DNA of 48,571 nt from an uncultured Fibrobacter sp. Lineage in GTDB: Bacteria; Fibrobacterota; Fibrobacteria; Fibrobacterales; Fibrobacteraceae. Shown here in pieces: positions 1 to 48,571 of the stretch. Under the pieces are notes generated by a model, which was not told where the DNA came from, made no database searches, and saw only the letters and a list, made by a program, of their open reading frames with translations. Both the position numbers and the translations under genes were made by a program. How positions within the stretch are numbered: position 1 is the first letter of the stretch; each line of letters opens with the position of its first letter. The DNA is taken from positions 1-48,571 of the forward strand of contig CAMJNF010000004.1 in NCBI GenBank assembly GCA_946407235.1, written 5' to 3'.

Positions 1-697
1 CATGGAAAAGTTCCAAATGTTTGTCATTGAATGTTGCCGCAATTTTATCCTGAATTACTTCCGCAAACAATTCGTAATCAAACAAAAGTTCCGGTTCTTC
101 GACTTCGTCTTCTGAAATTCCGTAAAGCGGACCAATCAGTTGAGCGGCCTCTTTGACGCAAAACTTGTGGACGAGCGTTATCAGGTTGTCTTCACGGTAA
201 CTCGTCTTGCGCGTAATCAAGTTCAGATATACAACCTGATCGTGACCTTCTTCGTCTTTGACGACCTGCGGCTTAATTCTTTTAATTGTTCGCAGCCAGC
301 TGATTTTGCCGGAGAAACCCTTCTTGTAAATCGTTTCGGATTCCACAAAGTAGCCGAAATCGAGATAGTACTGCAATACCGAAAGATACGCGTAGAACGG
401 GAAATCCTGTTGGGATTTTTTCATGTCTTCTTCGGAGAAATAGCTTTGCAGGGATTTATCGTTCAGCACGGAAATAAGCTGATAGAAATCGCGCTTGCAA
501 ATATCTTCAGGAGGCTTAGACGCACGATACCCCATCGGGAAATAGATCTTAGGTTGATTATCTTCAATCCTTATCCCGACAAACGATTTGTCCTTCTTTT
601 CGTCATTTGAACACCAAGCGTCATACACGCAAAAATCCGCAAAAGACGCGAAAGCCTTTTGTGCAGGTTCTGCGGGATTTGGATTCTGTTCAGACAT
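1..697 (-). CDS. LlaJI-family restriction endonuclease subunit (partial, C-terminus beyond window)
   Basis: This is the last gene of the restriction-modification operon. It is read from an ATG at 697-695 that directly follows the TAA stop of the McrB-like gene. The frame stays open for 232 codons to the window edge, so the C-terminus is missing. The visible part is soluble and acidic, with no signal peptide or membrane segment. In LlaJI systems the gene after the McrB-like GTPase encodes the partner that recognises the site and cleaves DNA. The order (two m5C methylases, GTPase, then this gene) and fragments such as FSGKISWLRTIKR and TSYREDNLITLVHKF suggest that family. The assignment rests on context plus general resemblance. 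The catalytic motif would lie in the part not seen. Confidence 0.65.
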   Translation of the reverse strand, partial: MSEQNPNPAEPAQKAFASFADFCVYDAWCSNDEKKDKSFVGIRIEDNQPKIYFPMGYRASKPPEDICKRDFYQLISVLNDKSLQSYFSEEDMKKSQQDFPFYAYLSVLQYYLDFGYFVESETIYKKGFSGKISWLRTIKRIKPQVVKDEEGHDQVVYLNLITRKTSYREDNLITLVHKFCVKEAAQLIGPLYGISEDEVEEPELLFDYELFAEVIQDKIAATFNDKHLELFH

Positions 698-2008
698 TTA
701 GGGATTTACTTTACTCTCAGCGTATGTTTTCGTTAGATCGTCTTTATCCTTTTCAATATCTTTGAATATTTTTTTGAAAGCATCAAAACCAACATTATCT
801 TTAGATTTAAATTCCTTCGCAAGTTTGGCAAACGAAACAACATCTTTATTTTCAGTAACATCAGGCTCGTTGAACACTTCTGTTGCTGTATTACGTCTAA
901 ATACATCATACCATAGGTATTTTAGGACCTTCTCTGCGAAATCTTCTTTTGAAATGTTTTTGTACTTGGTGACCTTTTTGTCTTTTACCTCTACGGCATC
1001 AGTCGAAATAAACCATCCACCAAGACATTTATCTTCTGACTTGGAAAGAATTCCTTTTTGAGATAAAATTTTCTTGTTTATCCAATTTCGGAAGCTACCC
1101 CAACGGACACCTGTTGAAACTTCACTTTCTTCATCCTTGCCAATAATTATATCATATTGTGCGGCATCATCCAATTCATTTTCAATCATTTTGAACTTAA
1201 AACGACGTTGGAAGGCATTATCCATCGTGAACACGTTCTGGTCGCTAGTGTTCATTGTCGCGTAGATAGACAAGTTGGGTGGCAAACGTATTGCAGTATT
1301 TGTGGAAAAATGGAGCACATTTCCATCATTTGCCTGAACATCAATGCAGGAGTAACATTTGGGATTGGTATCTGTTCCAGAACCTTTCGCCTCAACGCTA
1401 TGTTTATTCTTTTCGTTCGTTTGTTCGTTCTTAAGTTTCTGAATGTCACGAATATCGGCATTTATATCCTGGTTGTCAACGCCATAAGAGCTCCATCCAG
1501 AATCATATTTATTTTCAGTGGATTCATCCGCAGGTTCACCCTTCTTAATTCGGTCCAATAATTGAAACATCTCACCAAAAATCGCAGCTGCATTTCCGCG
1601 ATTGATTTCTTCAATAATCAGGAAGAATGGCTCGCCCGGATTCAAATAAGCACGGCGGACTATTTCAGAAAATGGACCGGGCTTAAATTTATATTCAACC
1701 CCCTTGTTGTCAGGCAAAACACAAGGATAAATTTGGCCAACAAAATCCGCATTGCAATATTCTGGATGAAACACACAACGAATAGTGTGGTATTGTTTGT
1801 CTGTGACAGAATGTTCCTTCAGTTTTTTGTCAACAACTTCGTTTACCTTATAACTCTTGCCACAACCAGGAACGCCATAGTAGATTACTTGTTCGCAAGA
1901 ATGTAGTTTATTACTAGGCTTTGTCTCGGATGGATTATTGTCTTTATCAGTTTTTACATCGAATAACTTTGCTAGTTGTTCAACATTTCTCTTTATAGAA
2001 TCACTCAT
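698..2008 (-). CDS. McrB-like AAA+ GTPase subunit of LlaJI-type restriction system
   Basis: This 436-residue AAA+ protein would supply the NTP-driven motor for the restriction enzyme. Walker A is GVPGCGKS (residues 45-52). Walker B is FFLIIEE (about 128-134), followed at once by NRGN and IFGE, the usual McrB arrangement. The McrB-type signature appears as MNTSD (252-256), followed by an arginine-rich sensor stretch (FQRRFKFK). A hydrophilic insert of about 70 residues (roughly 155-225) separates Walker B from the MNTSD segment. The start ATG overlaps the stop of the 239-residue gene as ATGA and has a GAGGT ribosome site, indicating coupled translation. McrB-family proteins prefer GTP; that is family knowledge, not visible here. 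Confidence 0.88.
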   Translation of the reverse strand: MSDSIKRNVEQLAKLFDVKTDKDNNPSETKPSNKLHSCEQVIYYGVPGCGKSYKVNEVVDKKLKEHSVTDKQYHTIRCVFHPEYCNADFVGQIYPCVLPDNKGVEYKFKPGPFSEIVRRAYLNPGEPFFLIIEEINRGNAAAIFGEMFQLLDRIKKGEPADESTENKYDSGWSSYGVDNQDINADIRDIQKLKNEQTNEKNKHSVEAKGSGTDTNPKCYSCIDVQANDGNVLHFSTNTAIRLPPNLSIYATMNTSDQNVFTMDNAFQRRFKFKMIENELDDAAQYDIIIGKDEESEVSTGVRWGSFRNWINKKILSQKGILSKSEDKCLGGWFISTDAVEVKDKKVTKYKNISKEDFAEKVLKYLWYDVFRRNTATEVFNEPDVTENKDVVSFAKLAKEFKSKDNVGFDAFKKIFKDIEKDKDDLTKTYAESKVNP

Positions 2009-2724
2009 AACATTACCTCAATAACTTTAGAATCACAAATTCGAGCAAAGTCGCCTTTTCCTTCTTTCTTGATAATTCCAGCATGTTTCAAAGACCCCAT
2101 GAAATACGAAAAACAAGTTATTTTAGTCAGTTTTTTCTTATGAGTTGAACCTTTTTCCATAACATTGATTGAAAAGATGATTTCACGTTTTTGATCATTC
2201 ATGATAGATTGATATTCACTTTCAGTAACTTTATTTTGAAGGACCCCTAAAAGAAGCGCAAATTCTGATTCATTTATTCTATCGTATGTAAGAAAATGCC
2301 TGAGCACTTTTTGGAATATCTTTCCATACTGAACATTGCGATTTTGAATGATGTTGCGAATGCATTTTCTAATAATCTCATGCTTTATGTTTTCGAATTG
2401 ATACACCCCTTTATCTTCTCCTTCAGATTCTGATTTCTTTATCGAATCAATGCAGAGATAGTAAGCTTTTCCCAAATCAGTAAAAAGACGCTTTGATACA
2501 AATTCATAATCGTTAATAATTCCAGCATTTTTCAAAAACGGGAAAATACTTCGAATATAACTTACGGTTGTAAAGTATGTAGCGTGATTTTGAAAATCTT
2601 TATATGTTTCTACAAAGCTATCTTTTTTATTTTCAAGATATCTATACATTTCATAAATGTATTCATCGGTCGTCTCATTAAACTGAGTACCTGGAGAATT
2701 CGGGGTGTCGATTACAATCTTCAC
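2005..2724 (-). CDS. Uncharacterised 239-residue protein inside the LlaJI-type operon
   Basis: Function not recognised. It starts at a GTG (2724-2722) with a strong AGAGGTG ribosome site lying across the stop of the upstream methylase, and its own stop overlaps the next ATG. It is therefore embedded in a translationally coupled operon. The protein is soluble, mixed alpha/beta and Lys-rich. The segments at about 40-95 and 190-239 (FPFLKNAGIINDYEF; FMGSLKHAGIIKKEGKGDF) look like two copies of a winged-helix-like 'lkhAGII' unit, which suggests DNA binding. The LlaJI operon as usually described has two methylases and two restriction genes, so this is an extra component. It could be a specificity or control protein; that is inference. 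Confidence 0.7.
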   Translation of the reverse strand: MKIVIDTPNSPGTQFNETTDEYIYEMYRYLENKKDSFVETYKDFQNHATYFTTVSYIRSIFPFLKNAGIINDYEFVSKRLFTDLGKAYYLCIDSIKKSESEGEDKGVYQFENIKHEIIRKCIRNIIQNRNVQYGKIFQKVLRHFLTYDRINESEFALLLGVLQNKVTESEYQSIMNDQKREIIFSINVMEKGSTHKKKLTKITCFSYFMGSLKHAGIIKKEGKGDFARICDSKVIEVML

Positions 2725-2727
2725 AAA

Positions 2728-3756
2728 TCACCTCTTAATCTGTTCTTTTATTGCGTTTGCAATAATGTTTGCCAGCATTGGTGGAACCGCATTTCCAACC
2801 TGTTTATATTGACTACCGCGAGTTCCGACAATTTCGAAATCATCTGGAAAACTTTGTAATCGAGCTGACTCACGTACTGTAGGAATACGTGGTTCTTTGT
2901 AATGGAAATAATTCCTATGCCCCGTATCAATTGTATTAGATGGTTTGAATGTTCCCATTCGTTCAAAAGCCTTGTTGTATTTTCGAATGTTCCAGAATTC
3001 AGGTGGCAAACTTTTTATATTTCCGCCATCAGGAATCTGATTAATGATTCCTATAGTCTGATCGGAATGGTTTGTGTAATCTTGATTTAGCGGATGTTTA
3101 CAACAACCTCTCATTGCTTTTTGAAACTCATTTGCAGGACCAGATCCGTAGTGGTTGTTGTCTGAATCTTCTAAATCGCTAATACCATCTTTTGCGCTTA
3201 GTTTTTGGACAGGTGTAATTTCCTTAGGGAAAACAAATGTCCCTTCTTTAACGCCTACATAAAAGACCCTTTGTCGATTTTGAGGGATTCCATAATCAGA
3301 TGCATTTAAAAGTTTATATGATATTTTGTATCCTAGTCCTTTTTCCCCAAAGCGTTCCAACAAATCTTTAACAAAAGCACCTTTATTGAGTGTAAGCATA
3401 CCTCTAACATTTTCGATAACAAAGAAATAAGGATTTGCTTTTTTGACGGCCTTGTAGAATTCCAAATACATCTTATTTCGAGGATCGTCGACTTCTCTTC
3501 TTCCAACAGTGCTAAAACCTTGACAAGGTGGTCCGCCAATAATCCCTGTTATTTTGTGCTTTTTTAGCAAATCTGGAAGAATTTTTTCGTTAAAATCTTC
3601 AACAGATATTGTCATTCCAACTTTATTATGTCGATTGTGATTAAATGTCGTCACGGCATCCTTCCACATATCAACTGCAGCAACCGTTTTAAATCCAGCT
3701 TGTTCAAAGCCAAGACTTAACCCGCCAATTCCACAGAACAAGTCAATTATTTTCAT
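2728..3756 (-). CDS. DNA (cytosine-5-)-methyltransferase, second of pair
   Basis: This 342-residue protein transfers a methyl group from S-adenosylmethionine to cytosine C5 and protects host DNA from the linked nuclease. Motif I is DLFCGIGGLSLGF near the N-terminus. The catalytic motif IV is GGPPCQGFS with the Cys at about residue 78. Motif VI is ENVRG (115-119), motif VIII QNRQRVFYVG, and motif X KQVGNAVPPML near the C-terminus, so all key m5C motifs are intact. The start overlaps the stop of the first methylase as ATGA. Two m5C methylases in one system usually mean an asymmetric recognition site with one enzyme per strand, as in LlaJI. The sequence recognised cannot be read from the protein. 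Confidence 0.93.
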   Translation of the reverse strand: MKIIDLFCGIGGLSLGFEQAGFKTVAAVDMWKDAVTTFNHNRHNKVGMTISVEDFNEKILPDLLKKHKITGIIGGPPCQGFSTVGRREVDDPRNKMYLEFYKAVKKANPYFFVIENVRGMLTLNKGAFVKDLLERFGEKGLGYKISYKLLNASDYGIPQNRQRVFYVGVKEGTFVFPKEITPVQKLSAKDGISDLEDSDNNHYGSGPANEFQKAMRGCCKHPLNQDYTNHSDQTIGIINQIPDGGNIKSLPPEFWNIRKYNKAFERMGTFKPSNTIDTGHRNYFHYKEPRIPTVRESARLQSFPDDFEIVGTRGSQYKQVGNAVPPMLANIIANAIKEQIKR

Positions 3757-4832
3757 TTTAGATGACTCCTGATGATTTCTTCTGCGACAACCTTCGCTAA
3801 AAGAGGAGGCACGGCATTTCCAACTTGCCTATATTGTTCCGATCTGTTTCCTACAAATTCAAATACATCAGGAAAGGATTGCAGACGAGCAGCCTCTCGC
3901 ACCGTAGGAATTCTGTTGTATCTCGGATGGAAATAATTGCTATGATTATTTCCCGTATCTATCGTAACAGAAGGCATGTCATCTGACAAACGTTTATACG
4001 CTGAAGAATGGCGATTATTTCTTTGCGTAGGCCAAAGTTCTTTAGGGACGTCTTGCCAATTGCGTCCTTGCTTCACAAATGAAATTCGCTTTTGAACGAT
4101 TTCTGCAGGATATCGGATGTCGTGATTTACTAATCCTGTCGAGCCTTTTCGAAGGTATGCTAAATAAACGTTAGGAGATGTTGGCTCTGTGTATTTTTGA
4201 TTTTTCTCATACGAATACAAATCAGATATGGCATCAGATACTGTAATCGGCTTCTCGATTTTCTTTAACGACGCAAAACTAAATGGTGAATTTTTCGTCA
4301 TCACAAAAAAATTGCGCAATCTTTTTTGAGGAACTCCATACTCTGAAGCGTCTAAAATTTGATGAGTAACCTTATAACCTCTTTCTTCAAAAATTTCGGT
4401 TATACGGTCTTTTGCATATCCATTGTTTTTTGTTATAATACCACGAACGTTTTCAATAACGATCGCTTTGGGCTTGGCTATATCAACAAATTTGATGAAC
4501 TCGAAAAACAACTTGTTTCTGGGGTCATCGCATTCGCGATTATATCTATTTGCACTTGAGAATCCCTGACAAGGAGGCCCGCCAATAATGACATCAATGT
4601 TTTTTAGATTATCAAATTCATTCAGTATAAATTTTTTATCAACATTCAGAATGTCGCAGCAGATTCCTTTCCCATCTTTAAAATTGCGATTGAAAGTTTT
4701 TATAGCTGCAGCGTTGAAGTCTATTCCCCCAACAATTTTAAAACCAGCAAGTTCAAATCCTTTGCTTAATCCACCACACCCACAAAACAGATCAATACAA
4801 GTGGGTTTCTTCTTTTGTCGAGTCTGGGCCAT
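3753..4832 (-). CDS. DNA (cytosine-5-)-methyltransferase, first gene of R-M operon
   Basis: This 359-residue m5C methyltransferase is the promoter-proximal gene of the R-M operon. Motif I is DLFCGCGGLSKGF (about 14-26), motif IV GGPPCQGFSS with catalytic Cys at about residue 88, motif VI ENVRG (127-131), motif VIII PQKRLRNFFV and motif X RQVGNAVPPLL. It is clearly paralogous to the following methylase but differs in the variable region between motifs VIII and IX, the part that reads DNA, so the two probably act on different strands or half-sites. Placing methylases first lets protection build up before the nuclease. Base composition is more AT-rich than in the metabolic genes downstream, consistent with horizontal acquisition. 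Confidence 0.93.
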   Translation of the reverse strand: MAQTRQKKKPTCIDLFCGCGGLSKGFELAGFKIVGGIDFNAAAIKTFNRNFKDGKGICCDILNVDKKFILNEFDNLKNIDVIIGGPPCQGFSSANRYNRECDDPRNKLFFEFIKFVDIAKPKAIVIENVRGIITKNNGYAKDRITEIFEERGYKVTHQILDASEYGVPQKRLRNFFVMTKNSPFSFASLKKIEKPITVSDAISDLYSYEKNQKYTEPTSPNVYLAYLRKGSTGLVNHDIRYPAEIVQKRISFVKQGRNWQDVPKELWPTQRNNRHSSAYKRLSDDMPSVTIDTGNNHSNYFHPRYNRIPTVREAARLQSFPDVFEFVGNRSEQYRQVGNAVPPLLAKVVAEEIIRSHLK

Positions 4833-5000
4833 ATCGCTCCATTTTGAAAGTGAACGAGTTCACTCTCGCGGGAGCGGTTCTGGCCGATTCGCTTGGCCGG
4901 GGTGCGGACAAAAAGAAAGGGCGGGGAGCCGACTCACTCCTCGCCTAAAAGCGCGACATTTTCAAAAGAATACAATACACCCGCACAATCTTGCAATGGA

Positions 5001-5031
5001 TTGCTTCACCCTTTCAGGGTTCGCAATGACG
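5001..5031 (+). repeat. Dispersed palindromic repeat (ATTGCTTC...CGCAATGACG type)
   Basis: The segment begins ttgcttcaccc and ends gggttcgcaatgacg; the ends ATTGC/GCAAT and the inner accct/agggt are complementary. Related copies occur at 9203-9231 and 11515-11547, so it is a dispersed REP-like element. Confidence 0.65.
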
Positions 5032-5110
5032 TTGCAAAACATCCCAGGCGGATACAGTACGCCCAGGGTACACTACGCCCATGCAACTTACGGGCGACGG
5101 CGAGTCATTG

Positions 5111-5440
5111 TCTTATTCTCGTTGCTGAAAGTGTCGAAGTTCCAAGTAGAGGACAAGAGCAAAACTCAGCGAGTCCACCCCTGTTCTGCACTTCTTCAGT
5201 CTTTTTCGGAAATAAAAAAGGCGTGGAGTTGAATGCATTTACCTACCTGAGGCCTTCGACTGCCCGCAACGAATAAACACAAACAACTCACGCCCCAAAA
5301 GGTCGTGCAGCATAAACAAATACAAATTTGCTATGTAGCCAAACGATGCGGCAGGCGGTGACCTGTCGCAGACGTGAGCGTCCGTCTTGTTCTCGTTGCA
5401 GAAATTGTCGAAGTTTCAAGTAGAGAACAAGAGAAAACTC
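5111..5440 (+). repeat. Pair of about 57-bp direct repeats (5111-5167 and 5385-5440)
   Basis: The two copies share a core such as tctcgttgc, gtcgaagtt, caagtagag and acaagag. They differ at about five positions plus one indel (roughly 90 % identical by eye). They lie 217 bp apart in the gene-free stretch before the ORF6N gene. There are only two copies, so this is not a CRISPR. Their role is unknown. Confidence 0.6.
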
Positions 5441-5534
5441 TATTTTCATTCAAAATATAGATTATTCCGGTGTCAAAAGGTGACGCCACGCTCGGAAGGC
5501 AAGGAAAAAGCGTAAAAACGCAGAATTCAACCGT

Positions 5535-5567
5535 CTGCGGGGGTCAATTTTCCTCAAAATTGCCAAA
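5535..5567 (+). repeat. Left copy of 33-bp direct repeat flanking the ORF6N gene
   Basis: The sequence ctgcggggg...ttttcctca.aattg.caaa recurs at 6679-6711, just after the ORF6N stop codon, with 27 of 33 positions identical. The pair brackets the ORF6N gene (5676-6674) and may mark the ends of an inserted or duplicated cassette. Chance similarity or a wider repeat family is also possible. Confidence 0.45.
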
Positions 5568-5675
5568 ATTTCCGCGAAAATCGCCGATTGTCATAATATG
5601 ACATACGAGGAATGTATATTTGTATCGAGAACACTTTACCCCGCCTTTTTTGCTTGTAGGCGGAAGGAGTAGAAG

Positions 5676-6674
5676 ATGGCTAGAAAGATCGAAAAAACGG
5701 ATGATATCGCACTTAACCCACTTATGGAGTCGGGCATCGGAAAGATGATTCAAGTCATTCGAGGCAAGCAAGTGCTGCTAGACCGCGATTTGGCGACGCT
5801 TTACGGGGTGGAAACGAAGCGTATAAATGAGCAGGTAAAGCGCAATATTGAGCGTTTTCCTAAAGATTTCTGCTTTCAACTGGATGCCACGGAGCATAAA
5901 TTTTTGAGATCGCAAATTGCGACCACAAAAACCGAAACCAGAGGAGGCCGACAATATTTTCCATATGTTTTTACCGAACAAGGCGTTGCGATGCTGTCTT
6001 CGGTTCTAAAAAGCGAGACAGCAATCAAAGTCAACATAGCCATCATGCGGGCTTTCGTGCAATTGCGTCACCTTATGATGGGTAACGGCGGTCTTATCAA
6101 CCGTCTTTCAAATGTAGAAGCAAAGGATTTGGAACAGGACAGCCGCTTGACTGGTCATGACGAGCATCTGCTTGACCATGACCGAAAATTTGACGAACTT
6201 TTCGAAGCGATGGACCGTGGCGAGCTCAAAACCAAGGGTTTATTTTACAACAACCAGGAGTTCGATGCCTATGTATTTGTCTGCGACCTGATTCGTCAGG
6301 CAAAGAAAAGAATCGTACTTGTCGACAGGTACGTGACTGAAAAAACGTTGACCATGATGCTCAAACGGGAAAAGGGCGTTTCTGTGACAATCTACACCTA
6401 CGACAAAAGCAAAGTCCTTGAAATGGACCTAGCCACTTACAACGAACAATATCCTGACAGCCCGATGCAAGTCTTGCCAAGTTACGGAATGCACGACCGA
6501 TTCTTGTTCATAGACGATACGGCCTACCACTTCGGGGCTTCGCTCAAGGACCTTGGCAAGAATACGTTCTTCTTTACGCAGGAAGATTTCACATTGGACG
6601 AAGTGCTGAAGGAATCGCAGAAGATTCAGGCAGAAAAAGAAAGCCAGGCGTTACAGGGTAACAACGCGGATTAG
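5676..6674 (+). CDS. ORF6N domain protein with PLD-like C-terminal domain
   Basis: The protein has 332 residues. The N-terminal part (about 20-135) is an ORF6N domain, a DNA-binding module related to KilA-N and common in phage antirepressor-like proteins. It shows the typical VLLDRDLATLYGVETKRINEQVKRN, FPKDFCFQL and FTEQGVAMLSSVL segments. A linker (about 140-185) with heptad-like spacing follows. The C-terminal part (about 190-315) has a beta-strand ending VLVDRYV, then HDRFLFID (273-280) and YHFGASLKDLGK (284-295). This resembles a phospholipase-D-like fold with an altered HxK motif, so nuclease activity is doubtful. The start has a GGAAGGAG ribosome site. It stands alone between repeats, next to the R-M operon, and is probably part of a mobile or defence neighbourhood. 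Confidence 0.85.
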   Translation: MARKIEKTDDIALNPLMESGIGKMIQVIRGKQVLLDRDLATLYGVETKRINEQVKRNIERFPKDFCFQLDATEHKFLRSQIATTKTETRGGRQYFPYVFTEQGVAMLSSVLKSETAIKVNIAIMRAFVQLRHLMMGNGGLINRLSNVEAKDLEQDSRLTGHDEHLLDHDRKFDELFEAMDRGELKTKGLFYNNQEFDAYVFVCDLIRQAKKRIVLVDRYVTEKTLTMMLKREKGVSVTIYTYDKSKVLEMDLATYNEQYPDSPMQVLPSYGMHDRFLFIDDTAYHFGASLKDLGKNTFFFTQEDFTLDEVLKESQKIQAEKESQALQGNNAD

Positions 6675-6678
6675 AGTT

Positions 6679-6711
6679 CTGCGGGGGGTGCTTTTCCTCA
6701 TAATTGTCAAA
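6679..6711 (+). repeat. Right copy of 33-bp direct repeat flanking the ORF6N gene
   Basis: This is the partner of 5535-5567 (27 of 33 positions identical). It begins 4 bp after the ORF6N stop codon and precedes an open-frame remnant. Confidence 0.45.
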
Positions 6712-6723
6712 GGACGAAGTTGA

Positions 6724-6900
6724 AATTTTGCGGCTGTTCGAGAACTCAAGAGAGAACTTGTGGAGTTGCATAAAGAAGGCGACAAGGAGGAAAAGCATTC
6801 GAAAACGCAGCATTTCGGAGAGACTCTCACAAACATCGTTATGCCGGATTTAGAAACAACGGAAACAGAATCCACGTTGGAGCTGAACTATTTCCGTTGA
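6724..6900 (+). pseudogene. Possible 3' remnant of a broken gene
   Basis: A 58-codon open frame runs from just after an in-frame TGA (6721-6723) to a TGA at 6898-6900. Its translation is protein-like (VRELKRELVELHKEGDKEE, then a middle containing HFGETLTNIVMPDLE), with an amphipathic Glu/Lys-rich helix and a sensible C-terminus. There is no ATG at its beginning and no ribosome site. The 5' part is absent or in another frame. It could be the tail of a gene cut by an insertion of the ORF6N cassette, or chance. No family recognised. Confidence 0.3.
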
Positions 6901-6927
6901 TTATAAAATAACCCCAATTACCGTTAT

Positions 6928-7953
6928 TCACTTCTCTGGCTGCATTTCAAGCAGGTCCGCAGCAAGGGAGGCATCGTTCGGGAAATATTTTAAAGCGACA
7001 TTCAAGAGACGCACGGATTCCTCGTCGCGTTTTTGCGCGTGGGCATCGTAGGCCATGTTCTTGAAACCAAAGACGGCTTCTGCATTCCCGTTTTTAGCGG
7101 CAAGCTCGTAGGCATATTCGGCGCGGTCATAGAACTTGGCATCGTATGCGAGGTTTCCCATGAAGATGGCAGCATCAGAAAAATCGGGTTTGATTTGCAG
7201 AATGTTATTCAAGATTTCCATTGCAATGTAGGGCTTTTTATCTTCGGCGAGGACATCGGCAAGCTTGTACATAATTTGCGTGTCGTCGATTTTCACGCTG
7301 AGGGCTTCGCGGTAGGCGTTGGCGCTTTCTTCGAAATTCTTGTTCAGGCGGTATACGTCACCGAGGTAGACTAGGAAATCGGATTCTTCGGGATGGAGCG
7401 TGTAACCTTCGCGAATTACGGCAACGGCTCGGTCAAAGTCGTTCAAAGCGATATTCGCTTCGGAAAGTTGGTAGACAATGCTGACATCATTTTTGTCGAG
7501 GCGGTAAGCGTTTTCGATAGCGCGGAGGGCGCCGACTTTGTCGCCGGTTTTGGTGTAGGCTTCGCCGAGGTAAAGCCAGCCGGAAATGTTATCGGGGTCG
7601 AGTTTGAGCGCACGGTGGTAAACGGCAATGCATTCCGGGAACTGCTTTAAGCGGAAGTAGACGCTTGCCATGTTGAAAAGGGCAGGGGCAAAATTGCCTT
7701 CGGAATAGTCCACGGCTTTGCGGTAAGCGGCGGCCGCCTCGGGATATTTGTCCATCTGGTAATAGCTATTGGCAATGTTGAAACTCACGGCAACGGGATC
7801 GGCGCCGCGGTCTTCGGCCTTGCGGTACAAGAGGATAGCTTGCTTGAATTTCCCACTGCGATAAAGGGCGTTCGCGCGTTCCATCAAATCAAAGGACGAT
7901 TGCGCTGCAAACGACGACATTACAAAAAGCAAAACAAGAAAAAATGGTTTCAT
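6928..7953 (-). CDS. TPR-repeat periplasmic protein of the TonB energiser operon
   Basis: A 341-residue exported protein. A hydrophobic signal peptide (residues 1-17, ending SFAAQS) is followed by about eight tandem tetratricopeptide repeats, seen as recurring A..Y..A...DP/DN patterns (VSFNIANSYYQMDKYPEAAAAYRKA, ISGWLYLGEAYTKTGDKVGALRAIENA and others). TPR proteins act as scaffolds. In Vibrio-type TonB2 operons a TPR lipoprotein or periplasmic protein follows TonB and supports the energy-transduction complex, and this gene sits in the same place: its ATG lies 1 bp after the TonB stop. There is no lipobox cysteine, so it is probably soluble in the periplasm. Confidence 0.85.
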   Translation of the reverse strand: MKPFFLVLLFVMSSFAAQSSFDLMERANALYRSGKFKQAILLYRKAEDRGADPVAVSFNIANSYYQMDKYPEAAAAYRKAVDYSEGNFAPALFNMASVYFRLKQFPECIAVYHRALKLDPDNISGWLYLGEAYTKTGDKVGALRAIENAYRLDKNDVSIVYQLSEANIALNDFDRAVAVIREGYTLHPEESDFLVYLGDVYRLNKNFEESANAYREALSVKIDDTQIMYKLADVLAEDKKPYIAMEILNNILQIKPDFSDAAIFMGNLAYDAKFYDRAEYAYELAAKNGNAEAVFGFKNMAYDAHAQKRDEESVRLLNVALKYFPNDASLAADLLEMQPEK

Positions 7954-7954
7954 A

Positions 7955-8599
7955 CTAGTCTCTAAACTTCACTTCGAAGGGTTGTTCCATGCCGCAGAAA
8001 GCAACGGCTTTGCCGTCCTTTTCGGCGGGAGCAAAAGTCATACGAGCAACAGCATCCTTCCCCGCTTGCGCAAGCCCTGAACCTGCGGGAGATTCTTCGA
8101 TGACTTTGATATCATACGCGCGACCGCCAACATCCACGCAAAAACTGAGGCGGAGCATGGCATCTATTTCGCGGTCACGGATTTGCGGCGGCACCTGAAA
8201 GTTTGCGACAGAGCGGCTTTCGGGCTTTTTATCGACATCGCCTTTTTCAGTGGAGAGCGCGCCGCCTCGAAAATCGGCAACGAGCTCGCTATTGATGGCA
8301 GCACCCGCAGTTCCTGAAACGGCGCCAAGAGCCATGGCAAAACGCGGTCCCGCTTTGGGCGAGCGCGAATTGGACTTTTGGCGGTTTGGCTTGCGTGCGG
8401 TGCGTTTTTTCTCAATCTTCTTTTCGACTTCTTCAACTTTTTTCACGGAGACTTCGGTCTTGACGAATTTCTTTTCGTGGAAGATTTTACCCGTCAAGAA
8501 CAAGTTCGCCATCGTCACGGAGAATACGAGAACCATGCTCGCGAGAATCGCCGCGAGGAGGATTGAAAAACGCTTTAATAATTTCTTAAAAAGTTTCAT
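7955..8599 (-). CDS. tonB: TonB-family energy transducer
   Basis: A 214-residue inner-membrane protein spanning the periplasm. It has a short basic N-terminus, one membrane segment (about 11-34) and a Lys/Glu-rich linker (EVEKKIEKKRTARK), more charged than the Pro-rich linker of E. coli TonB. A C-terminal domain (about 135-214) follows, with the TonB_C pattern RLSFCVDVGGRAYDIKVIEES and A..A...M.FAPA...G. It would pass proton-motive-force energy from ExbB/ExbD to outer-membrane receptors. Two cysteines in the C-terminal domain (SFCVDV and AFCGME) could form a disulfide. A 185-bp repeat-bearing gap separates it from exbD, so it may be read from the operon or from an additional promoter. Confidence 0.85.
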   Translation of the reverse strand: MKLFKKLLKRFSILLAAILASMVLVFSVTMANLFLTGKIFHEKKFVKTEVSVKKVEEVEKKIEKKRTARKPNRQKSNSRSPKAGPRFAMALGAVSGTAGAAINSELVADFRGGALSTEKGDVDKKPESRSVANFQVPPQIRDREIDAMLRLSFCVDVGGRAYDIKVIEESPAGSGLAQAGKDAVARMTFAPAEKDGKAVAFCGMEQPFEVKFRD

Positions 8600-8784
8600 T
8601 TAATTCCTAGATCCTTCGACTTCGTTGCACTCCGCTCAGGATGACGTACTGCAAAAGGCGTCCCCGGAACGGAGTCCGGGGTGACATACCTCCAGACTCA
8701 GAATCACGCAATCACCTTCTTTGAAAAAGCGATTCTTAAGCAGCATTTCCTTCCTACCGTCTACTTCCTACTTTCTACTAAGCA
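8600..8784. repeat. Repeat-filled gap between exbD and tonB
   Basis: Three elements are visible. At 8611-8646 there is an imperfect palindrome with ends ATCCTTCGAC and CTCAGGATGACG. At 8662-8681 there is a hairpin ccccgga/tccgggg. At 8747-8780 there is low-complexity DNA of the ttcctac/ttctacta type that starts right at the exbD stop and recurs at 47989-48020. All look like non-coding dispersed repeats; no gene is seen. Confidence 0.6.
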
Positions 8785-9189
8785 TCACTCCGCTTGGGCG
8801 GCGATGGAGACTTTTTTAACGCCCGCCAAATTGCACATATCAATGACCTGAACGAGCACGCCGGTTTCGGATTCCTTGTCGGCAATCACGACGGCTTCGC
8901 GGTCGGGCGCTTTCGCAAGAGACTGTTTCAAGATGTCTTGCAGGCTCGCCAAATCCACCTGGCGTTCATTCATGTGAATCGTACCTTCGCGCGTAATGGC
9001 GATGAGCAAGTTTTCTTTTTCCAGTTGGCTCGCCGATTGCGCCTGCGGTTTCGTCACATCGACACCCGTTTCGCGAGTGAACGACGACGTCACCACAAAA
9101 AAGATGAGCAAGATGAACACGATATCCATCAGCGGACCCATTTCAATGCCCACGTCTTTCTGTTTTCTTCTCGGTAAGTTAAATTTCAT
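8785..9189 (-). CDS. exbD: ExbD/TolR-type biopolymer transport protein
   Basis: A 134-residue inner-membrane protein. After a short cytoplasmic stretch (FNLPRRKQKDVGIEMGP) comes one transmembrane helix (about 19-40) beginning LMDIVFILLIFFVVTSSF. It carries the conserved proton-path Asp in the PLMDIVFILL motif (about residue 22). The C-terminal periplasmic domain has the usual ExbD pattern (LLIAITREGTIHMNERQVDLASL, VVIADKE, and CNLAGVKKVSIAA). It forms the stator with ExbB that powers TonB. It is co-directional with ExbB, 24 bp downstream of that gene, and the space between them is almost all repeat. Confidence 0.93.
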   Translation of the reverse strand: MKFNLPRRKQKDVGIEMGPLMDIVFILLIFFVVTSSFTRETGVDVTKPQAQSASQLEKENLLIAITREGTIHMNERQVDLASLQDILKQSLAKAPDREAVVIADKESETGVLVQVIDMCNLAGVKKVSIAAQAE

Positions 9190-9202
9190 AACAAATCCTT
9201 TA

Positions 9203-9231
9203 GATTGCTTCGCCTACGGCTCGCAATGACG
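9203..9231 (-). repeat. Dispersed palindromic repeat overlapping the 3' end of exbB
   Basis: This is a second copy of the ATTGCTTCG...CGCAATGACG family. It supplies the last codons (translation TRHCEP) and the TAG stop of the ExbB reading frame, so the element appears to have inserted at the end of that gene. Confidence 0.7.
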
Positions 9232-9966
9232 AGTAATGCGAGATTCGTCTGCACAAGTCACATTAACGCAAAAATTGCTAGTACGAGCTGCAAAATAGTT
9301 GTCGATTACAGTGGCACCAAGTTCCATTTCTTGCTTGAGAATTTCAATGCGTTCATCCAAGCGTTGCTTCAAAAGCGTGAGCGGGAACGCAATCAAAAGT
9401 CCACTCTGCGTAGAAATCAGCGCTTCAGAAATTCCATCCGCCATCAATACGGGGTTTTGGTTACCGTATAAAGTAATCACTTCAAAAGTCGAAACCATTC
9501 CCGTCACCGTTCCAAGCAAGCCCAAGAGCGGAGCGGCAGCAGCCATCACAGAAACTATGTGGTTCCCTTGTTCCATATAACGCACGCTTTTCATCATACG
9601 AACTTGCATATAATTGCGAAACTCGTCATAGCTTTCCTGCGCAACTTCAATTGCATACGAAAGCTCTCGCGAAAGGAAGCCTCCACGTTTACGCAATCTC
9701 GTCAGAGCAATCGTTTCGCATTGTCCCGAAGATTTGCCGGAAGCAACATTTCCAGATGCAGAACCTTTCTCGGACAAATCTTTTTGCATTCGTTTAACGA
9801 CTTTATCAATATCATTTCTGAAAAAATCTCCACCAATGCGGAACCAGCTCGCAAAAAGGAAGTAGAACCCGACAACACCCGCCAAGAGAATGGGGAGCAT
9901 CACCACCCCACCCGCCTCGTACGTGTTCCGCAATGATTCTATGAATATGTAGTACGTGTTAGTCAT
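9214..9966 (-). CDS. exbB: ExbB/TolQ/MotA-type proton channel protein
   Basis: A 250-residue inner-membrane protein with three predicted membrane segments (about 18-36, 128-150 and 165-190). It carries the family core: VSVMAAAAPLLGLLGTVTGM, then the VEVITLYG-like turn and GISEALISTQSGLLIAFPL. It forms the pentameric stator ring around ExbD. It is the shorter of two TolQ-like proteins in the operon, as in TonB2 systems that pair ExbB2 with TtpC. The last six residues (TRHCEP) are encoded by a dispersed repeat, so the native C-terminus was probably different and the tail is not conserved sequence. The ATG lies 5 bp after the stop of the TtpC-like gene. Confidence 0.93.
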   Translation of the reverse strand: MTNTYYIFIESLRNTYEAGGVVMLPILLAGVVGFYFLFASWFRIGGDFFRNDIDKVVKRMQKDLSEKGSASGNVASGKSSGQCETIALTRLRKRGGFLSRELSYAIEVAQESYDEFRNYMQVRMMKSVRYMEQGNHIVSVMAAAAPLLGLLGTVTGMVSTFEVITLYGNQNPVLMADGISEALISTQSGLLIAFPLTLLKQRLDERIEILKQEMELGATVIDNYFAARTSNFCVNVTCADESRITRHCEP

Positions 9967-9971
9967 AAAGA

Positions 9972-11513
9972 CTACTTGCTTTCCTTTCCAAAGACTTTAT
10001 TCATAAGCGAGGTACTTTGCACGTAGAGTTCGCTGGTAATCTTTTCGATTTTTTCACTCAAGAGACCATGCAAAATCATCACCGGGATTGCAATGACAAG
10101 GCCCATTTCAGTCGTGATAAGCGCTTCGGAAATACCACCCGCCAACACGCGAGCATCATTCGTTCCAACTTCCGTAATCACGGTAAAGAGCGTAATGATA
10201 CCCGTCACCGTACCTAGCAAGCCCAAAAGCGGAGCGATCGTTCCCATAGCGGCAAGGAGGCCCATGCGGCGTTCGAGTTTCGGCTGTTCACGGAGCAAAG
10301 CTTCTTGCAAGGAGCGTTCCGCATTTTCGCGTGTATCGTTCACCTTGTTGAGCACCGCAAAAAGCACCATCGCAAGGCTCGTCTCTTTCTTGAGGCAAAG
10401 ATTGGCGGCTTCATCGTATTTTTTCTCGGCGACAAGCGCATCCATATTCTTGTTAAATCGACGGCCAAGATGACCACGATAAGAAAGCATCACGAAACGT
10501 TCAAGGAACAAGAGGAGCGCAATAATCGCCACAAGCATCAGCGGATACATCACAATTCCACCTTTCTTGAAAAACGCCTGGAATTTTTCAGTCCACGTGA
10601 GTTCCTTGACATCGGAAATGGAATTCTTGATTGCCTTGTTCTGCAGCACATCGAGAGGAATGGCGACAATCGCCCCCGAGGGTGAACCATTCGCAGCCCC
10701 AACTTGCGTCACAGCCTGCTTGATATTCTGCGAAATTTCTGCCGGGAGTTTCGCATTCCATTCAAAGACCTTACCTTGCAATGCACCCGAACGCATAAGC
10801 GATTGTACATCGCCATTGTCGCTAGCCACTTCGCCAAGGAACACAGTTCCCAAGCGCAAGCGATTCACGTTCACATCGGGGCGAGAGCCCACCTGCGAAA
10901 TTTCGTGGCCATAAGTTTGCGTATAAGTGACTTCGTGGCGTTTCAGCAAATCATCCATAAAGCCCTGCACCGCAGCAATCGTGTTCGGCACTTTCTTTTC
11001 GGCTTCAATGTTAGCCTGTTTCAAGCGCAAAAGGCGCGCATTCATTCCGACCGGATAATCGCCTGCGACATCGCCAAGCGTCTTTTCAATCGAAAGCTTC
11101 ACCTGCGTATTGAGGGCATCAAAAGCGATCTCTTCACCCTTAGATTTTTCTTCGGCCTCTTCGGTGACGCTCTTGCTCGACATCGCTTCTTCGGTAATGC
11201 GGCCAAGATCCGTTGAAAGCTTGGAATAACGGCCATCAAGTTCACGCGTTTTGTTCTGGTGTTCTTCCGTCATCTGCGATTCGGCATAGCGGTTGCTCCA
11301 GTGCTTGGCATCGAGCTTTTCGAGGGAATCCGCTTTTTGCATGCGGATGCGAGTGAGCGTTTCAACTTCGCGCTGCAAATTGCGAACTTCGACTTGCAAC
11401 AAAGAATCCTTGATTCTGGCTTCGTCTTCGGCGTTTTTCTTGTCACTTGACCACGGCCATGCAAATGCAGAAGATGCAAGCATTAACAGGAGCGCAAAAA
11501 CAATTCGATGCAT
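9972..11513 (-). CDS. TtpC-like TolQ protein with long periplasmic N-terminal domain
   Basis: The inner-membrane protein has 513 residues from the ATG at 11513, where a clean signal peptide begins (MHRIVFALLLMLASSAFAW). Residues about 20-330 form a periplasmic domain with coiled-coil at its start (LQVEVRNLQREVETLTRIR). The C-terminal third is a complete TolQ/ExbB module with a membrane helix (GGIVMYPLMLVAIIALLLF) and the core APLLGLLGTVTGIITLF and GISEALITTEMGLVIAIP. TtpC of Vibrio has this architecture and is needed for its TonB2 system. The frame is open upstream to 11603, and an ATG at 11600 overlaps the DUF3450 stop behind a GGAGG site. That would add 29 repeat-encoded residues before the signal peptide, so which start is used is uncertain. 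Confidence 0.88.
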   Translation of the reverse strand: MHRIVFALLLMLASSAFAWPWSSDKKNAEDEARIKDSLLQVEVRNLQREVETLTRIRMQKADSLEKLDAKHWSNRYAESQMTEEHQNKTRELDGRYSKLSTDLGRITEEAMSSKSVTEEAEEKSKGEEIAFDALNTQVKLSIEKTLGDVAGDYPVGMNARLLRLKQANIEAEKKVPNTIAAVQGFMDDLLKRHEVTYTQTYGHEISQVGSRPDVNVNRLRLGTVFLGEVASDNGDVQSLMRSGALQGKVFEWNAKLPAEISQNIKQAVTQVGAANGSPSGAIVAIPLDVLQNKAIKNSISDVKELTWTEKFQAFFKKGGIVMYPLMLVAIIALLLFLERFVMLSYRGHLGRRFNKNMDALVAEKKYDEAANLCLKKETSLAMVLFAVLNKVNDTRENAERSLQEALLREQPKLERRMGLLAAMGTIAPLLGLLGTVTGIITLFTVITEVGTNDARVLAGGISEALITTEMGLVIAIPVMILHGLLSEKIEKITSELYVQSTSLMNKVFGKESK

Positions 11514-11514
11514 A

Positions 11515-11547
11515 GATTGCTTCGCTGCTTCGCGGCTCGCAATGACG
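11515..11547 (-). repeat. Dispersed palindromic repeat at the start of the TtpC-like gene
   Basis: Third copy of the ATTGCTTCG...CGCAATGACG family, ending 2 bp upstream of the signal-peptide ATG at 11513. It is in frame with the coding region. Confidence 0.7.
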
Positions 11548-11560
11548 TTTTTCGACATTC

Positions 11561-11597
11561 TAAATTCCGAATTCCTAATTCCTAATTCCGAATTAAA
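11561..11597 (-). repeat. Low-complexity repeat of AATTCGGAATTAGG units
   Basis: Tandem copies of an aattcc(g/t)aatt unit lie between the DUF3450 stop and the palindromic repeat. Together with that repeat they separate a good GGAGG ribosome site from the signal-peptide start of the TtpC-like gene. Confidence 0.6.
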
Positions 11598-11599
11598 CA

Positions 11600-12430
11600 T
11601 CACTTATTTCCTCCCACAACAGAAAGGCTTACAGGTAAGTTCACGATCTGAGGCGGCTTTTTCGCCTGTTTCACGTCAATTGCAAGCTTTACTGCAGCGC
11701 GTTCCTCCAAATCCAAGTTTTCATTCCATTCATAAACGACTTTACCGTTTTCCAACTTGCGTCCCAAGCGTCCATACACGGAGCCGTTTTCATCGACATA
11801 AACCATCCACTGGTTCCCAATGCGGAGAATCGTAGCATTCACGATTTCGCCATCCTTGCGAGTGAGCGGGCTATTGACAATCGCGACTTCGTCACCGAAC
11901 TTGATTTCTTCGCCAAGCAAAGACTTGAGGCGAGAAAAAGCTTCTTCTTCGGAGGCATTGCCACTCTCGATTTCTCGAGTGAGCGACTTGGCACGATCCA
12001 GGCGGCTTTCGCGTTCCCACGGGAGCGTCTGTGCAATTTGCGCTTCTAGCTTTTTACTGATTTTTGCAAGTTCCAAACGCAATGCGCGGCGCTTTGCAGC
12101 CACATTTTCACTGCGGTTTTTAGCACGAGCTTGCTTATTACGTTCCTGCTGGAGGGTTGCAGCCACCTTGCGGATTTTAGCATTCAAGCTATCAATTTCC
12201 GCATGTCGCCGATCCGAATCTGCCTTGTAACGCTGTTCCAGAACTTGATGGCGAGACACATCTGCACGTAGCATAGAATCTGTCGCTGCAATTTTCTTGT
12301 TCAACGTTTGAATTTCAGAATTCAACTTTTCTTTTTGCATTTTTAAATCACGAATCTCAGACTCGTAATCCGCAAAAGCATTCACCGCCAAAAAGGCTGA
12401 CATCAAGATAAAAATAAGTTTCTTTTTCAT
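11600..12430 (-). CDS. DUF3450-like periplasmic coiled-coil protein
   Basis: A 276-residue exported protein, first gene of the TonB energiser operon. The signal peptide is MKKKLIFILMSAFLAVNAFA. Residues about 22-150 form a long coiled coil (SEIRDLKMQKEKLNSEIQTL; IDSLNAKIRKVAATLQQE). A mixed alpha/beta domain follows, with LGEEIKFGDEVAIVN, ATILRIGNQWMVYVDENGSVYGRL and YEWNENLD. DUF3450 proteins precede TtpC/ExbB2/ExbD2/TonB2 in many Gram-negative genomes and are thought to be part of that complex; a precise role is not known. ATG 12430 is preferred because AGGTGA precedes it. A GTG at 12436 is an alternative, only 1 bp from the shared 34-bp motif. Confidence 0.82.
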   Translation of the reverse strand: MKKKLIFILMSAFLAVNAFADYESEIRDLKMQKEKLNSEIQTLNKKIAATDSMLRADVSRHQVLEQRYKADSDRRHAEIDSLNAKIRKVAATLQQERNKQARAKNRSENVAAKRRALRLELAKISKKLEAQIAQTLPWERESRLDRAKSLTREIESGNASEEEAFSRLKSLLGEEIKFGDEVAIVNSPLTRKDGEIVNATILRIGNQWMVYVDENGSVYGRLGRKLENGKVVYEWNENLDLEERAAVKLAIDVKQAKKPPQIVNLPVSLSVVGGNK

Positions 12431-12437
12431 ATTCACC

Positions 12438-12471
12438 TATGTAACACCTGAGCAATTAAAATTTGTCACCA
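12438..12471 (-). promoter_or_regulatory. Shared 34-bp regulatory motif, copy 3 (TonB energiser operon)
   Basis: On the minus strand the site reads TGGTGACA, 15 bases, then GGTGTTACATA, the same spacing as the copies at 16712-16745 and 20490-20523. It fits an ECF-type promoter (-35 GGTGACA, 16-bp spacer, -10 GTGTTAC) or a two-half-site operator. It ends 1 bp before the alternative GTG start of the DUF3450 gene. Confidence 0.7.
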
Positions 12472-12509
12472 CAAAATTGAAAATTTAATTTTCTTTAAAA
12501 CAAGCCTCT

Positions 12510-14270
12510 TTAATCTACAGCATGAGTTACTCCCGTCACAATTGTTGAAGGATTAACACCATCCATACCACTTTCATGCTTGTAGCCTAAATCTTCGCAA
12601 ACAGCGTATTCCTCATGAAACGGGCTTTCGCACCACCTTTTAACTTCTTTTTCCCAAAGAGTCGATTTCAAACCGCCCACAACATAGCGGCTTACCATCG
12701 CAGGCCCACATTGCGGATACTTTTCGTAATTCCAATTGCGATCAGAGCACCACAACCACAAATATGAATTACATTCATTTCTCGACAAGCTATCCAGACA
12801 TTGCGCCTTTAAACTTGAACAACTTGCGATATCATTATCTTTAAAATTGCTGGCTACGCAATAACGTTTTAGCCCATCAGCATAAGCCACTGCTTTTTGC
12901 TCAGCGCTGATAGAATCTGGCAAATACTCACTCCAAGAAACAACATCCCAAAGATCCATTTTTTGCATCATAGCAGCCTTCACAAGAGAGGGGTAACAAG
13001 TTTCATCATCCTTGCGGTAATAGAGATTGCTCCCTCCGTAAAGTTTATACGCCTCTTCATTAGCAGATTCCAAATCGCTCGAAGGGCCTTCCCCAGCACA
13101 ATAAAGATCTAAATAAAGTCTACAACCTTTCGAATCCCAGCCCTTTGAATTATCTCCTTCTTCATTTTTACAAAGCCTGTTCGCAACATGTTGCATGTTC
13201 ACCCAATTTTCAGAGTTAATCTTCATAAATACCGTTGTACGAGCCATTCCCGTAAAAACGCCCATTCCGTTTTCAATATTAGATTCAGGAACAACGCGAG
13301 AATCCGCAACAGACTGTTTTACCTTATCTATATAATCAATATATGCTTCATCTGTCGAATAAAGATCTACTGAAATCTCGCCCACCGGAAGCATCATGTT
13401 CGTCAAGTGAAGAGTATCCAAATTTTTGATACCACCCACTATATAATTTGCGGCATACCCAAGATTCAACTGAGTTTCCAAAGGATCGTGCATTGCAATG
13501 CCGCGGTAGCCACTTTCATCTTCAGTGGTAAAGCCTTCAAACATTTTATTGACGGTCGTGTTCGTCGCTTCACCATTCTTGGAACCATAATTCATTATGG
13601 ATAAAACGCCACGGACAGAATGGTCATAGTCTAAAGCAGCTCTCACAAATTCCATATCCATCGGATATTCCAAGAAATCCATTTCTACCACATCGCCTTC
13701 GCTATATTCCACCCATTCAAAACTACCATCTTGCTTGGGGATATTGAAGCCCTTGACTTTCACAGGATTTGGAATTGTCGCTTTGGCCCTGTACGTCGAT
13801 TCCACATTATGACCCGCGCTATCCCATTCAAATGTCGCTTCGAGCTTGTACGTTTCGCCAGCAATACCTGTATAATTTGGCTTACATGTCGCATTTCCAC
13901 CAACGAGATAAATGCAACGAGAAACCTTGTTTGACGATGGATAAAAGCATCCTGGATTGTCATGAGAAGATTCAAGACGAATGGTTTCATCTTCACCGGT
14001 ACCAAATTCACCTCCAAAGCGCCCCTGCAAAGTCACCTTGGCATAATTATAAAACGCAAAACTTTCTGCCGAAGTTTCATCGAGTTCATATACTTTCGAG
14101 AAGCACACTTCCGGTCTTTCATCTGCGACAACAAAACCATAAGTGTAAATGCCTGTATAAACATCGCGCTCTTCGGGATAATATTCCCATGGGCCATGAA
14201 AATCGCAAGCAGCAAGCAGTAAACCAACCACTAACCACCAACCACTAATCACTTTAAAAATAGTATTCAT
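12510..14270 (-). CDS. DUF4249-like outer-membrane lipoprotein, partner of TonB receptor
   Basis: A 586-residue lipoprotein. The signal peptide ends in the lipobox LLAAC with the acylated Cys at residue 22. The N-terminal half has beta-sandwich character with strand patterns such as YTYGFVVADERPEVCFSKVYEL and YKLEATFEW, resembling DUF4249 proteins that sit next to TonB receptors in Bacteroidota. The C-terminal part (about 380-586) is rich in Cys and aromatic residues (WLWCSDRNWNYEKYPQCGP) and is not recognised. Its start overlaps the receptor's 3' end by 17 bp, so the two are co-translated and probably form a surface complex. Residues about 7-17 (ISGWWLVVGLL) are encoded by a low-complexity repeat. 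The specific DUF assignment is moderate. Confidence 0.72.
   Translation of the reverse strand: MNTIFKVISGWWLVVGLLLAACDFHGPWEYYPEERDVYTGIYTYGFVVADERPEVCFSKVYELDETSAESFAFYNYAKVTLQGRFGGEFGTGEDETIRLESSHDNPGCFYPSSNKVSRCIYLVGGNATCKPNYTGIAGETYKLEATFEWDSAGHNVESTYRAKATIPNPVKVKGFNIPKQDGSFEWVEYSEGDVVEMDFLEYPMDMEFVRAALDYDHSVRGVLSIMNYGSKNGEATNTTVNKMFEGFTTEDESGYRGIAMHDPLETQLNLGYAANYIVGGIKNLDTLHLTNMMLPVGEISVDLYSTDEAYIDYIDKVKQSVADSRVVPESNIENGMGVFTGMARTTVFMKINSENWVNMQHVANRLCKNEEGDNSKGWDSKGCRLYLDLYCAGEGPSSDLESANEEAYKLYGGSNLYYRKDDETCYPSLVKAAMMQKMDLWDVVSWSEYLPDSISAEQKAVAYADGLKRYCVASNFKDNDIASCSSLKAQCLDSLSRNECNSYLWLWCSDRNWNYEKYPQCGPAMVSRYVVGGLKSTLWEKEVKRWCESPFHEEYAVCEDLGYKHESGMDGVNPSTIVTGVTHAVD
14224..14252 (-). 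repeat. Low-complexity repeat AGTGGTTGG/TGGTTAG encoding a signal peptide core
   Basis: Repeated ccaacca/ctaacca units on the plus strand form the hydrophobic core of the DUF4249-like lipoprotein's signal peptide (VISGWWLVVG). A simple repeat seems to have been taken into coding use. Confidence 0.6.
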
Positions 14271-16689
14271 AATTCAACATAATCGGTAAAAAGGGGAACT
14301 GAGAAATTTCTGTTTTCTTCGGAGGATTTTTACGCGTATCGTAGAAAGTATAGAACATGTTGTCGTGATTAGTCAAGTTGATAATCGTCCAACTAAAATT
14401 CCACTTGCCTTCACGGCCCATATCTACAGCTTTCAAATCAATACGGAAGTAATCCGTTTGGCGGCCCGCATTGCGGCTTCCTGGAAGAACAACGACTTCA
14501 TCCGAATATCTCTGGTGCCCTATATCTTGCGAAACATAATATCCTTTGTATTCACTGATTGGCATACCCGACGAATATTTTAGCGCAAGCGACGAGCGGA
14601 AATAACGACCTTTTTTCTTGTGTCTCCAAAGGGCATCATCACCGCCCTTCCAGTTAATACCAAGATCCAACTTTAATGCATACGGCTGATGCCAACTCGG
14701 GAAATAAGCCTTTGTACCGTCATTTGTTCGCGCAACACTAAGACTTTGGCTCCAGTTGATTCCGCCAAACCACCAGCCTTTATCTTTACGGAGTGAAAGT
14801 TCGTAACCAAGGGAATAGCCTTCTGCCGTACCAAAACCATCTGCAATCACAAAATCATCCGATGCCGTTTCTTCATTACTATCAAGAACCGCCTTAAACG
14901 TGTTCAAATTGTCTTGCGTTTTGTAATAAACGCCCGCCGTAAAATCGTAGCCTTCAAAGAGATCGCGTTGGCTATATTCCGCAGCAAACAACCATGATGA
15001 CGACGGTTTTGTCTGTTTTCCCTTCGTTGTTGTCGTTGCCGGGTAATAAAATTCGTTCAACGTTTCTTGGTCTGTATAGACAATCGAATTCAAGTATTGC
15101 AAATAGTAACCGCCATAAAGTTCCAGCGACTTTGTATCATCGAGATTGATGTTCAGCGAGGCGCGCGGTTCCACACCAAAATGCGCTGCAGCCGTTTGAT
15201 AATTGAAACGCAAACCATATTGCAACAAGTAATCGGGATTTATTTTCCATGCATCTTGCACATAAGCGACATGATGGAAAGTTTTTTGAATGTCCTTAAT
15301 TGTCATCGAAGCCATCGCTTCTTGATAACGTTCATAGTCATATTCAAGTTCATAACCCAAAGTAAACGTATGGTTGTCAATGCCGCGATAATTGAGCCAC
15401 TGCTTACCCGCAAATGTATAGAGGAACATATCAATTGACATGAGGTCGCTAACCTTCATCGTCTGGTAGAATTTACTGTAAGCGAGCGTTGCATTGTAAT
15501 CCCAATCGCCATTGATGCGGTGGTAGAATCCAAGCGGAATCGCAATGTTTCCCCAGTCCATGTAAAGCGGGTCAAATTCCAAGCGATCCTTGCCAATGTA
15601 ATAGCTGAACTTGAGTCGGGTATCTTTAGAAAAGTCGTACATAAATGTACCCTGCAAGTCCGTAAATTCATAATCGAGATCAAGGTCCAAAAGCCCAATG
15701 GCATTGCACAAATCAAGAATGTAGCCAATGTAAGTTGTGCGCCCCGCAAACACCCAGCGCGCCGGCCCTTGATGACCTTCAGTATGGAGTTGTGCTGCGA
15801 ACGTACTGATTTTAATGCTTGTCTTGCTAAACCATTCATTTACGGAATCTTGACCGCCAGCGCGACCATCCATCTTGAGCACAGAACTTAAACGATTGCC
15901 GTACTGCGCCGGGAATCCGCTCTTGTAGAACTGCACATCGTCAATACCTTCAACAAGGAACGTGCTGAACAGTCCAAAGAAATGCACCGGAGAATAAACA
16001 ACAGCATTGTCAAACAAGAACAAGTTCTGGTCGGCAGCTCCGCCACGCACATAAATCTTGGAACTGAAATCGGAGCTTGCGACAACGCCTGGGAGCGCCT
16101 GGATGCTCTTAATCACGTCGGCTTCGGCAAGGCCCGGCATGCGTTTGATAGACTTTGCGCTCACCACGGATTCACCCGGTTTGCGCTTGGGGCGACGGCG
16201 CAACTGCACCACGACTTTCTTGAGTTCGGTCACTTTCGAATTCGGGCCACCCGAAGCGAGAAGCTTTTCTACATCGACATCGGAGGAATCCGACGAAGAC
16301 TTCACTGGATCCTTCGACTCCGCTTGCGCTTCAGCACGACCGTTCGAAATAGTTTCTTCAACCGTGACAGCGCCGGGGCCAAGCGTCATGCTGAAGGTGC
16401 TATCGCTACCAAGATAAAGGAGCTCATAGCATTTTTCCTTTTCGGCACCAGCCGTATCGGAATTTGTGACACAGATGTTCCAAAGCGTATCTTCCGGGAG
16501 CACTACGCTGAATGGCGTCCCGATGGTTGTCTGCAGCGCTTCTCCTGTTTCCAGGATTTCGACATTCAGCTTCTCGCCCGCTTCAAAAGAGGAGTCCTGC
16601 ACAATTCCATTAAAGACAATGCTATCGCGAGCAGCGGCAAACGCCACCACCATCGACACAAGAGCTACTATTCTCAACATAAAATTCAT
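14254..16689 (-). CDS. TonB-dependent outer-membrane receptor
   Basis: An 811-residue receptor from the ATG at 16689. That start is preferred because a signal peptide begins there (MNFMLRIVALVSMVVAFAAA) and an AAAGGAA site lies upstream. A small beta domain (about 20-110) and a Ser/Asp-rich linker (KSSSDSSDVDVEKL) lead to the plug domain (about 170-290), recognisable by VSAKSIKRMPGLAEADVIKSIQ split as MPG..DV.KSIQALPGV, then YVRGGAADQNLFLFDNAVVY. The rest is a 22-strand-type barrel ending in aromatic YEYYF. The substrate is unknown; the plug resembles receptors of the FecA/CirA class only in general terms. It is first in an operon with the DUF4249-like lipoprotein and lies just below a copy of the shared 34-bp motif. 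Confidence 0.9.
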   Translation of the reverse strand: MNFMLRIVALVSMVVAFAAARDSIVFNGIVQDSSFEAGEKLNVEILETGEALQTTIGTPFSVVLPEDTLWNICVTNSDTAGAEKEKCYELLYLGSDSTFSMTLGPGAVTVEETISNGRAEAQAESKDPVKSSSDSSDVDVEKLLASGGPNSKVTELKKVVVQLRRRPKRKPGESVVSAKSIKRMPGLAEADVIKSIQALPGVVASSDFSSKIYVRGGAADQNLFLFDNAVVYSPVHFFGLFSTFLVEGIDDVQFYKSGFPAQYGNRLSSVLKMDGRAGGQDSVNEWFSKTSIKISTFAAQLHTEGHQGPARWVFAGRTTYIGYILDLCNAIGLLDLDLDYEFTDLQGTFMYDFSKDTRLKFSYYIGKDRLEFDPLYMDWGNIAIPLGFYHRINGDWDYNATLAYSKFYQTMKVSDLMSIDMFLYTFAGKQWLNYRGIDNHTFTLGYELEYDYERYQEAMASMTIKDIQKTFHHVAYVQDAWKINPDYLLQYGLRFNYQTAAAHFGVEPRASLNINLDDTKSLELYGGYYLQYLNSIVYTDQETLNEFYYPATTTTKGKQTKPSSSWLFAAEYSQRDLFEGYDFTAGVYYKTQDNLNTFKAVLDSNEETASDDFVIADGFGTAEGYSLGYELSLRKDKGWWFGGINWSQSLSVARTNDGTKAYFPSWHQPYALKLDLGINWKGGDDALWRHKKKGRYFRSSLALKYSSGMPISEYKGYYVSQDIGHQRYSDEVVVLPGSRNAGRQTDYFRIDLKAVDMGREGKWNFSWTIINLTNHDNMFYTFYDTRKNPPKKTEISQFPFLPIMLNYEYYF

Positions 16690-16711
16690 TACAATTTCAA
16701 TTCCTTTCCCC

Positions 16712-16745
16712 AATGGAACACTTGAAGATACAAAAAGTGTTACCA
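16712..16745 (-). promoter_or_regulatory. Shared 34-bp regulatory motif, copy 2 (TonB receptor operon)
   Basis: The minus strand reads TGGTAACACTTTT, 10 bases, then AGTGTTCCATT. It matches the copy before the sigma factor gene in both blocks and in spacing. The receptor start lies 22 bp downstream, leaving room for a short leader with a ribosome site. Confidence 0.72.
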
Positions 16746-16827
16746 CTTAATGCAAAAATTTATCTTTTTTACGTTTTCTTCAGATTCTTGAGAGTCGGAG
16801 CAAGGCTTCCAAAGTGTACAAATAAAG

Positions 16828-16860
16828 AAGAATCCAGCACGCACAACGTACTGGATTCTT
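16828..16860 (-). terminator. Rho-independent terminator of the sigma/anti-sigma/caspase operon
   Basis: Perfect 10-bp arms aagaatccag (16828-16837) and ctggattctt (16851-16860) lie 22 bp after the caspase-like stop. On the minus strand a T-rich stretch (CTTTATTTG) follows. Confidence 0.75.
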
Positions 16861-16882
16861 GATTTTGTATTATATAGCCCTT

Positions 16883-19198
16883 TTAGAATTTACCCAAAGT
16901 AAGTCCGGCATAGAATCCTGGCCACCAACGGCCCTTATGATTTTTATGGCTAACATCGTCATGGTAGTTGCCAAGCGGTTTCAGCGGGAGCTTATTCAAA
17001 TAACCTTCGCTCGTCAAGTTCAGCGTTCCGCCCACAGAAAGCCCGAAGAACGGCAACACTTGGTACACATAGCCTATACGGCCGCGGTGATGGAATCCAC
17101 TTTTTAAATCATCCTTATCATCGAGATTCAATTTATCATAGACGCAAAAGAATGTGTATTCCAGTTCAAAATGGCTTCCGTATTTACCGAACTGAGTTCC
17201 AAATCCAATACCGCTTTCATTGATATCCCGGAAATGCCTAAAGAGTGAACCTTTTTTAAACAAGCGAGCCCATTCCAAATTCGTGTAGAAATAAGCTGTA
17301 CCCAAGTGAGTCGAGACCCCTAGCGCCCCCATTTCGTTAATATAAGGAGTCGCGCTCCACACACCATTACCAACTATGTTAACAAGACCAACCGGGGATT
17401 TTTCGCAATTTGCGCAAATGTTCACAATACCCCACTGGCGACCTTTTTCCTTCGTGGCATAGTTCACTACACCAATCTGGAGTTTATTATTTTCGTTAGC
17501 AACGTTCACACCGCCCGCCACCTGAATATCGTTTTCCTTGGCGGCATTAACACCCGCTGCAATTTGGAGATTTGCAGTTCTTGCGGCGTTGACACCTGCA
17601 ACGACTTGCATATTCGTCGTTTTTGCGGCATTCACACCTGCGGTCACCTGAAATTTTGTTTCCTTAGCGTAGTTCACACCAGCAGAAATCTGAAATCCCT
17701 CAAGCGAATCAATCGCCAAGTTCACAATACCAATTTGGGCACCAGATGATTTATACCTTGAGAAGTTCACAGCAGAACTTATTTGAGCACCGTCAAATGA
17801 TCCCGCATAGTTGAACGCTGTAGAAATTTGAGCACCTTCAAAACGATGTTTTGCAAAGTTCACACCAGTCGTTATCTGCAATCCGTGCATTTCTTTTTGG
17901 GCAATGTTTGCCGCCAAGCTGAGTTGAGATCCAAGCATGTAATCTTTAGTGCGAGTTACAAGCAATCCCACCTGCACACCCTTACGAGGCTCTTTGTCAA
18001 CATCAACAAAATTAAAGGTTGTGCGAGATTTTCCGTTTCGGTCCAAGGAATCAAGCGAGCAAGCAACGGAATCGCCCTCCGCACATGTCCCGCGACGTTT
18101 CAATTCACCACGGAGAACCGTCTGTTCTGCCACAACGCTCTTGAAATCATCAATTGAAATCTTTTCTTGTTTTCCATTTGCAAGTATCACGGACGTTCCC
18201 ATGTAATCGGCTCTCTGCTGGAGATTCACCGTATAACGCCCCGCAGGAAGTCCAAGGCTTATCGCGCGGCCACGTTTTTTATTCAGTTCCGCAACAAGTT
18301 CACCTTCGGCATCACGAATATAAAGGCGACCATACACGTTTTCATCAAAATCAAGCCCAGCTCCAGTCGCACGCAAGTCCGTCATCACCACGTCACCGGT
18401 TCCCGCAAGATTCATATCACGGCTCGGATGCTGTGCGCCGCCCATCGTTGTTTCGGTTTTTTGGAGCGTTTCGTTAAACGCGAACTGATAGGCTTCGGAC
18501 AAAGTCACTTTTCCATCGTTACTCAAGTCACCCGCACCACGCAGCCCACTGACCAAGGAATGGGTAAAGAACGATCCCTTAAGCTTGTCGCTTTCTTGGC
18601 TGGATTCATCTTGAGTACTACTCGTGATAAAAGCATAGCCCTTCATATCGCTACTTTGGTCCACCATGAACGCAGGCACCGCCTTACCGCCCTTCACACG
18701 GGTAATCGCGCCAGAACCACAAGCGTCAATCACAGCAATTTTCACATCGGCAGAGAGAGCATCAATGCGGTTACGCAAATCCCTCCATGCGTAAGTTTCT
18801 GCACCTAAGCGGAGGCCCGTTTCATCGGCATGGCCACTGTAATAAACAAGCACTTCATCGCGACCGCCAGAATTCTTGTCCTGTAAAATCTTTGCATCAA
18901 GATTTGAAAATTCTTTTTGCAACGAAGTCACAGACGGTTCGCGTACCAAAATCACGTTCTGCGGTTGCACGCCGCCCATTTCCTTAAGCACCTTAGCAAA
19001 AGAACGGGCATCACTTTCAGCATAACGCAACATCGGTCGCCCCGCACCACCATTATTTGCACTAACAGCAATGACATAGCGGTTAATTCGGTTGGATTCT
19101 GCAGCATTCGCATTCGAGGCCAAGAGCAACAGCACTAAAAGAAACATAGCCGACAGCACAGAAAAAATTCCAAGATCTTTATTCGAACAGAAAAACAT
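16883..19198 (-). CDS. Caspase-like protease with surface repeats and C-terminal outer-membrane-like domain
   Basis: A 771-residue exported protein. A membrane/signal segment (about 11-33, ending SNANAAES) precedes a peptidase C14 (caspase) domain of about 38-260. The catalytic His is in YYSGHAD (His123) and the Cys in VIDACGSGA (Cys160), so the dyad is intact. A beta domain (about 290-360) resembling a PEGA module follows (GRAISLGLPAGRYTVNLQQ). Residues about 420-620 carry about a dozen near-identical 14-residue units (QVVAGVNAARTANL, QIAAGVNAAKENDI), matching the surface repeats seen in LA_2272-type proteins. The last 150 residues look like outer-membrane beta strands ending in GKF. It is the last gene after sigma and anti-sigma factors, its ATG sharing one base with their stop. 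Substrate unknown. Confidence 0.85.
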   Translation of the reverse strand: MFFCSNKDLGIFSVLSAMFLLVLLLLASNANAAESNRINRYVIAVSANNGGAGRPMLRYAESDARSFAKVLKEMGGVQPQNVILVREPSVTSLQKEFSNLDAKILQDKNSGGRDEVLVYYSGHADETGLRLGAETYAWRDLRNRIDALSADVKIAVIDACGSGAITRVKGGKAVPAFMVDQSSDMKGYAFITSSTQDESSQESDKLKGSFFTHSLVSGLRGAGDLSNDGKVTLSEAYQFAFNETLQKTETTMGGAQHPSRDMNLAGTGDVVMTDLRATGAGLDFDENVYGRLYIRDAEGELVAELNKKRGRAISLGLPAGRYTVNLQQRADYMGTSVILANGKQEKISIDDFKSVVAEQTVLRGELKRRGTCAEGDSVACSLDSLDRNGKSRTTFNFVDVDKEPRKGVQVGLLVTRTKDYMLGSQLSLAANIAQKEMHGLQITTGVNFAKHRFEGAQISTAFNYAGSFDGAQISSAVNFSRYKSSGAQIGIVNLAIDSLEGFQISAGVNYAKETKFQVTAGVNAAKTTNMQVVAGVNAARTANLQIAAGVNAAKENDIQVAGGVNVANENNKLQIGVVNYATKEKGRQWGIVNICANCEKSPVGLVNIVGNGVWSATPYINEMGALGVSTHLGTAYFYTNLEWARLFKKGSLFRHFRDINESGIGFGTQFGKYGSHFELEYTFFCVYDKLNLDDKDDLKSGFHHRGRIGYVYQVLPFFGLSVGGTLNLTSEGYLNKLPLKPLGNYHDDVSHKNHKGRWWPGFYAGLTLGKF

Positions 19199-19983
19199 TA
19201 TTTACCCGCCTTTTTGAGAGTAAAACCAACCACCTTCACGTCACTTCTCTTGAGCAACTTATCGACATCATTTTCTTCTATAGAAAATTCATCCGAAGAC
19301 GTTACAAAGAAGAACTTTTCAAAATAAGGAGCATCGTCCAATTTATACGCAAACGGAAGAGAGTTCATCTTTCCGGGAGCAAGTTCAATGGATTTTTCAC
19401 CATTTCCCATGTGGATAGTCAACGCGCCATTGCCGTCCATGCTAAAAAGGAGACCAAAGCATTTTTCAGGAACGGCATAGCGCAATTGAATTTCGTCGCC
19501 TTCGGCTACTTCGTCAAAATCGTTTAATTGAACAATCCCAGCCGATGTTTTTTTCCAAACTTCCATACGCGCACCAAGTCCCTTGATTCGTGTGTCCGAC
19601 GGCGTTTCAGCAAGAGCGACTTGCGTATTTTGCGAGCCACCGACAGCAGCAACATTGCTACCCACGCGTTCGTTCATCACGGAAGTTTCACGCTGCGCCA
19701 TAAAGGCAACCAAAGCGACAGCCAAAACAAACACGGCAGCAGCGGCAAACTTCATAAGAGTAAAGCTCGGCGCATTTTTCGCAGCAGTATCAGTTACCGT
19801 TCCAAGATTCGCGGCGATTTTTTCAAACGGCAACCTATTCAAAATCGCCTTATTGTCTTCACGGAGCATTTTCACGCGTTGCGCAAGCATTTCATCCGTC
19901 AACTCGAGCTTGCCAATCTCGCGCATTTCCTGTTCGGGCAAATCGCCAGTCAGGAACCGTTCTAATTTCCAATCGGGGATCAT
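19198..19983 (-). CDS. Membrane-anchored anti-sigma-like protein with DUF4384-like sensor domain
   Basis: A 261-residue single-pass protein. The cytoplasmic N-terminus (about 1-70) starts IPDWKLERFLTGDLPEQEM, the kind of short zinc-less helical domain that anti-sigma factors use to hold ECF sigma factors. One membrane helix spans about 78-95. The periplasmic part (about 140-258) has GDEIQLRYAVPEKCFGLLFSMDGNGALTIHMG followed by SLPFAYKLD, resembling DUF4384 domains often found with caspase-like proteins. An ATG (19983) overlaps the sigma stop as TGATG behind a GGAGGTAAAG site; a GTG at 19986 is the alternative. It would sense an envelope signal and release the sigma factor; this is inference from context. 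Confidence 0.78.
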   Translation of the reverse strand: MIPDWKLERFLTGDLPEQEMREIGKLELTDEMLAQRVKMLREDNKAILNRLPFEKIAANLGTVTDTAAKNAPSFTLMKFAAAAVFVLAVALVAFMAQRETSVMNERVGSNVAAVGGSQNTQVALAETPSDTRIKGLGARMEVWKKTSAGIVQLNDFDEVAEGDEIQLRYAVPEKCFGLLFSMDGNGALTIHMGNGEKSIELAPGKMNSLPFAYKLDDAPYFEKFFFVTSSDEFSIEENDVDKLLKRSDVKVVGFTLKKAGK

Positions 19984-20486
19984 CACTTTACCTCCAGATT
20001 TTTTACCTTCGCCTGTAAACCGCGCAAACGCTTACGAACACCGCTTACCGAAAGCCCAACTTCGCGGGCAGTCTCTTCAAGCGTCATGCCATCGACAAAA
20101 TGGAGTACCGCCATAGTACGGCTCGATTCTGGTTCTTTCGAAAAGAGCTTGGCTAGCACGCTTTTGGTTTCGTAATCGTCGCGTTCGTCTTCAACGCACG
20201 CAATATTCAAAAGCAAACTCGAAGAATCGACATCAAGTCCACGACGACGCTTGTCACGAATACGGTTCAGGCAAAGCCTTGTTGCCGTATTCCATAAAAG
20301 GCTGCTCGGCGATTCCATGTTCAAACGATCCGTTGCAGAATAAATCCGCAAGAAAACGTCTTGCATGAGATCGCTAGCCTCTGCATCATCTCGAAGGAGT
20401 TGCAAGCAGCGTCTATAAACCATAGGCGCATACTTTTCGTAAATCTTCGCAAATTCTGCTTTTTTTAAGGTTTCTAGGCTTTTCAC
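19983..20486 (-). CDS. ECF-family RNA polymerase sigma factor
   Basis: A 167-residue sigma-70 factor of the extracytoplasmic-function class with only regions 2 and 4. Region 2 is visible as FAKIYEKYAPMVYRRCLQLLRDDAEASDLMQDVFLRIY with the -10-binding helix around residues 30-65. Region 4 (about 110-165) has the helix-turn-helix LEETAREVGLSVSGVRKRLRGL. The start is a GTG at 20486-20484; no ATG is available before the conserved region, and no clear ribosome site is seen. The shared 34-bp motif ends 3 bp upstream of this GTG, so if it is the promoter the mRNA is nearly leaderless. Translation of the anti-sigma gene is coupled. Likely autoregulated; target operons are proposed from the motif copies. 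Confidence 0.93.
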   Translation of the reverse strand: MKSLETLKKAEFAKIYEKYAPMVYRRCLQLLRDDAEASDLMQDVFLRIYSATDRLNMESPSSLLWNTATRLCLNRIRDKRRRGLDVDSSSLLLNIACVEDERDDYETKSVLAKLFSKEPESSRTMAVLHFVDGMTLEETAREVGLSVSGVRKRLRGLQAKVKNLEVK

Positions 20487-20489
20487 GTT

Positions 20490-20523
20490 TATGTAACACC
20501 GGAGGTATTTAAAAGTGTTACCA
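20490..20523 (-). promoter_or_regulatory. Shared 34-bp regulatory motif, copy 1 (sigma factor operon)
   Basis: On the minus strand TGGTAACACTTTT, then 10 bases, then GGTGTTACATA. GTAACAC and GTGTTAC are exact inverted repeats with a 15-bp centre. Read as an ECF promoter it gives -35 GGTAACA, a 16-bp spacer and -10 GTGTTAC. It is 3 bp from the GTG start of the sigma gene. Confidence 0.75.
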
Positions 20524-20550
20524 TAAAAATAAAAAATTTTAAGTTCAATC

Positions 20551-20575
20551 TGTCATTCCCGCCTCCGAGCGGGAA
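20551..20575. repeat. Hairpin repeat of the TGTCATxCCCGC family
   Basis: Arms ttcccgc and gcgggaa (20556-20562 and 20569-20575), introduced by tgtca. A related copy lies at 25813-25838. A second weak inverted pair gtcatct/agatgac spans 20614-20639. Confidence 0.55.
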
Positions 20576-20643
20576 ACTCCCCTTTTTCATGTTCAAGAAG
20601 GCGATATTTTACTGTCATCTGCCACAGGGCCGAGATGACTGCG

Positions 20644-21354
20644 CTATATCACATCAGAACTTCGCAAGGTCTGCATGGACCGGCGGAAAATTTCTTTTCC
20701 GGCCCCCAATTCAAAAAAATACTTGAAAATACCAAGATCCACCTTGGCAAACGGGGCAAAACGAGCCTTCGCAAAGACATGCCCATTTTCATCAACCGTA
20801 AATTTAGCCTTAAACTGGTTTAAAGCCGAAGGCGCCAACATCACGTAATCAATCCCTTTCTTGAACCAATCCGGAGCAGAATCGTAATCAGGCGCAATAC
20901 GTGTCGCAGGTTTCATCGCGTGCTGTACCCCCTGTGTTTCGCCAAACCCAATCGCAATCACGAGCTCCAATTTTTCGTCATCATTAATTTCAATCGTTGA
21001 CGATTTTTTAAACGTGAGCCCCACGACGCAAGTATTAAGTCCAAGCATCTGCGCCAAAATCACAAGGTTCGCCACAGCATACCCCGAACGTTCATCAAGC
21101 GAAGCTTCACACCCCGCAACAGATTTCTGCCCGGCAACAGCGATATAATTCGTCACATTCTTGAATGAACCATAGTGAGCCAAACGACCGCTAAACGCCA
21201 CATCATCATTCAAAACCAATTGCATGTGGAGTGCAAAACTCTCATTCAAATTCGTAATCCGCGACTGCAATTCCTCAATCTGCTCCTTGGTCAAAGGCTT
21301 CGATGTATAACTGCGTACGGAATGTCGCTCGAAAACAGCTTCATCTATAGTCAT
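20644..21354 (-). CDS. Nitroreductase-family flavoprotein
   Basis: A 236-residue soluble protein from the ATG at 21354, chosen over an upstream in-frame start because of AAAGGAG six bases before it. It shows the nitroreductase N-terminal signature VFERHSVRSYTSKPLTKEQIEEL (FMN-binding Arg-Ser-x-Arg type 'RHSVRSY') and the middle SGYAVANLVILAQMLGLNTCVVG segment that packs on FMN. Family members reduce nitro compounds, quinones or flavins with NAD(P)H; the substrate here is unknown. The C-terminus (about 175-236) is longer than in minimal nitroreductases and contains VMLAPSALNQFKAKFTVDENG, typical of the TM1586-like branch. It is divergent from pepT with a 118-bp gap. Confidence 0.85.
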   Translation of the reverse strand: MTIDEAVFERHSVRSYTSKPLTKEQIEELQSRITNLNESFALHMQLVLNDDVAFSGRLAHYGSFKNVTNYIAVAGQKSVAGCEASLDERSGYAVANLVILAQMLGLNTCVVGLTFKKSSTIEINDDEKLELVIAIGFGETQGVQHAMKPATRIAPDYDSAPDWFKKGIDYVMLAPSALNQFKAKFTVDENGHVFAKARFAPFAKVDLGIFKYFFELGAGKEIFRRSMQTLRSSDVI

Positions 21355-21472
21355 TTTTTCTCCTTTATTTGCACCCAAAAAGTCCGCAACCTCTAAAAAA
21401 AAGATAAATTATATATGAATAAAATGAATCAATTATTTTGTTGAATTTAATTCTTTTGGGAGCAAGTACAAT

Positions 21473-22720
21473 ATGAAAGTTCAAGAACGTTTTTTAAAGT
21501 ACGTAAGCTTTACCACAACCTCCGACGAAGAAAGCGAAAGCTGCCCAAGTACAAAACAGCAACTCGAACTCGCCAAATATTTGGTTGAGGAATTGACAAA
21601 CATCGGGCTTTCACAGGTAAAAATGGACGAAAACGGCTATGTCTACGGACTTTTACCTGCAACCGAAGGTCGCGAAAACGACACCCCCATTGGTTTCATC
21701 AGCCATATGGACACCTCACCAGACTTTTCGGGTATCAATCCAAAACCGCAAATTATAGAGGACTATGACGGCGAAGACGTCTTGCTCAAAGGCTCAGGCG
21801 CCATCCTTAAAGTCGATGATTTTCCAACGCTCAAATGGCTCAAAGGTCGAACACTCATCACAACCGATGGAACAACGCTCCTCGGCGCCGACGACAAAGC
21901 CGGCATCGCAGAAATCGTGACCGCCATGGAAGAACTCATCGAAATGGACCGCCATGCCGAAAGCCGAGGCTACGGAAATCTATCAGGCCATGGAGACATC
22001 TGGATTTGCTTTACCCCCGACGAAGAAATCGGACGTGGCGCCGACCGTCTTGACTTAAACTATTTCAAAGCCAAATACGCCTACACAGTCGATGGAGGTT
22101 TCGAAGGAGATATCGCTTACGAAAATTTCAACGCCGCAAGCGCCACATTCAAAATTCACGGTAAAGGCGTGCACCCCGGCGAAGCCAAAGGCATCATGAA
22201 AAACGCAAGCCTCATAGCCGCAGAAATCGCGATGGCGCTCCCCGAGAACGAAACTCCCGCCACAACCGAGGATCGCGAAGGTTTTTACCACTTGACCGAC
22301 ATACAAGGCAACGTAACCGAAGCCACCCTCAGCTATATCGTTCGCGATCACGACCAGACGCGATTCGAGGATCGCCAAAAATTCCTGAAAGAAATCGCTG
22401 AAAAGTTCAACGATAAATTCGGTAAAGGTTCCGTCGAACTCGAGCTCAAACACTCATACAGCAACATGCTTCAAATTATCGAAAAAACGCCCGAAGTCCT
22501 CGACCGCGCCCGCAACGCCATCATCGCCGAAAATATAACGCCCGTCAGCGACCCCGTCCGCGGCGGCACGGACGGAGCAAAGCTCAGCTTTATGGGGCTC
22601 CCGTGCCCGAACCTGGGCACCGGAGGTTACGGCTTCCACGGACCATTCGAACATGTGACCGTCGAAGGCATGGAAACCGTCGTCAAAATCATCAAGAGAA
22701 TTGTCAAAAGCAAAGGATAA
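21473..22720 (+). CDS. pepT: Peptidase T (tripeptide aminopeptidase)
   Basis: A 415-residue zinc peptidase of family M20B that removes the N-terminal residue of tripeptides in the cytoplasm. Metal and catalytic motifs are present: SHMDTSPDFSG (first His-x-Asp), TTLLGADDKAGIAEI (bridging Asp), FTPDEEIGRGAD (catalytic and metal Glu), TVDGGFEGDI, and FHGPFEHVT near the C-terminus (last metal His). The dimerisation domain (about 210-310) starts KIHGKGVHPGEAKGIMKNA. Length and motif order match PepT throughout. The ATG is preceded by GGGAG about ten bases upstream. It is a single gene, with no neighbour in the same transcript within 100 bp. Confidence 0.95.
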   Translation: MKVQERFLKYVSFTTTSDEESESCPSTKQQLELAKYLVEELTNIGLSQVKMDENGYVYGLLPATEGRENDTPIGFISHMDTSPDFSGINPKPQIIEDYDGEDVLLKGSGAILKVDDFPTLKWLKGRTLITTDGTTLLGADDKAGIAEIVTAMEELIEMDRHAESRGYGNLSGHGDIWICFTPDEEIGRGADRLDLNYFKAKYAYTVDGGFEGDIAYENFNAASATFKIHGKGVHPGEAKGIMKNASLIAAEIAMALPENETPATTEDREGFYHLTDIQGNVTEATLSYIVRDHDQTRFEDRQKFLKEIAEKFNDKFGKGSVELELKHSYSNMLQIIEKTPEVLDRARNAIIAENITPVSDPVRGGTDGAKLSFMGLPCPNLGTGGYGFHGPFEHVTVEGMETVVKIIKRIVKSKG

Positions 22721-22836
22721 AATTTTTCAATTTAATACAATCGTTTAGATATAGCAACTTTGAATTTCTCACTTTAAAATGAACTCTTTTTCAAAAAAAA
22801 TTATATCATTATAACGATTATAGAAAGGAGAAAATT

Positions 22837-23592
22837 ATGCATATTTCATTCGTAATATTTAATACCATTGTTCTTGCCATCATTATCATTGCGGCATTCT
22901 GCCTCGGGCGCCATGTCAGCAAAGCTTGCAAAAAAGAATCACCCGAAGCACAAAACAATACGCCATATGAAGACTGCCTAGAAGAAAACTTAAATAAATT
23001 TGAATATGGTTCATTCACAGATGCCCGCGATGGAGAAACGTACCGTACAATTCAAATCGGGAACCAGATTTGGATGGCCGAGAATCTGCGCTACAAAGCA
23101 GAAGGGAGCTACGCTCCAGACAACGATGAATCCAACGTTCAAAAATTCGGACGTCTTTACACATGGACAACCGCTTTAGATATTCCTGCGGAATATTGCG
23201 AACAGTCCACGGCAAAAGATATTGAAATGTACAACAAAATAAGAGACAAAAATTACAGGGGAATCGCACCGGAAGGTTTCCACATTCCAAGCAACAAGGA
23301 ATGGGAACAGCTTCTAAGCAATCTAGACGCAAAGTCCAATGGACGCGAACTACGCAGTAAGTGCAATTGGCGTAAGCCCGGTTCTGATTCTTTTGGATTC
23401 TTTGCGCTCCCCGCAGGATACCGTTTTGATAACGGCAACTTCTGCCGCTTCGGCAAACGCGCGCGTTTCTGGAGCAAGGACGAATACGGCAAGGCAAACG
23501 CCTTCCGCTTAAGCCTTACCAACAGTACCATAGACATCGAAGGCGTTTACAGATCCGATGCGCTCTCGATACGCTGTGTCAAAAACACATAA
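22837..23592 (+). CDS. FISUMP-domain (Fibrobacter major paralogous domain) protein
   Basis: A 251-residue protein with an N-terminal membrane anchor (about 1-24, VIFNTIVLAIIIIAAFCLG) and a C-terminal domain of about 55-249. That domain has the family pattern TDARDGETYRTIQIGNQIWM, AENLRYKAEG, GRLYTWTTAL, IAPEGFHIPSNKEWEQLL and FALPAGYRFDNGNFCRFG, ending LSIRCVKN. This paralogous domain is abundant in Fibrobacter and related to surface and carbohydrate-associated proteins; its molecular function is not established. Most relatives are lipoproteins or secreted; this one has a plain transmembrane anchor and no lipobox at the right place. It is monocistronic, with an AGAAAGGAG ribosome site and a strong terminator 25 bp after the stop. 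Confidence 0.9.
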   Translation: MHISFVIFNTIVLAIIIIAAFCLGRHVSKACKKESPEAQNNTPYEDCLEENLNKFEYGSFTDARDGETYRTIQIGNQIWMAENLRYKAEGSYAPDNDESNVQKFGRLYTWTTALDIPAEYCEQSTAKDIEMYNKIRDKNYRGIAPEGFHIPSNKEWEQLLSNLDAKSNGRELRSKCNWRKPGSDSFGFFALPAGYRFDNGNFCRFGKRARFWSKDEYGKANAFRLSLTNSTIDIEGVYRSDALSIRCVKNT

Positions 23593-23614
23593 ACAAATTC
23601 AAATAAATGCAAAA

Positions 23615-23646
23615 GTCCCTCGCAAAAAATTGCGAGGGCTTTTTGT
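23615..23646 (+). terminator. Rho-independent terminator after the FISUMP gene
   Basis: Perfect 8-bp stem ccctcgca (23617-23624) and tgcgaggg (23631-23638), followed by ctttttgtt. Confidence 0.9.
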
Positions 23647-23690
23647 TACCGCTTGTGTAAGAACACCATGGTTTCCGAGGATGGGTGTAT

Positions 23691-25697
23691 TTATTTGGAT
23701 GGGTTGTCACCGTGAATGTAGCTTACAAAAGCGAAGCGCTTGCTATCGGGGGCCCAGGAATTGACATTAATTGTTCCTTGCCCACCAAAAAGTTTTAGAA
23801 TCGTTTGCGGAACACTCCATTCGGCTGCGGAAGTCTTACCGCTTGAACCTGCAGAATTCAAACGGTGCATCAAACGCAACTCCACGTATTTATTCGGAAC
23901 ATGTTCGCCCGGTCGCACATCCGTTTCCGTATAAGCAACCATCACAACTTTTTGACGGTCCGGCGAAATATGCGGGAACCAAGTGTTCCAATGCAAGTCA
24001 TGCGTCATCTGCGTTTGTTCGGATCCGTCCGCTTTCATGCAGAAAGCCTGCATACGCCCGGAGCGCTCAGAATTGAACCAAATATACTCACCATTGCAAT
24101 CATACTCGGGACCGTCATTCAACCCGAAAGCAGTCGTAAGGCGAGTTTCATTGCCACCCGTCGCTGGAATCGTGTAAATGTCATAGCTGCCGTTGCGTTC
24201 GGCACAGTATGCGAGAGTCTTGCCATCCGGCGTAATGCCATGCAAGTAGCTTGGTGCAAGAGGCGTCACTAAGCGCGGTTCGCGACCGTCAAAGTAAATC
24301 TTGTAAATGCGCGAAAGCCCGTCTTCTTTCGTGTGGTGGCTCACGTAAACGCCGCTGCCATCTGGGTCAAGAACGTGGTCGTTATTGCAGTTGTCCACAT
24401 AATGACTTTCGATTTTTGCCACCTCGCCCGTTGCAAGCGAGTACTTGAAAATGCGTCCATTGCTGTTGTACGTAAGGAATATTCCATCAGCGCTCCAGTT
24501 CGGTGCTTCAATCACGCCGTCGAATTCCTTAAGGACTTTAGCTTCACCAGTTTCGATATCGAACACTTGCAAAATAGACTTGTCGCCATTGCGGTTCCAC
24601 GTTTCACTTGGAGAAATTTCAAACGTGTAGCTCACGCCAATGCGTTCACGAATCTGGTCCATGAGCGTCATGAACTCCATCGTTTTGGCATGAGTCATTT
24701 CCGGTCGCTCCCAAATAATTTGTTTTGAGAGTGAGCGAGGAGCCGAGTGGTCGCAAATTTCGTGCCGGAATTGCGCGGGATTTTCAATCGCTTCCTTGCA
24801 TGCAAGGACTTCGTATTCGTAGCAATTGCAAAGGCGTGGCGGTTCAACCGTTTTAACAACATTCCCGGCATCATCAAGCAATTCCAGTTTTACCATGTCG
24901 TTCAAATTCTGCACGCGAATCTGCCCCGCCGTTCCGTAAATCACGCCTTCATTATGCGTTGGCGAGACCATTGATGTCTTAAGATATGCTTTTGGGCCGT
25001 TTTCGTACGTGAGATTTATCCAGTCGCTCGCATCCACGCCCGTCTTGAACTTGATGCATTTGCAATCCATCGATGTAATCTCGTTACGGACGAAATTGCC
25101 ATCAGAAGTTTCGCGTGTGCCAAGGAACAAGTCCGCAAACGTAAGGCTATAAATGCCGATATCCAAAAGCGCACCGCCCGCAAGCGCAGGGTCATGCAAA
25201 CGGTCCCTATCGCTAAGTTTCATCGAGAAATCAGCTTCGACCGTTTCAACATTTCCAATGCGACCATCGCGAATCCAGCTACGGATTGTCTCCAGTGCAG
25301 GTAAAAAGCGCGTCCACATGGCTTCGCACATGAAAACGCCCTTGTCATGCGCGAGCGAAATTACTTCGGCGGCAAGTTTTGCATTCGCTGTAAAAGCCTT
25401 TTCAACAAGAATATTCCGACCATGTTCAATACAAAGTTTTGCAAATTCATGATGGTGCGAATGCGGTGTCGCAATATAAATCAAATCAATCGCAGAATCC
25501 GCCGCAAGTTCCTCGTAACTCCCATACGCTTTTTCAAATCCATATTTTTTAGCAAAAGCCGCAGCCTTTTCCAAACTGCGAGATGCGACAGCGTAACATT
25601 CTACGCCCATTCCCTGATTTTCCAAAGTTTTAACAGCGGCAGCCATCTTTGTCGCAATATGACCGCACCCAAGAATCGCAAACTTCAAATTTTTCAT
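23691..25697 (-). CDS. Gfo/Idh/MocA oxidoreductase fused to a TolB-like beta-propeller
   Basis: A 668-residue two-domain protein. Residues 1 to about 320 are a Gfo/Idh/MocA oxidoreductase: Rossmann motif FAILGCGHIATKMAAAV, then IDLIYIATPHSHHHEFAKLC and ILVEKAFTAN, where the usual EKP is EKA, plus GGALLDIGIYSLTFADLFLG. These enzymes oxidise or reduce sugars or diols with NAD(P). Residues about 335-650 are a six-bladed TolB/PD40-type propeller with blades such as YLHGITPDGKTLAYCAERNG and GPEYDCNGEYIWFNSERSG. A single uninterrupted frame joins them. The start is ATG 25697; an upstream GTG at 25721 lengthens it by eight residues. No signal peptide, so cytoplasmic. Each half is familiar, the fusion is not; the substrate is unknown, perhaps a polysaccharide-derived sugar. 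Confidence 0.88.
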   Translation of the reverse strand: MKNLKFAILGCGHIATKMAAAVKTLENQGMGVECYAVASRSLEKAAAFAKKYGFEKAYGSYEELAADSAIDLIYIATPHSHHHEFAKLCIEHGRNILVEKAFTANAKLAAEVISLAHDKGVFMCEAMWTRFLPALETIRSWIRDGRIGNVETVEADFSMKLSDRDRLHDPALAGGALLDIGIYSLTFADLFLGTRETSDGNFVRNEITSMDCKCIKFKTGVDASDWINLTYENGPKAYLKTSMVSPTHNEGVIYGTAGQIRVQNLNDMVKLELLDDAGNVVKTVEPPRLCNCYEYEVLACKEAIENPAQFRHEICDHSAPRSLSKQIIWERPEMTHAKTMEFMTLMDQIRERIGVSYTFEISPSETWNRNGDKSILQVFDIETGEAKVLKEFDGVIEAPNWSADGIFLTYNSNGRIFKYSLATGEVAKIESHYVDNCNNDHVLDPDGSGVYVSHHTKEDGLSRIYKIYFDGREPRLVTPLAPSYLHGITPDGKTLAYCAERNGSYDIYTIPATGGNETRLTTAFGLNDGPEYDCNGEYIWFNSERSGRMQAFCMKADGSEQTQMTHDLHWNTWFPHISPDRQKVVMVAYTETDVRPGEHVPNKYVELRLMHRLNSAGSSGKTSAAEWSVPQTILKLFGGQGTINVNSWAPDSKRFAFVSYIHGDNPSK

Positions 25698-25812
25698 ACC
25701 ATAAATATAAATCGCCCGCACCCGAAACCACCAAAAAATTTTGCACCCCCTGTTTACCGCTGTAGCCGAATAAAATCAAACCCGTTTATCAGTTGCCGCC
25801 CACATTCAAGTC

Positions 25813-25838
25813 TGTCATGCCCGCCACCGCGCGGGCAT
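25813..25838. repeat. Hairpin repeat of the TGTCATxCCCGC family
   Basis: Arms atgcccgc (25817-25824) and gcgggcat (25831-25838), preceded by tctgtc. It matches the copy at 20551-20575 in layout and lies between the divergent fusion gene and the ketopantoate reductase homologue. Confidence 0.55.
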
Positions 25839-25882
25839 CGCCCTCACCGTCAAACGCTCTAGAATTTGATATATTTCTCACC

Positions 25883-26809
25883 ATGAAGCAGATTGAAACA
25901 GTTGCAGTTGTGGGTCTCGGAGCTGTCGGTGCCGTTGTGGCAGAACAGCTCTTGAGCGTTCTTGGGAACAAGCTTTATTGCGTAATGGACGCAGAACGCA
26001 AAGCGCGCTACCAGGCAAGCGGAATCATCATCAACGGGAAAAAAGCGGACTTCAACTTTGTCACACCGGACGAAGTTCCAGTCGTTGATCTCGTAATTTT
26101 TGCGACCAAGAATTTGCAATTCAACGAAGCGCTCGAAGAAGCAAAAAATGCCGTCGGCTCGAACACGGCTTTGCTTTCGCTTTTGAACGGCGTGCATTCC
26201 GAAACAGAAATCGAGCGCGTCTATGGTGCAGAAAAAACGTTGTACGGATTCATTGTCAATTTGCAATCCATCAACAAGCACGGAAATATCGATTGTGCGG
26301 GCCGAGGCATCATCCTCTTTGGCGAAAAAGACAACCACCGTTCCGAACGCGTCGAAGCCATCCACCAACTTTTCGAAGATGCACATATCGTCCACAAGAT
26401 TCCAGAAAACATCCGCTTGGAAATGTGGAAAAAACTCTTGATGAACACGGTGTTCAACTCGATCGGAGCCATTTGCCGCTCAACATTTGCAGGTTTCAAC
26501 TTCCCGGTGATGCAATCGCTTGTGCGTAAAATCGGGAACGAGGTCATTCAAGTGGCGAACGCCGAAGGTTTTGCGCTCACGAACGAAGACCTTGAAGAAA
26601 ACTTGCGGCTCACATGCAACTACACTCCGCTCGGCAAGTGTTCTATGTTGCAGGATATCGAAGCCGGACGCAAAACGGAGAACGCGTATTTCTGCGGGAC
26701 CATCAGCAAGCTCGGGAAGGTACACGGGATTCCGACACCTTACTGCGAATTCTTAGACGAACTCATCGAAGGAACCGAACTCGCGAGAAGTCTCATTAAG
26801 GAACGCTAG
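25883..26809 (+). CDS. Ketopantoate reductase-family protein (PanE/ApbA-like)
   Basis: A 308-residue NADPH-dependent reductase. The ATG at 25883 is preferred to an upstream in-frame ATG at 25793 because the added stretch is encoded by a repeat and reads as low-complexity. The N-terminal Rossmann motif is VAVVGLGAVGAVVAEQLL. The family core LVIFATKNLQFNEALEEA and ALLSLLNGVHSE follow, with the catalytic-domain Lys in IRLEMWKKLLMNTVFNSIGA. PanE reduces 2-dehydropantoate to pantoate for coenzyme A synthesis; many paralogues have other substrates, so a specific panE call is not made. No neighbour gives pathway context. The ribosome site is weak. Confidence 0.85.
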   Translation: MKQIETVAVVGLGAVGAVVAEQLLSVLGNKLYCVMDAERKARYQASGIIINGKKADFNFVTPDEVPVVDLVIFATKNLQFNEALEEAKNAVGSNTALLSLLNGVHSETEIERVYGAEKTLYGFIVNLQSINKHGNIDCAGRGIILFGEKDNHRSERVEAIHQLFEDAHIVHKIPENIRLEMWKKLLMNTVFNSIGAICRSTFAGFNFPVMQSLVRKIGNEVIQVANAEGFALTNEDLEENLRLTCNYTPLGKCSMLQDIEAGRKTENAYFCGTISKLGKVHGIPTPYCEFLDELIEGTELARSLIKER

Positions 26810-26819
26810 ACAAGATGGT

Positions 26820-26895
26820 GATCCCGTCCCCATACGCGGATCATGACCACGTAAGCGATAAATCGCAAGTGGTCAAAGACAATAAATCCGGGATG
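26820..26895. repeat. Nested palindromic intergenic element
   Basis: Three nested stems lie between convergent genes: outer atcccg (26821-26826) with cgggat (26889-26894), middle gaccac (26845-26850) with gtggtc (26869-26874), inner gcga (26855-26858) with tcgc (26863-26866). The end ccgggatgac matches the TCATCCC repeat theme elsewhere in the window. There is no T run, so it is more a structured repeat than a classic terminator. Confidence 0.5.
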
Positions 26896-26898
26896 ACT

Positions 26899-27279
26899 CT
26901 ACAAAAGATGCTTTACGACTTCAACATCAGCGGGGAGCCAGCTGACAGTGTTTAAGTTTGTGCGGTCAAGCCATTTGGCGTCTTCGTGTTCTAGGAGTTT
27001 TGGCTTGCAGCCTGCGGCAAGTGTACAGTAAAAGCAATGCATCGTCAGGTGAAATTTCGGATAATCGTACTCCACCGTGCAAATTTTTTCGCCAACCTTT
27101 ACCTTAACAGCAAGCTCTTCCTGGAGTTCACGAACGAGCGCCAGCTCCGGAGTTTCCCCCGGTTCCATCTTACCGCCCGGGAACTCCCAGCCATCTTTTT
27201 GGTCGCCATACCCGCGCTGCGTGGCAAAAATGCGCCCGCCATCTACGATAACACCTGCGACAACTTCTATCGATTTCAT
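26899..27279 (-). CDS. Nudix hydrolase, 8-oxo-dGTP diphosphatase-like (MutT-type)
   Basis: A 126-residue soluble enzyme starting at ATG 27279 (MKSIEVVAGVIVDGG), the usual MutT beginning; an in-frame extension to 27348 lacks resemblance. The Nudix box is complete: GGKMEPGETPELALVRELQEEL (Gly-Gly, Glu and REx2EE positions intact), binding the metals that hydrolyse the nucleoside diphosphate bond. The flanking WEFPGGK and the C-terminal LTMHCFYCTL and WLDRTNLNTVSWLPAD resemble MutT proteins that remove oxidised dGTP from the nucleotide pool. Next to it, divergently, lies the glutathione peroxidase operon, which makes an oxidative-stress role plausible. Exact substrate not provable from sequence. 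Confidence 0.9.
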   Translation of the reverse strand: MKSIEVVAGVIVDGGRIFATQRGYGDQKDGWEFPGGKMEPGETPELALVRELQEELAVKVKVGEKICTVEYDYPKFHLTMHCFYCTLAAGCKPKLLEHEDAKWLDRTNLNTVSWLPADVEVVKHLL

Positions 27280-27374
27280 GGTGTAAAATCTAGAATTTTT
27301 GCGAAAAATCACATAAAAACCCCAATATAACTTACTTTTTTCCGCCAACCATTGCTTTTTCTAATTAAATTTTA

Positions 27375-27389
27375 TAAAATTGAATTGTA
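27375..27389. promoter_or_regulatory. Candidate OhrR operator upstream of glutathione peroxidase
   Basis: TAAAATTGAATTGTA matches the TACAATTAAATTGTA operator known from Bacillus OhrR at 13 of 15 positions. It overlaps a perfect 14-bp palindrome aattttataaaatt (27368-27381) in the 78 bp before the ribosome site of the gpx gene, whose operon contains an OhrR-like regulator. The AT-rich context raises the chance of coincidence. Confidence 0.4.
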
Positions 27390-27426
27390 CAAAACTAAAA
27401 TAAACAATCAAATATGGAGACAAAAA

Positions 27427-27969
27427 ATGAACATCTATGATTACACTCTCGTCGACGGAAAGGGAAACAATGTTCCGCTCGCTAATTTCAAAGGCAAAGT
27501 GATGCTCATCGTGAACACAGCAACCGGCTGCGGATTCACCCCGCATTACAAGCCGATTGAACAGATGTACTCCGACTTCCACGACAAGGGTTTCGAAGTC
27601 ATCGACATTCCCTGCAACCAATTCAAAGGACAAACGCCCGGCACAGACGAAGAGATTCACGAATTCTGCACGCTCCATTATGGTACGGAATTCCCGCAGA
27701 TGAAAAAGTCCGACGTGAACGGTCCGAACGAACTCCCGCTATACACTTATCTGAAATCGCAAAAGGGTTTCGAAGGGTTCGGGTTCGGAGCGAAAGCCGC
27801 CGCGATGGCCATACTCCTCAGGAGTATCGACAAGGATTACAAGAACAATCCTGATATCAAGTGGAACTTCACAAAGTTCGTAGTAGACCGCGCAGGAAAC
27901 GTCGTTGCACGTTTCGAGCCCACCGCCGAAATGGAGGACGTACGTTCTTGCGTTGAAAAGCTACTTTAG
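27427..27969 (+). CDS. Glutathione peroxidase-family thiol peroxidase
   Basis: A 180-residue cytoplasmic enzyme from ATG 27427, with GGAG eight bases upstream. The peroxidatic residue is Cys35 in NTATGCGFTPHYKPIEQMY (cysteine, not selenocysteine, so a thioredoxin-dependent type is likely). The supporting residues are in IDIPCNQFKGQTPGTDEEIHEFC, where the Gln is conserved, and KWNFTKFVVDRAGNVVARFEPT, where the Trp and Asn complete the active site. It reduces hydrogen peroxide and organic hydroperoxides. It leads an operon with an OhrR-like regulator 8 bp downstream and a phosphatase, and the candidate operator lies before it. Regulation by peroxide is inferred. Confidence 0.93.
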   Translation: MNIYDYTLVDGKGNNVPLANFKGKVMLIVNTATGCGFTPHYKPIEQMYSDFHDKGFEVIDIPCNQFKGQTPGTDEEIHEFCTLHYGTEFPQMKKSDVNGPNELPLYTYLKSQKGFEGFGFGAKAAAMAILLRSIDKDYKNNPDIKWNFTKFVVDRAGNVVARFEPTAEMEDVRSCVEKLL

Positions 27970-27977
27970 GAGGTGCA

Positions 27978-28412
27978 ATGAATTGTTCACTAAAACTTGA
28001 AAACCAACTATGCTTTCCGTTGTACGCAGTGTCCAAGGAAATCACGCGCCGTTACGCGCCATTCCTGGAGCCGCTTGATCTCACCTACACGCAGTACATT
28101 GTGATGCTCGTGCTGTGGGAAGAGAAAAAATGTAACGTCACTGAACTCGGACAAAAGCTCTATCTCGATTCGGGAACGCTGACCCCGCTCCTGAAAAAGC
28201 TCGAGAGCAAAGGCTACATCACACGCACCCGCGAAGCAAGCGACGAGCGTTGCCTTTCGGTAAGCCTGACCGATGAAGGTGAAAAGTTGCAGCACAAAGC
28301 AGCGAGCGTTCCTAAGTCCATGGCAAGTTGTGTAAATTTGTCAGAAGACGAAGCAAAGTCGCTTTACTGCACGCTTTACAAAATCTTGGAAAGCCTTAGG
28401 AAAGACGCATGA
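27978..28412 (+). CDS. ohrR: MarR-family regulator of the OhrR type
   Basis: A 144-residue winged-helix repressor. The N-terminal segment LENQLCFPLYAVSKEITRRY contains Cys12 at the position of the reactive cysteine of OhrR, whose oxidation by organic hydroperoxides releases the DNA. The DNA-binding part spans about 45-100 (CNVTELGQKLYLDSGTLTPLLKKLESKGYITRTREASDERCLSVSLT). The GTLTPLLK recognition helix and the 'DER' wing are typical of the family. It lies 8 bp after the gpx stop with an AGGAGGT site overlapping that stop, and its own end overlaps the next gene. It probably represses this operon. The assignment to OhrR rather than another MarR rests on the Cys and the peroxidase neighbour. Confidence 0.88.
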   Translation: MNCSLKLENQLCFPLYAVSKEITRRYAPFLEPLDLTYTQYIVMLVLWEEKKCNVTELGQKLYLDSGTLTPLLKKLESKGYITRTREASDERCLSVSLTDEGEKLQHKAASVPKSMASCVNLSEDEAKSLYCTLYKILESLRKDA

Positions 28413-28933
28413 TAAAAATCTTGTTCGTATGTCACGGGAACATTTGCCGTAGCCCGATGGCAGAATTTGTAATGAAAAAGTTAGTACGCGATTTGCGCGA
28501 CTCGAACCTGCAAGTCAGAGACTTCGAGATAGCATCTGCAGCGACAAGCACCGAAGAAATCGGGAACCCCGTCTATCCACCAGCACGCCGCATGCTCGCG
28601 AGTCACGGCATCGACTGCAGCGGGAAAACGGCTCGTCAAATGACACTTGCCGACTACAATCATTACGATTACATCGTGCTCATGGATCAAAACAACCTGC
28701 GAAATCTCCGTTGGATTTTGCCCCGTGACATTTACGAACGAGAACTCGCGCAGTCCCGAGATGCACAAGAATCCGCGCAGTCCCGAGATGGCAAAGTTTC
28801 ACTCCTCATGGATTGGGCAGGCAAAAGCCGCGACGTAGCGGATCCCTGGTACACCGGCGATTTCGAAGCGACATGGCGCGATGTCAACGAAGGTTGCAAA
28901 GCCATGCTAAAACAGATTTTGGAAAACTGTTAA
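28409..28933 (+). CDS. Low-molecular-weight protein-tyrosine phosphatase
   Basis: A 174-residue cytoplasmic phosphatase. The P-loop CHGNICRSPMAE at residues 8-19 carries the CX5R catalytic signature (Cys8, Arg14), and the acid Asp lies in RDVADPWYTGDFEATW near the C-terminus (DPW). It starts as ATGA over the regulator's stop. Enzymes of this type are about 150 residues; here about 20 extra residues sit between the VLMDQNNLRNL segment and MDWAGK. They are encoded in part by a 27-bp tandem duplication (28747-28773, 28774-28800) giving AQSRDAQESAQSRD. In cells it would act on phosphotyrosine proteins; homologues also work with tyrosine kinases in polysaccharide export, but no kinase is seen nearby. 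Confidence 0.92.
   Translation: MIKILFVCHGNICRSPMAEFVMKKLVRDLRDSNLQVRDFEIASAATSTEEIGNPVYPPARRMLASHGIDCSGKTARQMTLADYNHYDYIVLMDQNNLRNLRWILPRDIYERELAQSRDAQESAQSRDGKVSLLMDWAGKSRDVADPWYTGDFEATWRDVNEGCKAMLKQILENC
28747..28800 (+). repeat. 27-bp in-frame tandem duplication within the phosphatase gene
   Basis: Two 27-bp units share a perfect 17-bp stretch cgcgcagtcccgagatg and agree at 22 of 27 positions. Nine codons per unit keep the frame. Confidence 0.85.
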
Positions 28934-28960
28934 TTCGCGTTTTAACCGCAAGAACTCCAT

Positions 28961-28979
28961 ATATTCCAACTTGGAATAT
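28961..28979. other. Perfect palindrome upstream of the first tandem paralogue
   Basis: Arms atattccaa and ttggaatat, 9 bp each, around one central base. It lies between the phosphatase stop and the promoter-like region of the 147-residue gene. It could be a repressor operator or an unusual transcript end; no T run follows. Confidence 0.5.
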
Positions 28980-29059
28980 ATCACAACTACTCTGCAAAAA
29001 TGTTGCTTTGTAGTTTACATGACGGGGGCGATCGTTCGTCTCAATCAAGGAGGTAAATC

Positions 29060-29503
29060 ATGAAACGCATTAAAATCGCACTATTCGTAGCCCTCACTCT
29101 TACGGCCACAACATCTTTTGCAGCGCGAACTGTAAAATCGAAACTGGGCGACCTCGACCTTACATCCGAAAAGGACGGAGGGTCCGTAGTTTGCACAGCC
29201 GGCTTTAACGACGAGTTCGCCATTCTCAAGGAATCAGAGACAAAGGTTTTTGTCAAGGGCAATTGCGGAAAGGGCTGGGTCGATAAATCTAAAATCGAAT
29301 ACGTCGCACAAGGTCCTGGCGACAAATCATTTACCATGGACAACGTCGGCGTGCAAGCATGGATTGACAACCCGAGCGCCATTTTCGTGTTGGAAGGCAC
29401 CGATATTGATTTCGATGGAGTCAATATCGATCGCGACTTCAAGGAATACTTGACGTACACAATGGATCGTGAGAAAATCGAAATGCGTAATGGAGAAAAC
29501 TAG
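29060..29503 (+). CDS. Secreted protein of unknown function, paralogue A
   Basis: A 147-residue protein not recognised from any family. It begins with a signal peptide (KRIKIALFVALTLTATTSFAA, cleavage near residue 22). The mature part starts RTVKSKLGDLDLTSEKDGG and holds two cysteines (VVCTAGF, NCGKGWVDKSKIEYVA), possibly a disulfide. The middle alternates beta-strand-like segments, and the end is KEYLTYTMDREKIEMRNGEN. It is about 60 % identical by eye to the gene at 29701-30141, including the exact C-terminal motif, so the two arose by duplication. It has an AAGGAGG ribosome site and its own terminator. It may have a periplasmic or surface role; this is inference from the signal peptide only. 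Confidence 0.82.
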   Translation: MKRIKIALFVALTLTATTSFAARTVKSKLGDLDLTSEKDGGSVVCTAGFNDEFAILKESETKVFVKGNCGKGWVDKSKIEYVAQGPGDKSFTMDNVGVQAWIDNPSAIFVLEGTDIDFDGVNIDRDFKEYLTYTMDREKIEMRNGEN

Positions 29504-29552
29504 TTCAAAAAAAAATCAGTATAGAACAAATTAACTCAACTCATCAACATGG

Positions 29553-29577
29553 CGCTACCCTTTGGGGTAGCGTTTTT
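29553..29577 (+). terminator. Rho-independent terminator after paralogue A
   Basis: Stem cgctaccc (29553-29560) and gggtagcg (29565-29572), followed by five T. Confidence 0.9.
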
Positions 29578-29700
29578 ATTTACAAACTAATTTCATATTT
29601 ATTCCGAATTAAACTATAAATCCACTACTCTGCCAAATTGTAACTTTGTACTTTACAATTGAGACGGTTAAGCGTCTCACAATAAAATAAGGAGGCAATC

Positions 29701-30141
29701 ATGAAAAACGTAAAATTTATCACAGCGATCATGCTCGCGTTTATGGTCACATCATCTTTCGCGGCAAAAAATGTAAAGTCCAAATTGGGAGACATCGAGC
29801 TCACCAACCAAAAAGACGGAGGTTCCATCGTCTGCACAGCAGGCTTCAATGACGAGCTCAATCTTGTGAAAGAAACTGAAACAGCAGTTCTCGTCAAAGG
29901 ACCATGCGGAATGGGTTGGGTCGACAAGTCCAAAGTCGAATACGTAGCAAAGGCAAAAGACAAGATCCTCATTTTTGATGATATTCCTTTATACGGTTGG
30001 CCAGATCTTCCTACAGCTACGGGAATCATTATCGACGATGTAGAGGATTTCGACGTTGCACAAATTGACCGCAATTTCATGGAATACCTGACATACACTA
30101 TGGATCGTGAGCAGATTGAAATGCGAAATGGAGAGAACTAA
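29701..30141 (+). CDS. Secreted protein of unknown function, paralogue B
   Basis: A 146-residue protein, tandem duplicate of the preceding gene. The signal peptide is followed by AAKNVKSKLGDIELTNQKDGG, then IVCTAGFNDELNL and VKGPCGMGWVDKSKVEYVAKA with the same two Cys, and the C-terminus is MEYLTYTMDREQIEMRNGEN. The most different stretch is the middle (about 90-120), where B has LYGWPDLPTATGIIIDDVEDF, suggesting a surface that has diverged. The 5' region also matches that of paralogue A (actactctgc, ctttgta, tttaca and a small hairpin), so the promoter was copied with the gene. It has an AAGGAGG ribosome site and an independent terminator. Function unknown. Confidence 0.82.
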   Translation: MKNVKFITAIMLAFMVTSSFAAKNVKSKLGDIELTNQKDGGSIVCTAGFNDELNLVKETETAVLVKGPCGMGWVDKSKVEYVAKAKDKILIFDDIPLYGWPDLPTATGIIIDDVEDFDVAQIDRNFMEYLTYTMDREQIEMRNGEN

Positions 30142-30156
30142 GCTCACGGAAAATCC

Positions 30157-30187
30157 AGCGCTGTCCTTCGGGGCAGCGCTTTTTTTG
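30157..30187 (+). terminator. Rho-independent terminator after paralogue B
   Basis: Ten-pair stem agcgctgtcc (30157-30166) with gggcagcgct (one G-U pair), a ttcg loop and a run of seven T ending at 30186. Confidence 0.92.
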
Positions 30188-30269
30188 CTACAAATGCAAA
30201 CATTGTCTTATGATTTTGTTACATTATTTACCGAATTAATAAATACAGTTTTTCATCAAGGGTAATTTT

Positions 30270-31589
30270 ATGAATATTGCAATTGTCGGTACCGGTTATG
30301 TAGGTCTTGTTAGCGGTACATGCTTTGCCGAAATGGGTGTAAACGTCACTTGCGTCGATGTCAACCAGGCAAAGATCGAATCCCTTCAGAAAGGCGAAAT
30401 CCCCATATACGAACCGGGTCTTGACGAAATGGTACTCAGGAACCAGCGCGAAGGCCGCCTCAAATTCACGACCGATCTTGCAAGCATCCTCGACGATGTC
30501 GAAATGGTCTTTAGCGCCGTTGGCACGCCCCCTGACGAAGACGGTTCCGCCGACTTGCAGTATGTACTTGCTGTAGCCCGCACCTTCGGCCAGAATATCA
30601 AGAAATACACCGTGCTCGTGACCAAGTCTACAGTTCCGGTCGGAACAGCAAAGAAAGTCAAGGCTGCCATCCAGGAAGAACTCGACAAGCGCGGCGTAAA
30701 CGTACCGTTCGATGTGGCGAGCAACCCGGAATTTCTCAAGGAAGGTAGCGCCATCACGGACTTCATGAAGCCCGACCGCGTTGTCGTGGGTGTCGAAAGC
30801 GAACAAGCCAAAGAACTCATGACCAGACTCTACCGCCCGATGATGCTCAACAATTTCCGAGTGATCTTCACGGACATCCCGAGCGCAGAAATGATCAAGT
30901 ATGCCGCAAACTCCATGCTTGCGACCCGCATCAGTTTCATGAACGACATCGCAAACCTCTGCGAACTCGTAGGCGCCGACGTGAACATGGTGAGAAAGGG
31001 CATCGGCAGCGATACCCGCATTGGCAGCAAGTTCCTCTACCCGGGCTGCGGCTACGGTGGAAGCTGCTTCCCCAAGGACGTGAAGGCACTCATCAAGACC
31101 GCCGAAAAGAACGGCTACAAGATGAGCGTTTTGAAGGCCGTCGAAGACGTGAACGAATACCAGAAGACAGTCCTTTTCAACAAACTTGTCAAGCGCTTTG
31201 GCGGAGAAGCAAACCTCAAAGGCAAGACAATCGCCATGTGGGGCCTCGCCTTCAAGCCGGAAACCGATGACATGCGCGAAGCAACCGCACTCGTACTCAT
31301 TGACAAACTCACCAAGGCAGGCGCCATAGTCCGCGTGTACGACCCGGTCGCCATGAACGAATGCAAACGCCGCGTGGGTAACATCGTCACCTACTGCAGC
31401 GACATGTACGAAGCCCTGCTCGATGCCGACGCGCTCCTGCTCGTGACCGAATGGAAGCAGTTCCGCATGCCGAGTTTCGGCGTGATGAAGAAGTCCATGA
31501 AGAACGCCCTCATCATCGATGGTCGCAACATTTATGATGCAAAGGAACTCGCAGACGCTGGTTTCGAATACAGCGCCATCGGGTGTTAG
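30270..31589 (+). CDS. ugd: UDP-glucose 6-dehydrogenase
   Basis: A 439-residue enzyme that oxidises UDP-glucose to UDP-glucuronate with two NAD+. The NAD-binding motif is VGTGYVGLVSGTCFAEMG at the N-terminus. The central helix region is PSAEMIKYAANSMLATRISF and ends in the active-site segment YPGCGYGGSCFPKDVKAL, whose Cys forms the thioester intermediate. The C-terminal UDP-binding domain has GLAFKPETDDMREATALVLI. Length and motif order match Ugd/TuaD. It is the first gene of the plus-strand polysaccharide cluster, followed after 2 bp by an epimerase that uses its product. The ribosome site is AAGGG at about nine bases. Confidence 0.95.
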   Translation: MNIAIVGTGYVGLVSGTCFAEMGVNVTCVDVNQAKIESLQKGEIPIYEPGLDEMVLRNQREGRLKFTTDLASILDDVEMVFSAVGTPPDEDGSADLQYVLAVARTFGQNIKKYTVLVTKSTVPVGTAKKVKAAIQEELDKRGVNVPFDVASNPEFLKEGSAITDFMKPDRVVVGVESEQAKELMTRLYRPMMLNNFRVIFTDIPSAEMIKYAANSMLATRISFMNDIANLCELVGADVNMVRKGIGSDTRIGSKFLYPGCGYGGSCFPKDVKALIKTAEKNGYKMSVLKAVEDVNEYQKTVLFNKLVKRFGGEANLKGKTIAMWGLAFKPETDDMREATALVLIDKLTKAGAIVRVYDPVAMNECKRRVGNIVTYCSDMYEALLDADALLLVTEWKQFRMPSFGVMKKSMKNALIIDGRNIYDAKELADAGFEYSAIGC

Positions 31590-31591
31590 TT

Positions 31592-32665
31592 ATGCTTGAT
31601 AAAAACGTTATTCTCAACGGGAAAGCAGTCCTTGTCACGGGCGCGGCAGGATTTATCGGTTGTAACCTCTGCAAGAAGTTGCTGACCGACTACAACTGTT
31701 CCGAACTCGTCGGCCTCGACTCCATCACTGATTACTACGACGTCAATATCAAGCACGAGCGCCTCAAGGAAATCGAAACGCTCGCGAACTCGAGCAACAA
31801 GAAGTGGACTTTCGTAAAGGCGAACCTCGCCGACAAGGCTGCAATCGATAGCCTCTTCGAGAAATACCACTTCGCCGTTGTCGTGAACCTCGCCGCACAG
31901 GCAGGAGTCCGCTATTCCATAACGAACCCAGACGCCTATATTCAGAGCAACCTCATCGGATTCTACAACATTCTGGAAGCCTGCCGTCACAATGAAGTCG
32001 AGCACCTCGTCTACGCAAGTTCGTCCAGCGTGTACGGCAGCAACAAGAAGATTCCGTATTCCACCGACGACAAGGTCGACAATCCGGTTTCGCTATACGC
32101 CGCCACCAAGAAGAGCAACGAGCTCATGGCGCACGCCTACAGCAAGCTTTACAACATTCCAAGCACGGGACTGAGATTCTTTACCGTCTACGGCCCCGCA
32201 GGCCGCCCGGACATGGCCTACTTCGGCTTCACCAACAAGCTCAAGGCCGGAAAGACCATCCAGATTTTCAACTACGGCAAATGCAAGCGCGACTTCACTT
32301 ACGTCGATGACATCGTAGAAGGCGTTGTGCGCGTGATGCAGCACGCCCCCGAAAAGCAAAACGGCGAAGACGGACTGCCCCTCCCGCCGTACAAGGTCTA
32401 CAACATCGGCAACAATCACCCCGAAAACTTGCTCGATTTCGTGACAATCCTGCAAGAAGAGCTAGTCCGCGCGCAGGTGCTCCCCGCCGATTACGACTTC
32501 GAAGCGCACAAGGAACTCGTGCCCATGCAGCCCGGCGATGTGCCCGTGACCTACGCCGACACCAGCGCCCTGGAAGCCGATTTTGGTTTTAAACCCGCCA
32601 CCCCGCTCCGCGAAGGTTTAAGAAAGTTTGCAGAATGGTACGCTAGGTATTATGGAGCTAAATAA
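31592..32665 (+). CDS. UDP-glucuronate 4-epimerase (NAD-dependent epimerase)
   Basis: A 357-residue short-chain-dehydrogenase-type epimerase converting UDP-glucuronate to UDP-galacturonate. The NAD motif is VTGAAGFIGCNLCKKLL. The family signature RYSITNPDAYIQSNLIGFYN is followed by LVYASSSSVYGS and the catalytic YAATKKSNE (Tyr-x3-Lys). RFFTVYGPAGRPDMAYFGFT is the sequence typical of uronate epimerases rather than GalE. ATG 31592 is preferred over an in-frame GTG at 31583 because it starts 2 bp after the ugd stop. Base composition is markedly GC-richer than in the glycosyltransferases that follow, so ugd and this gene look like native genes and the rest like exchanged DNA. Confidence 0.93.
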   Translation: MLDKNVILNGKAVLVTGAAGFIGCNLCKKLLTDYNCSELVGLDSITDYYDVNIKHERLKEIETLANSSNKKWTFVKANLADKAAIDSLFEKYHFAVVVNLAAQAGVRYSITNPDAYIQSNLIGFYNILEACRHNEVEHLVYASSSSVYGSNKKIPYSTDDKVDNPVSLYAATKKSNELMAHAYSKLYNIPSTGLRFFTVYGPAGRPDMAYFGFTNKLKAGKTIQIFNYGKCKRDFTYVDDIVEGVVRVMQHAPEKQNGEDGLPLPPYKVYNIGNNHPENLLDFVTILQEELVRAQVLPADYDFEAHKELVPMQPGDVPVTYADTSALEADFGFKPATPLREGLRKFAEWYARYYGAK

Positions 32666-32788
32666 AAAACGAAACAAAACATCAAATAAAAAGGTCTAGA
32701 CCCCAAAAAGTTTGAGTGCTTAAAGTTAGCAGACGTGTAAATTTTCTAAGTTTTCAGTCTCAAACGATTTTTTGATCTACCGGATTTT

Positions 32789-33916
32789 TTGCACGTGAAA
32801 CGAGTATTGCACATATCGAAATACTATTTCCCCTTTATTGGTGGCGTAGAACAAGTTGCCAAGGATGCCGTTCGTGCACTACAAGGAAAATTTGAACAAA
32901 AAGTTCTTTGCTTCGCTCATGATAACAACGAGCATGAAAACATAGTCGATGATGTCGAAGTCATCCGCTGTAAATGCCAATGCAAGATTTTTTCGCAATC
33001 CATTTCATTCGAAATGGCAAGCAAGTTCAAGGATTTGCTAGTTTCATTTAAGCCGGATTACATTATTTTCCACTATCCAAATCCGTTCTTTGCACGTTTT
33101 CTTTTGCGATACATCCCAAAGGAAACCAAGCTTATCATCTATTGGCACCTTGACATTATACGCCAAAAGATCTTAGGAAGAATTTTCCATTCCCAAAACA
33201 TCGCATTGCTGAAAAGAGCAGACAAGATTATTGCCACCAGTCCTAACTACGTAGAATACAGCAAGTACTTGTCCCAATACAAATCAAAATGCGTTGTCAT
33301 ACCGAACTGCATCGATGAAAAGCGCTTAGCGGCAACACCAAAGGCACAGGAACTCGCAGACAAGATCCGCAAGGAAAATGCCGGGAAAACAATTTGCCTT
33401 TCCGTAGGCCGTTTAGTCCCCTATAAAGGATACAACAACCTTATCAAGTCGGCCCAAAAGCTCGATGACCACTACACGTTCTACATCGTTGGCGACGGGG
33501 AACAGAAAAAATCATTAATCCGTCAAAGCAAAAATTGCCCTTCAATTAAATTTTTAGGGAAATTAACGGATGACGAACTGAAAGCCTATTACATTGCTGC
33601 AGACATTTTCTGTTTTTCGTCTATAACAAAGAACGAAGCATTCGGAATCGCCCTGGCAGAAGCAATGTACTGCGGCTTGCCGGCCGTCACATACACCATT
33701 CTTGGCAGTGGCGTAAACTTTGTTTCCATCAATGGCGAAACCGGGTTAGAAGTTCCCAATAAAAACGTTACCGCCTACGCCAATGCAATCAAGGAACTCG
33801 CCGAAAACGAGCAAGAAAGAAAGGCTTTTGGGAATAATGCCCATACTCGAGTAGTAGAAAATTTTCTCTTTGGACAATTTAAAGAAAGTTTGACCCGTGT
33901 AATGGCCGAACAATAA
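32789..33916 (+). CDS. Glycosyltransferase family 4 (GT-B)
   Basis: A 375-residue retaining glycosyltransferase of the GT4 type. The N-terminal acceptor-domain motif is KYYFPFIGGVEQVAKDAVRAL. The C-terminal donor domain has VIPNCIDEKRL, CLSVGRLVPYKGYNNLIKSA and the EX7E pair in NEAFGIALAEAMYCGLPAV. The start is a TTG at 32789 or a GTG at 32795 (VKRVLHIS); no ATG is available and no good ribosome site is seen. A 123-bp gap separates it from the epimerase and contains a ggtctagacc palindrome (32693-32702), so it may be the first gene of a separate transcript. Donor and acceptor sugars unknown. Confidence 0.88.
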   Translation: MHVKRVLHISKYYFPFIGGVEQVAKDAVRALQGKFEQKVLCFAHDNNEHENIVDDVEVIRCKCQCKIFSQSISFEMASKFKDLLVSFKPDYIIFHYPNPFFARFLLRYIPKETKLIIYWHLDIIRQKILGRIFHSQNIALLKRADKIIATSPNYVEYSKYLSQYKSKCVVIPNCIDEKRLAATPKAQELADKIRKENAGKTICLSVGRLVPYKGYNNLIKSAQKLDDHYTFYIVGDGEQKKSLIRQSKNCPSIKFLGKLTDDELKAYYIAADIFCFSSITKNEAFGIALAEAMYCGLPAVTYTILGSGVNFVSINGETGLEVPNKNVTAYANAIKELAENEQERKAFGNNAHTRVVENFLFGQFKESLTRVMAEQ

Positions 33917-34035
33917 AAAAAAGAGATAACTCTTTTTTTGGGGGATAGCAAGGAATATCATGGAAAAACTTTATGGTCGTGTTGTAATCCCACTCAAAAA
34001 AATTATTTTTTGAGAACTCCTTATAAATAGAGATC

Positions 34036-35118
34036 ATGATCTACTTTAGTTTTTTCATCATATCGGCAATAACGCTGCTTGGATATAAAAAAAGAACAAG
34101 AATCACCCAAAAGTGTATTCTGTTCTGTATCCTAGTCGCGTTTTCTTTGTTAAGCGGACTAAGAACCGCCGATATCGGTTCAGATACTTCTGCATACCCT
34201 TTTGGTTGCTACCAAGTTGCGGCTGCGACTTATACCTTTTCTGATTTCAACAACCGAGTTACAGAGCTGTATTTCATGAGCGAAATCGGCTATAAGGTTT
34301 TAGCATATACTTGCATTAAAATTTTCAGGGATTTCAATTTTTTCCTTTTCCTATGCGCAATGATCGTTAACGGATGTTTCTTGCGCTTTTTCACCTATAT
34401 GGCAAAAAAGCATAACATCCCTTTATGGCTTCTTTGGTTATCGTATTGTTGCATGATGTTCAACCAATCATTGAACTTGGCAAAACAATTCCTCGCAATA
34501 GCGCTGTGCTTATTGGGATATGTTTTCATAGAACAAAATCGAAAAAAATTAGGGGCACTGGCTATAGTTTGTGCAATGACATTCCATTTTACATCATTGG
34601 CATTCTTGTTTATTTATTTTCTAAAAGTCATCAAAAACCCTTTACCAAGAATAGCAGTAATTACATGTATTATATTGACCATATCTGGAAACTATATCTT
34701 CCTTAGTGAGATAATACTTCGCTTCGAGATATTCCACCGTTTCGCAATTTACATGGTAAACAAAGATGGGGATGTTCCGATATTTGAAGTCTTTTACCAT
34801 TCATTATTTTTAATCATCCCCAGCATTTTATACATATTGAGAAAAACATCTATATCCAAGGAACTATTCATCAATTATACATTCTTGATCGCATTTGAAA
34901 TATCGTTCTTCATGTTCAACTTTATTAGTGCACAAGCCGGGAGAATGGGGTTATACTTGTTGCCCCTTTGTTTAACATATATTCCGATAGTTGCACAAAA
35001 AACGCCATATAAAAAGATCATTCATTTCTGCTACGCAATTTCCTTACTAGCATTTTGGTACATAACCATTATAATACAAGGATCAACTTGCACTTATCCC
35101 TATGTATCCGTATTATAA
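34036..35118 (+). CDS. EpsG-family polysaccharide polymerase
   Basis: A 360-residue integral membrane protein with about ten hydrophobic helices (for instance 1-15, 28-46, 99-118, 155-175, 190-210). It matches the EpsG/Wzy-like family in the N-terminal LLSGLRTADIGSDTSAYPFG segment, whose R..D.G.D...Y pattern is the EpsG hallmark, and in a loop with FLFLCAMIVNGCFLRFFTYMA. EpsG-type proteins join repeat units of surface polysaccharides at the periplasmic face. It starts 120 bp after the GT4 gene, and its last 17 bases overlap the next glycosyltransferase. Identity as polymerase is inferred from the family and from the absence of another candidate in the window. Confidence 0.8.
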   Translation: MIYFSFFIISAITLLGYKKRTRITQKCILFCILVAFSLLSGLRTADIGSDTSAYPFGCYQVAAATYTFSDFNNRVTELYFMSEIGYKVLAYTCIKIFRDFNFFLFLCAMIVNGCFLRFFTYMAKKHNIPLWLLWLSYCCMMFNQSLNLAKQFLAIALCLLGYVFIEQNRKKLGALAIVCAMTFHFTSLAFLFIYFLKVIKNPLPRIAVITCIILTISGNYIFLSEIILRFEIFHRFAIYMVNKDGDVPIFEVFYHSLFLIIPSILYILRKTSISKELFINYTFLIAFEISFFMFNFISAQAGRMGLYLLPLCLTYIPIVAQKTPYKKIIHFCYAISLLAFWYITIIIQGSTCTYPYVSVL

Positions 35119-36109
35119 CTCCCCAAAAGTTTCAATCATCGTTCCTGTTTATGGCGTAGAAAAATACATAGAGCGCTGTTGCATCAGTCTATTTTCACAA
35201 AGCTATGAAAATCTAGAGATTATATTCGTCAACGACAAAACAAAAGACAACAGCATTTCAATAATAGAATCCGTATTAAATAAATTCGACAATCGTAAAG
35301 CACAAGTATCTATAATACACCATCAAGAAAACAAAGGGTTATCCTCAGCTAGAGAAACTGGCATTCAAGCTGCGACCGGTGATTTTATAACTCATGTAGA
35401 CAGTGACGATTTTATCGAAACCGATTTCATTGAATTATGCATTCAAAAAGCGGTTGAAGAAAATCTGGACTCAGTCATTACGGGGACTTGGCACGAATAT
35501 GCCGATAAAAAAATAGCAGACTTTTCGGCATGCGGATCAGACGACATCAAGACCTATACTAAAGAAGTCATCGCCCACAACTACCCATCGAATATATGGG
35601 GGAAAATATACAAGACATCTCTATACAAAGACAACGACATTCATTGTATTCCAGGAATCAGCTATGGAGAAGACTACGCAGTCTTACCCAAGCTAATTTA
35701 CTGTTCTACAAAAATTGGATTTATCAGAAAGCCTTTATACCACTATGTCCACTACAACTCGGGCTCATTCACAAACTTATTTAAGTGGAAGAATCTTGAA
35801 GACTTGATTCTTGTTGAAAAGGACACCCGTCAATTTTTTTCTAGCAAGCATGAATTCGCTCTTGAAATGGACATTGCGCATTTAAAATGGACGGCATGGA
35901 CTCTTCGCCGAATTTATGAAACCAACTCTGACGAGAAAAAAGCCTTTGCCCTTATTGGAAAGCCTTGCTATAAATTCCGCTATTTCAAACATTTCGGTAT
36001 AAACCATAACATTCTTTTGATATTGCATCAATTAAGGCTTGATTTTCTCAGCAAAATCTATGTCAAATTGTCGAAAGCGTTAATCGGAAAATACATTAGA
36101 AAAAAATGA
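35102..36109 (+). CDS. Glycosyltransferase family 2 (GT-A)
   Basis: A 335-residue inverting glycosyltransferase. The GT2 nucleotide-binding start is VSIIVPVYGVEKYIERCCIS followed by NLEIIFVNDKTKDNS. The DXD-like metal motif is THVDSDDFIETDF, and a conserved GEDYAVLPKL acid motif with the catalytic Asp comes later. The start overlaps the end of the EpsG-like gene by 17 bp, and the stop overlaps the next ATG by 4 bp, so translation is coupled across three genes. A C-terminal amphipathic and basic region (about 290-335) may touch the membrane. Sugar specificity is not predictable. Confidence 0.9.
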   Translation: MYPYYNSPKVSIIVPVYGVEKYIERCCISLFSQSYENLEIIFVNDKTKDNSISIIESVLNKFDNRKAQVSIIHHQENKGLSSARETGIQAATGDFITHVDSDDFIETDFIELCIQKAVEENLDSVITGTWHEYADKKIADFSACGSDDIKTYTKEVIAHNYPSNIWGKIYKTSLYKDNDIHCIPGISYGEDYAVLPKLIYCSTKIGFIRKPLYHYVHYNSGSFTNLFKWKNLEDLILVEKDTRQFFSSKHEFALEMDIAHLKWTAWTLRRIYETNSDEKKAFALIGKPCYKFRYFKHFGINHNILLILHQLRLDFLSKIYVKLSKALIGKYIRKK

Positions 36110-37167
36110 AGATTTTATTTATTACAGTTAGAAGCGATTTTGGAGGTGGTCCAAGGCACGTAGACCAGTTAATTAAGGAACTTCCTTCAAATTACGAAGT
36201 TTTTTTGGCATACCCTAAAGACGGGATTCCGTATGCACAAAACTGGGATTCATTGATTTCTAGCGAGAACCGAATTTATATTCCGTATCGAAAATTTTCA
36301 ATACGCACATTGTTCAGTCTATACAAATTCATAAAGAAAAATAAAATCGACATTGTTCATTCTCACGGAAATGGGGCCGGAATATATTCACGACTGTTAA
36401 AAATACTCGGAACAAAAGCAAAAGTTGTCCATACCTTTCATGGAATAACCACCAATTATTCAAGCAAGTTCAAGTTTTACCTTAACAAGCTGACCGGAAT
36501 ATTCCTCCGTCCTTTCACGGATAAATTCATCCTAGTCTCTAACGGAGAACTCAATCTCGCTCGTCAAATGCATTTCGTAAATAACAAAAAGGCGAATGTC
36601 ATATACAACGGCATTGATTCTTCTAACATAAAAGCAAAATCAGATCATTTTAAAGTCATAACACTTTCTAGATTCGACTTTCAAAAAAACATGGATTTAG
36701 CCTACCAGATTGCAAAATCATTAAAAGATGAAAATATCGAGTTTATCTGGGTCGGAAACGGAGATGACTGGGAACGATTAAAAAAGCAATCCGAAGCAGA
36801 ACATTTAAACATCCGCTTTACCGGTTTTTCCAATCATCCTATCGATTACCTTGCATGTTCAACGGTTTATCTTTCGACTTCTCGTTTTGAAGGTCTGCCG
36901 TATGCTCTAATAGAAGCGGCAAGCATCGGCTTGCCTATAGTCGCAACGGACGTTGTCGGAAATAACGAGGTTGTCGAAAACAATAAAAACGGATTTTTAT
37001 TCAACACACTCGAAGAAGCCAATGGATTTCTAAAGCAACTATTGCACGATAAAGATTTGGTTTCGCAAATGTCCGAAGAATCCATAAAGTTCTATAACCA
37101 GAATTTCACCACAGAAAAAATGGTATCTTCGCTTTGCGATCTCTATGCAAGCACTTGCGCGACCTAA
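36106..37167 (+). CDS. Glycosyltransferase family 4 (GT-B), last gene of plus cluster
   Basis: A 353-residue GT4 glycosyltransferase. The N-terminal part has RSDFGGGPRHVDQLIKEL (the GGxxxH acceptor motif), then IDIVHSHGNGAGIYSRLLK. The donor part has VIYNGIDSSN, TLSRFDFQKNMDLAYQIA and the EX7E region in RFEGLPYALIEAASIGLPIVATDV. The ATGA overlap with the GT2 gene shows coupled translation. Its stop lies only 4 bp from the 3' end of the opposing GT32-like gene, so the two polysaccharide clusters converge with no room for a terminator between them, and the transcripts must overlap. Confidence 0.9.
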   Translation: MKILFITVRSDFGGGPRHVDQLIKELPSNYEVFLAYPKDGIPYAQNWDSLISSENRIYIPYRKFSIRTLFSLYKFIKKNKIDIVHSHGNGAGIYSRLLKILGTKAKVVHTFHGITTNYSSKFKFYLNKLTGIFLRPFTDKFILVSNGELNLARQMHFVNNKKANVIYNGIDSSNIKAKSDHFKVITLSRFDFQKNMDLAYQIAKSLKDENIEFIWVGNGDDWERLKKQSEAEHLNIRFTGFSNHPIDYLACSTVYLSTSRFEGLPYALIEAASIGLPIVATDVVGNNEVVENNKNGFLFNTLEEANGFLKQLLHDKDLVSQMSEESIKFYNQNFTTEKMVSSLCDLYASTCAT

Positions 37168-37171
37168 TTCC

Positions 37172-37900
37172 CTATTTTTCCTTTTTGAAAATTCTTAAAA
37201 ACTCACCTATTTTCAAAACGAAATTTTTACCAAAAAATCTTCGCAACAGCTGCTTAAACTTATATTTAAACCGTTCATTATCATCAAGCCAACTGGCAGC
37301 ATAATGATGGATGGATACTGTGTTCTGCGTGAGAGTCATTTTAGCCGTATCAATATTGATAGGGTTAAAATATTCTGTTGGATATACAGTTGTTCCGCGC
37401 ACTATTTGAAGTTTGTCATTTCTTTCCAAACCATACTTACAAAGTAGACTTGTTTCCCGCTCACAAACAGTTTGCAAATTAAAGGATCCATCTTCCATTC
37501 TAAAATGGTCCTTATTGTACGAATCAAGCATTTCTTTACAGATTTCGTCGCCCCTTTCCGCGCCCCTAATCAAGCCGCTAGCACATTGCTCAGGGCATTC
37601 AAAACCAACAAATGTATTTCCTAAGCCATCAATACTTTTGATAAGTTCGACATCTGTATCAAGATAAACGCCTCCGAAATTGTATAAAACATAAAATCGA
37701 CAATAATCAGAGACAAACGCCCACTTTTTGGCATTATAAGCTTCTCTCACATAATCACAGCAATTTACATCAAAATTGTCTTCATTCCATTCAATTATTT
37801 CACAATCAGGACAATATTTTTTCCAGCTTTTCAAACATTTAAGAATCAGCGAGGACTTAGGATTTCGTCCAAACCAGCAATAATGAATGTATTTGCTCAT
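37172..37900 (-). CDS. Glycosyltransferase family 32-like (capsular polysaccharide type)
   Basis: A 242-residue transferase from ATG 37900 (an in-frame TTG at 37912 is less likely). The N-terminus KYIHYCWFGRNPKSSLILKCL starts the domain. The typical GT32 core WAFVSDYCRFYVLYNFGGVYLDTDVELI carries the DXD metal motif (DTD), and FVGFECPEQCASGLI follows. Family members add sugars such as galactose or mannose in capsule synthesis. There is a basic, hydrophobic C-terminal stretch (about 215-242) that might bind the membrane. It is the final gene of the minus cluster, ending 4 bp from the opposing GT4 gene. Confidence 0.88.
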   Translation of the reverse strand: MSKYIHYCWFGRNPKSSLILKCLKSWKKYCPDCEIIEWNEDNFDVNCCDYVREAYNAKKWAFVSDYCRFYVLYNFGGVYLDTDVELIKSIDGLGNTFVGFECPEQCASGLIRGAERGDEICKEMLDSYNKDHFRMEDGSFNLQTVCERETSLLCKYGLERNDKLQIVRGTTVYPTEYFNPINIDTAKMTLTQNTVSIHHYAASWLDDNERFKYKFKQLLRRFFGKNFVLKIGEFLRIFKKEK

Positions 37901-37948
37901 ATTCGTTTTCAAATTATTCTTTATTAAAAAGTTATTTGTAGGACAAAG

Positions 37949-39049
37949 TCATTCGTCTCTGTTTGCCTTTGCAATGGCATCCAAATAGCCATGACCATAT
38001 TCCAAGTCCGGTTCAACATAATTTCCTTCACCCCATTCATTCCATGAACGAAGGAATATAACACGCTTGTCGTAATCCTTTTCTTGAACTAAATCGACAG
38101 CATCTTTAACATGCTTTTCAAAAAGTTCCGGGGTATTGTTCACCCAAATTTCAGCCATTTTTGATCTTGGGCTTCGATCCCAGCCGGGCATAATACAAGG
38201 GAAAAGGTTTTCCTTTTTACAACTTTTTGCAACCAAGTGCTTAATTAACTTGGCATAATCATACTTATCAATGATAAAATTCAACAGACGCTTTCTTAAG
38301 CGGAAATACAAACCGCGTTTATACCGTCCATTAACATTAACTTCGGCATCCCTTATATTGCATATAGAAATGGCATCTAGCTGATATTCATCCCACTTAT
38401 AAACTTCATCTTCTTTTCCATAATACAGGCCTACGAAAAACACACCCTTGAGCCCATTACGAACTGCCAGCTCATTCCAGTATTTTTTCATTTCAACAAT
38501 ATCAGGAACATCAGGTGGCGAATAAATCAGGAACAAGGGTTTTCCTTCCACCCGGATATAACGTTTATCCTTGAATGCAGGAAGAAGCGTATTAAAATGC
38601 AATTCCCAATCTTCCTTACCAGGATACAATTGCTCCATAATAAGGTTGTCGCCTTTAAACTCCTTTCCTGTCACCCAGCTGGACGTTTTCCATGTATGGT
38701 TTGCCCAGCCTAGGCAAAACGGGAAATCCGGTTTTCCAGACGCAAGAACTTCATTAAAAGGTCTCTCCAACAAGCGTCGCCCGTTTCCAAACCAGTAATG
38801 CCAATACATAAAGCCTTCGACGCCGGCTTCTTTAGCCAATTCAGCTTGCTGTTCACGGACTTCAGGCATTCTTAAATCATAGAAACCTAGATCTGCAGGC
38901 AAATGAGGTTGGTGATGCCCTCTAAAAAGAGGCTTTGCCTTTGTCACATTCGTCCATTCCGTAAAGCCTTTTCCCCAAACAGCATCATTTTCAGGAATCG
39001 GATGAAACTGCGGCAAATACATTGCAATTATTCTAGATTTCGTTTTCAT
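37949..39049 (-). CDS. WbsX-like polysaccharide biosynthesis protein (GH99-like domain)
   Basis: A 366-residue soluble protein of the WbsX/glycosyltransferase WbsX-like family. It shows the family start [40 protein letters not shown], then [30 protein letters not shown] and the end [19 protein letters not shown]. The fold is a TIM barrel related to family 99 glycoside hydrolases. Members sit in O-antigen and capsule clusters; whether they transfer or hydrolyse sugars is unsettled. The start overlaps the acetyltransferase 3' end by 17 bp, marking coupled expression. Confidence 0.9.
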
Positions 39050-39665
39050 CGTTCACTTTCCTTATAATCTTTGCGGGATTCCCGGCAACCACGCAAAATG
39101 CGGGTACATCTTTTGTAACAACAGCATTGGCCGCAACAATCGCACCTTTGCCTATGGTAACGCCCGACAATACGGTAGCCTTGTCGCCGATCCATACGTT
39201 ATCTTCAATAATTACAGGACCCTTTGAAATCATTTCCCTTTGACTCGGCGGCAACAGCAATGTTTCTTTCGAAGAGTCCCCGTGGTTGTTGTCAGAAATG
39301 GTGACCCATTTTCCTGTCAAGCAATGGTTTCCTATTGTTATTTTATTAGTACAAGTAATGTGGCTATAGGCGCCAAAGCAACAATGTTCGCCGATCTTTA
39401 AAGCAGGAACATTTTCAACACGTTCCGGCCAAGCCGTCAAATAGAAAAAATCGTCAAAAAAAGTTCCATCCGCGATTGAAATGCACTTGCTCCCGTGAAT
39501 GAGCCCGATTTTACCGAAGAAAACGGACTTGCCGCAATGATTAAAAATCGAGCGGAGCCAAATCGACCGCAAGGATCTCCAATAGCCCTTAAAGCATTCA
39601 TATCTTTTGTACGAAAATATGAACGATTGCAAAAAGCGAAAAATGAACAAAACGATCCTTTTCAT
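39033..39665 (-). CDS. Hexapeptide-repeat acetyltransferase
   Basis: A 210-residue left-handed beta-helix transferase. Hexapeptide repeats are visible from about 80 on ([74 protein letters not shown]), ending in the usual [11 protein letters not shown]. The likely catalytic His is in SDNNHGDSS. It would move an acetyl group from acetyl-CoA to a sugar; in this cluster it is a candidate for N-acetylating the amino sugar made by the FdtA/FdtB-like pair, although free sugar O-acetylation is equally possible. The start is ATG 39665 behind AGGTG; a GTG six bases upstream is an alternative. It overlaps the 3' end of WbsX's 5' neighbour, so it is coupled. Confidence 0.88.
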
Positions 39666-39667
39666 CT

Positions 39668-40081
39668 TCACCTACAATTATTCATTTGATCTCTCAGTAT
39701 CGAAGAAGAAATCCCATCTGTATGGGGCAAATACACAATCTCGACATTTACCGGGGCGAATTGTTTTTCGAATTCCTTCCATTGCGGGGTTCCTTGCCAA
39801 TCGGAGCCTACGAACATTTTGTTGAAATGGTATTTTTTCCATGCCTCAAATTTGTTTTTGTCCACTTGAGGGACGACTTCATCGACATAGCGAATGGCTT
39901 TTACGATTTCGCAACGGTTTTCAAACGGGATAACTGGTCTCTTGTTCTTGTCGTGTAAAACAAGTTCATCTGTGCTGACACCGACAATGAGGTAATCGCA
40001 TTGTTCTTTTGCGCGACGCAAAATATTTAAGTGCCCAATATGAAACATGTCGTAAACACCCGTTGTATAACCAATTATCAT
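39668..40081 (-). CDS. Cytidylyltransferase-like protein (TagD/glycerol-3-phosphate type)
   Basis: A 137-residue nucleotidyltransferase. The HxGH motif HIGH is at residues 14-17 ([17 protein letters not shown]) and the family end [10 protein letters not shown] matches the ISSS/ISTT motif that closes the CTP site. Length (about 130 residues) is that of TagD, which makes CDP-glycerol from CTP and glycerol-3-phosphate for wall teichoic acid. A CDP-ethanolamine or other CDP-alcohol product is also possible. It overlaps the flippase stop as ATGA and lies two genes from a protein with a transferase C-terminus that could use such a donor. Occurrence in a Gram-negative cluster suggests glycerol-phosphate decoration of a surface polymer. 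Confidence 0.88.
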
Positions 40082-41631
40082 TTTTCATTCCTCTTCGTAA
40101 ACTTCTCGATTATTTTTCTCATAACTGTAGCCCTTTCATTAGAAGTTAATCCAACAAAATAAACGGACACCACAATACATACACTAGAGGATGCCAATGA
40201 TGCGATAAACCGTTCCCAGCCACTGGATAAGTTGCTATAGACGATGATCGGCAACACGACAGATGTTGCCACGACCGCTATAATACGCACGTACACCTTC
40301 CAAATATAGGTTCCTATCGGCAAACGGACTTGATGATGCGCTACAAAGATTCTTGTTATGGAGCCAATTATTGTCGATACGAGCAAGCAGAGAAAAACGG
40401 ATTCGGGAACGTTCGTAATTTTAATGGCGAAATAGGTGATAATCATAAATGCGTAAGATACACCGCAAACGCATATCTGGTACAGCTTGAGTTTCCCGGA
40501 AGCGAGATTTGCCGTATACAGCGGGTTGATCAAGGCGTCCAGAATAGTCACGCATAGTATGATTCTAACAAAGTTTACGGTATGGCTAGGAACAGCGTCC
40601 GCACCGAGCCAAAGGTTCAGAACGAATTCCGCTTCCAGCATGAGAGGGAAAGAGAACAGGAATAGCAAAAAGAAACAGTACTTGGAACTGGCGTAGATCA
40701 GTGAATACATCCGTTCCAGATTGTCCGAGGCATAAGTCTTTATAATTTGCGGATTGATGGCGACTTGCAGGTTGTTCGAAAATTGCTTTATGGCGTTTTC
40801 AATCTGGACGGCAATTCCTCTCGCGGCGTTGACGGCAGGCCCGCAGAAAAGATTAAGAATCAAATTTACGCCTTGGGTATAGAATATGTACGAGAAGTTC
40901 CCGACAAGGCTCCATCCTGTAAACGCACTCATCTTCTTGAACAAAGGCCAGTTCCAATAAAACTTCAACTTGGTTTCCGGGAAATTGCGCTTACTATAGA
41001 TAAAATAAATAGCAATATCCAAGATAGAAACGAGCGCCGTCAGCAATCCAAAGAACACGAGCTTGTCGCATGGCGCATACGCCAGGGATAAGGCAATGGC
41101 CAGCTTGAAAATCACATCCATTATGGAGATGTAAGCGAATGCGTTCATTTTTTCATGAGCAATTATAACGGCATTAAAAGGCACGTAAAGAATGGATATA
41201 AACGATGTGACGACCGTAAATTGATATAGTATTTGCGCTGCAAAAAAGCGTTCTTCGGGAATGACCATTTTATTGTGCAAGTACCAAAGGCCAACCGTTT
41301 CTCCCAATATGACTATGAAAATTGCCATTCCGAAATGCATGGCTACGGTCATATTGAATATCCCATTCAACTTTCGCTCGTTCTTTTTCGCCAAGTACGT
41401 CGTTATATACCGCGAGGTCGCATTGGTCATGGCGTTGTTGAAAAAGATAAACATCGCGATGATGCCACCGATGACGTTGTAAATACCGTAATCGATGATG
41501 CCTAGAGAACGGAGTATGATGCGGGATGTAAAAAGCCCGGCGAACATGACAATCCCCATTCGGATATACATGTACAGCGCATTCATGGCAATACGCTTAT
41601 TTTCCGATGGAGCTGTTTTCCCGTTAAGCAT
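40078..41631 (-). CDS. Lipid-linked oligosaccharide flippase (Wzx-like, MATE/MOP superfamily)
   Basis: A 517-residue inner-membrane protein with about 12-14 hydrophobic helices evenly spread. The N-terminus MYIRMGIVMFAGLFTSRIIL is followed by LGIIDYGIYNVIGGIIAMFIF and AMTNATSRYITTYLAKKN, which are typical of the polysaccharide-export flippase family. It would move undecaprenyl-linked repeat units to the periplasmic face for the EpsG-like polymerase. The substrate cannot be read from the sequence. It is followed directly by the TagD-like gene (4-bp overlap), and 22 bp separate it from the upstream transferase-like gene. Confidence 0.9.
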   Translation of the reverse strand: MLNGKTAPSENKRIAMNALYMYIRMGIVMFAGLFTSRIILRSLGIIDYGIYNVIGGIIAMFIFFNNAMTNATSRYITTYLAKKNERKLNGIFNMTVAMHFGMAIFIVILGETVGLWYLHNKMVIPEERFFAAQILYQFTVVTSFISILYVPFNAVIIAHEKMNAFAYISIMDVIFKLAIALSLAYAPCDKLVFFGLLTALVSILDIAIYFIYSKRNFPETKLKFYWNWPLFKKMSAFTGWSLVGNFSYIFYTQGVNLILNLFCGPAVNAARGIAVQIENAIKQFSNNLQVAINPQIIKTYASDNLERMYSLIYASSKYCFFLLFLFSFPLMLEAEFVLNLWLGADAVPSHTVNFVRIILCVTILDALINPLYTANLASGKLKLYQICVCGVSYAFMIITYFAIKITNVPESVFLCLLVSTIIGSITRIFVAHHQVRLPIGTYIWKVYVRIIAVVATSVVLPIIVYSNLSSGWERFIASLASSSVCIVVSVYFVGLTSNERATVMRKIIEKFTKRNEK

Positions 41632-41653
41632 AGATAATTACTCTTTTACGCAA

Positions 41654-43156
41654 CTAATGTTCTTCGTCTGTCATGCGGTTATAGTTGTCGATGGCTTGGA
41701 GGTAATTTTTCTGATATTCCTCGCCGGATATCGACTGGATGACTTTCGCGATTTCATCAAGAGATGTGCATTTGGGGAATCCCAGATCGTTTATGCCTAC
41801 GAAGAAATTTCTGCGCTTGGTTAAATTTATCGAGCAGAAGGGGATTTGTTTAAACGCGGCATCGATCATTGAAATGGAATGCTCACCAAATACAAAATCG
41901 GCTTTTTTCAAGTCTTCTTCAAGGGAACTGCGTGAAAAAGACAACTGGAATCCGCCATTCACATTAGCCAAGGGAATATTGCTGGATAACGTCAAATTGG
42001 GAAGCTTTAGCCATTCGAAATAATCGTGAACACGGTTGATGGCATTGACACCTACATTAAGCGGATGAACCCATGTCGGGTGGCACCTGTAAGTAAAATG
42101 GATATCCGGGAAACGCCTTGCCATTTGCACGAATGCATCCACCATGATATCGTCATCGGACCTGTTTTTTAGCGCTGTCCAGTCTCCCGATCCGGAGGCG
42201 ACAACCAAGATGTTCTTTACGTCCTTCGGGAAAACGGGCTTTGGAATGTAGAGCTTTTTCCTAAACGGGATCATCTCGTAAGGAAGATTTCTGTTCCTGA
42301 ACAATTGAGTCCCGAGAATATCCCAGCAATAGTACACGACATTTTTTGGAACGTAACTGTAATCGTAATGAGTATAGTTCGGCGGCAAATAGCCGTCTTG
42401 AGCCCATCTTATGGCGTATTTATCGTCATCGGGCACATCGCATTTACCGTGCTCGTGCCATGTCGTCATGTAGGTGCATGTTTCTTTTGTCTCGTATTGC
42501 CCTGCATTAAGCCGTTCGCATTCCTGTTCGGAACTTTCAAACGGGATATCCAAACGATAGCCGATGCGGCTCATCTTCCCGAGGAATACGTATTTACGGC
42601 CTTCATGGTAAGCAACGCTGACTTCTTCGGGACGGTAGAAATTTCCGTTTTGATTCTTTTTTCCTCGGAGCCATCTATAGATTTTTTTCAGAGTCGCGTT
42701 TTGTGCAAGTTTGTTCCGAACACGAACTTTAAGAGGCGTTTTATCTGTATAGTAATACGTCCCGCTCAATTTCTTAAAACCGTGGTGTGTCCAAACGGAA
42801 CCGTCTATTCCCAGGTCTTCAGAAAGGATGTATTTGCGATCCGGTGAAAATTCTTTTAAGACTTTATGAAGAACAATCTCATTTTTGAGTTCTTTCATCT
42901 TGTGCAGATAATCTTCATACTTGGTTTCCGGAGTGTAGGCGTCGGTATCACATTTGGCCATTTCCGCATCTGTAAGGAAGTCTGCAAAATCGACAAAGAT
43001 GCAATTCTTGAACAATCCAGAAATATAGGCTCTTTCGTTTTCAAACAGGAAATGAGTCGTTAAGAAGACGTTCTTGTCGTTACTGGCAATTACTGTTTTG
43101 TATTTCTCTAAAGATTCTAATTTGAGATTTTGCGTAAATACGATAATGCTTGCCAT
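41654..43156 (-). CDS. Putative sugar- or glycerophosphate-transferase of unknown family
   Basis: A 500-residue soluble protein, not confidently assigned. The start ATG 43156 is chosen over an in-frame upstream start because GGAG lies six bases before it and it directly follows the previous gene. The C-terminal third (about 345-490) looks like a GT-B donor domain: KNILVVASGSGDWTALKNR, FTYRCHPTWVHPLNVGV with a His-Pro pair, NLTLSSNIPLANVNGG, and KKADFVFGEHSISMIDAAFK, which recall CDP-glycerol glycerophosphotransferases (HP in a CHPxxxxP context). The N-terminal part is not recognised. With a TagD-like gene two positions on, a glycerophosphate transfer role is plausible but unproven. Confidence 0.6.
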   Translation of the reverse strand: MASIIVFTQNLKLESLEKYKTVIASNDKNVFLTTHFLFENERAYISGLFKNCIFVDFADFLTDAEMAKCDTDAYTPETKYEDYLHKMKELKNEIVLHKVLKEFSPDRKYILSEDLGIDGSVWTHHGFKKLSGTYYYTDKTPLKVRVRNKLAQNATLKKIYRWLRGKKNQNGNFYRPEEVSVAYHEGRKYVFLGKMSRIGYRLDIPFESSEQECERLNAGQYETKETCTYMTTWHEHGKCDVPDDDKYAIRWAQDGYLPPNYTHYDYSYVPKNVVYYCWDILGTQLFRNRNLPYEMIPFRKKLYIPKPVFPKDVKNILVVASGSGDWTALKNRSDDDIMVDAFVQMARRFPDIHFTYRCHPTWVHPLNVGVNAINRVHDYFEWLKLPNLTLSSNIPLANVNGGFQLSFSRSSLEEDLKKADFVFGEHSISMIDAAFKQIPFCSINLTKRRNFFVGINDLGFPKCTSLDEIAKVIQSISGEEYQKNYLQAIDNYNRMTDEEH

Positions 43157-43157
43157 C

Positions 43158-44075
43158 TTATCTCCGTAACAAGAACCGAATTGCATCCCTTGCAAATACG
43201 GCTGCAACCTTTTTCAAAAGCTTAGGTTTTGTATAAAATACGCCATACATGCCGGCCTCTCCAGACAAATCGTAGGAGCAGTACCTTTTGCGGATACGAT
43301 ATTGATAGTAGAGGTCTGCAATAAAGCCTAAATTCTTATCGATTACAAACCTGAATGTATCCGGTGTTATATCTTTGTCCCTAAGAAGAGTGCATATAAT
43401 CCAAGGATACTCCACTCCAAAAGCAAAGAACAAATCGTAATCGCCTTTGGGCTTTTTCCCTTGGGGAATTTCGTCAAAAATCATGGTATTGTCAATAATG
43501 TACTTTCCACGGGCTCGTTCGGCAAAAAGAATATTCGTATGCGGGAACAGCTCGTTATAATCGGAAACGTCATCGGACAGTTTTTCTAGATCGTCTTTCC
43601 ATATAGTCATCCCGGTAGACCAAGACGACCAATACGACAAATGCTTCACGAATTGGTCAAACGTATTGAATTCGTGTTTCTTTTTTGCAATTTCCAAGAC
43701 GCCATTGCTGTAATAGACAATGGGCTTTTCGTTTCGGTATTCTTCTACAAAATCGATCAGTTTTTGCAGAGCCCCTTTTACAAGCCTTGTCCGGTGGTTG
43801 ACAAACTTAATCAGTTCGCCATGAGCTCTCTTATACGATTCGATTTCGTTTATAAAAGGTAAAGCTTCGGTTTCCGCATAAACAATGTTGCTGTGTTCCG
43901 CGACAAAGCTTTTTATCTTGTCCTTAAATTCGCTGTTGTGACCGTTATCCGTAATTACAACTTCGAAAAGAGTTTCGTCTACACCTTGATTGTAAATGCT
44001 TTCTAATACAGGGAACACCCATTCAACCACACCGTTGGTCGGCATGCACAAGGAAACTTTTAAACCCTGACTCAT
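43158..44075 (-). CDS. Glycosyltransferase family 2-like
   Basis: A 305-residue GT2-type protein. The GT-A start VSLCMPTNGVVEWVFPVLESIYNQ is followed by FEVVITDNGHNSEFKDKI. The position where a DXD is expected is KFVNHRTRLVKGALQKLIDF, where the canonical D-x-D is absent (VNHRTR), so metal binding may be altered or the enzyme uses a variant motif. The N-terminal fold is still clear. The gene lies between the FdtA-like gene (4-bp overlap) and the transferase-like gene that starts 1 bp after its stop. Acceptor unknown. Confidence 0.78.
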   Translation of the reverse strand: MSQGLKVSLCMPTNGVVEWVFPVLESIYNQGVDETLFEVVITDNGHNSEFKDKIKSFVAEHSNIVYAETEALPFINEIESYKRAHGELIKFVNHRTRLVKGALQKLIDFVEEYRNEKPIVYYSNGVLEIAKKKHEFNTFDQFVKHLSYWSSWSTGMTIWKDDLEKLSDDVSDYNELFPHTNILFAERARGKYIIDNTMIFDEIPQGKKPKGDYDLFFAFGVEYPWIICTLLRDKDITPDTFRFVIDKNLGFIADLYYQYRIRKRYCSYDLSGEAGMYGVFYTKPKLLKKVAAVFARDAIRFLLRR

Positions 44076-44488
44076 TTACGGCCTTCCATTTCCTTAAGAT
44101 ATTCTTTATAATCACGAATATACTCATTGCCGTCATAGTAAGTGCTTGCCAGGACGAGCAAAACAGAATCAGAAGAAAAATCGTACATGTCCTTCCAAAT
44201 CATCCTCGGGATGTAAACACCCATCATCGGCTTGTTCAGTTCGACAATGAATTCTTCTTTGCCATCCGTAATTCTGACTTTACTTGTGCCGGCCACATTG
44301 ATTAGGACAAATTCAGATTCCCTATTAGCATGCTGTCCACGGACCACCGTTGAATCGGAATCGTAAATATAAAAGACCCTCTTGATATCAAAGGGAATGG
44401 CACGAGAACCTTCGATCACCACCAATTTTCCACGTTCATCACCAAGATCACTAAATTGAAGTACTGGGCATAATTCTTTTAAAGACAT
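44072..44488 (-). CDS. FdtA/WxcM-like sugar 3,4-ketoisomerase with altered active site
   Basis: A 138-residue cupin. The FdtA/QdtA pattern is visible as FSDLGDERGKLVVIEG, IPFDIKRVFYIYD and VVRGQHANRESEFVLI, ending PMMGVYIPRMIWKDMYDF. These proteins isomerise dTDP-4-keto-6-deoxyglucose to the 3-keto sugar used by the aminotransferase next door. The family motif is RGxHAH, with two histidines at the active site. Here it is RGQHANR, with His53 kept and the second His replaced by Asn55, so activity may be lost or changed. It lies 20 bp after the aminotransferase gene and overlaps the next gene by 4 bp. Confidence 0.85.
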   Translation of the reverse strand: MSLKELCPVLQFSDLGDERGKLVVIEGSRAIPFDIKRVFYIYDSDSTVVRGQHANRESEFVLINVAGTSKVRITDGKEEFIVELNKPMMGVYIPRMIWKDMYDFSSDSVLLVLASTYYDGNEYIRDYKEYLKEMEGRK

Positions 44489-44508
44489 AGGATTGCACTC
44501 CTCTCTTC

Positions 44509-45603
44509 TTAATGGAAATTGTTGATCGATTCAATGACATAAGACTGCTCATCTTCTGTCATGCCATTATACATCGGGATCGAAAGAACCGTTTTAGCCA
44601 AATGTTCGGTTATGGGAAGGAATCCTTCTCTATGCCCAAGGTACGCATAAGCTTCCGCAAGGTGCGGCGGAATCGGATAATGAATAATCGTTCCTATTTC
44701 TTTCTTGTTCAAATACTCTATCAGGCGATCCCGTTCTTCACAACGAAGTACATACTGATGCCAGACACCAGTCGCTCCAGATACGAGGGTCGGTAGCTTT
44801 ATTAACGGATTTTCAATTTCCTTGCTATACCTTGCCGCAATTTTTTGTTTTTCTTCCGTCAGTTCATTCATGTGAGAAAGCCGCACACGAAGTAACCCCG
44901 CCTGAATTTCGTCTAAACGCGAATTTGCTCCGACCACCTTATTGTAATAGCGCTTTTCAGACCCGTAATTCCGGAATACCTTAAATTCTTTTGCTAGAGA
45001 TTCATCATTTACGACAACCGCACCGGCATCTCCGAACGCACCCAAATTTTTTGATGGATAAAATGAAAAACATCCAACATCACCAAAGGTACCAGTCATC
45101 TGCCCCTTGAAAGACGCTCCATGCGATTGGGCACAATCCTCAACTAGCTTAAGATTGTGTTTTTTACAAATCGCCACAATTTCATCCATTCGAGACGCCA
45201 TGCCATACAAATGCGTCACAAGAATCGCTTTCGTCCTGTCCGTAATTAACGGCTCTATTTTCTCCGGATCCATTCCGAAATGTTCGTCAGGTTCTGCAAA
45301 TACAGGAGTCGCCCCATTCATGGTGACACCCATGACAGACGCTATGTAGGTATTTCCCTGAACAATGACTTCATCACCAACACCAATACGGAGCAAGCGG
45401 AAAGCAATCCACAAAGCATCAAGTCCGGAAGCCAATCCCACACAATATTTTCCGCCAATATACGCCGCAAATTCTTCTTCAAACGCAGAAACCTCTTTAC
45501 CAAGAACATACCAACCAGAACGAAGCACTTCTAAAGCTTTCGCTTCAAATTCTTTTTGGTACATTTCAAATCCGCGATCCATGCGATTGGGCATTATTTT
45601 CAT
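44509..45603 (-). CDS. DegT/DnrJ/EryC1/StrS aminotransferase (FdtB-like)
   Basis: A 364-residue PLP-dependent sugar aminotransferase, first gene of the minus polysaccharide cluster. The phosphate-binding region is VGLASGLDALWIAFRLL, the PLP-stacking region VEDCAQSHGASFKGQMTG, and the lysine that forms the Schiff base is Lys185 in CFSFYPSKNLGAFGDAGAVV. The substrate loop is GANSRLDEIQAGLLRVRL and GTIIHYPIPPHLAEAY. Together with the FdtA-like gene next to it, it would make a 3-amino-3,6-dideoxyhexose on dTDP. ATG 45603 is preferred (GAGA upstream); an in-frame TTG at 45645 is not. RmlA/RmlB genes for the dTDP-sugar precursor are not in the window. Confidence 0.92.
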   Translation of the reverse strand: MKIMPNRMDRGFEMYQKEFEAKALEVLRSGWYVLGKEVSAFEEEFAAYIGGKYCVGLASGLDALWIAFRLLRIGVGDEVIVQGNTYIASVMGVTMNGATPVFAEPDEHFGMDPEKIEPLITDRTKAILVTHLYGMASRMDEIVAICKKHNLKLVEDCAQSHGASFKGQMTGTFGDVGCFSFYPSKNLGAFGDAGAVVVNDESLAKEFKVFRNYGSEKRYYNKVVGANSRLDEIQAGLLRVRLSHMNELTEEKQKIAARYSKEIENPLIKLPTLVSGATGVWHQYVLRCEERDRLIEYLNKKEIGTIIHYPIPPHLAEAYAYLGHREGFLPITEHLAKTVLSIPMYNGMTEDEQSYVIESINNFH

Positions 45604-45661
45604 TTTTTTCTCAATCTTTGTTATTGGTTCTTTTAAGTCCAACAAAAATTAGAAATTTTAT

Positions 45662-45695
45662 AAAAAAAAGACAGTCGCCTTATAGCAAACAGTCT
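45662..45695 (-). terminator. Terminator of the CotH transcript
   Basis: On the minus strand an AGAC-T-GT / AC-T-GTCT stem (45689-45695 with 45669-45675, one mismatch) is followed by eight T (45662-45669). It lies between the CotH gene and the aminotransferase. Confidence 0.6.
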
Positions 45696-45767
45696 CTTTT
45701 AGCCTAGCCCAACAAGCCTTATTTTTCAACAGGTTTTTATTTTTCAAAAACCGCCTTATTTTGTCAC

Positions 45768-47069
45768 TTACAACGCTAAAAATAAAGAATCTAAATCATT
45801 CAATCGGTCAGTATAATTTTTTTTCAGCGTCCGAATAGCGTCATCAAAATCCATTTCTTCATCACCGGCAAAATACTTTTCATTTTTAATAACAATCGGC
45901 CACAACGAAATATTCCTTTCGTTCGAGGCCTCTGTATAAGACGCAAGCGAATCTATAAAGGAGGTCAATTTGCGAAATTTATCTTTATTTTTTGCCCACT
46001 GCGACTTCGTTTCTTCTTTAAATTTCGGATACTTTATTAACGGATTATACCAAAGCGCATCCTTTATTTGAAAGCCGTCACATGCTACAAATGTCACAAA
46101 ATCAAAGTCCCACACCGGTCCCATTTTCAAAGGATTATTTTCACGTTTATACATATAAACGCTCTTCGGATGATTAGCCTCTCCGTTTTTGGCAATTTCA
46201 TACACAATCCAATATAAAGCAAATGATTTAAAATCAATATACTTTTCAATGTTCAAAGAGTCTATTTTTTCACTATAAAGAATAGTTTCTACAGAATCTA
46301 TATATGACTGTATATACGAGAACTGAGTTTCAGATAAAGTCTTTGGACTTTTTATGTTCACTGGATACGATTTCTGAGAAGATCTAAATTTATTTTCGGA
46401 ATCATAATAAGAATCAAATTCCAACAAATAATCATTGCTATCCAAATCTAGACGATTTTTCTGACCTTCAATTTTTTCACATAAATAATAGTTGCCAATA
46501 AACTTTTTATTAAGAAATATTTCAACGAAACGCCCCTGCGGAGTCCACCCGATTTCAGTTTGTCTAGCAATTTCAAAAGCCAAAGCATTTCTCATCAGAG
46601 TCCGATCACGATAATTCGCTTGTAGAACCCACTTTTTGGCTTCTGGCATTCCAAATAAAGACACTTTATTTTCAAATTTTATGGCATAGGGGCGTTTTAA
46701 ATACCACCATGAAGAATTCCCTCTTCCTCTTATTGTCAAATCAAGGACTTCACTTTCGGCTTCCTTTTCGCCCCAGATTTGAAGTTTGGCAGGAATTTCA
46801 TTTTCGCGGTCTACGATAGCTTTGCGATATTCAGTTTCAATTACAATGCGAGGAATTCCGGCATAGGGGTATTCTTTATCATTGGGCTTGAACGATTCTG
46901 GATAGCGAACTTTCGACGAAGAACTTTTTGCGCTCGATGATGATTCATACTGCACAGCTTCATCAGCATCGACACTATCGCCACAAGCATTGAACGCGAA
47001 CGCAATAAATACCACGTATAACAAGAACGCGATTTTCGCTTTAGATTCTTTTAAGCAAAACCAACTCAT
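45768..47069 (-). CDS. CotH-kinase-family lipoprotein
   Basis: A 433-residue lipoprotein. The signal peptide ends AFAFNAC with acylated Cys29, followed by an acidic stretch and a Ser-rich linker (YESSSSAKSSSSK), a linker type common in Fibrobacter lipoproteins. The CotH domain (about 70-425) shows LDLTIRGRGNSSWWYLKRPYAIK, WVLQANYRDRTLMRNALAFE, RFVEIFLNKKFIGNYYLCEKIE and the later GPVWDFDFVTFVACDGF metal-binding acid motif. CotH proteins are atypical kinases (spore-coat CotH phosphorylates coat proteins); in Gram-negative cellulose and hemicellulose degraders they occur with polysaccharide-related proteins, but the substrate here is unknown. It stands alone and is AT-rich like the polysaccharide genes. 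Confidence 0.9.
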   Translation of the reverse strand: MSWFCLKESKAKIAFLLYVVFIAFAFNACGDSVDADEAVQYESSSSAKSSSSKVRYPESFKPNDKEYPYAGIPRIVIETEYRKAIVDRENEIPAKLQIWGEKEAESEVLDLTIRGRGNSSWWYLKRPYAIKFENKVSLFGMPEAKKWVLQANYRDRTLMRNALAFEIARQTEIGWTPQGRFVEIFLNKKFIGNYYLCEKIEGQKNRLDLDSNDYLLEFDSYYDSENKFRSSQKSYPVNIKSPKTLSETQFSYIQSYIDSVETILYSEKIDSLNIEKYIDFKSFALYWIVYEIAKNGEANHPKSVYMYKRENNPLKMGPVWDFDFVTFVACDGFQIKDALWYNPLIKYPKFKEETKSQWAKNKDKFRKLTSFIDSLASYTEASNERNISLWPIVIKNEKYFAGDEEMDFDDAIRTLKKNYTDRLNDLDSLFLAL

Positions 47070-47235
47070 TAACTCAAACCTTGGTTACCAAAAATAACTT
47101 TTCAAATCAAATTTCCACACCCTGAAAAAGAATATTATTATCTATTTACAGCGGTCAAACGCTCAACCGATACATTTCATCCCGATTGACAATGAAGTCT
47201 AGTTCATCACGGACTTTTTTTCTAAATTTGCGCGC

Positions 47236-47991
47236 ATGGCAGAAAAAAAGAAAATTCTCGTAATGGTCGCTAGTCCAAAAAATGAACGTAGTGGAACACT
47301 CATCCCGACGAAGGCTTTTGTCGAAGGATTGGAGCAGAACGGCGACTACGAGACCGAGTACATCTTTATCGACAGGATGCATATCAAGCCCTGTCGCGGT
47401 TGCCTCAGTTGCTGGGGGCGCGAAGATGGTTCGTGCTTTATCAAAGACGACGACGTTCCGATGATTCGCGAAAAGCTCACGAACTCCGACATTGTCATCT
47501 GGAGCTTTCCGCTGTTCCTGTTCAGCATTCCTGGACAGATGAAGGTCTTGATGGACCGCATCGTCGGTATGGTCCACCCGTACATGGGACAAAAGCTCAA
47601 GGATGGAGCGAACGCGATGAATTCGCACTTGCACGGGCTCCAGTTCCAGAAAGAAGGTCAAAAGATTATTCTGCTTTCGAGCTGCGCTTGGATGGACATT
47701 GACGTGGTCTACGAACCGATCCGCAAGCAGTTCGACATCATCCTCGGGCATGAAGGCTACACGCTTATCGCTTGCCCGCAGATGCGTGCACTCGACCACC
47801 GTGGCGGCCCACGCCGCCTGAACATGCTCCGCGACAAGTACCGCAAGGGCGGCGCAGAACTGGCTACGACCGGAAAGCTTTCTCAAGAAGCGATCGACCT
47901 GATGCAAAAGCCGATTTTCAGCGATGACGCCTACGAAACGCTCGTTGTGGAATTCGTGACGCACATGTTCGATAGGGACGATAATTTCTAG
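47236..47991 (+). CDS. Flavodoxin-fold NAD(P)H-dependent oxidoreductase
   Basis: A 251-residue cytoplasmic flavoprotein. The N-terminus KILVMVASPKNERSGTLIPTK is the flavin-phosphate loop; the CRGCLSCWGREDGSCFIKDDDV segment (four Cys) resembles the iron-sulfur flavoprotein and WrbA-related NAD(P)H-dependent FMN reductases, although four Cys spread as C-x2-C-x2-C-x7-C could simply be redox residues. Then IVIWSFPLFLFSIPGQMKVLMDRIVGM is the second FMN loop. The reaction is probably FMN or quinone reduction by NAD(P)H. The ribosome site is weak. The stop codon at 47989-47991 is the first codon of a low-complexity repeat. Confidence 0.85.
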   Translation: MAEKKKILVMVASPKNERSGTLIPTKAFVEGLEQNGDYETEYIFIDRMHIKPCRGCLSCWGREDGSCFIKDDDVPMIREKLTNSDIVIWSFPLFLFSIPGQMKVLMDRIVGMVHPYMGQKLKDGANAMNSHLHGLQFQKEGQKIILLSSCAWMDIDVVYEPIRKQFDIILGHEGYTLIACPQMRALDHRGGPRRLNMLRDKYRKGGAELATTGKLSQEAIDLMQKPIFSDDAYETLVVEFVTHMFDRDDNF

Positions 47992-48020
47992 TAGGAAGTT
48001 AGAAGTAGACAGTAAGAAGT
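47989..48020 (+). repeat. Low-complexity TAGGAAGT/AGAAGTAG-type repeat
   Basis: The tract of tag/gaag/agtag units begins at the stop codon of the reductase. On the opposite strand it matches the tract at 8747-8780, which likewise begins at the stop codon of exbD. Confidence 0.55.
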
Positions 48021-48047
48021 GCTCCCGCAAGGCGGGAGCTTTTTTTG
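48021..48047 (+). terminator. Rho-independent terminator after the flavodoxin-fold gene
   Basis: Eight-bp stem gctcccgc (48021-48028) and gcgggagc (48032-48039), followed by seven or eight T. Confidence 0.92.
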
Positions 48048-48060
48048 ATACAAATACAGA

Positions 48061-48180
48061 AAAACCCTGGCGGATGCCAGGGTCTGTGAGCCTCAAGCGA
48101 CTCGTATCAACGAGTCGTGAAGGCAAGAGTGAGGCGATACCACATTCTCGCATTTGCGATAGAGCCGAACGGTCTTATAA
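48061..48180 (-). ncRNA. Candidate structured small RNA between rpsI and the flavodoxin-fold gene
   Basis: Read on the minus strand, the stretch holds successive stems. CCG-TT-CGG lies near 48168. TCGC-AAAT-GCGA spans 48148-48159. TGCCTCA/TGAGGC-type outer arms are at 48130-48135 and 48090-48095, and they enclose a perfect hairpin CGACTCGT-TGAT-ACGAGTCG (48098-48117). The stretch ends with ACCCTGGC-ATCC-GCCAGGGT and a T run (48061-48083), a textbook Rho-independent terminator. No ORF with a ribosome site fits. It could be a trans-acting RNA or a processed part of the rpsI 3' region, because another terminator lies at 48186-48213. No known RNA family is recognised. Confidence 0.45.
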
Positions 48181-48185
48181 AAAAG

Positions 48186-48213
48186 AAAAACCTTGGCAAA
48201 TACCAAGGTTTTT
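48186..48213 (-). terminator. Terminator after rpsI
   Basis: Eleven-bp arms aaaaaccttgg (48186-48196) and ccaaggttttt (48203-48213) around a 6-base loop, 21 bp after the rpsI stop. It would work in either direction. Confidence 0.9.
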
Positions 48214-48233
48214 CGTAAAAGCAAATTCGCAGA

Positions 48234-48571
48234 TTAGCGCTTGCTGAACTGGAAGTGCTTACGAGCCTTCTTGCGGCCGAACTTCTTACGTTCAACGGCA
48301 CGGGCGTCGCGAGTCATGAGGCCTTCCTTCTTGAGGGCGGGCTTGACTTCGGCGTCGTTAGCAACCAGTGCGCGGGAGATGCCGAGACGGACAGCGCCCA
48401 TCTGGCCAGCGATGCCACCGCCACGAGCGGTAACTTCGACGTCCCATTCTTCAGCGTTGCCGAGGATGGCGAACGGAAGATTTGCAATCATGTTCTGCAC
48501 TTCAGAATGGAAGTAATCCTTGAAATCACGACCATTGATTGTGCGCTTGCCGGTACCCGGCTTCAGGATCA
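48234..48571 (-). CDS. rpsI: 30S ribosomal protein S9 (partial, N-terminus beyond window)
   Basis: The C-terminal 111 residues of ribosomal protein uS9 are visible, from GTGKRTINGRDFKDYF through VTARGGGIAGQMGAVRLGISRAL and LKKEGLMTRDARAVERKKFG to the terminal ARKHFQFSKR. The conserved GGGxxGQxGAxRxGISRAL core and the basic tail, which reaches the ribosomal P site, leave no doubt. The family usually ends in KRR/SKR, as here. The gene starts outside the window. It is normally downstream of rplM (L13). Codon use is strongly biased, as expected for a highly expressed gene. It is followed by the terminator at 48186-48213. Confidence 0.97.
   Translation of the reverse strand, partial: ILKPGTGKRTINGRDFKDYFHSEVQNMIANLPFAILGNAEEWDVEVTARGGGIAGQMGAVRLGISRALVANDAEVKPALKKEGLMTRDARAVERKKFGRKKARKHFQFSKR

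Follow-up and report, generated by a model that had tools for sequence, protein, structure and literature searches.

The window, that is, the whole stretch of DNA analyzed (48,571 nucleotides), derives from an uncultured rumen-type Fibrobacter assembly of 2.94 Mb that is 72% complete. Three operons were examined on its minus strand, and by Pfam their gene content was as an earlier sequence-only reading had stated, with the DUF4249 match falling below its cut-off and the anti-sigma factor having no Pfam match. The first operon encodes an ECF sigma factor of 167 amino acids with a GTG start (19983 to 20486; PF04542 and PF08281 above cut-off, NCBIfam TIGR02937), a predicted membrane anti-sigma factor (19198 to 19983), and a secreted caspase-like (C14) protein (16883 to 19198; PF00656). 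The second encodes a TonB-dependent receptor (14254 to 16689; PF07715 plug) and its partner, a DUF4249-like lipoprotein (12510 to 14270; PF14054, E value of 1.2e-5). The third consists of a DUF3450 coiled-coil protein (11600 to 12430; PF11932), a TtpC-type MotA/TolQ/ExbB protein (9972 to 11603; PF01618), ExbB (9214 to 9966; PF01618), ExbD (8785 to 9189; PF02472), TonB (7955 to 8599; PF03544), and, in last place, a TPR protein (6928 to 7953) matched by NCBIfam TPR-repeat families, whose position is kept in relatives. The order DUF3450, TtpC, ExbB, ExbD, TonB, TPR is that of the TtpC-type TonB2 systems known from Vibrio, from which the present operon differs in lying behind a predicted ECF promoter common to the receptor and caspase operons. 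Judging from these protein families, the system would serve signaling and uptake.

The sigma protein has the composition of an ECF (group IV) factor, with regions sigma2 and sigma4 only in a protein class of about 170 to 200 amino acids, and scored 81.7 bits against 42.9 for TIGR02937. An orthologue was present in nearly all same-genus genomes searched. As is usual for ECF factors, its promoter is predicted to be autoregulated and the next gene, which is conserved and encodes a membrane helix, is the probable anti-sigma factor. The AF2 model of the latter (mean pLDDT 83.7) comprised helices at residues 4 to 69 and 74 to 97 (predicted cytoplasmic helices and one transmembrane helix), a disordered linker around residues 100 to 127, and then a well-predicted periplasmic beta domain. 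Class I anti-sigma factors are defined by an N-terminal helical sigma-binding domain plus a transmembrane helix; no family model matched the helices here. The window protein had no Pfam match at an E value of ≤1e-3, and 27 of 37 orthologues matched DUF4384 at a lenient E value of ≤0.1. Against the PDB, the model gave generic Ig-like matches only, with a best Z score of 9.2 over 103 residues. Residues R132, K134, and G135, located at the border of the disordered linker, were invariant in all 37 sequences.

The caspase-like protein begins with a hydrophobic signal segment and belongs to peptidase family C14 by both fold and His/Cys dyad. PF00656 was matched with 44 bits against 21.4, and the dyad H123/C160 (within SGH and DACGSG) was invariant in 44 sequences. 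Fold matches to caspases and metacaspases, those listed covering residues 36 to 277 only, had VIA Z scores of 19.5 to 21. Pfam called no CHAT domain on this protein. LA_2272-type surface repeats (NF047436) were detected, and the C-terminal part is beta-rich and usually ends in G-R/K-F, with the C-terminal Phe typical of outer membrane barrels, so that it is probably an outer membrane beta-barrel. Two further residues, D63 and D158, were likewise invariant in the 44 sequences; in an alignment with Arabidopsis metacaspase 4, they fall on its LRGCVND and DSC motifs. In metacaspases, these aspartates line a pocket for Arg or Lys and confer a preference for these residues. Bacterial caspase homologues, few of which have a known function, are frequently considered in connection with cell death. 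In this case, a conserved promoter appears to connect a secreted homologue with a defined signaling module.

All three copies of a claimed 34-bp motif were found on the minus strand with identical internal spacing, and the proposed 16-bp spacer was also right. Predicted ECF promoter 1, the putative autoregulatory one (20490 to 20523), has a -35-like GGTAACA, a 16-nt spacer, and a -10-like GTGTTA, and transcription from it is predicted to begin at, or close to, the GTG with which the sigma gene opens. Predicted promoters 2 (16712 to 16745) and 3 (12438 to 12471) precede the receptor and DUF3450 genes, respectively; the copy at promoter 2, AAGTGTTCCATT, has one mismatch to the core pattern. The distance from motif end to start codon is a few nucleotides in operons 1 and 3 and approximately 23 nt in operon 2. 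When up to 3 mismatches were allowed, the window contained 4 matches versus 0.26 expected from shuffling, the largest number in any shuffle being 2. Across the whole assembly, only these three sites were found with 0 or 1 mismatch. A site with 2 mismatches on contig 146 was dismissed as a probable chance match, since the surrounding sequence reads as a coding region on the opposite strand. The TonB energizer had been described as dedicated, which fits as regards co-regulation: of four ExbD matches in the assembly, only the ExbD of this operon lies behind the motif. The comparative genomics set out below supports the view that the motif, GGTRACA-N16-GTGTT, is a promoter used by the linked ECF sigma factor.

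For relatives, a trimmed pattern (GGTRACANNTTTN11GTGTTNNA) was used. With at most 1 mismatch, 125 matches were found across 37 genomes of the same genus, versus 14 for the reversed pattern, and the exact pattern occurred in 72/151 Fibrobacterota genomes with none for the reversed control. The possibility that scattered sites were chance matches was rejected on the basis of these controls. To test for chance and relatedness, sites were also counted protein first, with ≤2 mismatches allowed within 200 nt upstream and only distinct upstream regions considered. Conservation at orthologous loci, which the sequence-only reading had named as a check, was borne out, the motif preceding the sigma gene in 60/60 distinct Fibrobacter regions. 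It was also found before 34/38 TonB receptor genes, 31/35 DUF3450 genes, and 4/30 DUF4249 genes, the last being the split cases, although the motif itself had been the reason for including some of the separated-operon loci in this count. When only loci chosen by the sigma protein were considered, the figures were 22/25 for the receptor and 15/19 for DUF3450; in two of these four DUF3450 misses, a more divergent motif with unchanged spacing can be made out by eye. The same count found no motif before the anti-sigma, caspase, TtpC, ExbB, ExbD, TonB, or TPR genes and none in the in-gene control. In alignments of orthologous regions, the motif core reached approximately 1.9 bits versus 0.2 to 0.4 bits upstream, for sites picked by the motif. 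Outside the genus, motif occurrence largely tracked the sigma orthologue.

The strongest evidence for the predicted regulon is the retention of the motif after unlinking. The receptor or TonB operon of several Fibrobacter species is separated from the sigma gene, at times on another contig, and yet retains the motif; the same promoter maintained on genes far apart points to a real and ancient regulon. A repeat search with the pattern covered six genomes of Fibrimonadaceae and their relatives. In four genomes of termite-gut Fibrimonadaceae, the caspase gene was unlinked from the sigma gene and every time had a motif of its own, followed 5 nt later by an ATG. In a fifth genome of the set, the caspase gene adjoins the anti-sigma gene yet has its own motif. 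The DUF3450, TonB receptor, and DUF4249 genes of this set each had their own motif as well, and the DUF4249 gene had one where it was split from the receptor. In the Fibrimonas genome G162 (2.0 Mb, probably incomplete), sigma and anti-sigma were present with no caspase match. From the motifs on separated genes, the regulon would consist of sigma, anti-sigma, caspase, receptor, DUF4249, and the TtpC-type TonB system. The description of this system as self-contained was not exact, since related species add NADPH-dependent FMN reductase genes. Genes of this family (about 200 and 400 amino acids) were found behind the motif in many Fibrobacter species (L054:1630-2223, L056:16835-17437, L071, L076, L078, and L086), and none was seen with the motif in the incomplete assembly of the window.

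The sigma start codon, ATG or GTG, is located exactly 5 nt after the motif at 57/57 distinct Fibrobacter sites, and the distance is the same for the caspase genes of Fibrimonadaceae and for most sigma genes elsewhere in Fibrobacterota. Given the -10-like GTGTTA, this spacing would place the start of transcription at about the start codon and predicts a leaderless sigma mRNA in Fibrobacterota. The prediction concerns a group in which we know of no mapped transcription starts. In Latescibacterota, the start codon is further off, behind a Shine-Dalgarno-like stretch. The distance from the motif to the start is 5 nt in some genes but tens of nucleotides in others, which is at odds with a translation element.

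Relatives of the sigma factor with about 50 to 60% identity were found in metagenome-assembled genomes (MAGs) labeled Latescibacterota, Gemmatimonadota, Myxococcota, and Vicinamibacteria, and the sigma/anti-sigma/caspase module with a related promoter in MAGs labeled Latescibacterota, Gemmatimonadota, Myxococcota, and Acidobacteriota. Among distant loci with sufficient downstream sequence, nearly all continue with genes for the same anti-sigma factor and caspase, and most have a recognizable motif upstream of the sigma gene. Some distant loci appeared to be without a caspase, which was partly an artifact of the ORF caller. In a 6.3-Mb Latescibacteria chromosome, the sole match to the local pattern was before the sigma gene. 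The module occurs in these phyla without an obvious receptor beside it; being present with a related promoter in several phyla, it has a core that predates the uptake regulon.

The best explanation overall, to which we assign a probability of roughly 0.8, is that the motif serves as promoter for the ECF sigma factor encoded at 19983 to 20486, which would govern an anti-sigma-held, self-amplifying regulon. The assignment of promoter, sigma factor, and regulon to one another is in itself very likely, as judged from comparative sequence data. ECF factors are normally under anti-sigma control. In the resting state, the sigma factor would be held at the inner membrane by the anti-sigma factor; a periplasmic or outer membrane event would then release it, and transcription of its own gene would amplify the response. 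The promoter, its targets, and its conservation have strong sequence support, and binding of the motif by the sigma factor, inhibition by the anti-sigma factor, leaderless initiation, and substrate uptake are expectations of the model. Complete Fibrobacter genomes have only 3 to 5 plug-domain receptors, so this uptake route would represent a sizeable share of TonB transport.

Within this regulon, the caspase may be an output or an input. As an output, it would be a surface or periplasmic protease that acts on envelope proteins, foreign proteins, or the cargo of the receptor and is produced alongside the receptor that it serves, and other site-1/site-2 proteases would release the anti-sigma factor. 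This role, which we rate at slightly under an even chance, agrees with the retention of the regulon promoter by caspase genes unlinked from sigma and anti-sigma, as expected of regulon targets, and with the surface repeats and probable outer membrane barrel, which may tether the protein far from the inner membrane anti-sigma factor. Against it, the caspase is the most constant partner of sigma and anti-sigma across phyla, including on the chromosome without another matching site, and such constancy suggests a role inside the circuit. As an input, the caspase would cut the anti-sigma factor in its periplasmic linker, a more speculative and only tentatively held idea. It is suggested by the invariant R132-x-K134-G135 at the border of the disordered linker, by the alignment of D63 and D158 with the metacaspase aspartates, and by the precedent of Csx29 and Csx30 (PMC10028731). 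The R-x-K-G residues could also be a structural part of the DUF4384-like domain, and the caspase's own promoter where it is unlinked fits an effector as well as a pathway protease. The Fibrimonas genome G162, with sigma and anti-sigma but no caspase match, also speaks against the input role, subject to its probable incompleteness. The full scheme, in which a secreted and probably outer membrane-anchored caspase is the signaling protease of a multi-phylum envelope ECF pathway, cuts the anti-sigma linker (e.g., at R-x-K-G), frees the sigma factor, and in this way activates its own gene as well as, in Fibrobacterota, a whole TonB uptake machine via leaderless promoters, is on present evidence somewhat unlikely.

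Classical FecI/FecR/FecA signaling, with the TonB receptor as transducer to the anti-sigma factor, was considered because receptor and sigma factor adjoin and share regulation, but it is very improbable. FecR was not among the Pfam matches of the window anti-sigma factor (E value of ≤1e-3) or of its 37 orthologues (E value of ≤0.1), and the receptor matched only plug and barrel at ≤1e-3, with no STN domain, although a very divergent STN could escape detection; the failure to find either domain disfavors this route. Moreover, receptor and sigma genes are often far apart, the distant phyla have the module without an obvious receptor alongside, and, unlike in the Fec system, the sigma factor is predicted to drive a caspase and a whole TonB energizer as well. 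That the motif is instead an RNA leader element, or the operator for some unlinked regulator, and stands at the sigma gene only incidentally is very unlikely: its half-sites GTRACA and GTGTTAC are, by eye, partly inverted repeats of each other in the manner of operators, but the fixed 16-nt spacing with a GTAAC-like -35 and a short -10, the fixed start-codon distance on sigma genes, and the large degree to which occurrence tracks the sigma orthologue across families and phyla all argue against this reading.

The earlier statement that no such system had been described requires qualification, as two of its parts were already known. Sigma-70/metacaspase predicted operons were listed for Myxococcus, Anaeromyxobacter, Haliangium, Sorangium, Ralstonia, and Fibrobacter by Asplund-Samuelsson et al. 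in 2012 (PMC3501461). They share with the present locus a sigma factor and a caspase homologue in one predicted operon; the passages of that paper on these operons give an operon prediction, without promoter, anti-sigma topology, or a link to TonB, receptor, or FMN reductase. Similarly, BT2172-BT2173 is a TonB receptor/DUF4249 pair in a conserved operon, like the one here, with no cargo stated and no ECF-caspase control mentioned in the relevant text of the source (PMC11003636). In the CASP system (PMC10028731), the caspase-like protease Csx29 cuts the anti-sigma factor Csx30 of CASP-sigma. There, as here, a caspase-type protease, an anti-sigma factor, and an ECF sigma factor are encoded together, with sigma motifs in their own locus; the CASP protease is a TPR-CHAT protein activated by CRISPR/Cas7-11, whereas here a secreted C14 protein with surface repeats accompanies a predicted transmembrane anti-sigma factor. 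A literature search, with the main ECF classification outside it, found no paper combining Fibrobacter, ECF sigma factor, and caspase, nor any account of the promoter, of the regulon and its retention after unlinking, or of how widely the anti-sigma/caspase module is spread. In Fibrobacterota, which include major rumen cellulose degraders, a secreted caspase would thus be linked by its promoter to nutrient uptake, and the proposed regulon offers a list of targets, a promoter testable with reporters, and a specific guess at a protease substrate.

Several minor features were observed near the motif. In sigma upstream regions (L049 to L068), a Bacteroidetes-type TANNTTTG box often lies just upstream of the ECF -35; such boxes were modestly enriched (16 versus 6.5, SD 2.4, in partly redundant sequences) and are possibly a second, basal housekeeping promoter. 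In many Fibrobacter species outside the clade of the window, the predicted receptor mRNA opens with a hairpin of near-perfect pairing and then a T run (GCAAATAGG..CCTATTTGCTATTTTT; L142:13560-13636, L065:14512-14588, L054:16068-16144, and 11 others). Compensatory changes were seen in L054 and L065, and an unrelated hairpin occupies this position in L141, L150, and L154. The hairpin could be a 5' stabilizing stem, an attenuator, or a terminator. The predicted 5' end of the DUF3450 and DUF4249 leaders (e.g., L075:2526-2545 and L084:2070-2090) reads ATGTAA, a start-stop pair at about the predicted transcription start that many species keep. In one Fibrimonadales genome (L215:1501-1975), the motif precedes a small secreted protein of 145 amino acids, DUF2141-like by eye. 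Finally, two more near-identical motif sites lie after the caspase operon on a Latescibacteria chromosome (L191 and L192), before a repeated short sequence.
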